Source: Tetradesmus obliquus
Lineage: Eukaryota; Chlorophyta; Chlorophyceae; Sphaeropleales; Scenedesmaceae
Assembly: GCA_030272155.1 (NCBI GenBank)
Contig: CP126194.1
Location: 4,703,501 to 4,767,500, forward strand
DNA: 64,000 nucleotides
Direction: 5' to 3'
The stretch's first letter is position 1, and each line of letters opens with the position of its first letter. Below the pieces are notes generated by a model. The model made no database searches and was not told the origin of the DNA. It saw nothing but the letters and a program-made list of their open reading frames with translations. Position numbers and translations under genes: made by a program. Below are positions 1-64,000 of this stretch, one piece after another.

Positions 1-48
1 ATCATCGACTATGCTATGCGCTGTGCTCTGCGTTGCTGGCTGACCCGA

Positions 49-850
49 TCAGACTGACGCCGCTGTGGAGGGGTTGTGCATTCCTGTTGCTACATTCTCG
101 CAACGCGCGGCTTGTTTGTGACTAGTGATCTTGCAGCGATGGGCAGCTCTTCCAGCATGTGCTGAAGCTTGCACCAACTGCTGCAAAGTGCTGCCGGCGC
201 AGCGCTCACCAGCAAACACGTTTTGTTCCTTGCCGAGCCGAGTCTGCAGCACCCTGTGGAGGCTGTTCATGACAAATGCCTGCGTGCAGTTGAATATGTG
301 ATCATAGTTATGCATGTTCTGCAGAAGAAGACCAACAGGCACTGCATCACCAGCAGACCAACAGGACCTGCAAACTGTGCAACAGCAGGCTGCAAACACC
401 TGCACTGATCTGCGGCAGCACAACAACAGACTAGGCTGATGTTGTGTTCACTTGGTGCGTGCTGCTTCAGCCATGAGCAGCTATGGGTGACCCCTGATCT
501 GTTAGCTGCAGGCAGCTGCATTGCTTGAGGGCAGAAAAACCTCAATAAGAGCCCAAAGTAATGTGTGCATGAGCCGATGTGCACGCTGCTGCTGCTGCCG
601 CTGCCGCTGCACTGCCAGGCTGTCGTACCTCGCCCAGGGCCCTCACTGCCTGCTCTGTGGCGTCCATGTCACTGTTGGGCGCCAATCGCCGTATGCCTGC
701 TGGCATGAGCTGTGCAGGAGGGCCACTGGCTGCAGATCTACACCTGCTGCTGTTGAGCACATTCTTCCATGGCGCAGCAGCATGTGGCGCGTAGTGCCTG
801 TGATGCGCCACTCGCCGTGCTGCAGATTGCTTTGCTGGGCATGGCATCAT
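49..850 (-). CDS. Small organelle-targeted protein of unknown function (3 exons)
   Basis: Exons 850-629, 318-210 and 83-49 join in phase (0, then 1) into 121 residues ending at a stop. The splice sites are good: GTACGA and GTGAGC donors, CTGCAG and CAACAG acceptors. Residues 1 to about 45 are rich in Arg, His and Ala with no acidic residue, which looks like a mitochondrial or plastid presequence. The mature part (about 60-121) is a helical-looking segment with polar and hydrophobic residues, including MHNYDHIFNCTQAFVMN, and a short tail. I do not recognise the family. A TATTTAA-like element lies about 25 bp upstream of the start on the minus strand (around 870-880). The start at 850 is the first of two adjacent Met codons. 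The consistent phases across two introns argue for a real gene; the function is unknown. Confidence 0.55.
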
Positions 851-1296
851 GGCCGCTTGCTGGCAGAGCGTGTTTAAATAAGATCAAGCGCAGTGGCTGA
901 CTTGTAGCCAGGTCATCCACTTTTCAAGCTACTTTCAGGTATGGCAGATGATCTGCCTGTACAACAGTACCTTGCCGCCCCTGCCAATGTGCCAGCCGTG
1001 CGCCGTTGCTAGGACCCCAAGAACTTTCACTTTCAAGTGTTCAGCGGTGCACGAGGGCTAAAAACGCTTTTCCCACACCACATGGCCTGTGCAAACCCTA
1101 ACCTTACACCACAAATGCTGACAGCTCGTTATTCTGTCATGACGAGCCACATCGTCCTCGCTGCAGCAAATAATTTAGCCAGAGTATGTGAAAGCAGGGA
1201 TCTGGTCGCCATCTAGTGAACAGCCCTGCCTGCCTGCGTAACTGGGATTGCAAAGCCACCTGTGAAGTCGCTTACGTTTGTGTTTATCGGTTAGCC
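851..1296. other. Divergent intergenic region
   Basis: This stretch separates the minus-strand small protein from the plus-strand KH gene and must hold both promoters. I see no coding exon in it. An AT-richer patch near 1165-1180 precedes the KH start. Confidence 0.4.
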
Positions 1297-2051
1297 ATGG
1301 CTAGTAATGAGGATGCGTCTGTAGTGGCAGCGGATGTATCAATGGGTGACGCAGTGCAGCCGGCAGCAGACGCAAACTCTGCGGACGCAGAACAGCCTGC
1401 CGCCAACGGCCTGGGCTCGCTTGCAGAGCAAAGTAACTCAGACGACAGCGCTGTCGTCGGTGCCAAGCGGGCAGCGGACCATGAGGCGCCTGCGGCAGCT
1501 GCTGCTGCAGAGGGCGAACATGAGGATGCACCAGCTGCCAAGAAGCAACGCACAGAAGGCGAGGCAGCTGATGCAGAGGCAGTTGTGGATAACCCTGAGG
1601 CACAGCAGCAGGACGGGCAGGCCTCAGCAGCGCAGGATGGCTCAGCTGCAGCAGACGCAGCAGCGCCAGGCAGCAGTACGTCACCCAGCAAGCTCAGCAG
1701 CAGCGCGGCTGTCTCCCCCAGCAAGCAGGCAAGCAAGGTCAGGCCAGCATCGCCAAGCATGCGCGGCAGGCGCCTGGGAGATGTCGTGTTCAGGCTGCTG
1801 GTGCACCAGCGTGCAATGCCCAACATCATCGGCAAGGCTGGCTGCATTGTGAAAGAGATTGAAGCCAGCAGCGGCGCGCGTGTGCAGGGCATGAACGCTG
1901 TGCCAGGCTGCGACGAGCGTGTGCTGGTTGTGTCAGCGCCAGAGGACCCTTCGCAGCAGCTGAGCCCAGCAGAGAAGGCGCTGATTGCTGTTCAGCGGCG
2001 GCTGATTCTGGACCTGGAGCCCACAGCAGCGGCGCTGCTAGACGGACTGGC

Positions 2052-2104
<53 letters not shown>

Positions 2105-3828
2105 CCTCTGAGGCAGATGCTGGAGCAGCTGAGGCTGCACAACCGCCTTCAGCCGAGGGTGGTGCAGCGGCAGCAGCAGATGGGCAGCAGCAGCAGCAGC
2201 AGAACGATGCGCCAGCAGAACAGGAAGCTGCTGCTAATGCGGAGCCTGTGGAGCAGCCAGCAGCTGATGCTGCAGGCGACGCAGCTGCTGCAGACCCAAC
2301 GGCAGCAGCAGCAGCAGAAGCGCACCCAGCAGTAGCAGAGGAGCCAGCACCAGCAGCACAAGAGGAGCCAGCAGCAGCAGAGGAGCCAGCAGCAGCAGAG
2401 CAGCCAGCAGCAGCAGCGGAGCCGACACCAGCAGAGCAGCCAGCACCAGCAGAGCAGCCAGCAGCAGCAGGTCAGCTAGCAGTAGCAGTGCCGGAGGACC
2501 CCGCTGCAGCGCCTGAGCCAGCAGTGCAGGAGCCAGCACCGGGTGACGCACAGCCCACCTCGCAGCAGCCGCCAGCAGCAGCAGCAGTAGCAGCAGCAGC
2601 GCCGAGCCCCACGCCTAGCGCTCCCAGCCCCAGCCCACGGGCAGCATCAGCAGCAGGTGTCAGCCCGCGCGAGCGCCATGTGCAGCATGTTGCACGTGTG
2701 CTGGTGAGCCCGAGCCAGGCCACCAGCCTGCTGACTGCTGGTGCTGCTGGGCTGCGGGCAGTAAAGGAGGGCTCTGGCGGCGCGTATGTGAAGGTGCTGC
2801 TGCCTGAGGATAGCCCCTTCTGTGCGCTGGATGGCGATAGGGTGACACAGATTGCTGGCGGGCCTGTGCAGGTGGGTTGCATGCTTGTGGCAGTGCAGCA
2901 GCTGGCAGATGTGTGCAGTCGAGCTGGGTAGACTTGCATGCCTGGCGCTGACTGTTTCAATGCTCAGGCCGGCTGCTTGGGGCCTTCCCAGCGTACCACA
3001 TATCATGCCACAATGCAGCTGCGGGTGGCAGCTGCAGCACAAGGATTCTGCCGCAGCAGCACCCTGGTGAGACTGGTGCGGCTTACCCTCTGATGCGCCT
3101 GTTATTCACCCTGCCGTTCGCCTGCACATTTCCTCGCCAGGTGATGAAGGCGGTGCAGCTGCTGGGCCGGCACCTGCGCAAGCACCCCGCGCTAGAGCGG
3201 CCAGGCGGGCCGCACCCCGCACTGGCAGCGCGCATGGGTGGAGGCCCGCGCCGCTTCGGCGGCCCGCCGCCGCCGCCGCACATGCACCGCTCGCCGCCGC
3301 CGCCACCGCCGCCGCCTCGCTATGGTGGGCCGCCGCCGCCTCCTTATGGTGAGTGTGTGTGCGCTGCTTCAGCAGTGGCAGCGGCAGGGTTGAGGGAGTG
3401 CTTGTTGTGGCGGCAGTCTGGCGGGGCAGAGCGGCAGATCGACAGTGCTGCTTGTGTGATTTTGGGTTGCTGCTGCGGCTGTGTGCGCTCCAGGGAGACA
3501 AGTGACACCCTGCCTGGGGCCTTACTATTCTTTCATTACTCGCACGCCACTGCATGACGCATGCAGCTGCAGCTTCAGCCCACTGCTTGCTTGTATGTAA
3601 CTTGTGTAAACCCTCTTTTAACAGTCTGTTGCTCATCGTGCCTGCACTGCAGGTGCTGGCTACGCGCCGCCGCCGCCATATGGTGCTGCGCCGCCCCACA
3701 TGCCGTACGGCGGGCCGCCAGGCTACAGGCCGCCGCCGCCAGCAGCGTACGGCTACCCATGCGTGCCGCCACACCCGCCAGCCGGCCCGTATGAGCAGCA
3801 GGGCTACGGCGGGTATGGCGGCTACTGA
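1297..3828 (+). CDS. Two-KH-domain RNA-binding protein, low-complexity linker and Pro/Gly/Tyr tail
   Basis: Exons 1297-2871, 3141-3348 and 3653-3828 join in phase to 652 residues. The ATG at 1297 sits in GCCATGG; the frame is open upstream to 1216 but has no earlier ATG. KH domain 1 spans about residues 163-237, with the RNA-binding GKAG loop in NIIGKAGCIVKEI. KH domain 2 (about 460-535) has a GAAG loop and is split by intron 1. Between them is about 200 residues of Gln, Ala, Glu and Pro, including a polyQ run and EEPAAAEEPAAAEQ-type repeats. A likely nuclear localisation signal (AAKKQRTEG) lies near residue 87. The C-terminus is rich in Pro, Gly and Tyr. Two KH domains with disordered, prion-like flanks suggest a PCBP/hnRNP-K-like role in splicing or mRNA control; the target is unknown. 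Confidence 0.85.
2052..2103 (+). repeat. CAG repeat coding polyglutamine
   Basis: About 17 nearly pure CAG/CAA codons encode the polyQ run in the linker of the KH protein. One CAA interrupts the run. Confidence 0.9.
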
Positions 3829-4845
3829 TCTGAGCAGGAGCTCTGCAGTCAGCACGTTGGATAGGCGCGGCCATGTGTGTGTTGTTTCTGTTTCAGCAAA
3901 AGGGCGGGGTTGTGTTGCAGCAGCTGCACTTCCTACTATGTGCGCATGAGCAAGAATGCCAGTATGCGAGCGAGTGTCGTCAGCCGCTCGCAACGGTGCT
4001 TGCGCCGGCAACCTGGCACTGGTAACATGGAGTTTGCAGACTGTGATGCGCAATGCTGTTGTGTCGAGGTCAAAGTTGTAAAGGGAGAGTTGTGTCATTC
4101 GGTGCGGCATGGGGAACTAGCACTCCCAGCCACATATGTGCTTTTCTCGTAGCAGGTGTGGCTGTGCACCCGGTGCAACTGGGTTGCCTCCCCACCCCCT
4201 GTTGTGACGGGCCACCCCTCTGGTGGTGACGTCATGTAATGAAAACAGCACTGGTCTATACGAAATCGGCAATTGGCAGACCTTGAAACACAGTCCTGGC
4301 AGGGCTCCGTCAGCATCAAGTTGACGCTGCTGGCAGGCCACCCACTGGCAGTGGGCTAGGACTGACTGGGGGCACAGCACTGCTTGAAGCCCTGGCACCA
4401 GGCACTGGCGGCCTGCTCTTTCTCCTATGTATAACCACCGTTCCTATGTATACGTCTGACTACCTACAGGCAGGTGTTCCTGCTTTGGTCAGGGCACGAC
4501 GTAGACCATGATGCTGCAAGCACACAGACACAGTGTGGTGGTTGGCATCAAAAGCAGCTGCCCATCTCTGCTGCAGGCTTCCATCAAAACTTAAAAACAT
4601 ATAAAACGATCTTTAATTGACATTCAAATGGCTTTCAAGCTGCTGGACGCTCCAGCTTCTAGTTCTTAGATTCTTTCGTAACTTCTAGCTGTTCGCGGCA
4701 TGACCACGGCATAAGACAACCATTCGACCATCCCTTCGGTCCAACAGCAGATTCGGTGAACATCTCAATTTGGTAATTGTTGCATTCGTGCGTTCACGGC
4801 TGTACAATCCGTACGCACCAGTCCACCATCAGCTGAGCTTTCAAC
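3829..4845. other. KH-gene 3' region and GST promoter
   Basis: No coding exon is seen. The first part is probably the 3' UTR of the KH gene. An AT-rich patch with CATATAAAAC near 4597-4606 could be a TATA-like element for the GST gene, leaving a 5' UTR of about 200 nt; this is inference. Confidence 0.4.
4077..4081 (+). terminator. Putative polyadenylation signal TGTAA (KH gene)
   Basis: TGTAA is the usual near-upstream polyadenylation element in chlorophyte mRNAs. This copy lies about 250 nt after the stop codon at 3826-3828. Confidence 0.35.
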
Positions 4846-6105
4846 ATGGTGAAGATCATCTATTTCGGCATTCCTGGTGAGCGCAGACGTGTTGAATGAT
4901 GTCTCAAGTTTGCTTTGTTCTTACAGAGGCGGTGGATCGAGTAGGCGGTTGACAGCAGCAGATCACTCCTGCAGCAGATCACTCCTGTAGTGCAGCACAC
5001 TCTGCATGCACCCCTGCTGCAACACCTCCGCAGCTCACACGGATGTGTTGTGGTACTAATGCAACGCGCTTGACGCGGCTGCTGAGCATCACGCAGTCTT
5101 ACCTGGCTCACTGGCGCTGCTCCATGCTCTGCTGCTTGCTGTGGGACATCAGATGGTGGGCCCCTTGCACAAAGCGCTCATTGAACAGCAACAGCTCCAA
5201 CAATGCCTTGCCTCTTGCTTGATGCATACTGTGCAGGCCGTGCTGAGGTGGCTCGCCTGACAGCAGCAATTGGCAAGATCGAGCATGAGGTGGGTTGCAG
5301 ACTGCAGATCAGCAACAGCCTTGGACGCCAGCTGCAGCAGCGGCAGCGGCAGCACACAGCAGGCCCTGCTTGGCTAATCCGCAAGCTCTGGCATTGCCCA
5401 ACATCCAACCAACACACATCAAACAATGCCAAGAGTGCGGCAGTGATCAGCGCGTGCAGATGCTCAGCACCTGCTCATCTGCCGCTGAAATCAAGCACTG
5501 TAGATGTTCCATACCAGTGGTGCAGTCAGTTCATGCATATGTGCCTCTCTGGCAGCCGCGCCTAGTCTCTGCAGTGGCTGAAGGGCCAATGCAAAAACCT
5601 GCATGGCACGCCGCGCGTGGTGCTTGCAGGACAAGCGCGTGGACTTTGAGGAGTGGCAGAAGCTGAAGCAGGAGGGCTGGGCACCATTTGGCCAGCTGCC
5701 AGTGCTGGAGGTGGACGGGAAGTACCTGGCACAGAGCGCAGCCATCGGTGCGTGAGGAGGCAGTTGTTGACACAGTAGTTAAGCTTGCATGTAAGCTGCT
5801 GAGCATACGCAGTTGCGAAGCGCTGACAGAAAGGTTGCACTTTGCATGTAAGCGTTTGAGCAGATTGGTGTGCCAATGATGTATGCGACGACTTGGGTAG
5901 TGACAAGCAAAGGTCGAGAAATGATTGAGTTGTGAACTGCCAGCTGAGCCTGCAGCAGAGCGGCAGAGCGTTGCAGCAGCCACCTATGGTTGGCATCACA
6001 TGCATTAAAATGCAGGTGTCGCAGCAGCTGGCTTGAAATATGCCCCTGGGGAGCGTTGCGGCGCGGAGTATAGGTGCTGCTGGCGACTGCTTGATGCCTG
6101 CATGC

Positions 6106-6151
<46 letters not shown>

Positions 6152-7797
6152 GTGCAGACCGCTACCTCGCGCAGCGTGCCGGGCTGCTGCCGGCTGACCC
6201 CTGGAAGGCAGCGCAGGCTGACCAGGCGTACTTCTTCTGCGAGGATGTGTGGCAGGTGAGGCGGGCGGCAGCAGCAGCGCAGGCAGCCGCAGTACTCCGG
6301 CATCAGGACACACCTGCATATCAGAGAAGCTGAGATGCTGAGTGGCAGCGCGTGTGTGCTCCAGGTGTAGCTGCAGCCACAGCTGGTTTTCCGGGACAGA
6401 TGCTGCGCTGCGGCCTGCTGATACTCTTGAACCTGCATCTTGGTTGGTAGAGCTGGTGGTGTGTTGCGTGCGCTCTCCTATCCACTGCCTCTAGACTGGA
6501 CCTGTTGCAGATGGTGTTGTTGTGTGGCTGCCGCCGTGCTGCTGCAGACGCTGTACCCCAGCTTCAAGATCAAGGACCCCGAGGAGAAGGTGAAGGCGCG
6601 CCAGGAGCTGCTGGCGGGGGCGCTGGCAGACAAGCTGAAGCTGCTCAGCAAAGTGATCGTGAGTGCGCGGCAGCACAGCTGGTACTACTACTTAGTAAGG
6701 ATCATGTTGTTTGTACACAGTAAATGATAAGCATGTTGAGAGGGATGGCCCGTGTACTGTGCGGTGAGGAGCTTGCCTTGATAGTGCACGCAATGGGCGT
6801 ATGTGCATGTGCATGTGCAAGAAGCCGCCTGCCTGTCCTGCGCGCGGCCGAACCTGGCCAATGACGGCAGATGATGGTTGGTGCACTGACTCAGCACGCG
6901 CACGACCTGCATCACACGCGCACTCAGTACAAGGCTTGTACAGCAGTACCTGCATTGGTGCATGACGAGCAGCGCCTGATTGCAGGCGTGTGCAGCGTCG
7001 ACAGCCACCAGCAGGGGTGTGGGGCCACAGTAAAAAACTCTGAAAACTCCATGTTAAGAGCTGAAGTGGCTGCTGACACATGCGTTGCATTTTGCATGTG
7101 CGCGTTCCAGCGAGGTGGCCCGCGAATGATGCATCCGACGAGGGTAGTGGCAAACAAAGGTGTACGGCACGATTCGATTGAAGCCTTGCTTGCCAACTTG
7201 AGCTTTGAATGAGTTGTGTGATGGCTGCTTGCAGGAGGGCCGTGCCGGCAAGTTCCTGACAGGCGATGAGCTGAGCCATGGTGACCTGGCGGTGTTCTGC
7301 AACCTGTCAACGCTCAAGAGCGGCTGGCTGGACGGTAGGTGGCTGTCACAGCAGATACTGCGGCGTAAGGGGATTGAGCACTGCATGTATGCCGCTGCTT
7401 GAGCTGCGCAGCTAGGGAAGTATGCGAACAGCCACGCAGCATTTCCTGCTCCATCGCTACGCTGCAACGGAGTTGTGTATGCCTGCCAGGACCACAGGCT
7501 GCAGCAGGGCCACAGTACATCATGTATGATACAGGCACTGGTTTGATGTGTGCGTTGCCGGCATCAAGCACGTCAGCCAACACACATTGCTTTTGCTTGT
7601 GAGCTCTAATAGCTGCTGCTGCTGCTGCTGCCGCCATGGTGCATCCTGCAGGCATCCCCAAGGATGTGCTGAATGACTACCCAGTGCTGAAGGACTTCCG
7701 CAACTCTGTTGCAGCCGTGCCTGCAGTTGCCGCATTCTACGCTGACGCCAAGAACAACGATGACATCAGGACCACAGGATTCAGGGCGGATGCCTGA
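4846..7797 (+). CDS. Sigma-like glutathione S-transferase (7 exons)
   Basis: Exons 4846-4876, 5237-5289, 5630-5747, 6158-6255, 6548-6658, 7235-7334 and 7652-7797 join in phase to 218 residues, the usual GST length. The N-terminus MVKIIYFGIPGRAEVARL has the catalytic Tyr of sigma/alpha/mu GSTs in the first strand (Tyr6) and the Gly-Arg-Ala-Glu helix start. The thioredoxin-like half also holds QLPVLEVDG (cis-Pro) and the glutathione-binding QSAAI. The helical C-terminal half contains the conserved GDELSHGDLAVF segment. The protein should conjugate or reduce electrophiles with glutathione, probably in the cytosol since no targeting peptide is visible. Introns 3 and 5 carry copies of a dispersed repeat, and intron 3 ends in a CTG run. 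Prostaglandin-type isomerase activity is known in this class but cannot be told from sequence. Confidence 0.9.
5815..5905 (+). repeat. Dispersed repeat copy in GST intron 3
   Basis: The segment from GCTGACAG through TTTGCATGTAAGC to the GACGACTTGGGTAGTG stretch is a diverged copy of the repeat in intron 5 (7068-7165), in the same orientation. Shorter related pieces occur at 16528-16561 and 23321-23351. Confidence 0.6.
6107..6151 (+). repeat. CTG run before a GST 3' splice site
   Basis: About 14 CTG units end only a few bases before the TGTGCAG acceptor of exon 4, where they probably act as the polypyrimidine tract. Confidence 0.8.
7068..7165 (+). repeat. Dispersed repeat copy in GST intron 5
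   Basis: Second copy of the intron repeat. It shares TTGCATTTTGCATGT, then the AATGATGCAT and CGACGAGGGTAGTGGCAA blocks, with the copy at 5815-5905. The two copies are diverged, so the family is probably old. No protein is encoded. Confidence 0.6.
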
Positions 7798-7978
7798 CGC
7801 ACGTGCATGGCAACTTGTGACAATGCGTTGCTCTGATTGCTGGTGTCCTGTACAGTCCGACAACTAGCTCAAAGACTCTGCCTCGGAAGCACGGCGCTCA
7901 AGGAAAGGTGTTCACCCCACTTCAAGTGTTGATGGAGGTGGTCCTGGCAATGCCAGTGGCTGCCGACGGCCTGTGTTG

Positions 7979-7983
7979 TGTAA
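7979..7983 (+). terminator. Putative polyadenylation signal TGTAA (GST gene)
   Basis: TGTAA lies about 180 nt after the GST stop codon, within the expected range for a chlorophyte 3' end. Confidence 0.35.
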
Positions 7984-8002
7984 CGTCGTTTTACGACAAT
8001 CC

Positions 8003-8045
8003 TGACTCAGGATCGTCATGACTCAGGATCGTCATGACTCAGGAT
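8003..8045. repeat. 16-bp tandem repeat, 2.7 copies
   Basis: The unit TGACTCAGGATCGTCA is repeated head to tail: two perfect copies and a partial third. TGACTCA is an AP-1/bZIP-type core, so a regulatory role is conceivable, but the array lies downstream of the GST stop. Confidence 0.8.
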
Positions 8046-8805
8046 TGCCCCTAGTAGGGGCCTGTACTCAGCTGTAGCGCAGGTTGACAGGGGTGCCTCA
8101 ACCAACAATGCCGTTCATTCGCTTTTGTGGTCTGCTGTTGTTACACAAAGTCTGTGTAACAGAGTGTGGGCATGTAAGACAGGGCTACGCCTCTGCCGCA
8201 TCCTCATTGCCAGTATACACGGTGTACAGAATGTGGGGAACACCCCGGGCACAGCAGTGGCGCTGATCCGCACGCTGCCACGTAATATCATACTTGCCAT
8301 ATCAAAGCCAAATTAAGTGATATAACGATTGGGAGTCTTGGCACTTCTGGTTGCGTACTAGTATGGTAATCTGTGATCAGTGAATGCAGTGTGCCTCTTC
8401 GTGCCGCCCTCAGGGCCCGGAACGTTCGAGTGGTTGCGCTTGCAGACGGCCAGGCGGAGCGCGCCTCAAGCCACCTAGCGGTCGTGCACTGTCGCATTCG
8501 CAGGAGTGACGAAAGGAAGTTTGACGTCAAGTCTAGAGGGAACCTTGGGGTCACGCCGCGTTCCTGTGCATGCACCCATATATGTCACTGCTTGCCCATG
8601 CATGTGTAACTATCTGATTAAGCAGCGTATTAAATATGCACCACAGCCTTAGACAGGCGTCAGCAGAACAAACCTGACCGCTGAACCTAAAGAAACCCTT
8701 CCCATCGACTTGCGCGGTACTTGCTTACTTGTGCAGGCATCAACGCAATACCGCACTTCAAGTACTAAAAAACTGAGGCGAATGATGATCAGAGAGATGA
8801 GCAGT

Positions 8806-9156
8806 TTAATTAAAAAAAAGTACCGCTGTAGTCTGCATACAGCCCTGCCCTAAGAAATTGTTTTTATGGAGCACTGTAAGCTTCAGGGATACATAGAAAC
8901 CACGCCGACTGAGAGCTGCCGCTACTTCAGCGCCGAGGGCTGCTGGACAGCAGGTCTCCAACTCTTTCATGGACGCGCAGGAGATCACCGCTTCATCGTC
9001 AGAGGTCAGCTGCAATCTCAGCTGTCGATTGATGCTTAGGCGTGCGGTCAATCCAGTCAGGCGTGTCGTTGGCACGGGCCCCTGAGCTGGCATCAGCAGC
9101 ACCACCAGCAGAGGCAGGCCTGTTTCAACCAGCTCTGTGCTCCGGTGCAAGAGCAT
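8806..9156 (-). CDS. Hypothetical small ORF, doubtful
   Basis: An uninterrupted 116-codon ORF. Its middle part has balanced, protein-like composition (for example LTSDDEAVISCASMKELET) rather than the Cys/His/Arg bias of the shadow ORFs around it. A TATATAA on this strand lies just upstream (about 9166-9172). If that is a TATA box, transcription would start inside the ORF and the Met at 9093 would be the likelier start, giving about 95 residues. I do not recognise the family. It may equally be chance or a gene remnant. Confidence 0.25.
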   Translation of the reverse strand: MLLHRSTELVETGLPLLVVLLMPAQGPVPTTRLTGLTARLSINRQLRLQLTSDDEAVISCASMKELETCCPAALGAEVAAALSRRGFYVSLKLTVLHKNNFLGQGCMQTTAVLFFN

Positions 9157-9225
9157 CGGGAAGAATTATATAGCATGAGTTACTGAGCTGTTAGCTCACA
9201 GGCAACAAGGCCCAGTTGGTACAGC

Positions 9226-12200
9226 ATGGTGCTGTTCTGCTGCGCCCGGCATGCTTGTGCAGTCTGCTTTGTGCATTGCTTGTTGGCTGTTGCTCCAGCC
9301 CTCTAGCTGGATGCTGAATCCCCGTGAACATGCCCAACGCAGGTGACAGCTGCTGAACAGCTGCAGCAGCAGCAGCAACAACAGCAGCAACAACAGCAGC
9401 CGCTGCAGCAGCAACGGCAGCAGCAGCAGCAGCCGCATCCACAGCTAGGCAGCTTGCAGGATGACCTTCAGCCAGCTCAGTATCCACAGCATGGCCTGCA
9501 GCCGGACCAGCAGCAGCAGCAGCAGCAACAGCAGGGCCAGCAAGCTGGCAAGAAGCCTCTGCCTGAGCAGAGGCGCCGCTGCATGTCGGACCGGTTCATG
9601 ATGTTCACATACAAGATCAGGCTGTGCAAGCGGCAAGGTGAGAAGCACAGTCGGAGATACACTGGTCAGCAGGTGACGCATATTTGCCGGCAGGGTGGGG
9701 TGTTGCACCTGTTGACAATCTAGGCTACAAGTAGCTGCAGCCTATTGAATGAGCAGTTGTACATGGTAAAGCGCTTTGTTGCATAGAGCAGCTGCATGCG
9801 CTGCAGGCAGCATAGCAAGATTCCGCAGCTCCCTTGCAGCTGAGCACCTATGTCGCTGTCACAGCAGCGGCATTTTCGCCAACCACATGCAGCTGTCACG
9901 AAACATGGTGCCAAGGTTGCTTTCGCTGTCTGCATTGCTTGCGCTGCAGATCCACACAATTGGAGGCTCTGCCCGTATGCCCACCCAGGTGAGCAGCGGC
10001 TTCGACATTGGCTTTGGCTGTAGGCCACTGCACTCTGCAGCAGTCACGTTTGCATGCGCTTTGCGGGATTGAGCGGCAGTGGCGACATGCAGGAGCCGCA
10101 GTTCGACGCACGTCTGCACTGTGCGTGGTTGGTGCAGGGCATTTGCCCGGCAAGCTTGCACAGTCGTCTGTTGTCTTCTTACGATCATACACCAAAATTG
10201 GTTCATGAGCATCACTGGCACGAGCGGTGCAAATTGACTGCATCGTACTGCAGTGTTGAGTCATGCTGTGCCTGCGCATGCTTCTTTAATCTTTCGTATT
10301 CGCTGCAACACCGCAGGCGAGGCAGGCAAGCGGCGGCCGCCACATGCCTATCAGGCCGTCATGTGCGACTTTGGCAAAACTGTGAGTCATGAAGCGGCGG
10401 CTGCATGCACATCACAGGGCTGGCTTGGGGCGGGCGGCCGGTGTGCTGTGTATGCAGTTCCTGCCCAAGATGCAGCTGCATGCCTTACTGTCGCAGTTGT
10501 TCCCCAGAGCCGGACAACCATCCGCCTTTCCCCACGTGTACGGCAGCATACACTAAATGTAAACATGTAGCTGTGTTATTCCGAATGTGTGGTACTGCTG
10601 CTCTCGTTCTGTCGCTGATCGGTGCCGTGTGGTGCCTTGTCGCTTCTTGTTGCTGCATGCAGCGCAAGGAGTGCTCTCACGGCGAGAGTTGCATGCTGGC
10701 GCGCAATGCCTTGGAGTATTGGCTGCACCCGGACAAGTGAGCTACTGCCATGCTTACTGCGCCTGGTGCTGTCTGCCGCACTGTTCCTCCAGAGTGGCTG
10801 CATGACAGCGGAGATGTGCACTTGCTGGTAGCGCTGTGCACGCACACATTGAGCTTGGGCTTGTGTTTGAGCAACTTCAGTGGACGCTGTAGCTGACTCC
10901 TGGCTGCCTGTGCTGCACTGCCAGGTATCGGACGATACTGTGCGGCCACGGCGAAGCCTGCAACCGCAACATCTGCTTCTTTGCGCACAACCAGCAGGTA
11001 AACACCCAGCGTCTGCATTGCCAGCAGCAGCCTGCTGCTCTGCTGAAAGCAGCAGCCCAGCGCTTAGTTGAGCAGGAAGCGGCTTGAAGAAAAGTGGCTG
11101 TGCTTGCATGGTGTTGTTTGCATCTTGAAACAGCTCTCCTGCAAGCAGCGAGGCACCTGCGTGGTGCACAGGCGTGCCTCTGCACCTGCCACTCTGCACC
11201 TGCTTGTTGCCACCTGCTTGCGCTCCCCTGCTTGTTGCCAAGTGCCTTGCCCCAGCTGCGTGCTGTCTTCTTGCGCTGCACGTGCTGCTGTCAACCACGC
11301 CTCGCTGCGCCGCCTGCTTCTTGCCAACTGCCTTGCAGGAGCTGCGCACGCCAACCACCCGCCCGCCAGGCAGCCTGTTTGCTGGCGAGGCGCTGCCGCT
11401 GGGCGCTGACCTGGCTGCAGACGCGCTGCAGCAGCTCAGCCTCGCCCACCCAGGTGCAGCCGGCAGCAGCGCAGCAGCTGGCCAGCAGCTGCTGTACATG
11501 CCTGCTGCTGCGCCCGCGGCGGCAGCAGGCGGCGCGATGCTGGGCTACCACCATGGCATTGGAGCTGGCAGCAGCAGCGGCGGGAGCCTGGCTGGCGTGC
11601 AGCAGCAGATGCAAGCTGTGCAGGTGGTGACGCCTGGCGGCCAGCAGGAGGTGCTGCTGCCTGTGGCGGTTGCTCCAGAGGAGCATCAGCAGCAGCTGCC
11701 CGCGGGCCTGTCGCCTGCAGCCACACCAGGCATGCAGCAGCTTGCATTCCAGCCGCAAGCAGCAGCAGGCGTTGTGCCGCAGCCCCCACGCCTGGTGATG
11801 ATGGGGCAGCAGCAGTACGCGCCGGCGGCTGTGAGGCAGCTGATGCTGCAGCAGCATCAGCAGCACGCGCACCGGCATCACCACCAGCATCCGGTGCCAT
11901 ATGAGCAGCACCATCCTGTTGATGAAATGGGGCAGCAGCAGCAGCAGCAGCAGCTGGTCATGTGGCCGGGCATGGATGCTAGTGCTGGCGCCAGCAACCC
12001 AGGGGGCATGGTGCTGCTGCAGCAGCAGCCAATGCAAGGCATGATGGCTGCTGGCCAGGCTTGGGCGGAGCCGATCGGGCAGCCCGTTGCATCTGCGGGC
12101 GACGTGCCGTACTACGCGCTGCCTCTGGCCTCCATGACAGCCAGCGGCCACATGATGGCTGCAGGAGGCATGCAGGTGCAGCAGCCTACACCAGCGCAGC

Positions 12201-12475
12201 TGATGCATATGCAGCAGCAGCAGCAGCAGCAGATGTTTGTGTATGCACAGCCAGGCAACCCCGGCGCAGCTGCAGCAGGGCTGAGCAACAGGGCAGGGGC
12301 GCCTGTGCAGTTTGTGCTGCCCTCTCAAGCCGCCGCTGGCAGAACCTTGCACGTGCCAGCCTCGCCACACTCGCACCTGGCTGGCGTTGAGGGCGCAGGC
12401 GGTTACGCAGCCCCGCCTGCTACAGTTGCTGCTGACGTGCCTCACTACCAAATGCCACCAACAGGGCACTGGTGA
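9226..12475 (+). CDS. Plant-type tandem CCCH zinc-finger (RR-TZF-like) protein
   Basis: Six exons are firm: 9343-9637, 9950-9988, 10317-10381, 10663-10736, 10925-10997 and 11339-12475. The first Met is uncertain. The best candidate is ATG 9226-9228 as a tiny first coding exon spliced straight to 9343. After a Gln-rich N-terminus comes the plant-type module: MFTYKIRLCKRQ, then HNWRLCPYAHPGE, then KECSHGESC...EYWLHPDK, then YRTILCGHGEACNRNICFFAH. The second canonical finger has C-x5-C-x4-C-x3-H spacing. In the first (C-x5-C-x3-?) the last ligand is Arg (CMLAR) where plant relatives have His. The C-terminal 379 codons are low-complexity Gln, Ala, Met and His. Relatives shuttle between nucleus and P-bodies or stress granules and control mRNA decay or stress signalling; that role is inferred here. 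Confidence 0.85.
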
Positions 12476-15400
12476 GGTGGTCATGCAGCAGCTGGTGTCG
12501 GCAAGGGCAGGTTATTCATTGTCAGAGGTCTGCACTAGTGCTAATTGGGATCGTTGCAAGCCTGCATAGGTGTGCCTAGGCACGCAGGCCAGCAACACTA
12601 GACCAAACACGCAGCGGTTATACCCTTTTTGTGACGTGTTCTTCCTTGAGGGCCTGCGTCCCTGCAGACGCTCGAAGCTACTAGAACAACTTGCATTGGT
12701 TATTCACTTTTTTGGTGGTGGCTCTTGGCTGCTGGATCAGCGGTGGCTTGGCAGAGAGCTAGCAAACCTGGCTGGTGCTCTAGGCATGGTGCTGCCAGCT
12801 GACGGTTGTCGATGCAGACCCGTGTGTGTGGCCCGCGACCAGTCCATGCAGCTGTGGCACTCGATGATGATGCTGCGCAAAGTGCTGCATGCAAAGTGCT
12901 CTTGAAGAGCCTGCAAAGTGCCTGGAGAGATGTCAGCGAAGTGCGTAGAAGTTTCTCACATGTATGATACAGGCTAGTGTGAGATGGAGAATGGGACTGT
13001 TGCAGGGAAGGGCGGGGCATGTTGATGGTGCAATCTGAAGTGCTGTGAAATGGGTGTCTAGCTGATGATATTTGTGTAGCATTGGTAGGAACCTGTGCTA
13101 AGGAGTGTTGAAGCACATGGAGACAAAGCATGTCAACATGAGTTTGAAGCTGGTGCTGTTGGCCCAAGCAGCCTTGTGGCAGCATGCTGTGAAAACCCGC
13201 CATGCCTGGCATTGTGTCGAGCCAGTGCTGCAATGTTGTGTGATATTGCGCGCTGAAATTGCACAGCGCTGCTCACCATCTGCTGTGGATGCATGCAGCA
13301 AGGCCTTGTGCAGGTGCTGTTCAAGGAGGGCTACATGCTATGCTGCATATTTTAACGTGTGGACTTGGCCATGTATGAAGAGCCTGGAAGCTCTCATGTG
13401 ACGCGTCGCCAACTTTTGGCGGTGCATAGAGGTCAACCTGATGAAACCTCTCTTGTCGAGTATCTGTTTTGGAAGCTGTGCGCCCCACACACAGCGCTGC
13501 GGCCGGTTGCCTGTGCGCAACGACTCAGTTTGTGGCGTGCAGCTGTTGGGTGCTTTGGCTAGGCCGCACGTGTTGTCACATATGAGGGCACATGCGGCTC
13601 GGCGTGTTGCTACTGTGCTCTGCTTTCTTGTCAATGCCTTGCCTCACATTCACTCGACAGTGGGGGTCCGTACCAGGGCACATGTTGTGGCGGGTGCCTG
13701 ATCGCATGCGATTACTGCGGTGCTGCTCACACCTGGCCATGTACACAGTGGGCGCCAGCAACAGCTTGGCTCATGTGAGCACAGCATGTGAGGACGGCAT
13801 GTGGACAGCTCAACATGCTGTGGCAGCAGCCGCTGCCATGCAACGCATGCACCCATGGTCGAGCCTATGTCAGCTGCGTGGGAAAATCAGCACAGCCTTG
13901 CTGTGGGTACATTCTGTGTCGCGTGAAAAAGCTGCATGCAAACAGTAGCAGCACGCCCACGTGCCTTGCTGAAACGCACGGCGCACAACACTGTTGCATT
14001 GCTGTGCCACGGGCGGGCCGCTGCTAGCTGTGGTCGTCGCCTAGTGGTATCGGTCGCATGTTGGCAGCAGTGTGGTGCTGGGCTGCTGCCAGGCACTATG
14101 TGCAATCTGTGCGGTGGTGCTTGTGTTGTCCTCTGTGATTAGGCAGCTGTTGTGTCACCACACAACCCCATCTGTGGGTTTGCTTGTGCCGAGCATGCTT
14201 GTTGCAGCCAGGTGCACTGTGTCGATTATGCTTTTCATATGCTGCTGCTGCTGCTGCTGCTGCTGCTTGCTAGCAGACCATCTTGTGCCACTTGGTGCAT
14301 GGAGCTGTACCTGCACTTCGTTACTGAACTGCTGATATGCATCTGTTGCGGTGATGTGCAAAGAGCCAGAAAGCGCTTGTGTGTGCTGTGCACGATCAGC
14401 AGCTGCGACGCTGCTGTGCAGGTTTGCAGCTGCTGCGTGCCGCGCACACATCGCCACAACCATATGCATGCAGTGGTTCGATGTGGACACTGTTGATGAA
14501 ATTGCATCGATTGCATCGATGCCAGGGTTCAGTTGGGAAAATTGCTGTTGAGGATTACTGTCGTCATGATGTGTTACCTCACAAGCAAGGTGCGCTGAAC
14601 TGGACGAGCTGCAGGGCTGTGTTGGGCGTCCGAGATCAGCTTCTGGTGGCAGTCTGCATTCGCTAATGCCGCTGTGCTCGGATGCGGCATAGCAGAGTGA
14701 TCAGCTGCATGCACATATGCAGGCAGGGTGTGATGCACTGCCGCCCTCTTTTCTGGGGGTGGCGCATGCTTTCCTTGCAGTCTGCTTTGGCTTTTGGGAG
14801 GGTGTTGTGTGGGTGCTATATTTGTATGTGCGTCAGTGACTGCCTATGCGCGCTACAAATGTATGCACCAGCAGCATGCTGCGGGCGTGCATGCAGGGCG
14901 GCTTGCGTTCCCCTCACTGCACCACAACACCGCAATCTGTTTGTTTTAAGTGCAGGGTGAACGCACAGCACGGGTGTGATCCAGCACCATGGTGGCAGTG
15001 CTGAACCCTGCCTTCTGCATCTGCACAGAGTCACCTGCGATGCTGCTATGTTTGCAAAGCTGTTGGAAAGCCGGGTTACTGTCAACCATATGTGGGGGTG
15101 GGTGCTGTCACGCACCTGTTTTAGGGCAAGGGGGATGGCAGATGGGGGGGGGGGTCATTAAGTGCGCACTGGAAGGTCGAGGTTTCTTGGCCTTGATCGT
15201 GGCGGCTGCATAGAATCTGCAATATGCGTATCAGACTGACCTGGTTGGATGCCCGGCATTCAAAGGCATTTAAAGGCATTGGGTTGTTGGATTGGTCGGC
15301 GGCCTCGGCGGCCGCTGGCCTGGGTGCGTGAGGCGGCTGTGTGTGTGCGACTTGTAGCAGGATCCTCACATCATGCATCCGTGTCGTATGATTGCACATA

Positions 15401-16527
15401 TGCAACATACACAGCTTCCTGCGCGCGTATGGGTTGGTGCGGGTGCTGTGGGTGTGCTTTTCAGAGTTGCCTTTTTGCTGCAGGCCATGTGCTTTGGGTC
15501 CTTGCTGCGTGCCGCCTGCTGTGCAGTGTGCATATCCCGCTGCTGTTACACCTCGTTGTATGCTGCTGTTTAGGCCCCCGCTCACTACGGCTGCTGCATG
15601 TTGCACCTCGAGTGCAGCAGGCGAGCTGCTTGCAGGGCAGCATCAACACCACCAGGGTGTTTGGATAATCGCTTGCAGGACAGCACCTCGAAAGCAGCAG
15701 GCGAGCAGTACCAGCTGGTGGGCTTCTGCCAGGGCAGCCGTTTGTTGTGAGGCACTTGCCTCGCTTGAGGTGTGTAGGGTCCGCTGCGGCTTGTAGTGGT
15801 GTGGCTGCTTGTGTGGTGTGTGCATCGAGCTTGGGGCGTAGTGGTGTGTGTGGCTGCCGGCAGGTGTCTGTTACATCTGTGCTTCGTACCTTGTCTGCTA
15901 CATCTGTGCTGCTTGCCTTGGAGTTGTGGCATGGGCCATGGCTATGCCACTTTTTGCTGTGTGGACGCTGTGTGGATGCTGTGTAGATGATGGATTGTGG
16001 CATCCCTCTGTGCGTTGCCAGGAGCCTGTCATGTCCTTTTGGATGAGTTTCTGGGATCCAATCGCGCATGTGCCACGACCCACACTGCATAGTGGAGGCT
16101 CATATGTGGTGTTCACAGTTTGCATGTAGCATGAAAGCATGGAAGTATCCTCAGGTGTGCTCAGTGTTGCGCCTGCCGCATCTCGGTGCTTGCCTTGTTG
16201 CTGATCTGCTGGGTGGATAGCATGGGGGCACGGGCCTCCAGCCTCAATCCAGCCCATGCATGTTGTTGTCACACGCCTGTCAAGCAGCTGGACAACCCTT
16301 CTGCACCGGTTGCACCGGTGCAAGCTTTCTCTGCGTGTCTGCAAGCGCCATGTAATGTCCATGCAGTGGTGTCTGATGGTGCGGTAATGCATGCCTGTTG
16401 CAGCGCCACGCATTATGGGCCCAGCCAGGCAACTCACGTGCTAGCGTGCTAGCTCCTGTAATGCATGTTGCAGGACGTGCGGTGCGCTGGGGTGACTGCG
16501 TGTGGCTGTGTATTTTCTGTGATACGG

Positions 16528-16561
16528 CTGTTGACAGAGAGTTTGCGTGTTGCATGTAAGC
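16528..16561 (+). repeat. Fragment of the dispersed repeat
   Basis: CTGTTGACAGAGAGTTT followed by CATGTAAGCA matches 23321-23351 closely and the GST intron copies more loosely. Confidence 0.5.
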
Positions 16562-16871
16562 ATTCTAATCACATTCATTTGCTGTGATGTGATTTTGAGA
16601 TTTGAATGGCTGCGTTACCTGCATGATATGGCGGCGACGGCTGCCTGCATGCGTGTTTGGAGATGTTGGCTGGGCCCAGCATCATCAGTGGATGCCCTTG
16701 CGCCGCCTCCACGAAGGGTAGCCGCATGGCTCCCAAGATTGCACAGGCAGCTGGTCTGCTGCCTTGTGTTGCAGCCACTATTGCAGCCACAAGCCTGGCT
16801 GTGTCAGGCTGTTGCGTGGTGCATTTACGTCACACTGTGCATACGTCTCGGCACGTATCAAGGAGTTGGGC

Positions 16872-17420
16872 GGCACCAGCCTGTGGTGTCTGAGGCACTC
16901 AGTGCTGGTGTTCCCGTGCTTCTCTATGTTGCTGGGTGTGCTGCCATGCAGGTTGGGGTGCCATGCAGGTTGGGGTGCCAGGGCAGCTGCAGCACGCACC
17001 CAGCTATCAGCTATTAATATGGCGCCAGCCTGTGGTGTCTGAGGCACTCAGTGCTGGTGTTCCCGTGTCGCTTTATGTTGCTGGGTGTGCTGCCATGCAG
17101 GTTACGTGCCAGGGCAGCTGCAGCACGCACCCAGCTATCAGCTATGATTATGGCACCAGCCTGTGGTGTCTGTGGCACTCAGTGCTGGTGTTCCCGTGTC
17201 TCTCTATGTTGCTGGGTGTGCTGCCATGCAGGTTAGGGTGGCAGGGCAGCTGCAGCACGCACCCAGCTATCAACTATGATTGTGGCGCCAGCCTGTGGTG
17301 TCTGAGGCACTCAGTGCTGGTGTTCCCGTGTCTCTCTATGTTGCTGGGTGTGCTGCCATGCAGGCTGGGCTGCCGGCGGCCTGGGCGCCGAGGCAGCTGC
17401 AGCACGCCCAGCTATCAAGC
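16872..17420 (+). repeat. 131-bp satellite, about 4 tandem copies
   Basis: Units begin at 16872, 17021, 17152 and 17284 with GGC(A/G)CCAGCCTGTGGTGTCTG. Spacings are 149, 131 and 132 bp. The first unit is longer because a GGTTGGGGTGCCATGCA piece is duplicated. Each unit ends with a CAGCTGCAGCACGC and CCCAGCTATCA block. Copies are more than 90% alike by eye. Confidence 0.9.
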
Positions 17421-17948
17421 TGTGAGTGTGTTTGAGATTCACAGCTGAGCATGTCCTTTGTGGCCGTCTGCTGTTTACAAGGCCCTGCGCTTTGCGGGTG
17501 TTGTGAAACAGTGGCAGCTGGAAGTCCGCAGTTGCCTGCATGCACCTGTGTAACTATCACCTGCCCGTGTGTTCCAGTCTACGATATATTTCAGGCATTT
17601 TCCCTAGCGTAAGCAGCTCCTCAACGGTGATGATATGATACAGCACTGCTGAGCAAGGCACAAGGCGCTGCAATACACATGCTGAGCCACCGGGTCAGCC
17701 CTATCACACTAGCAAAGCCGGCAGCATGCACAATGCTGTGCCAGTACGATGTTGATCTCCAGGCACAGGTGCTTTATAAGGCTGCATCACATGAGCAACT
17801 CAATTGCATGCCGCTGTGACTCAACCCTGGCATGCCCTGTGCAGGAATCAGGCTCATAATAGCAGGCGGGCACGCCTAGGTCAGGGTTGCACGAACTGAC
17901 ATTTGTTATTACCAGGCCTGATATCAGCTGCACTGCAGGCAGGCTGCC

Positions 17949-18210
17949 TTAGCCCAGCTGTGCCAGAAGCCCCTCCAGCAGCTGCTGCTTCTCCAGCCGA
18001 AACTGCACAGCCAGCAGCTTCTGGCCAGCCAGCAGCTGCTGCCAGTCCGCCACCTGCTGCTGCAGTGCTGCCACCTGCTGCTGCATGCTCTCTACTTCCG
18101 CTGCAGCAGCAGCTACTACCTCTATCCATGCAGCCTGCTGCTCCTCTCCCTCTGCTGCATGTCTGCCCCCGCCATCTTCTGAGCCTTCAGCAGCACCAGC
18201 TTCAGCCTCT

Positions 18211-18260
<50 letters not shown>

Positions 18261-19923
18261 CTGCTCAAGCTGCTCCTGCAGCTGCTGCAGCTCTGCCTGC
18301 CTCTCCTGCAGCCGAGCCTGCCCTGCTTTCAGCTCCTGCTGCTTTGCAGGCAGCTGCTGCACAGCCTGCAGCACTGACTGATCATGCGCAAGTGTCTGCT
18401 GGTCTGCACCCAGCAGCTGCAGCTCTAGCCGTACAGCTTCTGCACAGGCAGACCTTGCTGCACTGCTGAGGGCTGCAAACGGTGTGATGCCTTCAAAGGT
18501 GGAGCTGGCAGATGGCTGCTGCTGTCTGCAGGCCCGCTCAAGGGCAGCAGCTGCTGCTGCTGGGATGCCCTGCCGGGTAAAGGCAACCTGCAGCAGCAGC
18601 AGCAGCAGCAGCAGCGGTGGCAGCATGTAACATTCATAGGAAGTTCCGCAAATACATTGTCATGCACTGAATGGCACTATCAACAAGGTTGTGAGCCAGC
18701 AAAGTAGTACCAACAACCTCATGTATGACATCTGACAGAATTCAGCACGCCTGTTGTGGCAGATTACTTGCCAGCTAAGTACCTCAGCATTCAACCTCGA
18801 CCACGGATGACACAGAACCCAGCTGTGCCATACCACCGCTGCTGATGTCGCCATCTAGCAGTCCATGCCTGAAGTGCACGTGCTGTGCTGTGCTGTGCTG
18901 TGCCAGCAACAGGACAGGCTGCAGCTAGCAGCTCTTGCGCTGTGCTGTGCCAACATGCCTCATTCAGCAGCACCACTGATGTGCTTCAGCTGGTGGTGCA
19001 GAATGTTAACCCCTGCCACTGCACTGCGCTCACCTCCGCTAGTTCAACAGAGTTAGCAGCAGCAGCAGCAGATGCCAGGACATCCGGCAGGCTGCGCACT
19101 AGGTACCTGCAGGCAGATTGCAGCACATGTCAGCGGGCTGGCGCACCAAACACATGCCGTGTGTGATGCCAGCACACATGCTGCAGGAGTTGCATCGAAG
19201 GTGCAAGCTTGCATGCAGCCACGCAAATCATCAGGCACTGCAACTTGCTTGAAGCATTTGCTCATCATCGCTGCAACACATCCAAGAACTGCCGTCACAG
19301 CATGTATGCACAGGCAGACAGCACGATCAAAAGGCTGCTGCAGCACCATGCTTCTGCTTCTGCCCTTGAATAATCATTGTTGTTGAGCTGGTGAGCTGGC
19401 CGGCCATCTGCCACACGCACCTCTCATGCACATTGCCCTGCTCAACAAAGCCATACAGCTGCAGCAGCACATCAGAGCTGCTCTGGCCGTAGCTGTTTGA
19501 CACACCCAGCAGCAGCAGCAGCAGCAGTGCGTCAGCATTAGTAGCAGCCAGGGAAGCTGCCTCAGCACTGTTTGCCGCTACGCACTGTTTGCCGCTACAC
19601 ATGAAGCCGCTGCGCATCTTTCAGTGTGCCCCAGATGACTGCAAAATGTTTGCAACCTGCTTAGACTGCTTGCCACCAGGTACATCCAGAGCAGCTACTT
19701 GCGCAGTGGTATAAGCAAATGTACAAACACAGCTTGTCAACACGTTGCACCACAACATCATGCATGGCTGCCAGGGGCGGGGGCCATTGCTGCCTGACAG
19801 CCACCAGCTATGTTTCACCTGATGAACACCTGTTGTCCTTGGCGCCACTGCTGGGTGGACACCACTCTGAAGGCGTTCGACCACACATCCAACTCACACT
19901 CACTCTGCAGCACACCCGCCAGC

Positions 19924-19962
<39 letters not shown>

Positions 19963-21008
19963 CGCGTCAGTAGCTAGGTGTGAGTGCAGCATTGCATCCC
20001 TTGGCACTGCAGTTTTATGCAATGTGTCGTCGAAGGATTACAAAGCAGTATTACAAATACGCAATGAAGCTATGCACTGGACAGCAACATGCTTGACGCA
20101 ACTGAGCAAATGCAATACCAGCACAGTCGAGTGCAGCAACTGCAGACAGCTTGCCGCGCACCTGCTCCCGCCCATCATGATTGAAAAAGTCCAGCAGCGG
20201 ACAGATCGCATGCTGCTGCTGCTGCGACTGCAGCTGCTGCTGCAGCGTGAACCACGCGCCAGCAGCAGCTGCTACCCCCAGCAACTCCACACCAGCAGCA
20301 GCAGCTGGCCCTGCTGCCAGCCACGCTGCTGCCGCCACAACTTGTGCTGCTGCCAAAGCCTTGGGTGCAAGAGACAGCGGTGCAGCGGCATATGGCGCCG
20401 CAAACGCTCGGCTGCGCGCGACGCTCAGCGCCCACAGCAGCTGCTGCTGTGTGATGCGCGCTGCTGACAGCGCCGGCTGCAGCTGCTGAGCCAAGCCTGC
20501 CCACTGTTGTCGCTGCTGCTGCACCTGCAAGTAGCAGCAGTGATGCAGCAGCAGCACAGAAGCAAAGCATTATATGCTATTGATGCGCCATGATTATGAG
20601 TCGCTTGCCCTGTCATGTCTCACAACTGCTCATGTCGGTTTGCACTCACAGGTAGGCCTCGAGCATTTACAGGCGTCAAAACGACTGCTACAGCAGCACA
20701 CCTGAGTGAGTTGCGTGCACCAGCACACGTCGTTGCCTGCTACTGCCTAGCACAGCGTCCACCGGCATCGCAAACCTCTGTTCAAAGTATGTACTGCCAA
20801 GTACTTGTGGCTGCCGTACTGCCTAAGGCCTTTAAAAAATGCACTGCCCCCCACCTGCTCTATGAAGTAGGGGCAGCGCAGCTGCTGCAGCTCCTCCTCG
20901 CTCCACAGTGCAGGCACATCCACCTGCTCTGGCAGCAGCGCCGAGTAATCTGCAAACTTTGATGACTTGCCCTGCTGCAGCTCTGAGAGCAGCACCAGGG
21001 CCAGCTGC

Positions 21009-21050
<42 letters not shown>

Positions 21051-21980
21051 GCACGGCTGCAAGCTCAGAGCTGGGAGAGTAGACTGATGCTTTGCCATTC
21101 ATGCATGCTGTGTTTGGAAGTCCAATGCAGCTGGTCAGGGCGCACAGCCGACAAGCATGCTGCCATTAGCTGCGGCCACAAACAGCACCTGGCTTGTGTG
21201 ACAGCACAAGTGACCCCCCCCCCCCACACACACACACACAGACTCCCTTGAGCTGCACGCCACTCTAGCAGCACAATATGCGGTTGCCTTACAAACCATT
21301 TGGTCATTTGCCAGCAGTGTACCTGAGCATACCACGGCAGCTGCTGCCACATGTCCGCAGCAACTCCCAGCGCAGGGCTGCAGCCTGGGTAGGTGCGCAG
21401 CGCAGCCTTGGCTGGCACGCTGCAGATACACTCGTTTCTGCCGATGTCGAATGTTGCCACTACGCCTCGCTCCTGGGTGGAGCCGAATACTGCTGGCTTA
21501 ATCTTTGCAAACTGCGCGCACAGGGAGATGCAGCGCCCATGCAGGGCAAGCACAGGGTCAAAGCGGGTGGTCACAGCGATCGCTTACAAGGACCAAGCAG
21601 AGTCGTCAAGCAAAGTCCAAGACCTGAGAGGTTATTGCTCATCTGATATCAAGATAGTGTTCAGCAGGCACTGTGGCCTGTGCTGGGCACCAGTAATGGA
21701 TGTTGGTATGGCAGTGACCGTGTGTTTGAAGTGAGCTGCTTCTCACCTGAATCCCGTTGCTGATTGCCCAGGGGACGATAGACAAAGCTGTGCTACTTGA
21801 GCTTACTGGTTTGGCATTTCTGCTGCCCTGAGATTGCGCACTGCCTGGTGCACTGTTTGCTGCACTGCCTGCTGCACTGCTGCTAGCGCGGATGCTGCAT
21901 CGCAGCCTGCTTATGTCACATTGTGAAGCTGGTGATGCGAGAAAACCGGATGCACGTGACTTGAATCTGCTGGTCAGCAT
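17949..21980 (-). CDS. SET-domain protein lysine methyltransferase, RLSMT/SETD-like, plastid-type
   Basis: Eight exons join in phase to about 601 residues: 21980-21747, 21511-21323, 21004-20855, 20524-20162, 19904-19819, 19492-19421, 19106-19034 and 18587-17949. Residues 1 to about 60 are rich in Ser, Arg and Ala, like a chloroplast transit peptide. The split SET fold follows: WAISNGIQFAKIKP, ERGVVATFDIGRNE, LVLLSELQQGKSSKF (iSET side), LLWALSVARSRAF, the LLDFFNHD motif near 305 and SYGQSSSDVLLQLYGFVE near 342. These are the SAM and substrate lysine-channel motifs of Rubisco large-subunit methyltransferase-like enzymes. The C-terminal Rubis-subs-bind-type helical region (about 366-601) is interrupted by a polyQ and acidic coiled-coil insert. 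The substrate (Rubisco, aldolase or other) is not predictable. It is divergent from the carrier gene. Confidence 0.88.
18213..18257 (-). repeat. CTG run coding polyglutamine in the SET protein
   Basis: About 14 uninterrupted CTG units on the plus strand read as polyQ in the minus-strand SET gene, inside its C-terminal helical region. Confidence 0.9.
19926..19961. repeat. CAG run in a SET-gene intron
   Basis: About 11 CAG units lie in the intron just upstream of exon 5 of the SET gene. They read as CTG on the coding strand, again before a 3' splice site. Confidence 0.8.
21008..21049. repeat. CAG run in a SET-gene intron
   Basis: About 13 CAG units on the plus strand, read as a CTG tract immediately before the exon-3 acceptor of the minus-strand SET gene. 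Confidence 0.8.
21214..21240. repeat. Poly-C followed by CA microsatellite
   Basis: A run of about 12 C is followed by about seven CA units inside an intron of the SET gene. Confidence 0.85.
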
Positions 21981-22426
21981 AGCTCACTGCCGGGTGAGTT
22001 CCTACGTTGAGTGTTTTACAGCACGTTCAGGAACGTCCGCGTGTGTGAGTGTGCGAATGTGTCAGCTGGACAACCTTGCAAAATAAGTTGTAATAGCCAC
22101 TGTCAAATTATGTTGACCTCTGATCAAGAATGTTGCTGGGTTCTTGGCGGCTTATGACGTTCTCTGCTCTTCAACAGGCCCGGCGATCGCGCTAAAAAAG
22201 GTTCAGAGACCTTTCTGGAACTTCTGTGCCTTTTTTGCTCTTCAACTGAAACAACGGCCTTGACCTCTCTGTTGCGTGTGTGCCTGGCACTGCAGAGCTC
22301 AGCTTCCTCGTTGGCGGAAAGTTATTGCTGTAACTTCATAGCAGTTTTCGTTAGGAGCTTCGTGGCTGCAGCGTCAGCTGCTGGCGTGTGCCAGCTCAGC
22401 AGCAGCAGCAGTAGCAAGCAATAAGG
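21981..22426. promoter_or_regulatory. Bidirectional promoter region (SET protein / carrier)
   Basis: Only 446 bp separate the two start codons, so both promoters and 5' UTRs must lie here. No clear TATA element is seen. Confidence 0.5.
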
Positions 22427-25324
22427 ATGAGCGCCAACAAGCAGCCCTCCCGTGTGACTCCTTTGGAGCATACGCTCATCGGTGCCGTTGGCGGTGTAAT
22501 GGAGGTGTGCTTGATGCAGCCGATGGTGGCATTCAAGAATGCCTTGCAGGAAGGCCGACCCCTTCCCACCACGCCCATTCAGATGTACAGAGGCCTGCTG
22601 GTGAGCAGGGCAGCTTACAAACACACTGCTGTCACACGCTATGCAGATCAGGGTTGTGTGTGGCAATCCAGCACACTCTACAGAGTAACGCACACATGTA
22701 GTTGGCTCCAAATGTATGCTGGACTGCGTTTTGTGGCACCCTGCTGGGGGTAGCAGTGCTCATCCATCTGCTGCAAGGCATGCAGCCAAGATTTGCAGAG
22801 CAGCTTGCGTGTCTCAGTTTCACACTAGCATCTATTGCATTACTACGTGATTAACACGCCTGAGGGACAACTGCTGCAACCTCCACTTTGGTTGCAAAGC
22901 AGCACCTCGCATTGCATGCCAACCTTTGTGCAAGCATTTCTGCAAGTGTCCCTGAAGTTTCCATGCGCACTGCTCTGCAGATCAACTGCGGCAGCATAGC
23001 ACCCATCACAGCTAGCCAGTTTGGCACTAATCGCATCATGGAGCGGGCACTCTTGCAGCAGCGGGGCGGCCAGCCACTGTCGTCAGTAGACCGCTTCGGC
23101 TGCGCCGCAGTTGCAGGAGCAGTGTCAGCACTGGTGGCATCACCCACAGAGCTCATCATCATCCAGCAGCAGGTGAGGCAGCAGGTTCAGCAAAAACTGC
23201 AGCTGATCGTGTACAAGTTGTATTAAACAAGTCAGCAGCTCACTGGCAGGAGACAAACAGTGTGCAAGAAGCACCAGCATCCTGAGCATGCAACAGGCAT
23301 TCTGTAACATGCTGCAGCTGCTGTTGACAGAGAGTTTACATACATGTAAGCAATGGCCTAAAGCTGTTGCTGCTGTGTTTTTCATGTCTCTTAAGACGGT
23401 CTGCACTCTTGTCAGTTGGCCAACTAGCCTAGGTTGCTGGTCAATGCGCAGCTGGCAATTTCATGATGCCAGCGCAGGCACCACCAGCAGCTGCACGTGG
23501 GTCATGACATCACATGCAGTGGCAGCAGCAGTACCATCGAGCTTTAGACATTGCAGCACGACAACCAGCAGCCAGCAGCGCAGTGGTATGGCTGGCGCAG
23601 CTCCTGCTGCTGACACAATCTATATTCCATGTTTCTGGTGGTGCTTGTCTGCAATGGGCCCCTCCGATGCACGCACATGCTACGCCTCACCGCTGCTGTT
23701 TTTTTTCTTGCCTTGGCTGCTGCCCTTGGCTGCTGCAGAAAAAGTGCACGCCACTGCTGCAGGAGGTGAAGCACTTTGCAGCAACATACTCTGCCATCTC
23801 GGCCTACAGGGGCGTGGTGAGCAGCAGGCAGCTGCAAAAACAGCACGCGACAGCCTGCAGCTGAGCAGCTTGCCCTCCCTTGTGCAGTGGGTGCAGCACC
23901 TGGTACAAGGCTGCTTCTTGGAATAGCAGCAGGGGCAGCAGCAGCAGCGGCACTGTCCTGAGGCAGCAGCACAATTGCTTGCACGGTTGCTACCAGCTTG
24001 CAAGACATAATGGACCCGATCTGCATCTATGGGTGCCTGGCTAGTGACGAGCCTGTTGTGCTTGTGTATGCAAAACAGCCGGCAGCCCACAGCAATAGCG
24101 CAGCCCACGAACACAGCGCTGATGTCAGCCCTTAGCTGACAGTCTTGTGGTGATTGCTGACTGTGCTGCCGTGCTGTTGTAGGGCCCCTGCATTGGCCGA
24201 GAGACGCTATATGCAGCTGGTTACCTAGGCCTGTGCCCCATACTGTTCGACAAGCTCAAAGACACGCAGCAGTTCAAGGTGGGTAGCTGCAGCGCAGCCT
24301 GGTCACTCTCTGTTTCAATTTCGCCAGTGGTTTCAGCAGAGCAGCTTCTTGTAGCTGCATGCTGGAAGTGTTCAATTACATGGCAGGTTGCAGTAGCGCC
24401 AGCCGACACCTGCAGCAGTCGTGCCTGCACAGGCCAGGACACCTCTCAACAGCAGTGCTGGTGCCACACATGTACGGCAGGTAGCACGACTGCACTGTCT
24501 GTTTGTGATTGTTCCGCACTTACTGCCTTTCCTACTCCTCTATCAGGACTGCTTGAGTGGGGTTGCCTCACACACACTGCCTTTCCTGCGGCATCCGATG
24601 CCTCTTCTTAAACCACTGCAGGACTCCCCAGCGTCTGCCATGGCCATTGCTGGTGTCGTCGGGGGCGTGTTTGCGGCATCGGCGTCGCATCCCTTTGACA
24701 CGATCAAGACGCGCATGCAGGCAGCCATGTACACCAAGCCGGAGTACCTCACCTGGACCTCAACAGCAGCCACCATCTACAAGGAAGGAGGCGTGCTCAA
24801 CTTCTGGAGGGGGCTGCTGCCTAGGATGACGCGCATCATAGGTGGGTGGCGTGGTGTTGTCTGAAGTGGCGTGGCGTGCGGCAAAGGCTGTGCCTGGAGT
24901 AGCTCTCTTCTGACTGTCATGTTATTGGATGCAGTGTGGCTTTCCAATGCGGTCTGTTACATTGTGGCCAAGTCCCTCAAGTGGTGTGCATGTGCCAGGG
25001 GGAGTGCCCTTCTTGCAGGTGCTGCGGCCGCGTGCTGCTGCAGAAAACATTGCAAATGCAGAGCTGCTGGATCTGTGCAGGCTGTTAGCTAGTTGCATCT
25101 TTGCCCGCTCCTGCTCCTGCTTCATGTCTTGTACCTGCCGGCTCACCTGCCTGCTTACCTGCCTGTGTGGCCGCCTGCCTGTCCCCTGCCTCCCTGCCTT
25201 TGTGCATACAGCCGCCACATTCATCTTGATCAATGTGCGCTCAGCAGCGGTGGGCTACCTGGAGGAGCAGCGCCAGCCGCCACAGCTCACAGCAGAAAAG
25301 CTGCTGCCGGAGCTGTCGCAGTAG
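22427..25324 (+). CDS. Mitochondrial carrier family (SLC25-like) protein
   Basis: Exons 22427-22600, 22981-23172, 23739-23816, 24183-24278, 24622-24841 and 25212-25324 join in phase to 290 residues, the usual carrier size. Three repeats of about 95 residues are visible. The signature P-x-[DE]-x-x-[KR] at the end of each odd helix reads QPMVAFKNA in repeat 1 (acidic residue absent), SPTELIIIQQQ in repeat 2 (basic residue absent) and a canonical HPFDTIKTRMQ in repeat 3. Other family marks are YRGL after helix 1, GRETLYAAGYLG in repeat 2 and FWRGLLPRMTRII in repeat 3. It should sit in the inner mitochondrial membrane and exchange a metabolite. The degenerate repeats 1 and 2 place it in a divergent subfamily, and I cannot assign the substrate. 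Confidence 0.85.
23321..23351 (+). repeat. Fragment of the dispersed repeat in a carrier intron
   Basis: CTGTTGACAGAGAGTTTACA followed by TACATGTAAGCA matches 16528-16561. Confidence 0.5.
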
Positions 25325-26945
25325 CAGCAGCAATGCCGCCGCTCCCGCCTCACGAGCAGCAGGACATGAGTGGCCGCTTGCAGCTTTGGTGAGCAGTAGC
25401 ACAGTGCTTCAGGTGCGGTTGCTGCATAGGAGGCGTAGTTGTGGTTTACATGGCAGCAGGTTTGCTGAATCATCTGCAGCTGCTGTTCAGCTGCTGGCTT
25501 GCGGAGGCCTGCTGCCTGTTCATTGTGTGGTTTCTGTTGGCTGTGCTGTTTGTGTGGCTGCACGTTAGCATGCTGTGGATGGGTTCAGGGGCTGCGGCGC
25601 ATGCTGTTCTCCCGCTGCTTATGACGGCACCGCTGCTGCATGTTGCATGCAGCTGCATGAGGCTTGATGGCCAGTCTGTACTGAGGGTCTGCAGCTCATT
25701 GCTGCACAGCATTGACCATTGGTGCATCGCCAGCCGTCCTGGTGGGGAGTGCTGGCACGCTACACACGGCATTGCCGCAGCAGGCACTTGTGCGTGTGGC
25801 AGCGGCATGCGCTGCTGATGCTGTGCATGTACAACAGGGGATAATGGGACCGCTTGGATTTGGTGTTCTACGAAAGCAGAGTGTGGCGAGCCTTGCCGGG
25901 GAGTGCTTCAACTCCATGCAGTGATGGATCGTGGTGTTTGTAGGGACAGTGCCTAGGCCCTCGGCAGCGAGTCATCGGTAGTCACCATGATGCTCGCCCA
26001 CGGGTATTGAAGAAGAACAGCATTGCATGTGCACAGCAGCATGCGTGTTTGGGCTGTCGCTGCCAGCGTGCTGTCTATGACGTGGTTGCGTGCAGCAGCA
26101 GCAGCTGCCGTTGCCGCCACCGCAGCGGCAGCAGCAGTCTGAGGTCTCTTTTTGCTGGGACTGACTGCTGATATGTCTGCGACATGGTGCATCACGTTGG
26201 ATGGCAGATCTGGCTGATTAGCTGCTGTAGCAACTTTGGGCAGATGACGGGAGGAGCTGAGCAGCTCTTAATGGCGTTGAGATGTCATGCGGTCTGTTCA
26301 TTTTGAACGAAGCGAACTCGGGTTGCTTTTCCATCGCTGAGGCTTCACCCTGACCAGTTTGGGCTGCCTGTGCGACCCACGGATGACGTTGTGCTATATC
26401 AAGCAGAAAGGCCCTACATCGCAACGATGTGGCTTATTATACTTCGCAGATTTTCTGTTACGCCAATCACCAGCTGAATACCGTCGGAAATGGGGGTCCG
26501 TCTTTCTGCTGACGCGCACTGGGAGTGATTGTGCAGTGATGCTGCCCGTCTACGACGTGAGCGGCGGAAGCCAACATGTGCCCACCCCATCAGACATATT
26601 TACAACATATATTTACTAAGCTTCTTCAGGTATGATGCAGGCGTTTGCAAGGTGTTGGCATGAGGTCGCCCTGGTCCGCCTTCTCCGGCATAAGGCGTGC
26701 CTTGTGCTTTATCGGAGAGCCCGCCACCGGGCCCGCTCCGACCTCACCCATGGGCTTCAAGGCCTATATAAGAGCATGTTTTGGGTAGGCAAGTCAGCAT
26801 CAGTTAACAGCGTTTGCTCTGCATTTCGAACTTACACCTGTAGTCGCAGAGTGGCCTGCACAACGCTGTTTACGCTGCTGCTTTTTACGAAACACAGCAT
26901 TTACCTTCAGTCAAACCTTGCTTTCTCAGTCTCTTTACACATCGA
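25325..26945. other. Carrier 3' region and promoter of the secreted protein
   Basis: No convincing exon is present. An 86-codon plus-strand ORF at 26359-26619 lacks supporting splice sites or similarity. The right end holds the TATA box of the next gene. Confidence 0.4.
26765..26771 (+). promoter_or_regulatory. TATA box of the secreted Cys-rich protein gene
   Basis: TATATAA in GGCCTATATAAGAGC is a strong match. Initiation about 30 bp downstream would give a 5' UTR of roughly 150 nt before the ATG at 26946. Confidence 0.65.
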
Positions 26946-29900
26946 ATGGTTGCAGCTCGCCACGTGCTGGCTGCTGTGCTGGTAGCACTTGCTGCCAGCA
27001 GCACCTTTGCAGCTGCCCCTGCAGGCCGCAATGGCCGCATGCTGCTGCAGTCCGGCGTCAGCTGCCCTGCACAGATCCCGGCCTGCACAGCCAGGCGTTG
27101 CACCACCCGCATCATGAACTCTGTTGAGACCTACGTCTGCCTGCGTTGCCGCACGGGCTATGTTCCAGTGAAGGGCAGTGATGGCAAGTCCGTCGTGCAG
27201 TGCGGTAAGTGCAGGCGCTGCTGTTGCGTTGTTTTGTCAAATGCTGTTGCATAACTTCGGTTTTCCTCATGTTTAGCTGCCTGCAGCACCCAGCACACCA
27301 GCCTAATTCAACCTTGCTGCCTTGTATTGACCATCCCTGCTGCTGCTGCTGTCCTGCAGTCTGCCCACCCGGCACCTTCCAGAACAACAGCGCCACCCCC
27401 AAGACCTGCGTGCCTTGCACTACCGGCAGCTTCTGCCCAGGCGGTGACCCCAAGGCAAGGACCCCGGACGACAACATCGGCGGCATCCCAATGTCCTGCA
27501 ACGTCAACAACAGCACTGGCCTGACCACCAAGTCCCAGAGGAGCACCAGGCGTGCCGACTGCAGTGAGTAACAACACCAGCAGCAGTCCGCTACTAACAG
27601 CCCTGCAGCTGCAGTATTGCAAGTGCACTGCGTGGTGTTTGGCCTCATGCTGCTGCAGCAGCAGCAGCAGCTGATGCTGCTCGGTGCCAGCAAGTACAAA
27701 CAGCCTTGCTGCTGCTCGTTGTGGTTACGTGTGTGCAATGCACAGCAATCACCATGTACACCCTTTGGTATGCCTGCTGATATGTTGTCTGCCCCCGCTG
27801 TCTCTTTTCCTCTGCAGTTGCCCAGGCCGGCTATGTACTGCCCGCCACTGCTGGCACTGCTGCCCAGGAGTGCACAGGCTCCACCTACGCACCCGCCTTC
27901 AACTGCCTGCGGTCCTGCCTGCCCTGCCAGTCTGGCCTGGCTGCACCTCTCAACTACACCGGCACCCGTGACGACAAGCTGGCTGTGTGCCAGGTGCCCC
28001 CCGGCAAGTTCTGGGAGCTCAACGTGGTCCGTGACTGCCCCAAGGGCCTGTATCGCGAGGAGTATGTGCGCACCGACAACAAGACCTCCATTGCCTGCCT
28101 GTCCTGCCCTGAGGGCTGGACCACACAGAACATTGGCACCCCACGCAAGAGCCTGTGCAACGGTGAGGGCTTACCCCAGTGCTTTGCTGCCCTGCTGCAG
28201 CTGGCAGCATGCGGTGTACCTGCTTGCTGTCGCAAGCTGCTTTTCCTGCATTGCTGCAAACATGCCACCGCTTGCTGCTTCTGTGCACGACTGGCCACTG
28301 CCTGCCAAATCCTCATGCAGTTTGCTGATGCCTCTGCCTGTGTTGTTGCTGCCTGTTTTTTTTTTGCTTTCCCCTGCTTGCAGTGCTGCTGCCCGGTTAC
28401 CAGGTAACTGGCGCCGACAATGCCACCTCTGTCAACGGCCTGCCTGTGAACACCACCGCCGAGGACTTCAACCCACCCGCAACCGAGTTCTGCCCAGTCG
28501 GCTTCTACGCTGACGGCACTGCCGGCTTTGCCTGCGTGCGCTGCCCCTACCAAGCCACCACCCTGAAGAACGGCTCCACCACTGTTGATGACTGCGTGGT
28601 GCCACCCGGCTACTTTGCCAAGGACACTGCCACTGGTGGTGTGCTTGAGCAGTGCCCCACCACCCCTGCCAACTCCGAGGTTGACGGCTACTACAGGCCT
28701 GGCTGGAAGTCTTACAAGGAGGTGCTGTCCACCAGTGATGGCACTGACAAGTGCATCCCGTGCGGTGCTGGCATCATGAGCACACCCATGGACGCTGATG
28801 AGATGCCCGGCGTTGCTGCCGATGCCAAGGCCCCCGCCTCATCTGCCAGCTGCTACATAAAGGCCGGCTGGGGCATCACCTTCGACCCATCCGACTTCAC
28901 CAAGTTCAAGGCCATCAAGCCCTGCCCCGCCAACACCTACGGTGTGGCCAACACCACCTACGGCCTGATCAACGCCCCCTGCAAGGCCTGCACCAAGAAC
29001 CTGTACTCCCTTGCAGCCTCCACCAACTTCACCGCCTGCCTCAACCCAGGAGGCTTCGGCTATACCTCTGAGGGTGCCAACCAGTGCCCTGACGGCTTCT
29101 GGGCTGCCAAGGACTCCATGGCCCCCTGCGAGCAGTGCCCCGCGGGCCGCACCACTCTGTATGTTCCAGGCAACGGCACCTTCCAGGATGCCATTGAGGA
29201 CTGCATTGTGGCGCCCGGCAGCGGTGTCTACAATGGCAACGACACCAACCCCTGGAGCCCCACCGACCCCACCAACCCCAACACACCCGCCAAAGAGTGC
29301 CCCATTGGCTTCTACACCAACAATGACACTTTGGCCACCAGCAACACGTGCCAGGCGTGCCCCAACCACGGCAGCACCACTGCACCAGGAAGCACCAGCT
29401 GCACTGGTGAGTTGCACTGCACACTGCCTGGGTTGGCTGCTGTCTTGTGATAGCATCATTTTGCAGAGCTGCATGTATCATATACTGGCCACGGTGCTGT
29501 AGCTGTGTTGTAGCATGCAAGGCAAACTATGCTGCGGCTTCACTGTTCTGCTGCTGACATCCACCTGCTCTGCCTGCTCTGCCTCCTCCTTTTCTGCTCA
29601 CTGCAGTGTGCGCTGCCGGCTACGGCAAGTCCCAGGCTGGAGCCGCCTGCACAGCTTGCGCCTACGGCAGCTACAACCAGGGCAGCAGCGAGTCCTGCAA
29701 CACCTGCCTCCAGACCACCTTCAATGACTTTGTGGGTGATGGCTACACATCCAGCGGCATCACCTTCAGGACTGGCCTCACGGGCCCAGAGTCATGCGTG
29801 CCCCTGCGTGCCCAGCTGCCCAAGCCTGTTGGCGACCGCTTCGGCCTGCCTGACAACATGTTCACCGTGAACGTCAGCGTCAGCAGCGCCGCCAACGACA

Positions 29901-30430
29901 ACGCTGCCGTGAAGACCTGCGTGGAGGCCTGCCCTGCGGACCAGTGCTGCATTGCTGAGATCGAGAAGAGCGACAGCGGCATCACCTGCAGGCACGCCCG
30001 CCTGGCGCCTCTCGGCTCCGACACAGCTGCTGACAGCAGTGCCCGCATGTACTACAAGCTGCCACCCAGCGAGATCGCCGCTGCCTCCAAGGATGTCAAG
30101 GCCAAGACCATGGCCTCCGGCATCTATGCCATTTGCGACATTGAGGCACACAAGGCTGCTGCTGCTGCTGGCGAGCTGGGCACATCCCCAGACCCCACCA
30201 AGGTTGAGGCTGGCAGGAACTCCATCGAGTTCAACACCGCCAAGTGCAGCGATGCAGCAACCTGCAAGGACGCCTGCTCTGCTGATGCGGCCTGCTGGGG
30301 CTTCATCTATGTTAAGGGCAGCGGCTTTGCGCTGCGTGGTGGTGAGAGCTGGCTGGGTGGCCGCTCTTTCTTCAACAGCCCCATTGCCCAGCCCGGCAGC
30401 GCCGCTGCTGCAGCTGTGGCAACTTGGTAA
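26946..30430 (+). CDS. Secreted cysteine-rich GCC2/GCC3 (ephrin-receptor-like) repeat protein
   Basis: Exons 26946-27204, 27360-27563, 27818-28162, 28384-29406 and 29607-30430 join with phase-1 introns throughout, giving 884 residues. Residues 1-23 are a signal peptide (RHVLAAVLVALAASSTFAA). The body is a series of roughly 50-60-residue modules with paired cysteines, such as CPPGTFQNNS...CVPC and CPVGFYADGT...CVRC, typical of GCC2_GCC3/TNFR-like repeats in algal extracellular proteins. Many Asn-x-Ser/Thr sites suggest N-glycosylation. The C-terminal 250 residues differ, with two Cys-rich PAN/apple-like segments (TCVEACPADQCCIAEIE and TCKDACSADAACWGFIY). No transmembrane helix is obvious, so a cell-wall or extracellular matrix role is inferred. 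A GTAAGC at the stop codon could be a splice donor, so the C-terminus may extend. Codon use is strongly C-biased, suggesting high expression. Confidence 0.85.
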
Positions 30431-30433
30431 GCA

Positions 30434-30464
<31 letters not shown>

Positions 30465-32702
30465 TGTTCAGCACTACTTTGCTGCGTGGCTGAAACGCCA
30501 CACATGCACAGCTAGCAGACCTCTAGGCACTTTTTTTGTTAGCATTTGAGCCAAACCTATCTTGCTTGCTGATAGCCAGAGCTACCAGCAGCTGTAATGG
30601 CCCTGTATGTACTTAGGGGCTAGGCATCTTGTGGCTGGTGTGCGCAGTTGCCATGAATATCACACTAAACCTGAAGAACATACGCCGGCTGGCTGCAAAG
30701 CCCTGTGCATTGCAGCATCAGCTGGCTTTGTTAGTTTGTTGCAGCAGCTTTGTATTCACCTGCAGCATGCGGGGTGCCTGTGCTTTTCTTTCATGTGGTT
30801 CTAATTGCTTTCTTGCCTTGAGAGCATGCCTCTTTCATTGATGTTTCTTTCCACCAGGAATTGATTCCCAGCAGGCTGCAATAAGCCTGAGATTTAGGAT
30901 GACGTGGTTCCTGCACTTGCTCTATGGGCATTTGCAGCACCGACTGAGCTGACACCTTGTTGTTGCGTGCACCGTGCTGGTGTTGCGCTAGTGCTTGTTT
31001 TGACCACACAGCAGTGCAGACCCTGCATACGTGTGCAGGGATGCAGCTGATGTTGGTGGATGGGTTGATGCTATGCTGCAGGCACATGCCATAACCAAGT
31101 GCGCAGCCTGCTTTTGGAAAAATTACGTGCGTGCTTGTGGGACACTGCACACTTCAGTCTCGAAGGTTGCAATGCGATTGTGGAGCCAATCACCATCAGT
31201 GAAGCACTAATCTGTAACAGTCACTACCGTTCATACCCTTGACTACCGTAGAACAGGCTGTTCTATGAGTCCCTTGTATTGCGAGACAGGCAGGCTGCAG
31301 CGGCTGGGTTCATGCTTTGCAACCTTACCAGTCAATTGCCGCGGCAATTGATTCAGACTGCAACTGGCAGGCTAGCAATGCAACAAAGGAGAAGAGGATC
31401 TTCCGATTGAGAGCAGTTGGCTGCATGTCAGACACAAGCTAGCTCAAAGAAGCTCGGAACACGACAACGGATCACCATTCCATCAGTAACGAAGATGGCG
31501 CTCCATCACAAAGTCACATGCCAGGGGTACAACTGTTGGGCTGCTGGGCGTGATGGGGCAACAATATTATGAGTTGCAGGAAAGACATTGCAGATCGCGA
31601 CAGCATCAATGCAACATAATGCGTACTCACATCTAGAAGGTAGGCCCCCTCGCCACCATGGCTGCTGGCATATAACAACCACAAAGTGGTCGGGTGACAA
31701 GCTTGCATACCAACCCATTGATGGTGCACCTCCACACGTGTGGAGAAGAAGACATGTGCAGTATTCAGATGGATTGCAGTGAAACAGGTGGCACATGCCT
31801 GTCATGCAACGTGCATCAGAGATGTGAGGCTGCCACAGCCATGCATATGCAGCATGCTGATGCGTGGTGACCACAAACCATTGGCCGAGTGCACACCGTG
31901 CACTGCTGCATGACGTGATGAATTGTACAAGCTTGGCCACCATGGTGAGGCTACAACGGATGTAAATGCGTGCATCTTAACTGCGGGCCAACCAACATTC
32001 AAATCGCTCTTCCAAGCAGCGCTGCAGCCTCCATGGCGGCGCTACAGCTGCCCAGCCACCTCTGTAGCAGCAGGACATCTGGCATTGACAACTCAGCCCT
32101 GTGTCTAGTCGCTGCTAGAGCTCTTGGCATGAGGATGCTACTCCAGCAGCACAACATGCTTGTATAATGGCCTGGTGCATGATCCTGCAAAGCCTGGCAG
32201 CTAGCAGTGCTTCAATCACACCAGCATGCTCGTGTGCAGCACCTCAAGCAGGCCATGAATTCTGTGCTGTTCTGGCTGATCTACTCACTCAGCCCGTCAA
32301 ATGCTGAGCAGTGCTGCACTGCCAGACTCTGAGTACACTGTGCGCGCATGCAGGCCTTGGATGCACTCCCGTAATGCGCAGCCACTGTCACACAGGCTGC
32401 ACAGCACTCTGCACTGCAGAGTGCCCATCGCGACAGGAGCGAGCGCATGCAACTTAGGGTGCTGCACCTGCAAGCCGTTTGGTCAACGTTCAACTGCTGC
32501 TGCTGCAGTTGCTGCTGCAGGCATGCGCGAGGGGCGGCAGCATGCGCCACACATTTGATTGCTTGCAAGGGTTTTGCTTGCAGGAGGATGAGGGCCTGGG
32601 GTGTGCCTCAAATTGGGAGGTGAGGGCGGCACAGCAGCCGCAGATAGTTTGCGGCTGCACAGGGCTGGTGCCAGGCCACAGTGTGCTGGCCTGAGGTGTG
32701 CC
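30431..32702. other. Gap between convergent genes
   Basis: 2.3 kb of 3' sequence from both neighbours. No exon is supported on either strand. A short CTG run lies near 30440-30462. Confidence 0.4.
30593..30597 (+). terminator. Putative polyadenylation signal TGTAA (secreted protein gene)
   Basis: TGTAA lies about 165 nt after the stop codon at 30428-30430. Confidence 0.4.
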
Positions 32703-34258
32703 TCAGAACACGAAGATGGTAGTGAAGGCGTCGTGCAGCATCCTCTCGGTGGCCAGCTCTGCAGGAACAGGCAGCAGGCGCAGGCCGCAACGCGCATGCA
32801 TTGTAAGCAGCCAGGCAGCACAGCAAGGCAAGGAAAGCCTGCAGGCTTCCAGCCAGACAAAGCAGCAGACAGCAGGACAGGGAGCAGCTGGCAGACAGAT
32901 ACTGAGAGACGAAGAGTGTGACCAAGACCTAGGGAGCCATGCCAGAAGCTTCACACCCGCAGCAGCACCGACGGATTCCCACCTTGAGTCCAGCCACTGG
33001 CTGTTGCCATGAGTTGCCACTTCTGCCTGTCCATGGCTGCACCCGGCTGCAGAGCCAGCAGCCGCCCTTCTGCGTCCTGCTGCACCGGCTGCAGCGGTGC
33101 TGGCTGCAGCACCTGGGCAGCCACTGCCTGAGGCCTGCAACACAGCACACGTGACAGTAGGCCCCCAACAACTGGCTTCATGTGGCATGGCTGGCCGGCA
33201 CAGCTTGCAGGACAGCTCCAGCAGGCGCACAGGTTCAGTACACACATTTTGCTTGCAGGTGCGCAGCAGTGCATATACCAAGCTGGTTCGTCCTTGTATG
33301 CACACAAGTCGACTTAGGCCGACGGCTGGCATGACTGAGGTTGACCACGTTGGCACAGCTGTTACTCAACACAGCTCAGCAGATCAGTCCAAGCCCGACT
33401 GCCCAGTGAGAGCAGCCCATGCTGCGATAAATACTGGAAACTTGTGCGGCAACAGCGCTGCATGCAAATGCCTGCAGACCCATCCGGCCATGCCTGCTGT
33501 TGACACGTGCGGGCTGTCAGTTACTCACACATATGCAGGAGGTCCGTCTACTGGGCCAGCAGTCACCCCGGCCAAAGCAGCCTGCAGCCATCAAGACAGA
33601 AATTATGAACTGCCTTGAGTGAATCTGGGTGATCCGACAGCCAGCAGTAGCTGCAAGTGATTGGAGCAGTAAAGGAACGGCCCCAGTCCTGCTGTTGGAG
33701 TGGCGGGTGCTGCAGCGCAAGCTGCGGATGCTGGAGCGTGCGCGACGCAGCAGTTTCAGCTGCGGGAAAGTCATTACATCGTGCCACTTGCTGAGCACGG
33801 GATGGCAGCAGCAGCTGTTGCTGAAACGAACAGCTGGAACCAGGCTGGCCTGCATCACAGCCAGATGCCGTTCATGCAGACAGATGATGGCGCACCTCTT
33901 GCCGGGTGTAGTCCTCCACCTGCTGCTCCACATCTGCCACGTCTATGTTTGAAGTCAGCTTGTAAACTGCAAGCACGGCAGGCCAATGTAGTGGGTGACA
34001 TGCTGCAGGCAGCCATGCAGCAGTACAGAAGCGACACACGCTGCTGTGTGCACTCACTGATGTCCTCCACCTCCTCCAGGTACATGTCATAGTCCTCCTT
34101 GCTGTCAAAATCCTTTCTGGTCTTTGTGTAGCTGCAGCAAGCATGTGGAAGGCGCTCAAGATCAGCTTGGGTCCATTTCGTCGTGTGAAACTCACCGCAG
34201 CGTCTTACATGCCCATAATCCTTCTTCTATGCCCCATTTCTTTGTTCACGTCCTCCAT
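32703..34258 (-). CDS. MAT1/TFB3-like CDK-activating-kinase assembly factor (TFIIH), partial model
   Basis: Conserved exons found: about 34258-34209, 34131-34058, 33966-33896, 33134-32983 and 32758-32703. They read MEDVNKEMGHRRRIMG, YTKTRKDFDSKEDYDMYL, then EEVEDIIYKLTSNIDV and VEQQVEDYTRQE. The end is QKWQLMATASGWTQELATER and MLHDAFTTIFVF, then a stop. This follows the MAT1 middle region (R-R-R-I-x-x-I-Y-x-K-x-x-x-D-F, then Y-L-E-E-V-E-D-I) and its C-terminal GW...A segment. MAT1 bridges CDK7 and cyclin H and anchors them to TFIIH for transcription, repair and cell-cycle control. Phases fit across the listed junctions. One or more exons between 33895 and 33135 are not resolved. The N-terminal C3HC4 RING was not found upstream, so the true start is unknown; 34258 is only the first visible Met. 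Confidence 0.65.
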
Positions 34259-35768
34259 GTGGGACTTTCCGTTGCTTGACGCAACCTCCCGTGTCAAAGA
34301 AGGGTTATTGTCGACAACTTTCAACAGCAGCAAGGTCGGGTCCAGTGTGGGAGCGCCACAGCAATGGCTACGACTTGAGCAATGCCAGACTTTATTTGTC
34401 AGCCTACAGCCACAGTAAATGCAGCGTGCTTGCACATCACAAACACAAACTTGAACTTTGGGGTGTTTCGTGGACCCTGAATGACAACCCTGGTCTTTGT
34501 TGTGCCCTCGTCCATGGAGCTCGCGTGCGCTTGCAGGAGCACCGGACGACACGATCTACCTGCAAGTGTCGGCCGTTTCAGAAAGGTGCAAAACAGCACC
34601 TTAAGGTCTCCCATCACTACTGCAGGTACAGGTGTTTCAGTCACTGAAAGGTGCACACCCTTGGGTTCAGGAGAATTTCTGGAGAACTATCTGACGCCTT
34701 GGGAAGAGAAATTGTATAATCCAAGACAGGCCGGGCATATGATGATGGGACTGCACCTTCAGAGAAGGTCAGGCCCAGAGCAGACTCTGCTCCTCTGAGA
34801 GGTATATCTCAGGCTGTGAGTCCTACCCCACACCATCAAGATCTGCGCCTGACTGGTCGCTGAAAACTTGAGGCATCCTTTCAGAATAAAAAGCGCAGCG
34901 CAGGGAACAGTGAATGTTCTCCGGAACCCGCGAAGCAGCAGGCAGTTGCACACACAAGAATCTGCATGTTTGAAATTGGTAACTAGTAGAGCCCTGACTT
35001 GAATTACAGTGTAAACTTGAATCATTTAATATCAGACATACAAAGCAAGCAATGCAGTGACACCTGGCTTCCCCTCGCCTCGCTGAACCACAACAAGCAG
35101 GATCGCGTGACTGTTCACTGCAGAGCCCTCGCCAATTGTTCAACTTTAGCTACCCTAAATGTCGTTCAAGTAATTTCAGTGACGTTGATCACTTCACGTT
35201 CCTACGCAGCAAGCTCAGCAGACTTCGCTAGCCGTATCTAGCAGCTCCATCCTCGATGCTCAGCACTTAGCCTGCTCTACTCTTGACCTCTAACAGGTGC
35301 GCAGTCGGCTTTGGCGCGTTCGCTTTTGGGGAGCCTATGTCAGCACAACACATAGCACAGCGCCCTCCAAGGAGCGCACTGGCAGCCCAAGTCTTTTGCA
35401 ATAAGGTGTTTTGTGCGTCTGGGTGGCGAGCAGTCGCAGCCGGGCAGCGTGGGGGGACCAGACCCACTCACACCAGGCTTCAAGAGCAGATGAACATTTG
35501 GCTGGCGCGGAGCGCTGTAGGCAGTCCTCGCTGCGGTGTAAAAGTTGGAGAGCTATATCTGCTTGATCTGGTGGCTTCTAGGCGTTTGGCATTGCCGGCA
35601 GGGGGCACTGCTTGAGGAATGAGCGCACGACCAGGGCCCGCCAGTTGGCGTGCGCTCGCCACGTGTTGTGATAGTTATAATGGCTTATGTCGAGTTTGCT
35701 TCGCGCTGCCGCAGGTTACGAGTGCAGGCGTAGAGACAGCTCACTCACAGCAGACGTCATTCCCAGGC
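34259..35768. other. Upstream regions of the MAT1-like and AP2 genes
   Basis: The missing 5' exons of the MAT1-like gene should lie here. The sequence is less GC-rich than its surroundings. Protein-like segments occur on both strands (for example minus-strand 34486-34402 and plus-strand 34672-34797), but none is convincing enough to call. Confidence 0.35.
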
Positions 35769-37706
35769 ATGTCAGAACCTCTGAAGCTGGATCTCTCTGG
35801 CGGCAAGACAATCTATGCTCTGACGCAAGTGCCGGCTGCTTTCTGCATCAACGGACAGACTTTGATTGGCTACCCAGGTAAGCATGCACATACAACAGGC
35901 GTGTGTGCACACAGCAGCAGCTGGTCAAACAACAGGTTGAGTGAGAACAATGGTGGTCTTGCTGCTCTGCGGGACTCACACTGCACTTAGGTTTGTCTCC
36001 TAGATGCTCAATTGTCACGATGCAAAGTATTAGCGCTGCGAACCGCCGCCCTAGCACACAGCTCACTGTCGCCCTGCTGCTACTGCTATCGCCTGGCTAC
36101 CTGCTGCTGCGGCACCTCATCTGCAGGCCTGTCCATCCCCATGCTGCCCCACCTCACTGGCGCACAGCAGGCTAGCTATCTGTCATCCTCAGCTCCTCAG
36201 CTAAGCTTCATGTCAGCTGCAGGCCTCATGCCAGCAGGCGTAGGCCCCAACGGCATGGCAACCGGCGTGCCAGTCGGCTACCCTGCAGCAGCAATGCCAG
36301 CCGGGCAGGTGATGGCGCAAGTGCCCCACATCGCTGCATCCCATGCAGGACAGGCAGCTGTTGTAGACCAGAAGCAGCCACAGCAGCCTGCAGCAGCTGC
36401 CAGCAGCGCTGCCAGCCCCAGAGCTACGCCAGAGTCGCCAGTCACTGTAACAGGCGGAGCAGCAGGCGCGTCTACAGGCAGCGCCAGCCCTGCAGGACCT
36501 TCGTCTGCAGTCTCCCCGGAGCACCCTGTGGCAGTTGCAGCGCGCCAGGCGCTTGCAGCGGCAGCGCCAGCAGGCGCCGACTGCCTGCAGGAGCAGCTGC
36601 CTGCGGTTGTGACAGCTGAGCGGCAACAGCAGCAGCAGCCAGCTGCAGCAGCAGGCCTGCACGAGCCGGAGGACATGAAGCAGGACCCTGCAGAGGCAGC
36701 TGCTGCAGCCATGCCGCCGCAGCACCCAGGCAGCGCCGCGCACTACCAGCAGCATCAGCATGAGCAGCACGGCGCTGCCAGCAGCCACTCGGCAGTGACG
36801 GGCATGGCGATGCCCCCTTCGGGCCAGCACCAGCGCAGCCTGGCCAGCCTCGGCACCTCCCCAGGTGACAGTCTGTGCGGCAGCCTGCAGACAGGCTCCT
36901 GGCCAGGCCCTGCAGCGCACGCAATGATGCTTGCAGGAAGCCCTGCAGGCAGCCACCTGCTGGGCAGCAGCCCCAGCGCCACCAAGTCTAGCAGCATGCG
37001 GCGCAGCAAGCTCAGCAGCAGCCACGGAGCCTCCTCCCTCAGCGACAGGCTGAAGCTGGGGCCTGGCGCAGTGCCGGGCGCGCACGGCGCGAAGAACGGC
37101 GCCGTGAAGTACCGCGGCGTGCGGCAGCGGCCGTGGGGCAAGTTTGCGGCTGAGATCCGGGACCCCCGGTGCGGCAGCAGGCTGTGGCTGGGCACGTTTG
37201 ATACAGCAGAGGAGGCAGCGCGGGCTTACGACAAGGCAGCGCTGGAGATCCGCGGCGACAAGGCGGTGACCAACTTTCCTGCAAGCCACTATGCAGGAGA
37301 GGATGACCTGGCGGCGTACGGCAGCAGGGACATTGCAGCGGGGCATGCAGGCAGCGTGGGCAACGGCGCCCACAACGGCGGCTACGCGAGCCCGCTGTAT
37401 GGCACGAGCCCTGCTTTCAGCAGCGTGGCAGCACACCAGCATTATGGCAGCTATGGCGGCATGCAGTTTTGCGTGGCTGGCAGCAGCGCGCCCAGCGGCC
37501 GCACCCTCAACATGACGACGCGTTACGGCGGCAGGCGGGAGGCCAGCGAGGAGACAGATATGCTGCTGCAGGATGGCGAGCACGAGCATGGTGTGGGCGG
37601 TGGGGGCGGCATGGAGGATGATGAGAGTGGCTCACCGCCTATGGATGTGGATGATGAGCTTGCAGAGATGGCTGATGCGCTGCTGCTGCTGCATGAGAGC
37701 GGCTGA
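35769..37706 (+). CDS. AP2/ERF-domain transcription factor
   Basis: Exons 35769-35877 and 36127-37706 join in phase to 562 residues. A single AP2/ERF DNA-binding domain spans about residues 364-421. It has [18 protein letters not shown] (the three-stranded sheet that contacts DNA, with both Arg and the Trp), then [20 protein letters not shown] and the closing NFP. This single-domain layout is ERF-like; a GCC-box or related element would be the usual target. The long N-terminal half is low-complexity Ala, Gln, Ser and Pro with several polyQ and polyA stretches. The last 30 residues are acidic ([23 protein letters not shown]), a plausible activation domain. A basic [13 protein letters not shown] stretch precedes the AP2 domain. 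The regulated pathway (stress, nutrient or lipid responses in other algae) is unknown. Confidence 0.92.
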
Positions 37707-38439
37707 GCAGCGGGTGCTGTGGATTGCTCTACTGCACTGCTGTTACACAGTGTGGCTGGCAGGGCGGATAGTTGCATCGTGTTTGTATCTATTTCCGCAT
37801 GTTAGCGCATCACGTTGGTGCTTTTGCGGCAGGAATCAGCGTTGTGCAGCAGTTGCAGTGGCTGCTGTGCGTGGCACTGCATGCTGCTGCTAGGTTGCAC
37901 GTGGTGGCGAATGGCGTTGGTTTCAGAGCAGGTGTCAAGATATTTGGCACATGCTGTGTGTGCATGTGCGTTGTGTTTCGGTCAGCATGATATTGAGGTT
38001 CTCTTCGTATGTATGTGTGGGGGGCATTGGTTCATGAGGAGAAGAAAGAGCAACATTGTTGCTGCCGACACCTTGTGTGCTGGGTTTGCAGGCATGCATG
38101 CTGTTGGGAGGCGTTGGATGGTGTGCATGCGGGGCAGAGAGAGCAACCGAAGGGGTGGGCACAACTGGGATTTGGGTGGGCAGGTCCGAGCTGCAGGGTG
38201 TCTGCAGGCATCGTGTGTCGATAACGACCGGTGGTGTATGCTCAGTAGGAGTTCAGGCAACTGCATGTTGGGCATGTCGGCAGCCTTCAGTGCTGTGTCT
38301 GCAGTTTGAGCGCTTGCTTGTGCTGGTGTCGCATTGTGCGTGTAGCGGTGGCGGCGGGTGGAGGTGTTGGGCAGCCGGCAAGCCCCACTTTTCCTTGCTT
38401 GGCATCATTGTGGACGACAGTCTGTCTTGCATGTGTGAC

Positions 38440-38460
38440 TGTGTGTGTGTGTGTGTGTGC
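38440..38460. repeat. GT microsatellite
   Basis: About ten GT units in the T/G-rich region after the AP2 gene; a shorter GT run follows near 38488-38500. Confidence 0.85.
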
Positions 38461-40678
38461 ACACCGCATCGGTATTGCGCCTGTTGTGTGTGTGTGTGTT
38501 TGTACTAGCTGTGCTTGTTGCGACGTGTTGCGGCTGTGACGCCGCGTCTTTGTTGCGTCAAACGGCACTGCTTCCCTTGGGGCGTGTACAAGAGTGGTGA
38601 GTTGTACGTGTGTACCAAAGCGCATGGGCCCCCACTACGGGGTCTTGGCGGTCAGCTGAGAGTTTGCTGTGAGGCGTCGCAAGCACGCACACAGCAGAAA
38701 GCTGACCTAGGGAGTGTCAACCGGCCAGGGGCATCTGGGGGTGGAGGTGGTAGGGGCGGGAGGTGGGGGGTGTTTTTGTGAGGCAGGGCACAGAGGCAGC
38801 AGCAGTAGGTGCCTGCTCCTCGTTGCTGTGCTGTTTTGCCGTTGTTCCGCACGCGCTTCGGAAAGTGATGGGTGATTGCTAGTGGGGGTTTGGGCACTCA
38901 CTGCAGAACGTGCATGTTTCCCCAACAGATGCTTTGATGTCAGCGGTCACCCTGCACTTGCTCTCCGCACATCGCCATGGTCCATGTATGCATGCGGAAC
39001 TGCTTCTGGCTGCTGCAGCGGTTGCCCTGTCCGCGGCGCAGTGTTGGTGTTGTAGGAGTACTTCAGCGCAGCTAACTCTCTCAGCACAGCCATGGGTGTG
39101 AGAGCTGCACCCTACTTGCCAGGGTGTGTGCAGCAGCATGTGTGTTGCTCAGCACCATATCAGGGTGGTGAGCCAGCTACATCAGAACCCTCTGGTTTTA
39201 GCTGGCACTACAGGCACGCGACTCAAATGCGTCGTGCATAGCTGGGCTAGCAGGTGGTCAGCTGGCTGGCTGCTGTGTATGATTCTCAGGTCCTAGGTTT
39301 CTTGTGCGCCTGCTTCCGCAATCCGCAATTGACCCCGCGATGTGAGTCTTTGGTGTTTCTCTGTGCTTGTGGATATCCCTTTCTGCTTTGTGATGGTGCG
39401 GTTGCAGCGCATCCCCTGCTCAGGGCCTTGCCTGTCAGTACTGCCTACTACTGTTGATGTGATTGTTGGTACGCATGCGCTGCACCGGGTTCTGCTGTTG
39501 ATGTGCTGCAGCGTCCGCCCTTGCACCTTTTTGTGTGTGTTGTGTGTGTGCTGAGCTTGCGTTGTGCAAGGGCACATGGGTGGGTATGACAGGAGAAGTA
39601 GGGTGGCTGATTGGTCGTATTAGCGGTGCTTGAAGAGCCGTGCCAGCATTTCATGGGTGTGTGGATGGCTAGGTGGCCCGGGCGGGGTTGCAGGCACCAG
39701 CGGGGAGGGAGCAAGCAAGCATCGCATGGGCCCAAGGGCAGCCGCACTAGGCAGATGTAAAGAGGGGGTCGGGGGCAGCAGCAGTGATAGGCTGGCAAAG
39801 CCCAGCGTGTTGACGTGCAGCTGAAGGTGTACACAAGCCTTTTGTGAGGCCCTCTCTCAACAAACAAAGGAGTTTGAGTGTCGCATGCATGGCAGGCAGC
39901 GCCAGCTGCGCAGCCCCGGCTCGCAGCTGCTGCCTGTTTGATTGATTGACTGGCATCGGTTGGCATTGGTTTTCGGGTGCGCGTGCATTGCACGCACCCC
40001 GCTCTCTCCCTCGCAGCGCGTTTAGCGGCGGCTTGCTTGCATTGCGTAGCAGGCTGGCTTGATGCATCCGGTACTAGTCAGGTTGCACATGTCTGGCGCA
40101 GCAGCAGCGGCGGCGCGGTGCGGCAGGCAAGCAGCAGGCTGTTCTTTTTCCTTTTTGTCGCGCTGTCAGCGCTGTCTGACGGAGGCTGAGAGGCAGTGAG
40201 CATCATACAGTGGGAGATGGCAGGCCTGGCGCTGTGCACCAACTTGAATGGCCAGGCCAATCGGGTACAGCTGTTCACCCACTGTATATGACAGGGGACA
40301 TGGGCCAAAGCATTACTCTGCCGCAGCTGGGACGCTGCGGCAGACCACAGCACATACTGTTCTCAACCACACAGCATTTTGTGTTGGATGCACGGTTATG
40401 TGCTCAGACGTGACTGCGAGACACAACTGACAGGGCAAAGGGTGGGTCAGCAGGCTTGTCGGCTTTACTGGTGCTGCATTCGCTGGACGGCTCGACGAGC
40501 TCTGCATGCTACTGTATGCGCCAGTGGCGCAGTTTTGGATCTCATTCCGTGTACGGCCCGGCTGCTTTGTTACGTCTGACCAAGTCAGACTGCACACACA
40601 AAGGTGGGCTGGTCACGCAATGAATGTGTACATCACTGGTACCGGCCGTCTGCTGTATGCGTCCTGTGTTGAAAGCAT

Positions 40679-40948
40679 TTGGGGGTTCGAAGTCTAGCCG
40701 GCAGCAGCAGCAGCAGCAGCAGCAGCAGCGGTGAGCTGCCCTCGAGGGCAGCAGTGTATGCCACAGCTGCTGTTGCTGCTACTGGGCATTTTGGTGCATT
40801 GCTGGGCTTTGTATGTGTTTTTGCACAGCGCTTTGTGTCTGGTTCCCATCAAATGAACGATGGCCGCAGCTCTGGGGTATTGCAGCTGGGCTTGTCAATT
40901 ATGGCAGGCCTATCGGTCTTGCTTGGTGGAGGACTTGCATCAAAGTAG
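40679..40948 (+). CDS. Possible terminal exon of a small two-helix membrane protein, doubtful
   Basis: The frame reads through a CAG-encoded Ser run and then two hydrophobic stretches: roughly AAVYATAAVAATGHFGALLG onward, and GVLQLGLSIMAGLSVLLGGG. They are separated by a polar loop, and the frame stops after ASK. There is no ATG at the left end, so it would need upstream exons. A segment at about 40530-40601 (ISFRVRPGCFVTSDQVRL) flanked by AG and GTGGGC may be one, but its phase does not join cleanly. I do not recognise a family. Confidence 0.3.
   Translation: MGVRSLAGSSSSSSSSSGELPSRAAVYATAAVAATGHFGALLGFVCVFAQRFVSGSHQMNDGRSSGVLQLGLSIMAGLSVLLGGGLASK
40698..40729 (+). repeat. CAG run
   Basis: About ten CAG units (read as Ser in the doubtful ORF). 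Confidence 0.85.
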
Positions 40949-42013
40949 AGCTGTGAAATGTAACCATTTTCTCTTCCTTGTCCTGTCTGGTTTGCTGTCT
41001 TGCTATCAGCTGCCACCTGCAGGCCTAGGTTGACCTAGGTGCAGCACTTCTTGACAGCACTATTCTGCCTGAACAACAAGTCGTTGCAGTTGATACATCA
41101 AGTTTATGGAGAGTATGTTGTTGCCGTCTTAACAGCCGTGCAGCAGTAAGCCAGGCAATCCCCCGGACCAGGTTGCAGAAAGTAACTTGACACGCAAACG
41201 GTGCAGTATCTGACACTCAATCAACATGCAACAAAGGATGCAGGCAGCGGCACGTCCACATGCAACAGCGCTGTTGAAGAATTTGGACCAACTGCATGGG
41301 CATGTTGACAGTGCTGGCATCAAATGCCACCAGGCCTGACATTGACCACAAACGCATGTAACCAAGCAGGAAATCATGCGCAAATGACAAGAAAACGTTT
41401 ATCAGTGTGTGGCTACTGATTGCACTCGTGCGGCCAGCACTTTCAATGACTTGCCTGCCATGTTGCAATAAAGACACAGCTCCAGTCAGACAGAGCATGC
41501 ACAAACAGCAGCAGCTAGCCATATGATGCGGCTGAGACGCGGCCAACAGCGTAAGTTAACCCTGCTGCTGCACAAACTTCTCGCAGAGCACCTGGCAGCA
41601 GCCAGCCCGGTGCACAAAGCTGGTCAATTGGTAGCAGTACTTGTCTGCGCACTGTGTACACAGCATGCCTGCCTGGTAGCAGTCACACTGTGCTGCAACA
41701 ATTAATTACATAAAAAACAAAGCATCACGCTAGGTTCAAAGTTGCTCTGTGCTCGCTGCTGCAAGCGCAGCAACGCTGCCTGCTTCCTTACGACCACCAT
41801 AGCAAGAGATGCCGCTGCTGTCCAAGGCACGTGCACCACCCACTGCTTCATGTAGCATGTGCTGCTGCAGCAGCTGCTGCAAACACAGCTGTGCCAGCAA
41901 CAAGCCCAGCGCAGCCGGCCACACCTCAGGTGCACTGCTGCGGGAGGGCTTGCCAGGTGTGGAGCCACCATACTACTACTAGCCAGTTGCAATCAGCTAG
42001 TGCAGTGCCCGCA

Positions 42014-42816
42014 TCACTTCTTGGCTGCACGCAGTGCCGCCAGCGCCTCCTCCTTGGTGGCTAGCTCCAGCGGCGTCCTGTTTTCGCTGTCTGTCACGCT
42101 GACGTCAGCGCCAGCCGCCAGCAGCTCCTCGATCTTGGGCAGGTCGTTTTCACTGGCGGCCATCAGCAGCAGCACGTCGACGGGGTCCAGGCCTATATAT
42201 ATTTCAGCAGCAGCGGCAGCAGCAGCACGGCAGAGTGGGGGCAGTTGCATGTGCATGTGGCATGTGCATGTGACACGTGCATGTGATGCTGATGCGGTCT
42301 GTGGAATGGAGGTGTTAGCATGGGCACGGCCTGTGATAGGCACGTCCGCAGTTCTGCAGAGTTGCAACCATTGCTGGTGCTGATTGCCGCTAGTGACTCT
42401 GCTGTACAATCGCAGCTGTGTACCAGGGCAAATGTCCTCTAAATCATGCTGAGTATGCTGTTTAGATTGCAGGTGAGAGTGCTGCGTGTGTGCCTGCTGA
42501 GCAGCAGCAGCGCACCTGAGGACAGCATCTGCTCCATCCTGTCATATGTGCCCTCTACTGCTAGCATGCCCATGTAGTTGAAGTAGTGCTCCACATCGTC
42601 TGTTGTGAAGTCGTTGCGGCCCTGGCTGCCATAAATACCAGCATCTGATGAGTCTGTCCTCAGCTTGCTGAAGTTGAAGAAAGCTGCACGCACGTCGCGG
42701 GTGCCTGGCACCCTCTGCACTGCCGGCAGCACCCGCTGCGGCCTGGCTGCTGCTCTGCTGGGCCTGGTTGTGCTGTTGAAGCACCTAACGCTAGTGCTGA
42801 AAGTCATCGCAGCCAT
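42014..42816 (-). CDS. LTD: LTD (LHCP translocation defect) homologue, plastid ankyrin protein
   Basis: Exons 42816-42516 and 42192-42014 join in phase to 159 residues. Residues 1 to about 42 are rich in Ser, Thr, Arg and Ala without acidic residues, a chloroplast transit peptide. The mature part carries the LTD hallmark: AGIYGSQGRNDFTTDDVEHY, then NYMGMLAVEGTYDRMEQML, then LDPVDVLLLMAASENDLPKI and EELLAAGADVSVTDSENRTP, a C-terminal ankyrin unit. In plants and algae LTD receives light-harvesting chlorophyll proteins from the TIC translocon in the stroma and hands them to the cpSRP43/cpSRP54 pathway for thylakoid insertion. Length and order of parts fit the family. The intron 3' splice site is unusual, TATATATAG preceded by an A/T-rich stretch. 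Confidence 0.92.
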
Positions 42817-43894
42817 GGTGATCGTGCGTGTGCGGCAAGATTCCCGAAATGCAGGAACTTTGTGGACGAACTGGTGCTTGAAGCGAGTTGCAACTACTTT
42901 AGTAAGCTTAACGATGCCAATGTATTGCCTGGTCAGCTGAGGAACACACAAAAAGCTGGACGATCTTGACCGGCTTGTCAGTGACAACTGCTATTCATGC
43001 GTGCAGACAGGCATGACTACAGTAATCCGGGTTCAGTTTGTTGCTGGTAAGCCAAACAAGCGTGCCTCTCACATGGAACGGCAGTTGCAGATGATGCACT
43101 GCTGCCCAGCTGCCCAGCTGCCCCAGTTGTACCCAGCAAACAGTGTCTGCAGATGGGGTGGACCATGCCGGCTTGGTGCCCTGTATTGCTGCCATTTTCA
43201 CAACAGTTCTCGTACATTGCGCGTGACAGTTGATTATGATCTGTAATTTCGTGGATTTGTCCAGGATAGCTGCACATGCATGCAGCCAGGCCACGCTGTG
43301 ACAGCCTGAAGTATGAGAATACATTACACTCATCATGAGTGCTGCGGAGCTTGTTGGTTACGCAGCGCAACTGCATTCACATCCATACTACTTTCAAGCA
43401 CTTTTCAGCATGCCATTAGCTGAACAATCGTCACAACACGTGATGTGATGCTCCTGAACTTGCCAGTGCCGCCGGAATTGCAAACGCTGCCAGCAAGCAG
43501 TGGCCAGCACCACAGTGGCAGCCGCAGGCGAAGGTGAGTATGACTGATGTCCTCAATGGGATAGACATGCACTGGCTCGCCGCTGCTTTTCATGGCCTGC
43601 CAGCTCACACTGCATTGGTTCACTATTGCCAGCTCTGTTATAAACTTCTTTAGGGTTTTCAGGCAAACAGGACACGGAAACAGCCAGCTTACCTACAAGC
43701 ACAGCAATCGGCTTGAAGCTTAGTTGAAGCGCAATTAAAAGTCGTGCACGTGCTCCCCTTTCGCACTGTCAGTGTTCGCCTCCAACGTCAAACACCATGG
43801 CTCTCCGTGATGCGGGTCTTCTGGTCGAGAATAGCACTAATGTTGTGCTTACAGCATAAGCTGTGTGAAAATAGGCTTGTAATCCAGCGATACG
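42817..43894. promoter_or_regulatory. Divergent promoter region (LTD / kelch protein)
   Basis: About 1.1 kb between two divergent start codons, with no exon seen. It must contain both promoters. Confidence 0.4.
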
Positions 43895-46800
43895 ATGCCT
43901 CCCAAGAAGGACAAGAAAGATGAGAAGAAGGAGGAGCCAGAGTAAGTGCTGTGCAACCAGCATGGGCGTGACAGCAGTACACAACCTACATGGCGTGCAG
44001 CCATCATGCAGAATAACACAGACATAGCAGCAGGGCTTACGTCAGCCTGCATGCAGGGCATCATCCCTCACCATCTGCGCTGATGTGGTATCTGGCCGTG
44101 CCATTATTTTGATGTTCCATGCCTAGTCAACTGCCAGCAAATCCGTTTTGCCAAACTGTTCCCACCGCAGGGACAAGGTTCAAGCAGAGCTTGCAGCATT
44201 GCAGGGAGCAAAACAGGACTTGGAGTTAGGACACGCAATCCTTGTAGACAAGCTCAGGCAGTGCAAGGCAGAAAACGACAGATTGCTGCAAGAGATTGAC
44301 AACTACAAAGCGCGCATAACAAACGCAACCCAGGACTATGTGAGTAGTTTGAGAATGTGGGGTTGGTGGTGCTTCACACACTGAGGATGGTATTGAGGTT
44401 GGAGCAGCAGTGTAGGTATGCTCCTTTCAAGATTTTTATAACGCAGCAAGTGCTCCTGCAGATTGATGTGCTTGCCACTGGCTGTGGCATGCCAATGGCT
44501 TGTGATTGTTTGTACTAAGGCAGCTTGCCAGCTTCATTTACTTAGACCCACTTGGCTGCTGTCGTTCCTGGTCCTGCAAGGTTGACATCCTGCAGCACCG
44601 AGAAGAGCAGATCAAGGCAGCAGATGCAAGGGCTGGCACACTGCAGCAGCAGCTGGACAAGCTGCAAGCAGAGATCGCACAGAAAACAGAAGAGATAGCA
44701 AAGCTCAAAGAGGTCAATGCCAGCCAGGCAGAGCGGCTGGAGGATGCTGCATCAATGGTGTCAGACAAGGAACGTCTGGAAGACACAGTGAAGAAGCAGG
44801 TGAGCAGATGAGCAGCAGCAGCAGCATTGCAACAGTTGCAAAAGGCAAAAGCGACAACAGAGCCAGCAACCAGCAGATGAGCAGTGCAGGAAGGATGTCT
44901 GGCTGTCAAAGGTTTTGCGCTGCATGCAACAGACGGCGGCAGCTGTTGACTCCATAAGTATGTTCAGCTGGCAGCACTTGCTGGCATGCTGCCATTGCCT
45001 GCTTCGCCCTTGTCTACTGTCCCTTGTTACATCTTTGTGTTGTTGTGTGCTGCCACTGTTGCAGCACGACCTCATTGAGCAGTGTGGTGCTGAGATCAAG
45101 GTGTCAAAGGCACAGATAGACTCCAAGGATGCTGCACTAGAGAAGGCCAGGTGTGTAGGCCATGCAACAGGACAGCAAGCAATCCCGCATCGCCGGCATA
45201 GTGCAGCAATTGTGCCACAATAGCTGACAAGGCTGAAAGCATGCGAGGCAAGCAGCGCGCAGCCAGCTGCTGGGCGCTGACAGCACCATGCATGCTGCAG
45301 CATGCAGTCGCAACTGTTGTCACCATGATGTGCAACAGGTTCAGCAACGGGCTGCTGCTGCTGCCGCTGCTGCGCGCGTTCAATCATGTTGCCGCAGGTC
45401 TCAGATAGAGGAGCTGAGCCTGCGCTGCCAGGCCACCACGCAGCTGCGAGTGCTGTTTGGCGAGGTGTGGCTGGTGCAGACCACGCACGTGAAGCTGAAG
45501 GGCAGCGTGCCGCATGACAGGGAGTACAATGTGCTGTCCGCAACAGCAGGTAGGGCTGGTAGGCATGTATGTGTTGGGCTGCAGCGCTAACAGTGCCAGA
45601 AGCAGCCTGCAACAATGTTGCAGCAGCTTGCTGGTACTCAAAGCTTGCTAGGACTCGACAGGCATTAGCAGCCGCAAAACACCCATGTCAACATTTGCAT
45701 TGTAGCAGGGAGCCTCAACTGAGTGGTAGTGCTGAGCAAATCCGGCCAAGGTGTGAGGAGCTGCACTGCATTGCTGCTGTCACTGTCACTTTGGCCAGGT
45801 GGCAAGCAGCTGGTGCTGCATGGCGGGCAGAGCAGGACCCATGAGTCAGTAGCCAGGGAGACGGCTGTGCTCAGCCTGGACACTCTGCAGTGAGTAGCAT
45901 ACCTCAGCTGCTCGCAACAGGAGTTGTCAAATCTCCAAGCAGTTGCCTGCGGCTCTCTCAAACTGGCTGCAATGTGTACATGCAGTGTGAAGCAGCTACT
46001 GTCAGCTTAGTGCTGCATATTTGTGCCTGCAGCAGTAAGCAAAGCTGTGGGCAGCTGCTGTCACGTCGTGCTGCATCTCCAACTGCCTCGGCTACTTAGT
46101 GTGTGTGCTGTGGTGCCTTGGGTTCATGGTCAGGTGGGAGCAGCCCGAGACTGCAGTGCACCCCATGGGCTTGCTGGCACACACGGCAACTGTCACAGGG
46201 CGCAACAAGCTCATGGTACGCAGAGAGAAGCTGCCAGCAGTATGTGTTGAGTAGTGTTTCTACAGGGCACAATGGGGAAGATGACTTGTATATCTCTGTC
46301 ATGAGTTTGCGCTGCATGTATCTTGCCCACACCGTGCAGCCTGGCCTGCCAATGGCAGCAGCAGACAAGCAGGATCAGATGCCCTGGCCTTGTGTCGAAC
46401 CTGGAGAGTGTTTGCTCTGCCACAGCACGGCCGTAAGTTGGGCTGCGTGCTGCTGCAGGTGTTCGGTGGCAGCACTGGTGAGGATGCTTCGGCAGCAGCC
46501 ACAGTGCTGTCAACAGACACGATGCGCTGGAGCAGCATCACTGCAAACGGGCTCAACCAACCACCGCCACGGCTGTCACATGCAGCAGCAGCCCTCAGGG
46601 ACAAGGTATGGCCACGGTGCAGTTGCGTCAAAAGCATAAAGGCTTTCCTTCAGCTGCACTGTCATAACACGCAGCTAGCGCGTGCTAACTCTACACAGTA
46701 TGCCAAGTTGTGGTGACACGCACCCGCCATGTTTCATTTCAACGGAAGCTACGCAGTTACTTGAATTGCCATTGGGTCAGCAACCGTGTGCCGGCTTAGC

Positions 46801-48914
46801 ATAAATGTGTCATTGCTGAAACATGGCGTGTGACGTTGCCGTCGTGCAGGTGTACATTTTTGGAGGCATGACCATTGATGGGCACCTGTTGAATGACCTG
46901 TGGGCGCTGGACCTTGACAGTATGACGTGGAGCCACTGCACATGCTACGGCCTGGCGCCATCAGCACGCAAAGGTGCGCACAACACTAAGCATGAGGCCC
47001 GCAGCAGCTGAGCGGCAGCAACCGTCCAGATTGTTGTATTTTACACATGTGCACACCTATGTGTTCAATGCACAGCGACAGTTCCCCCCGCCTGTATAAT
47101 TCACAGCCTATATAGTGCGGCAACTGGGTGGTGCCTGTGCTGCTGGTGGCTGTGCCAGCTGTTGCATGGACCACCTGCTGCCTGCCTATACCGTGCACAT
47201 CTTGCAGGTGCCTCGCTGTGTGCCATGGAGGATGGCCGGCGGCTGTACCTGGTGGGCGGGCATGACGGCCGCAGGCTGTTAAATGACTGTTGTTATCTGG
47301 AAGTGGAGCGGCTGATGTGGAGCCAGATCACCCCCAGCGGGCCGGCGCCAGAGCCGCGGGAGCAGCACGTGGCAGCAGTGCTGGGCAAGTACCTGTTCAT
47401 CACCGGCGGCTGCAGCGAGGCGCCTGCTGCTGCTGCTGCTGGCGCCGGCAGCTTGGCGGCGCCTGGTGGGGATGCGGCGGGCGCTGCCGGCGGGATGGTT
47501 GGCAAGCGGCTGACGGATACGTATGTGCTGGATATGTACACGGGGCCGGCCTGGGAGCAGCTGGATGACGGGGCTTGGGGCAACAACCTTGTGTGGCTGA
47601 AGCAGGTGGGTGGCTGGGGTGGCATTATGTCATATGCATAGCATAGTATGCAGCTGTGGCGGTGGCTGTTGCCCGGTGCACGGACAGGGGCCGGCTAGGG
47701 ATGTGTGCCAGGGCATCTGCCCAAGCTGCTGTCCACACCGGCTCACATGCACATCATGTCTGCTGGCATCTGTATGTCTGACCCGCACATGCATGCTCAC
47801 CTGCACGCTGCTGCATGTGCTGCTGCTGCGGCTGCTGCGGCTGCTGCTGCTGCTGCTGCTGCTGCTTACATGCACGTGCCGGCGGCCCTTGAACACGCAG
47901 ATGTCTGTGAACAGTGTGATGCACGGCAGCCGGCTGTTCACGCTGCGGCCCAACCTGCACGAGCAGCTGGAGGAGCTGATGGTGATGGAGCTGACGCTGC
48001 CCGAGGACATCGAGCGCATGAAGACAGCCAAGCGCCGCGACAAGGAGCAGGTGCGAGACAGTGCGGCCCTCAGGGGTGGAGTCTAAGCATGGTTGTGCCA
48101 GGGCGACAGGGTGGGTGTTAGCAGTGGCGAGCCACAGGGCGGCAGCTGAATGCACAGCTAGCCATAGTGGCCGCTGTGGCATGACAGGCAATTTATGCTA
48201 CACAAACGAGGAGATTTGTGCCAGACCGTTGCATGCACAGCTGGATCCTGTGTGTTTCTTGCCTGCTGTGCCTGCTGCTCCATACGTGCTGCTGTGCCTG
48301 CTGTTGTGACGTGCTGCAGGTGAACGTGCTGGAGCTGCTGAGTGACGCAGCTGCCACCAGCAGCAGCCTGGAGGTCAGCTGGCGGCCGCCCAGCAAGAAC
48401 AGCGAGCGCATCACAGGCTACAAGCTCATGGTGGCAACCAGCACAGGTGGGGGGCGCGGCGCGAGCTGCGCAGGCGGTGCAGCTGCAGTGGCATGTATGC
48501 GATAACATGAGCGTACAGTTGCGTTCGGCACAGTGCTGCAGCTGCTGAACAGCGAGTGCTCAACTGATGGAGGTACACAGCTGTGAGCCCGCTTGCAAGC
48601 GGCATTCCTGTGAATGATCCTGCGTTGGCAGCACCGTGCTCCTGTAGTGACTGGAGTAGCAGGTGCTCGATGTCATGTCTGCGGGCTGACGTACAAAGTG
48701 CTAGAAGCCGCCCAGTACTTGAGCTGATTAGCCGCTCATGGTGTGCTTGTGCTGCTGTTCAGGTGTTGCGCGGGAAGTGTTTCAGGGCAAGGGTTTGAGC
48801 CACACAGTCACGGGCTTGAAGCCAGCTGCAGAGTATGTGTTCTGCGTGAAGGCTACATATGATGATGGCTCCTTTGTGTGGAGTGAATCCAAGGCATTCA
48901 CCACCAAGTCATAG
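43895..48914 (+). CDS. Coiled-coil, kelch-repeat and fibronectin-III protein (13 exons)
   Basis: Exons 43895-43941, 44171-44339, 44581-44799, 45065-45150, 45398-45549, 45799-45889, 46134-46215, 46459-46605, 46850-46973, 47208-47605, 47901-48050, 48320-48446 and 48763-48914 join in phase throughout to 647 residues. The N-terminus MPPKKDKKDEKKEEPE is typical of axonemal and basal-body proteins. Residues about 20-190 form heptad-rich coiled coil. Kelch blades follow (about 240-480): QLVLHGGQ, KLMVFGGS, VYIFGGMTIDGHLLNDLW, LYLVGGHDGRRLLNDCCYL and LFITGGCSE. A fibronectin-III domain closes it (about 556-647: LEVSWRPP...ITGYKL, EYVFCVKA). Kelch plus FN3 recalls host-cell-factor proteins, but the coiled coil points to a cytoskeletal or flagellar scaffold. 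That role is inference. Confidence 0.85.
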
Positions 48915-49779
48915 CACAGCCTTGTAGATTGAGCCAGCATGACTGGCCCAGAAACCGGGTTGCTAGTGGATTTCCCTTGAATTGATGTTACTTTGCAGCA
49001 TTGCTAGCGCCAGTGCAAAACATGGCGGGAAGTATAATCAGTGTTATGTTACACAAATGCATATGACTGTGGCCCACACATAATATGCCCAGCAAACAGA
49101 CTTGCCACCTGTGCTGTTTGCCAAGCATAGTACGGCCTCTTGGTCACTTGCATGCTGTAGCAGATACATGTAATAGCAGGACGCAAAGGAAGCACATCAC
49201 AGCAAACCCCTTACGCCCAAGATGCAAGGATGGTGCCAGCACGCCCTGCGGACAGCAGCCCATAACTGACAACAATAGCAGTGCATGACTGCAAGATGTC
49301 ATGCAGCATGACGGAGTCATGATGCTGCTTCTGGCGCTGCACATCACTTGTGTCAAGCAATCCATCAACACTGCCTGTTGCTGCAGTCATGCTGTGCAGG
49401 GCTGGCACAGCAATCGTGACCAGGCCCCAGTGCCATCAGCGTGGAACCACTGGGATTTAACGACTGCACACCAACCACTGACATGTGGAATGCAACCGCA
49501 TGCCGAGTCAGTTGCTTAAGGCGCACGTACAGGCACCGTCCCTCTTCACATACCATTGCTGGACACTAAGCTGCATGCTGCTATAAAGCGGCAGCACGCT
49601 AGCTGTGCTCCTGCTAGCAAAGGCAACAATCGGCTGCTGTTGGCTGGCAGCTCAAGCACACACAGATTCAGACCTTGGCTGCAAGTCAGCTGGTGTGTAA
49701 ACAAAGCCCGCCCCTGCCCCAAGAGCTGGGGCCAACCTCTGCTGTTGCTGCTGCTGCTGCTGCTGCTGCTTTGGCGGCT
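48915..49779. other. Gap between convergent kelch-protein and SRP9 genes
   Basis: 3' sequence of both genes. No exon is seen. TGTAA occurs near 49169 on the plus strand. A CTG run at 49742-49770 lies just beyond the SRP9 stop. Confidence 0.4.
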
Positions 49780-50662
49780 TCATCCCTTCCGCCTGTTCTT
49801 GCCGCTGCCACCACCACCACCGCCACCGCCCCCGCGGCCTTTGCTGGGTGCTGCCGCTGCTACTGACTGGCTGCCTAGCTGCTCTGCTGTAGCCATGAGC
49901 TCCTCATCTGGCAGCAGGTGAAGCAGCAAAGGCAGCAGGTGGTTGCAGGCATGGACATTGTTAGGTGAGCAGACGACAGCAAGCAGCAGGTCGGTCATAT
50001 TTGTGCATGCTGTGCAGGGACAACAGGTACCATGGCATTGGATACAGCAGGAGCTAATGCTCTTGTTATGCAGCTGAGCTGCCACGTGCAGTGGGTTGCA
50101 GTGAGTTACTGTAGAACCAGGTGTTATTCATACATAAGGGCAGCATTGCGTCAGTCAAGATTCTTGTATTGCAACAATCACTGCTTTGCGGAGGTGTTGT
50201 TGACAAGCAAGCAAGCCTCGTCTCAACTGCTGCTGCCAACACAGCTGGTGTGCTGCCGCAGCAATCCACACCTGTTGGGTGCTCTCCACGCGCCATCAGC
50301 ACAAAGAACAAGCTGTTCAGCTTCTCCATCTTCTTTACATCTATTTGTTGGTCTGTCTTGTACTTGAGGCACTGCAGGGCAGCAAAAGGCTGATCAGCAA
50401 CGCGCTGCCGCTGCTGCAGTTGCTTGCTGCTGTTGTGATGCTAGTGCGTTGTGTCCGGCCTCCGTCAGCACCATTGATTGACATGTATCGTAATTACATC
50501 GCATATGCAGCATTGCAGGCTCACCACAACATCGTCTGTGACCTTCAGCACTAGCTTGCCCTCCTTATGTTTGTACTTGATCACGTATCTAGTGCGCAGC
50601 GGCTGCTGTGCGACCAATTCTTGTGCTTGCTGGTAAAAAGTATTGAAGTCCTCGACATACAT
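49780..50662 (-). CDS. SRP9: Signal recognition particle 9 kDa subunit (SRP9)
   Basis: Exons 50662-50525, 50371-50272 and 49907-49780 join in phase to 121 residues. The family core is clear: YVEDFNTFYQQAQELVA, then RTRYVIKYKHKEGKLVLKVT, then CLKYKTDQQIDVKKMEKLNS and LFFVLM. SRP9 pairs with SRP14 to bind the Alu domain of SRP RNA and pauses translation while the ribosome-nascent chain docks at the ER. Animal SRP9 is about 86 residues; this one has an extra tail (about 80-121) ending in a nine-glycine run and the basic GKNRRKG, perhaps RNA-contacting. The ATG at 50662 is the first in frame after the ORF context changes. A transposon end lies only about 200 bp upstream, so the promoter may have been rebuilt or disturbed. 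Confidence 0.9.
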
Positions 50663-50857
50663 GCCGCTGCTTGATCTGTGTTCGGGCTGGGCACCGGCAA
50701 GAAACAACAGCACTAGCGGGGTGGTGGCTGGTTTGGGCAAGCAAGACAGTTAACATCAGCCGTGCATAGGGAACAACCAGAGTGTAAAAGTTTCGACCGG
50801 GCTGTTCGAAAGTGGTTGCAACTGCCAGAACCCCAAACAACTGACTGACACAACTAC

Positions 50858-51004
50858 CATGGTAACGGCTTCCCACAGGTGGACCAGTAGGTATGGTACC
50901 CTACCACCTGTGGGAAGCCGTTACCATGTGACTTAGCTGGTACTACCATCAGCTAAGTCACATGGTAACGGCTTCCCACAGGTGGTAGGGTACCATACCT
51001 ACTG
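50858..51004. repeat. Nested palindrome of transposon-end fragments
   Basis: Three end fragments alternate in orientation. A 25-bp piece (50858-50882) and a 55-bp piece (50885-50939) lie back to back. After a 10-bp spacer (50940-50949) comes the outer 55 bp of the true left repeat (50950-51004). The two 55-bp arms are perfect inverted copies. ACTACCAT occurs at 50853-50860 and again at 50942-50949, directly against the left repeat. Confidence 0.95.
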
Positions 51005-51037
51005 TTGGTAGAGTATTATACCAAACTTTGGTACGGC
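50950..51037 (+). repeat. Left terminal inverted repeat, 88 bp
   Basis: Reads CAGCTAAGTCACATGG inward to GTACGGC. By eye it is an exact reverse complement of 62630-62717, and identity stops sharply at 51037. Confidence 0.97.
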
Positions 51038-51691
51038 CGTCAGGGTCGTGCTGGTTGTTAGTATAATGCACAGAGCATTATATTAGCAACATCTGCATTG
51101 CGCAGAGCCAGCTGAGCTGAGGAATACAAACTGCTGGCTAGTGGGTCCGCTTCCACTTGCTGTCCATTGGCTCTGAATGCAAGAAATGCAGAAGAAACAA
51201 CTTTTGAATGATCAAAATCATTTATAACTACCTTCAGAGTCCGTCAACATCGCAACAGCTCCACATGCACGGCCATTGCGTCATGGCTGGCATGGTGACT
51301 GTCAACGCAGCATTGGGTGCAGGCCCAGGCAGGCCTGCTGCTACAAGCTTGTGGCCGGCTGTCACATGTCTGGTGATCATCTGGAGCATCTGGAATATGC
51401 AACTGTAAACATTATCTCAAATCATAGTAACAACCGTTGTGTGTTCTTGATGGTGTCTCACTAGACCCTGCGGTGACACCTCCTCCCCCAGCAGCACTGC
51501 TGAGTATGTTCGGTGCCTACCAAACCCGTTCGATGTTGTAATCAGAAGGAGATTCACTAATTCCCTGGCATGGGTCGACCTGTACTCTTGCTTTTACCGA
51601 ACAGTTGTTTCTGCTCCCCGATGATGGATCAACGCATGCAGTCATAGCTGCCACGAAGAAGGCCATAGATCCTGTAGAAACCATCACGTCA

Positions 51692-54419
51692 ATGAGTTCG
51701 ACGAGTACGGCAGCTGGTAGCGTCAGCTCAGACGACCAGACAACAACCAACAAGGTAATACGCGCCCAATTCTCGTCAGCACGGCTGCCGTCACTCTGCT
51801 TACAGATCAAGTAACCTTAGGTTCAAACGTGTTCATGTGCAGCCACTGGGCAAGCTGAACAAGCGGGCTGCCGAAGCGATCGCCGAGCAGCAGCAGGGGC
51901 AGGGGCAGCAGAGGAAGAAGCAGCGCAGCTCACAACAGCGTGGGCGACAGCATCAGAACACGACACAGGCAGCTGAAGACGGAAAACAGGCAGAACATGA
52001 TGCGCTTGGGCTGCCGCAGCAGCTTCTGAAGCTGCAGCGGCAGATGCAGCAGCAGCTGCTGAAGCTGCAGCGGCAGATGCCCAGCTCTCGGCAGTGTGGC
52101 CAAGAGCATCAGAACCAGACACATGAGTCTGAGAAAGAGGAAGAGGAGGTACTAGATGGCCTGGAGACAGTGCTGCAGCAACTGCTGCAGCTGCGGGAGC
52201 TGCAGCAGCAGCTACAGGGGCAGCAGCTGCAGCAGCAGCAGGATACGGCCAATGCCACTGCCAAAGCCGCCAGAGAGGTCAACCAAGCCAGATCCGAGCG
52301 CGCCTGCTGGAAGCTGTGCAGAAGTATGCTGTACAGCTGTTGGACAAGGGCGACATCATCCTGCTAGTGCTCCTCCCCTACCACAACAGTGCTAGTCTGC
52401 GCACGTTCACTCAAGGCTTGACGCGAGAGCAGCTGAGCGCCATCTTGGAGGTGCTGCTGCGTCACCCAACCGGCAGCCTTGGGTGGGCCGAGAAGCAGGT
52501 GCAAGCACTGCTGCGCAAATTAGGGGCAGGTGAGGTGATCCGGCTGAAGGCTTGGTGATATCTAGCAGCTGCCAGTGCGGGGGTGAGGGCTTGTAGTTTT
52601 TGCCTCCGCTATGTCAAACTGAGGCCGCACTCAACATATTGTCATCTTGCGGTGTACATGCCACAGGCGTGTAGCAAGCGGCTACAGCTTATGCGCACAT
52701 TGCATGTGACTTGCTGCCTGCCCTGCCGTGTGCTTGTGCTGCAGGTGCCGCCCCCGGTGGCGGCACGCAGGGCATAGCACAACAGCAGCAACGACAGTAC
52801 AGCCAGCAACAGCTCTACAAGGTGGAATAACCCTCCAAAAAGAAGGTGAATAAAGAGGAGTGCAGTGAGGAATGGAGTGACACTGAGACAGCATCAGAGG
52901 AGGAGGCAGGGTCTGCTGGTGCAGCGCAGCGCAGGGGCAGCAGGCGCAGCAGGAGCCACGAGCGTGGCACTGGCAGGGGCAGCAAGCGCAACAGGAGCCG
53001 CGAGCGTAGCAGCGGCAGGGGCGGCAGCAAGCGCAGCAGAAGCCGCGAGCGTAGCAGCGGCAGGGGCAGCAAGCGCAGCAGAAGCCGCAAGCGTGGTAGC
53101 GGCAGGGGCAGCAGGCGCAGCAGGAGCCGCGAGCGTGGTAGCGGCAGGGGCAGCAGGCGCAGCAGGAGCCGCGAGCATGGCAGCGGCAGCAAGCAGCATC
53201 GTGCAGCTGCAGAGGCAGGTGTGTATGGAGAGCCAGAGCGCCAGCGTCGGCGTGTAGCCAATGCAGGTGGTGCAACACGCGCAGCTGCTGCCGCTGCTGC
53301 AGCTGATGCCGCTGATGACGCTGCTGCAGCTGATGACTGGGCGGCACGCAGCAAACTCAAGCGGCTGCACCGCACAGATGCATGGCGCCAGGCGCAAGCG
53401 TCTCAGGCTGCAGGGCATGCTGATGCACTAGGTGTCAGTGCTGCTGCACCTTCTTGTGCAGCAGCTGCCGGGGAAGCAGCACCAGCAGCAGCGGCAGCAG
53501 CAGCAGCAGCAACTGAACAGGAGCGAGCGAGGCGTGAGGCAACAGCCTTACCATGTGTACTGAAAGCGCTTTTGGAGGGTAGACTTGAAGCGCAGGCTGT
53601 TCAGCCCAGCTCCGCTTGCACTGTGTTTCACATCTGCAACGCTGCTGCTTTGGCTTACACAGGTAAGTAGTCACAGATGGTTTCGGGAACTTGGATGATG
53701 TGTGACGGAGATGCGGTGGTTGGGCTTGGCGGGGCAGATCAGTGGTCAAGGCTGATAACGCACATGAGACTTTGATGCTCAGCTGTGGCATCACTCCCCG
53801 CGGTTCACACATTGCAACATGGTCACACTCATCAACGCATGCACTGGTGCAGGTGTCAAATGCAGCAGCATGACCTCGTCATGACGCTTCTTTGCTTGAT
53901 TAGTCAAACGATTATTTTTAACACTCACTATTGCTGCCACTGCTACTGCACTGCCGCCAGCTGCTGAAGCTGCAGGGACCTTGGATCATGTGGACCTGAA
54001 GAGCGCGCTGCGCATGGCAACGGGCTGGCCGCTGCAACGCAAGACGAAGGAGCGTTCGTGGTGTGACGCTGCTCAACAGCTGTTGCAAGCCCACCATAGG
54101 CGCTGCAAGGTAAGTGGAAGGCTCCACTGTATATGTGGAGAACGTAAGGTGGTGCATGTGGTGTGCTATCAGGTTGGCATTGTGTCTGCATGGCGCATGT
54201 TGTGTCCTGCCTCAACTCAGCTGCGGCCGCTTGAGTGCGGTGCTGTGCGTTGGAAATGCCAGCAACGCCACCCCTGTAGATTGTTTGGCATGACTGACTT
54301 GACGTATCCTGTGTTGTCGCTCTTCTGCATAACTTGCTGTCTGTTGGTATGCCGCTTGCTTACTCGGCAAGGAGCAGCAGCAGCAGCAAGGGGGCCCACA
54401 GCAGCTGCAGGGGCGGCAA

Positions 54420-54454
<35 letters not shown>

Positions 54455-54709
54455 GCAGCAAGGGGGCCCACAGCAGCCGCAGGGTCGGCAACAACAGCAG
54501 CAGCAGCAGCAGCAGCAGCGGCAGGTAGAGGTATGTGCCGAGGTACGTAGCCAGGGCGCCTACGGCAACGATGCTGCAACCACGGCTGCTGCTGAGGAAC
54601 GGCGCTACGCAAAACCATCAGCAACAGCCCCAGCAGCAACAACACACAGGGAGGCAGAAGCGGGCCAGCAGCGGCGCGCCCCTACCAAGCAGCGGCAGCA
54701 GCAACGGCA

Positions 54710-54741
<32 letters not shown>

Positions 54742-55331
54742 AATCGGTCGGTGAAGCAGCTGTGCAACGGCAGCGCTTGCCGCGCAAAGCGGCTGCTGGT
54801 GTCGCCAGCGCAACACAAGCAGTGCTCGGCAACAGCCAGGAACCGACAGCAGCAGCAGACGACGCCAGGGCAGTTGCAGCTGCGCAGCGTGCTGCACTGC
54901 CAGCTGATGTCCCAGCTCCTGCCTCGAACGCGCAGCACAACATGGTGCAGAAGCTGAAGACAGGTGCCCTGGTGAGTGCCGTCGAGCCGGCCTTTGGTAT
55001 GAAGTCATGCTAGTGCTTGCATGCAAGCAGTAGAAGTCGTAGTCCATGATTGTCACCATAGTCCATATAGTGCCCGCATGCCGCCACAACACCATTCCTG
55101 AAAGTCACTGGATGTGGATTGCAGGGCATTGACGTCAAAGGCCTGGTGGCAGAGCTCGCGGGTGTAGAGGCGCGCTTGGCGGCAGGCGCGGACAGCGTTG
55201 ACGCTGTTGAGGAGGATGTTGCGTATGCTGCAAAGCTGACAGCGGCTTTCACGAAGCCGCATGCTCGTGTGGAGGCAGCTTTGGCAAAGGCGCGCAGCGC
55301 TGTGAACGCAACCAAATTCCCAGCTTGCTAG
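51692..55331 (+). CDS. Gln-rich protein with Arg/Ser (RS) repeats, transposon partner gene, apparently broken
   Basis: Proposed exons 51692-51754, 51843 to about 52530 (frame break inside), 52745-53662, 53976-54109, 54372-54971 and 55125-55331, with matching phases at nearly every junction. The parts in order: a Ser/Thr-rich start; a Gln/basic coiled region with KLNKRAAEAIAEQQQ; a hydrophobic-helical stretch (LLEAVQKYAVQLLDKGDIIL); about seven RS-type units such as KRSRSRERSSGRG; an Ala-rich region; GWPLQRKTKERSW; polyQ; and a conserved-looking end (GIDVKGLVAELAGVEARLAA). I do not recognise the family. RS and polyQ tracts suggest a nuclear protein meeting splicing factors or chromatin. Two lesions are apparent: a frame change near 52280-52310 (or a 44-nt intron), and an in-frame TAA at 52828-52830 with coding-like sequence after it in the same frame. 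Confidence 0.6.
52930..53200 (+). repeat. Coding minisatellite (about 36-45 bp unit) for RS repeats
   Basis: Six to seven imperfect units of GGCAGCAAGCGCAGCAGAAG-like sequence encode alternating Gly-Ser-Lys/Arg-Arg-Ser-Arg blocks. Units differ by small in-frame length changes, so the repeat has changed copy number while keeping the frame. Confidence 0.85.
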
Positions 55332-57834
55332 AGTCTGGCCTTCACAGCTGTCCTGCCTGTGCGGTGGAATGTAGCGCTGTGATGTTGGTGGTACGAGTGC
55401 TTTGGCCTGGTTTGCATGTCTGGAAGTGCACATGAGTGTGGTGCACCGGTTGTTGGTGACGTCATTTAACATGTTACACTCGAGTAGCTTTATGCGCCGG
55501 CAATAGCAGCTCATGCTGCGTTTGTGGTGGCTGTAGGTCACACAGCGTGGTCAAGCTCAGCACTAGGGTGGTGTCAGTCTGCAGAAGCGCGGCTTTGGCT
55601 CTTGCTTTGGCGGTAGTTATTGTTTCAGGGTGTGTGCGACTGCAACTATTGGCGCTATGCATATGTTTGGGTGCAGGCCGTGGGGTTTACAAGCAGATCA
55701 TTGATGACGGGTTTGGTTGATTTGCAGCAGAGTTAATGGCACACAAAACCAGCAGTGCACGCATGATCAGGCCTAGCCCTGCCATGGCGTGCAATTGTGG
55801 CAGCTTGCACCATGTGCACAACAGCCACAACGTGGTGCTCAGCACTGTTGACGCCGTGTAACACTGAACAAATGGCAATCTGAGGATGATGATCATGCAG
55901 TGCATCGGGCATGCAGCCAGGCAGGCAGCACTTGCAGCCACATCGAGTTCTGGTAAGAATGTAGGCAGCGGACCCTTGACCCTTACGCCTGCATACTCAC
56001 TCACGCAAAGCAAATGTGGATAGTTTCTTGTTGAACATGTGCCTGCAACGCTTGTGTAAGCGCCAGAAAGCAGGTGTTGCCTGCCACCTCATGTTTCGCC
56101 AGCAATTCTCAAGATGATGTGACACATCTCGCCCAGCCCGCCCTGATGTGACTTGTTGGTTGCCGCGGTACGCAGCCAGAGAGATACATGACTGGACCCA
56201 ACAGATCGCGCAGTTTGGAACCGCAGCACTGTATCTTTGCTGCCACTGTCAACAGCTGTACACATCAATACACCTGCTGCCAAATGGCATCCTGTCTGCT
56301 GGTTTTCTGCAGCTAGCTGGTAGGTATGCAACATGATTGCTCCCCTGCAAGCATCAAGTCGGTGCGGTACTTCCAGAATGCAGCAGTCATCCAATGAAGA
56401 GTCGTAAATTGTGTCAGTAGAAACTGTCCACGCACTGGATCGTTGACAATGCTTGATGCATTCTTGCGTTGCACTGGGTATCATGCTGCGCAGCTCATCC
56501 CAGCAGCATTGTCACCTGGCACATCCACAGCAACACTTCAAGCTGCATGGTGCACACACTTACCAGCGCATGGCACGCGCTGCAGCGGCTGGGCATGGCG
56601 ACTGCTGCACTGCAGGGACTAGCATTACTTGAAGGATGGAAAGCATCGTCTGGGACAGAGCGTATGCGATGTGCAATCGAGTTTCAACAGCGATTGCAAT
56701 AAGGACGGTTGTTCTGCTGTGGCTGCAGCGCATCCTGCAAGAGTTGCGCAGTTTCAATCAGCAATGTGCGGCATTCCTGCACTGTCGCTTCAACTTACCT
56801 GCAGGCACATGCAGCAGCGGCTAATAGATGCAATGCGGTGCTGCAGTGGCTACAGCAGTATCTTCACAACAGGCAGCAGAACTTCTGCTGGCAGCAACGT
56901 CACCATGATATCATCAGCTGTTGTGCCAAGCAGCAGATGCGCGCATAACTATGAGTTTTACTCAGCAGTGTGGCCATTGCATTCTACTGTGCTCACTCTC
57001 CTTTTCTGGTCTCTGACCTTGTGTTCAACCTGTTGTGGCTCATACCATCTAATACCATCTAAGATGGTGCCCAGACCCACATGTAACTATCTTCTCTCAT
57101 TGCAGCACCCCAGTCCAAGGTTGATGCAGTAGCCGCGACAACCCGGTAACAGCCGCGCCCACCGCTATCTCCAAACCCGTGGCTCTGTGTATGCTGCAAG
57201 TGCGCAGACGACTGTCTGCCTGTCCGCTGTGCACACGCCCTTTCCGCTGCCGAATGAATCACTGGCTGCATGTGTCATTGTATGTATTTGGTCTAGTTGC
57301 GCAGTGTGTGATGAAGCATGGCAAGGTTCTACTCTGGTGCATTGTACATGTAGTGCATTGCTGATAGGCTCCTTGATTGTTTAGGTTTACACAGAACAAG
57401 TTTTACGTGTGCACGTCATGGCATATTCATCAGCCAAACAACTTGCAAGCAAGTGGCGAATCAGCTGCCAGCTCACAGTGAGCTGCACGCATGCGCTAGA
57501 TATGCCGAGATCTGGTGCCCTCAACAATGGCTGCAGTATCCGCACAACTTGTGCGATGTGCAGAAACGCCAACAGCACAATGAATCCCTCATGGCCCCAA
57601 CAGACACAAGCAAAGCTTAGCACACAGCAAAGCACACAGTTTGACACCATGATGGTACAGCAGTTGGTGCCATCGCCTTGGCACATGGGGCAGCACAATG
57701 CGGAATACTCAGCAGTTGCTGTAGCACCATATAAAAACAAGCACAGATGGGGCTGCCTTCGACACATTGTCAACAATATCAATACACGGCACGCACGCGC
57801 CAGCACAACTTTGCGCCGCGTTTGACGGTGACCA
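55332..57834. other. Transposon interior between the two convergent genes
   Basis: 2.5 kb with no exon I can support. ORFs occur at 56629-57132 (plus) and 56013-55687 (minus), but they lack good splice context or recognisable motifs. I looked here for a TET/JBP-type oxygenase, which accompanies KDZ elements in some fungi, and saw no such motif. Confidence 0.4.
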
Positions 57835-60800
57835 TCAAGTCAACCACGCAAAGCACTCGGTGGCCTGTTCGTGCCACAGCTGGTGCTTTTCTGCGTTGCG
57901 GCGCAGCAACACAGCAAGAGCTCCATGCACGGCACTCTGCTGCAGGCCGTCTTTCACTGCTGCAGTACAGCCAGGCGGCCTATCCTGCGCCACACTCCCC
58001 GCCACACTAGCCTGCAGCTCCTCTGCTGCCTGCTGCTGCGCCTGGCTGGCCTCCATGCACACACGGCTCACGTGCAGGAAGTACTGCTTGGTGCGCTCCC
58101 GCTCGAAGCGCTGCATCACCAGCTCCTCAATTGTTCTTGCCTCCTGCACCATGCACAACTCCATGTGAGATCGCTGTGCTCATCTCAGATCATGCTTATC
58201 AGCATGAAGGCACCACACGCAGCGTTGCAATGCTTGTAGCAAGGCACACAATGCACTAGCACCCAGTACTGTTTCCCAGCAACAAAGCACAAGGCAGCAT
58301 GAGCTATAGCAAGACGCTGCCCTTGCTGCAAACTACTATTCTCATGCTACTCTGTCGGCTCACCTCTGCACACGCGTCCCTGAAGCGCTCGGCCAGCATC
58401 GCTGCAACAGCAGCGCCGCTGCCACCAGACCCGCACCGCCATGGGTACTCGCCTTTGAACAGCTTGGTTACCTCTGCTTCTGTCCAAGCTGCCGGAAGCT
58501 GCTCGACTGCGCTGCTGCTGGGCGCGTCCTCCGTCTGCCAGCTGTGCATCACGCCCACTAGCTGCCGCACACGCTTGCGCGTGCTTTGCGCCTGCTTCTT
58601 CTGCGAGCGGGTGATGCTGCTTGCTGCCCCCTGCTGCTGCCTCGCGTACGTCAGAACAGAGAGAGCAGACACAAGCTTCTCTATCTCCGCCTGCAAGCTC
58701 TGCAGCTGCTCATCCCTCAGAGCAGCTAAGCCTGCCCTGTACTCATCGCTGCTGCGGTCCAGTGGCTCTGTGATGTTCAGCTTGGTCATCAGGGCACCCA
58801 GCTTCTGCTGCAGCTTCTGCTGGCGTGTTGTATCTCGGCCACGTGCATGCAGCGTGCGGCCCTCGCTACCTGGCAGGGCCACTGAGAAAGCAGTGGCGTT
58901 GCTGTGCAGGTGCTGCAGCGCTCTGAGCTGCTTCTCATCGCGCACGTAGTCCACCTGCGCATGTTGAGCAAGCGACATGATGTCACGCAGATGAGACAGA
59001 TGAGAACCTGCCGACTGCACACAGCAGGCCGACATACAAGACAGAGCGCTACATGCATGAAGGCTGGCAGGTGGCGGCAGCCCCTGAGCAGCAGCATGCA
59101 ATGAGCAGGCAACCATGCACGGCAAACATGAAGAGGCAACAACTGGGTATTGGGTACTCACCAGCAGCTTAAGGCGCGCAGCGTCATCGTCCAGCGCTGC
59201 AGGTGCTGCTGGTGTGCTGCTGCAGCTGCAGGCATCCACCGCTGCGTGCATGAGCTGCAGCTCAGTGAAGCCCTGCTTGCGCGCCAACTTCACAAGGTCC
59301 TTGTAGTGGTTGCGGCACTCCTCTACAGACAGCAACATCAAGCAGTTTGCATCATGATGAGCTCACGAAGCACAAGACGGCAAAAGGCAAGCAAGGAAGA
59401 CACGCAAGTGCGCTGCTATGTAATAACCACCAGTTCATACACTGTGGGCAGGACCCACATTTCACATGTCGCATGCCGATGTTCACATGTCGCTGTTCAC
59501 GCAAAGCGCGAGGAGCAGCATGCTGCTCACCAAGCTTGCGCAGGTTGCTCTTGTGCTGCTGCACCATGAAGGGCACAAACCCTGCCATGCGCGATGATGC
59601 CACGAAGCCGAGGGCGTCGTCGATGCAGTCCAGGTAGTTTGGCATGGCCGTATACCTGGTGACCGATGCAAGGGGCTTGAGCTGCGCCCACAGCTGCTCG
59701 CACATCTCGCCAACACGGCGGCATGCACCTACAGCAGCGCCAAAGGGCAATGGTGCAGGCAACGTTGCAACACAGCAAACAGGTGAAACAAGTGTGTATT
59801 GTACAGAGCACGACTACAGCAACCAGATGCACAGATGCAGCCGGCAGTCACCATCATTGGGCGCCACATGCCAGGCATCGAGCGCGCAGCTGCAACATGA
59901 ACAGCTGTGCAGATGCACCCGCATGCGCGTGTATGCATGCAGAGCCAGCGCTTGTAGCACCTCACCAGGCAGGTACAGGCCGGAGTAGCGCAGGCAGCAG
60001 CGCGCGCCATGCCCCCTGGTATGCCACCATGGCAGGCGAATGTGGCGCGGCGCATCTTTTTCAGACAGGTGCAGCAGCCGGTGGCGGGAGTAGCTGCAGC
60101 CTGTGTCCAGGTACATGACGTCCACGCGCGCGTCCAGCAGCAGCATCTGCAGCGCTAAGTCATAGTACACAAAGCGCTCAGGCGCCGGCATGGCCATAAA
60201 CATCCCAAGCAGTGGCTGCCCGTGGCTGCACACGCCGCCAGCCAGGCCACACACGTCGCTGATGCCGCTGAACAGCGAGGACTCCCTGGCGCAGAGCAGG
60301 CGCGGGTGGCACTCCCCGCCCAGCTCAATGCTGATGTCATCTTCGTCGCGCTCAGCACGCTGGCGCTGCGTTGCTGACAGCTCACCAGACTCCTTCATCA
60401 GCCACAACTGCCTGTGCGCCTCATCAAGGAAGCGGCCCAAAACAGGTGCCGTGCCGCTGTAACCGCCACTCCTGCCTGCTGACGTGTAGTGGTTGAGCTT
60501 CACCACAGCGTCGAAGGCCGCAGCGGTCAGGATGGGGCGCTCGCCTGGACTCCATAGAGGAATGAACTCGTCAGCAGGAGCTGATGGCAGCATGCAAATC
60601 AGATGGCAGAGCAGGACAATGGGGTTGGAGTGTGTTGCTGCAGCAGTTTTGTGCTGCAGGCTGCTGCACACGTGATTGGCTCAGCAAGCATAGAACAAGT
60701 GACACCATTGGACTCAGCTGCTGCATGCAGTTTCTGATGACCAGCTCACCTGGAAGCAGCCCCGCCGCCAGAACTGTTTGCGCACTCAGCCCGCAGACAG

Positions 60801-62133
60801 CCGCTGCAGCAGCTGCGGTACCTGTAGGGATGCAACATAGCAGACAACTCATGCGCTGAAGCTGTGCAACACACACCTGCAACTTTGCAAACTGTGCTGC
60901 AGCAACAGCATGGTGGCACGTACTGCAAAATGATTACAACATCTCAATGGACATGTTGCTGGCATGTGAACCATTGCAGTACCGCTCACCGGCTGCAAAC
61001 AGGTGCGCGGCTGAGTGACCAGGTACCAGCGTGTCTGCAGCCAGACAGCATCTGCAGAGGCACGAAGAAGCGTCCTTAGCAATTCAGAGCAAACAAGGGT
61101 TATTGCTTGCGCAACATAAGAGAGTGTCAGCTGCTGCTGGCAGTGGCTGCTTGTTACCTGCAGGGCCTGGCGTGCCAGCGCATGCTGGGCACAGCGCTGC
61201 AGGGCCCAGGCCAGCAAGCTCTGCTCGCACCAGCGCATGCGGGTCGTGTTTGTACTCAGTCGCACGGCTGTACTCAACCCATGCCCACTGCAGGTCCCTG
61301 CAGATGACAGGCAGCATGTTTGTCAGCTCCTCAGCATGGCAGTGCATGCCGATGTCTTCAGCCTGTTGGGTACTTACTTTGCGGTGATGGATGGCACCGG
61401 GTCCTGACCAGCTGGCTGCGCTGCTGAGACAGCAGCTGCTGCAGCAGCATTGATCACTGCGCAGGCAGCATTGCTGGCGTCAGCATAGGCGTGCATGCTG
61501 AGGCCAGCCCCAAGGAGCAGCTCCCTGTACAGAGTCAAAAGCTGCTTGTCAAACCAGTGCGTGGGCGACACTGGGGTGTTCCCCCAGCAACCAATATGTG
61601 CAGGGCAGACCTCCCACGTCAGCCCACGTGGCATCACAACCCCGACATGCCACAGTCGGCACTGCCATCCAGAAGCTTGTGCCGAGAGCATGGTAGGCTA
61701 CAGATCTGCTGCTGCCAACTGTGATGCAGGCGTCAGCAGACAGCACACTGCAGCACCAGTGACGCTGCAGCGCTGTTGCAATCCGACCCTCCATCAGCTG
61801 CATGCTGCTCATCAGCTGTTTCAGCTGCTCATCAACCTCCTGGTATGCCTCATACTGCTGCAGGCTGCTGATGTTGGCAGGCCTGCGATCCTGCCAGCTG
61901 CGGTTGAGCTGCTGCACACGCTGGCACTGCTCACTGCCGCCATCGCCCAGCACCTCCACCCCAAGCAGCTCTTCCAGGTCCACATCCAGAGTGTCACTGT
62001 CCTGCCTGTGCCGCCTGGGCTTTGTTCTACTAAAGGAATCAGGTGGCACAGGCTGAACTAGCCTTTTCCTAGTCTGTTTCTGATTCTCAGCTGCGTAGCG
62101 GCGCAGCTGTTCGGTCCGAGAGATGAAGTTCAT
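57835..62133 (-). CDS. KDZ-superfamily transposase, intron-containing, with a frameshift
   Basis: Exons: 62133-61378 (frame broken near 61620), 61297-61158, an unresolved part, about 60580-59966, 59728-59531, 59322-59162, 58954-58364 and 58143-57835. Phases fit from 60580 to the stop. KDZ features in order: a Cys pair (VACRGCDATW); NTPVSPTHWFDKQLL; CPAC; GVCSHGQPLLGMFMAMPAPE (usually C-R-H-G); ERFVYYDLALQMLL; the YLDTGC acid motif; WWHTRGHGARCCLRYSGLYL (usually H-x-x-G-H-x-x-x-C-x-x-x-Y); GEMCEQLWAQL, the usual G-E-x-x-E-x-x-W; and LHARGRDTTRQQKLQQKLGA in the C-terminal helical domain. It should be a DDE-type cut-and-paste transposase. The start at 62133 is the first ATG in frame. The first catalytic Asp falls in the unresolved part (61157-60581). 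Confidence 0.82.
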
Positions 62134-62629
62134 GATAAAAGGGCTTAACAGCTTCAAAGAGTCAAGATCATCATAGCAGCAAGCGCGAAGTCTGCATCGC
62201 CACTAAACGTTCACGGTCGTGCTGTAGGTTGACGCAGCTTAGAGCCGGCGGTGGATAATACAAAGTGTGCAGTATGAAAGGCCTGTGAATCCTGTGAATG
62301 GTTTGCTGAGCGGCATCATCCCCAACGGGCGTTCAAATTGGTATCATGTAACTAACACTGCTTGCCAGGTAATGCCCCGCAGCAGCCCGCAGTGTGGATG
62401 GATGGATTGCAATGTAACCTTCAAGAAATGTCTATGTCAATATATATCCACCACCTGTCACTCCAACGAGCACAGCTAGCACTGAATGGGGGCAGTGCTG
62501 GGCAGTGCCTGCACTGCTGGGACGGTGCTGTGGTGACCCAGCCATGACGCTGCCTGCGGCTTAGAAGAGGATACCCAACCTGAATGTTTGATATTTAACG
62601 TTGAAAGGCACGAGTGCGAGTGCTTGGCT

Positions 62630-62717
62630 GCCGTACCAAAGTTTGGTATAATACTCTACCAACAGTAGGTATGGTACCCTACCACCTGTGGGAAGCCGTT
62701 ACCATGTGACTTAGCTG
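62630..62717 (-). repeat. Right terminal inverted repeat, 88 bp
   Basis: Exact inverted copy of 50950-51037, ending CCATGTGACTTAGCTG. The next bases are CGGGTACTACAGG. Confidence 0.97.
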
Positions 62718-63587
62718 CGGGTACTACAGGCATGATGGCCTGTAATGGCATACTATGGGCCAGCACTGGACCTGGGGAGGCTGGTGCTCACAACGCCTTC
62801 ATCAACTACGCAGCAGCAGACACTCAAGAATGCAGCGGTTTCGGTCAGCGCGACTATCGGACAGGAGTCACCAGCGCAGTCCTCCGTGTCAAGTGCACTG
62901 TGACAGCAGTCCTTGCAGTTGGCCCAGCATGCAGCATGCTGGTGACTGTCCCCATTTCGGAGTGAAGGGAGAGGAGGTCACAGCAGGGCAAACGATCCAG
63001 GTGTTGGTGGTGACTATGTGACTGTGCAATCAGTGCACTTGCAGGTCGCTGTGATGGCATGTCATGATTGGTTGAAGTTTGGGTGTGCACAAGCGTCACT
63101 GCTGGTATCCCATGAATGCTGCTTTATGGTGCTGTTTAAGCTACTGTCAAGGTGTGTTGTGTTCAAGATCGTCCAAGCTTGGATGCTTAAGCATCAGCCC
63201 CCCACCTACACTGGGCTGCACAGCGTGCCTGCGTATCTGGGTATCCAGCGCATTTTGAGGGATCAAAACTTTAATATGTGTGTCTGAGCATGCTGCAAGT
63301 ATTCAGGGTGCGGGATCAAAACTGGCCGGTACAAATGTTTGTACCGCCCGCCCACTTTCGCGCCAAGCACGTGCTGGCTGGCTCAAAGCACCGGATGTAC
63401 ATTGCACGCATTGTCGCGTACGTCTTGGCCCATTTTATTATATGCGCGCTGCCTGACTGCAGCGTCTGCTGATTTGTCATTTAATCGACACCGACAGCAA
63501 CGGCAAATGCCGCTGCCGTAGCAAACGCAGCTGATTCAAGTTGTTTCTACAGTAGTACAATCGTCTTTACAAGCTGGCGGCGTGCAA
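62718..63587. other. Right flank of the transposon and promoter of the edge gene
   Basis: A 77-codon ORF (62732-62965) starts 15 bp outside the right repeat. It reads through sequence such as GAHNAFINYAAADTQECSG but has no recognisable motif, so I do not call it. A TTATTATATG element at 63434-63443 lies about 150 bp upstream of the ATG at 63588 and may be its TATA box. Confidence 0.35.
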
Positions 63588-63822
63588 ATGAGCGCCATCA
63601 GCAGCACTGACTCGGATGGTCCCAAAACGGTGCAGCAGATAGTGGCTTCTGGCCTGCAGCTGGCAGTCAACGACCTGCTCAGCATACCTCAGCATGCAGA
63701 CGTACGCTTGCAGCAGCTGGTGCCACCTGCCAGTGAAGTAAACCTGCAGCAACGTGCTGCTGGTCCCCTGAGAGGACAGCACCACCAGCAGGCAGGCTGG
63801 CCCCTTCATGCAGGACACCAGT

Positions 63823-63854
<32 letters not shown>

Positions 63855-64000
63855 CCAATAGCAGCCATGAGCCAGGCGCTACCATTTGTTGGAGACTTGG
63901 ATCTGCACCCTGTTCAGCATCTGGGCAACCACATGGCTGGCAGCAGCAGCAGCAGCGGCACAGCACATCTGCACAAGGAGCAACAGGCAGTCACAGCAGC
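63588..64000 (+). CDS. Start of a Gln/Ala/His-rich protein, cut by the window edge
   Basis: From ATG 63588 (context CAAATGAGC) the frame stays open for 137 codons to the end of the window. The start MSAISSTDSDGPKTVQQIVA is followed by a Gln/His-rich stretch, a CAG-encoded polyalanine run and QALPFVGDLDLHPVQHLGNH, then a Ser run. No domain is visible yet. The composition resembles the disordered N-termini of this genome's transcription factors, but that is only analogy. An intron within the segment cannot be excluded. Confidence 0.55.
63817..63851 (+). repeat. CAG run coding polyalanine
   Basis: About 11 CAG units read in the GCA frame in the edge ORF. Confidence 0.85.

Follow-up and report, generated by a model that had tools for sequence, protein, structure and literature searches.

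Evidence for a KDZ-Superfamily DNA Transposon with Long Terminal Inverted Repeats in the Green Alga Tetradesmus obliquus

A segment bounded by inverted repeats in the genome of Tetradesmus obliquus (the window, a stretch of 64,000 nucleotides at positions 4,703,501 to 4,767,500 of contig CP126194.1) raises the question of whether it is a DNA transposon, to which superfamily it belongs and how its copies may have moved. We assign it with high confidence to the class II transposons, as an 11.8-kb member of the KDZ (Kyakuja-Dileera-Zisupton) superfamily whose 7-bp target duplications and CA..TG ends place it nearest to Kyakuja. A preliminary description of the locus had proposed a DNA transposon with a KDZ transposase and defined ends in a green alga, and this proposal is supported by the terminal inverted repeats (TIRs) and by a match to the Pfam KDZ profile. 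Coordinates of the individual features are collected in Table 1.

Ends and Copies of the Element

The perfect 88-bp inverted repeats described at both ends were confirmed exactly, with positions 50950-51037 and 62717-62630 being 100% identical over 88 bp. A search of the genome (104.66 Mb in 17 contigs) with this repeat returned at least 12 matches. Eight of the 12 among those listed cover the full 88 bp at 98-100% and correspond to both ends of the window copy, of C10:4815734-4827700 and of C6:5512246-5524058 (C6a), together with one end each of C6:5819833 (C6b) and C6:3457770 (C6c). Two others are fragments of 55 and 25 bp directly left of the window copy, and the remaining two are diverged ends, C6:6080303 at 77% and C9:4386518 at 75%, the former belonging to a 1.24-kb short relative whose target duplication matches at 6 of 7 positions. 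Occurrence of the repeat elsewhere without this interior had been named as evidence against the proposed element; the outcome was mostly favourable, as the 98-100% matches sit only at family ends, but the diverged C9 end came without any interior. This lone TIR (C9:4386518-4386605, L016) was accompanied by no other part of the element in the 9.9 kb examined around it.

Searches of the genome brought up further copies of the window element (family 1) as well as a diverged second family (family 2), whose transposase protein is 63% identical to that of family 1. Family 1 comprises three two-ended copies, one copy without its right end and one end fragment. Outside gaps, the window copy is 98.75% identical to C10 and 98.96% identical to C6a, and the four long copies of the family are mutually 98.4-99.0% identical over at least 10.7 kb. 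Family 2 was found at nine loci with KDZ exons, eight of which were retrieved for analysis. Both ends were mapped in 10 copies, three from family 1 and seven from family 2. A family-2 TIR pair lying 2.27 kb apart at C13:4120856-4123123 is probably a short non-autonomous derivative. Scanning the genome with the Pfam KDZ profile gave 38 exon matches, against none in 14 control genomes, so the superfamily is well represented here. Five KDZ-domain matches on C3 (7390909, 7415140, 7439356, 7463267 and 7489727) share one strand and an equal score at a spacing of about 24-26 kb; they may represent giant KDZ elements arrayed in tandem or else a segmental duplication in tandem.

Nineteen of the 20 ends of the two-ended copies begin CAGCTAAG, the exception being the right end of C6d, in which the last base differs, and the elements read CAG..CTG. 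Exact 7-bp target duplications flank six of the 10 two-ended copies, both in family 1 (C10, CGCAGGC; C6a, ACCCCCC) and in family 2 (C4a, GTCGCAG; C4b, TTGCCAG; C4c, CCTTAAC; C13, CAGCTGC). The duplication of C7 measures 6 bp, and none was found at the ends of C6d, C16 and the window copy. TIRs combined with a target duplication, as described for Zisupton, are present in these families, with the duplication absent from the window copy itself. The 7-bp duplication and CA..TG ends of Kyakuja recur in these six copies, and the 8-bp duplication of Zisupton in none of the 10.

That the segment is an old relic or a segmental duplication rather than a mobile element is very improbable. The window copy, frameshifted and without a clean target duplication, would suit such an origin, but the termini of the copies coincide to within a few base pairs, and the copies stand at unrelated sites with different 7-bp duplications. 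Moreover, three family-2 copies of about 12.3 kb (C4a, C4b and C4c; C4:1307944-1320241, C4:1363320-1375618 and C4:1474514-1486812) have separate target duplications, and pairwise comparison shows differences of 1, 2 and 3 nt between them (99.98-99.99% identical). Homology running past the TIRs between copies was not seen.

Around the window copy, GTACTAC occurs on both sides, in each case 3 bp away from the end and not adjacent to it, and the flanks (50300-50884 and 62718-63400) match only themselves, the TIR remnant apart. To account for the missing duplication, we weighed nested insertion, inversion and abortive excision, none of which fits the whole flank. The word ACTACCAT lies on both sides of the rearranged TIR fragment at 50858-50939. 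Further out in the window, an open frame at 47012-47641 has kelch-like repeats by eye and is probably a host gene beside the element, and 16959-17364 holds about three 132-bp units repeated in tandem (94%). Elsewhere in the genome, a frame on contig C3 aligns with the photosystem II D1 protease of PDB 1fc6/1fc7, the Scenedesmus (Tetradesmus) obliquus enzyme, over chain residues 298-388 and agrees with it at every position from residue 300 (89 residues); two frames of another S41-family locus matched less well.

Table 1. Features of the KDZ element and its surroundings (positions in the window)
Feature	Position	Strand	Evidence
KDZ (Kyakuja-like) DNA transposon, window copy, 11,768 bp	50950..62717	.	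TIRs at both ends and two-ended relatives
Rearranged TIR remnant: TIR bases 12-36, 2 nt, then bases 55-1 inverted	50858..50939	.	Beside left end
Left TIR, 88 bp, CAGCTAAGTCACATGG...	50950..51037	+	Sequence comparison, genome search
Right TIR, 88 bp, perfect reverse complement of left TIR	62630..62717	-	
Second gene, conserved exon, 34% aa identity to family 2; 20-nt deletion inside in C6a	52288..52529	+	Conservation in family 2
42-bp tandem repeats encoding an Arg/Ser-rich stretch, open frame; repeat number differs between copies in steps of 42 bp	52926..53189	+	
Second gene, conserved exon, 28% aa identity to family 2	53961..54113	+	Conservation in family 2
Second gene, conserved exon, 59% aa identity to family 2	54760..54975	+	Conservation in family 2
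Last transposase exon with stop codon	57835..58143	-	Conserved block 58149-57838, acceptor check; stop read from window sequence
Transposase exon (RGRDTTRQQK)	58364..58954	-	Two-family alignment, frame check
Transposase exon	59162..59322	-	Two-family alignment, frame check
Transposase catalytic exon (GEMCEQLW)	59531..59728	-	Pfam KDZ 9e-6, frame alone, just under cut-off; two-family alignment, frame check
Transposase catalytic exon (FDAVVK, YLDTGC, GHGARCCLRY)	59966..60580	-	Pfam KDZ 1.2e-7, frame alone; two-family alignment, frame check
Candidate transposase exon 3, weakly supported; 4-nt difference between copies just before it	60990..61034	-	Two-family alignment
Transposase exon 2 (LCPACAGTP)	61158..61297	-	Two-family alignment, frame check
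Transposase exon 1, start ATG, CxC3-like cysteine cluster; frameshifted in window copy	61378..62133	-	Spliced two-family alignment, frame check, CxC3 match below cut-off
CCCACGT-CAG-CCCACGT, 10-bp insertion (7-bp duplication + CAG), window copy only; frameshifts exon 1	61613..61629	+	Copy comparison, frame check

The Transposase and Its Convergent Partner Gene

A chain of KDZ motifs had been read between the repeats, and all four motifs are indeed present in minus-strand frames: YLDTGC and GHGARCCLRY in frame 59814-60680, GEMCEQLW in frame 59352-59813 and RGRDTTRQQK in frame 58304-59362. We take FDAVVK, YLDTGC and GEMCEQLW to hold catalytic acidic residues. A gene model was obtained by intron-tolerant alignment of the near-identical C10 copy with the diverged family 2, yielding seven well-supported exons and one weak one. 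The short exons between 61158 and 60580 are provisional, as two alignments gave different chains, with the C10 and C6a runs of one alignment in agreement. The spliced alignments also contained spurious parts, which were discarded: all that they placed after the last exon, two junctions inside the C10 run and several in the C6a run. In C10 the stop codon of the last exon was not found, and the stop in Table 1 is that of the window copy.

The spliced transposase had been expected to match KDZ profiles, in both their CxC and transposase parts, over most of its length. With the last exon left out, the C10 protein matched Pfam KDZ (PF18758) at 8.4e-21 (75.1 bits, cut-off 26.6), in keeping with that expectation, but coverage of the profile began at position 51 and ran to 214 of 217, and the CxC3 match (PF18804) stayed below the 26.6-bit cut-off (4.7e-4, 20.4 bits). 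The family-2 C7 protein, likewise spliced without its last exon, matched KDZ at 1.7e-25 over profile positions 4-214 and CxC3 at 3.1e-5 (24.2 bits, again below the cut-off). A better match to a different superfamily, which would have spoken against the assignment, did not appear among hits to an E-value of 1: no other transposase model was present, and the remaining match besides KDZ and CxC3 was CCG in the family-2 protein (0.067). Between the families, 910 aligned codons from seven exons gave a dN of 0.265 against a dS of 0.858 at 63% identity, which fits purifying selection on the transposase.

hAT elements often begin with CAG and generate 8-bp duplications. A hAT-like transposon would account for the CAG..CTG ends seen here, and PMC12730594 reports hAT families with 7-bp duplications in rust fungi; an identity of this kind is nevertheless extremely improbable given the KDZ matches at 8.4e-21 and 1.7e-25 of the spliced transposases, which hit no hAT model up to an E-value of 1.

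The two-gene convergent layout put forward in the preliminary description is supported by three plus-strand exons that are conserved in family 2. Among the family-1 copies, length differences between 52.0 and 54.8 kb (those of at least 3 nt listed) are mostly multiples of three. Two differences break this pattern: C10 lacks 14 nt at 54251, a position that falls in none of the three exons, and the 20-nt deletion in C6a would disrupt the first conserved exon. By eye, the frames of the second gene contain Gln-rich and Arg/Ser-rich stretches. No Pfam domain scored above cut-off in the frames and segments scanned, the best matches below it being UBA_6 (0.0039, one window segment) and DEK_C (0.054, a family-2 segment). 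The product is perhaps an accessory nucleic-acid-binding protein, which is a guess. An alignment of the second gene within family 2 was discarded because it traces nucleotide similarity.

Frameshifted Copies and Movement in Trans

The complete gene set attributed to the window copy did not hold up, because a 10-bp insertion shifts the frame of transposase exon 1; the remaining transposase exons tested are open. The copy thus cannot make its own full transposase and could move only in trans. The insertion is missing from each of the four other copies extending that far (C10, C6a, C6b and C6c). Damage of other kinds is found in its relatives: C6a has lost 77 bp from the catalytic exon, C6b breaks off at window position 61727 and shows an 8-bp duplication within a different exon, and C6c is an end fragment. 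In C10, the seven exons with a valid check are all open. C6c also contains a 62-bp insertion with a 7-bp duplication, AGTGTCA (L014, about 8287-8341; C6:3457xxx), perhaps a tiny non-autonomous element.

From its sequence, CCCACGT-CAG-CCCACGT is perhaps an excision footprint, having the form expected from a 7-bp duplication and CAG..CTG ends. The chances are about even, however, that the 10 bp instead arose as an ordinary tandem duplication with filler or as an assembly error. Short duplications do occur elsewhere, at 8 bp in C6b and C10 and as a perfect 10-bp one at 57042 in the window copy. Family 2 has both a 7+4 form (CATCATA-TGTA-CATCATA) and a 6+3 form (GTGTTG-ACA-GTGTTG), whose fillers TGTA and ACA are not element ends, which lowers the weight of the footprint reading. 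Furthermore, the 7+3 form with CAG was seen once only, and no 7-bp duplication with CAG or CTG in between was present among 21 indels of 5-18 nt in six copies of family 2. Against an ordinary duplication stands the structure itself, which combines the duplication length of this family with its first three bases and includes a filler that plain slippage would make superfluous. The perfect tandem duplication at 57042-57061 (ATACCATCTA) is specific to the window copy, being absent from C10, C6a and C6b, and was not counted as a footprint.

In family 2, C4a, C4b and C4c have in common single-base deletions that affect exon 1 and the catalytic exon and recur in C6d, while the C7 and C13 transposases are open in the seven exons examined (the last exon is not among them). 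Near-identical copies at different sites with shared transposase frameshifts point to a supply of transposase in trans, and recent movement in trans is probably the simplest reading of the C4 sequences.

These observations suggest a cut-and-paste scheme in which the KDZ transposase, made from the spliced minus-strand gene, would bind the long TIRs, cut the element out and insert it at a staggered 7-bp cut, with excision leaving a putative footprint. A further-reaching scenario is tentative and somewhat unlikely to be right: a Kyakuja-like lineage would combine 7-bp duplications, TIRs that are both long and perfect, and a conserved partner gene in convergent orientation, its 12-kb copies with broken transposases would have jumped very recently in trans, and excision would leave the 7-bp duplication plus three terminal bases.

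To our knowledge, few studies have dealt with the chemistry of KDZ transposition. Available in this genome are two related families that have defined ends, a recurrent 7-bp duplication and a possible excision footprint, and in which copies open in the exons examined stand beside near-identical frameshifted ones. They therefore make a reasonable system for asking whether KDZ elements move by cut-and-paste, whether they move in trans and what role the conserved second gene plays.

Comparison with Known KDZ Elements

Full-length KDZ elements had been called poorly documented in algae, which is only partly right. Among the matches listed from the open-licence literature, none linked Tetradesmus or Scenedesmus with KDZ, Kyakuja or Zisupton, but KDZ elements have been reported from Chlamydomonas (PMC8226300, PMC10828217) and from Ectocarpus (PMC12477816).

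In PMC12730594, Zisupton is given 8-bp target duplications, and the fungal Kyakuja elements Kyakuja-1_LB and Kyakuja-2_LB of Laccaria are described with 7-bp duplications, CA..TG ends, no TIRs and a TET/JBP gene. The T. obliquus elements share with Laccaria Kyakuja the KDZ transposase, the duplication length and the CA..TG ends. They differ in their perfect 88-bp TIRs, and no TET/JBP model was matched in the frames and segments scanned, which are part of the element.

Closer in host are the Zisupton and Kyakuja elements carried by Chlamydomonas species (PMC8226300). According to PMC10828217, Kyakuja-3_cRei was caught as a de novo insertion in C. reinhardtii with an 8-bp duplication and imperfect TIRs. 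It is thus a green-algal KDZ element that has TIRs and was seen to move, and by this description it is set apart from ours through its duplication length and the imperfection of its repeats. Because Kyakuja-3_cRei does have TIRs, their absence is doubtful as a defining criterion of Kyakuja. With fungal 7-bp Kyakuja elements described as lacking TIRs on one side and the 8-bp Kyakuja-3_cRei on the other, the place of the T. obliquus elements within KDZ is uncertain, and they may be called Kyakuja-like by duplication length and ends. The Pfam scans gave a single KDZ model for the whole superfamily.

Size and mobility bring in further comparisons. A 31.7-kb KDZ element has moved in C. reinhardtii, as reported in PMC12477816, which also describes eight KDZ families in the brown alga Ectocarpus. 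The giant KDZ elements among them often have pseudogenised transposases and are thought to be mobile in trans. They resemble the T. obliquus elements in their length, broken transposases and suggested movement in trans, and differ in their host, in reaching up to 30.3 kb and in their nested insertions. KDZ1-3 of Cryptococcus neoformans (PMC12810828) are mobile elements of 9-11 kb with 139-241-bp TIRs and a transposase with KDZ and CxC domains. They are similar to ours in approximate size, long TIRs and the KDZ transposase, whereas their duplications are 8 bp (KDZ1) or 4-8 bp (KDZ2 and KDZ3) instead of 7 bp, and they carry CxC1 where we find a weak match to CxC3. KDZ elements were thus already known in algae, and the window element is a well-defined further member of the superfamily.
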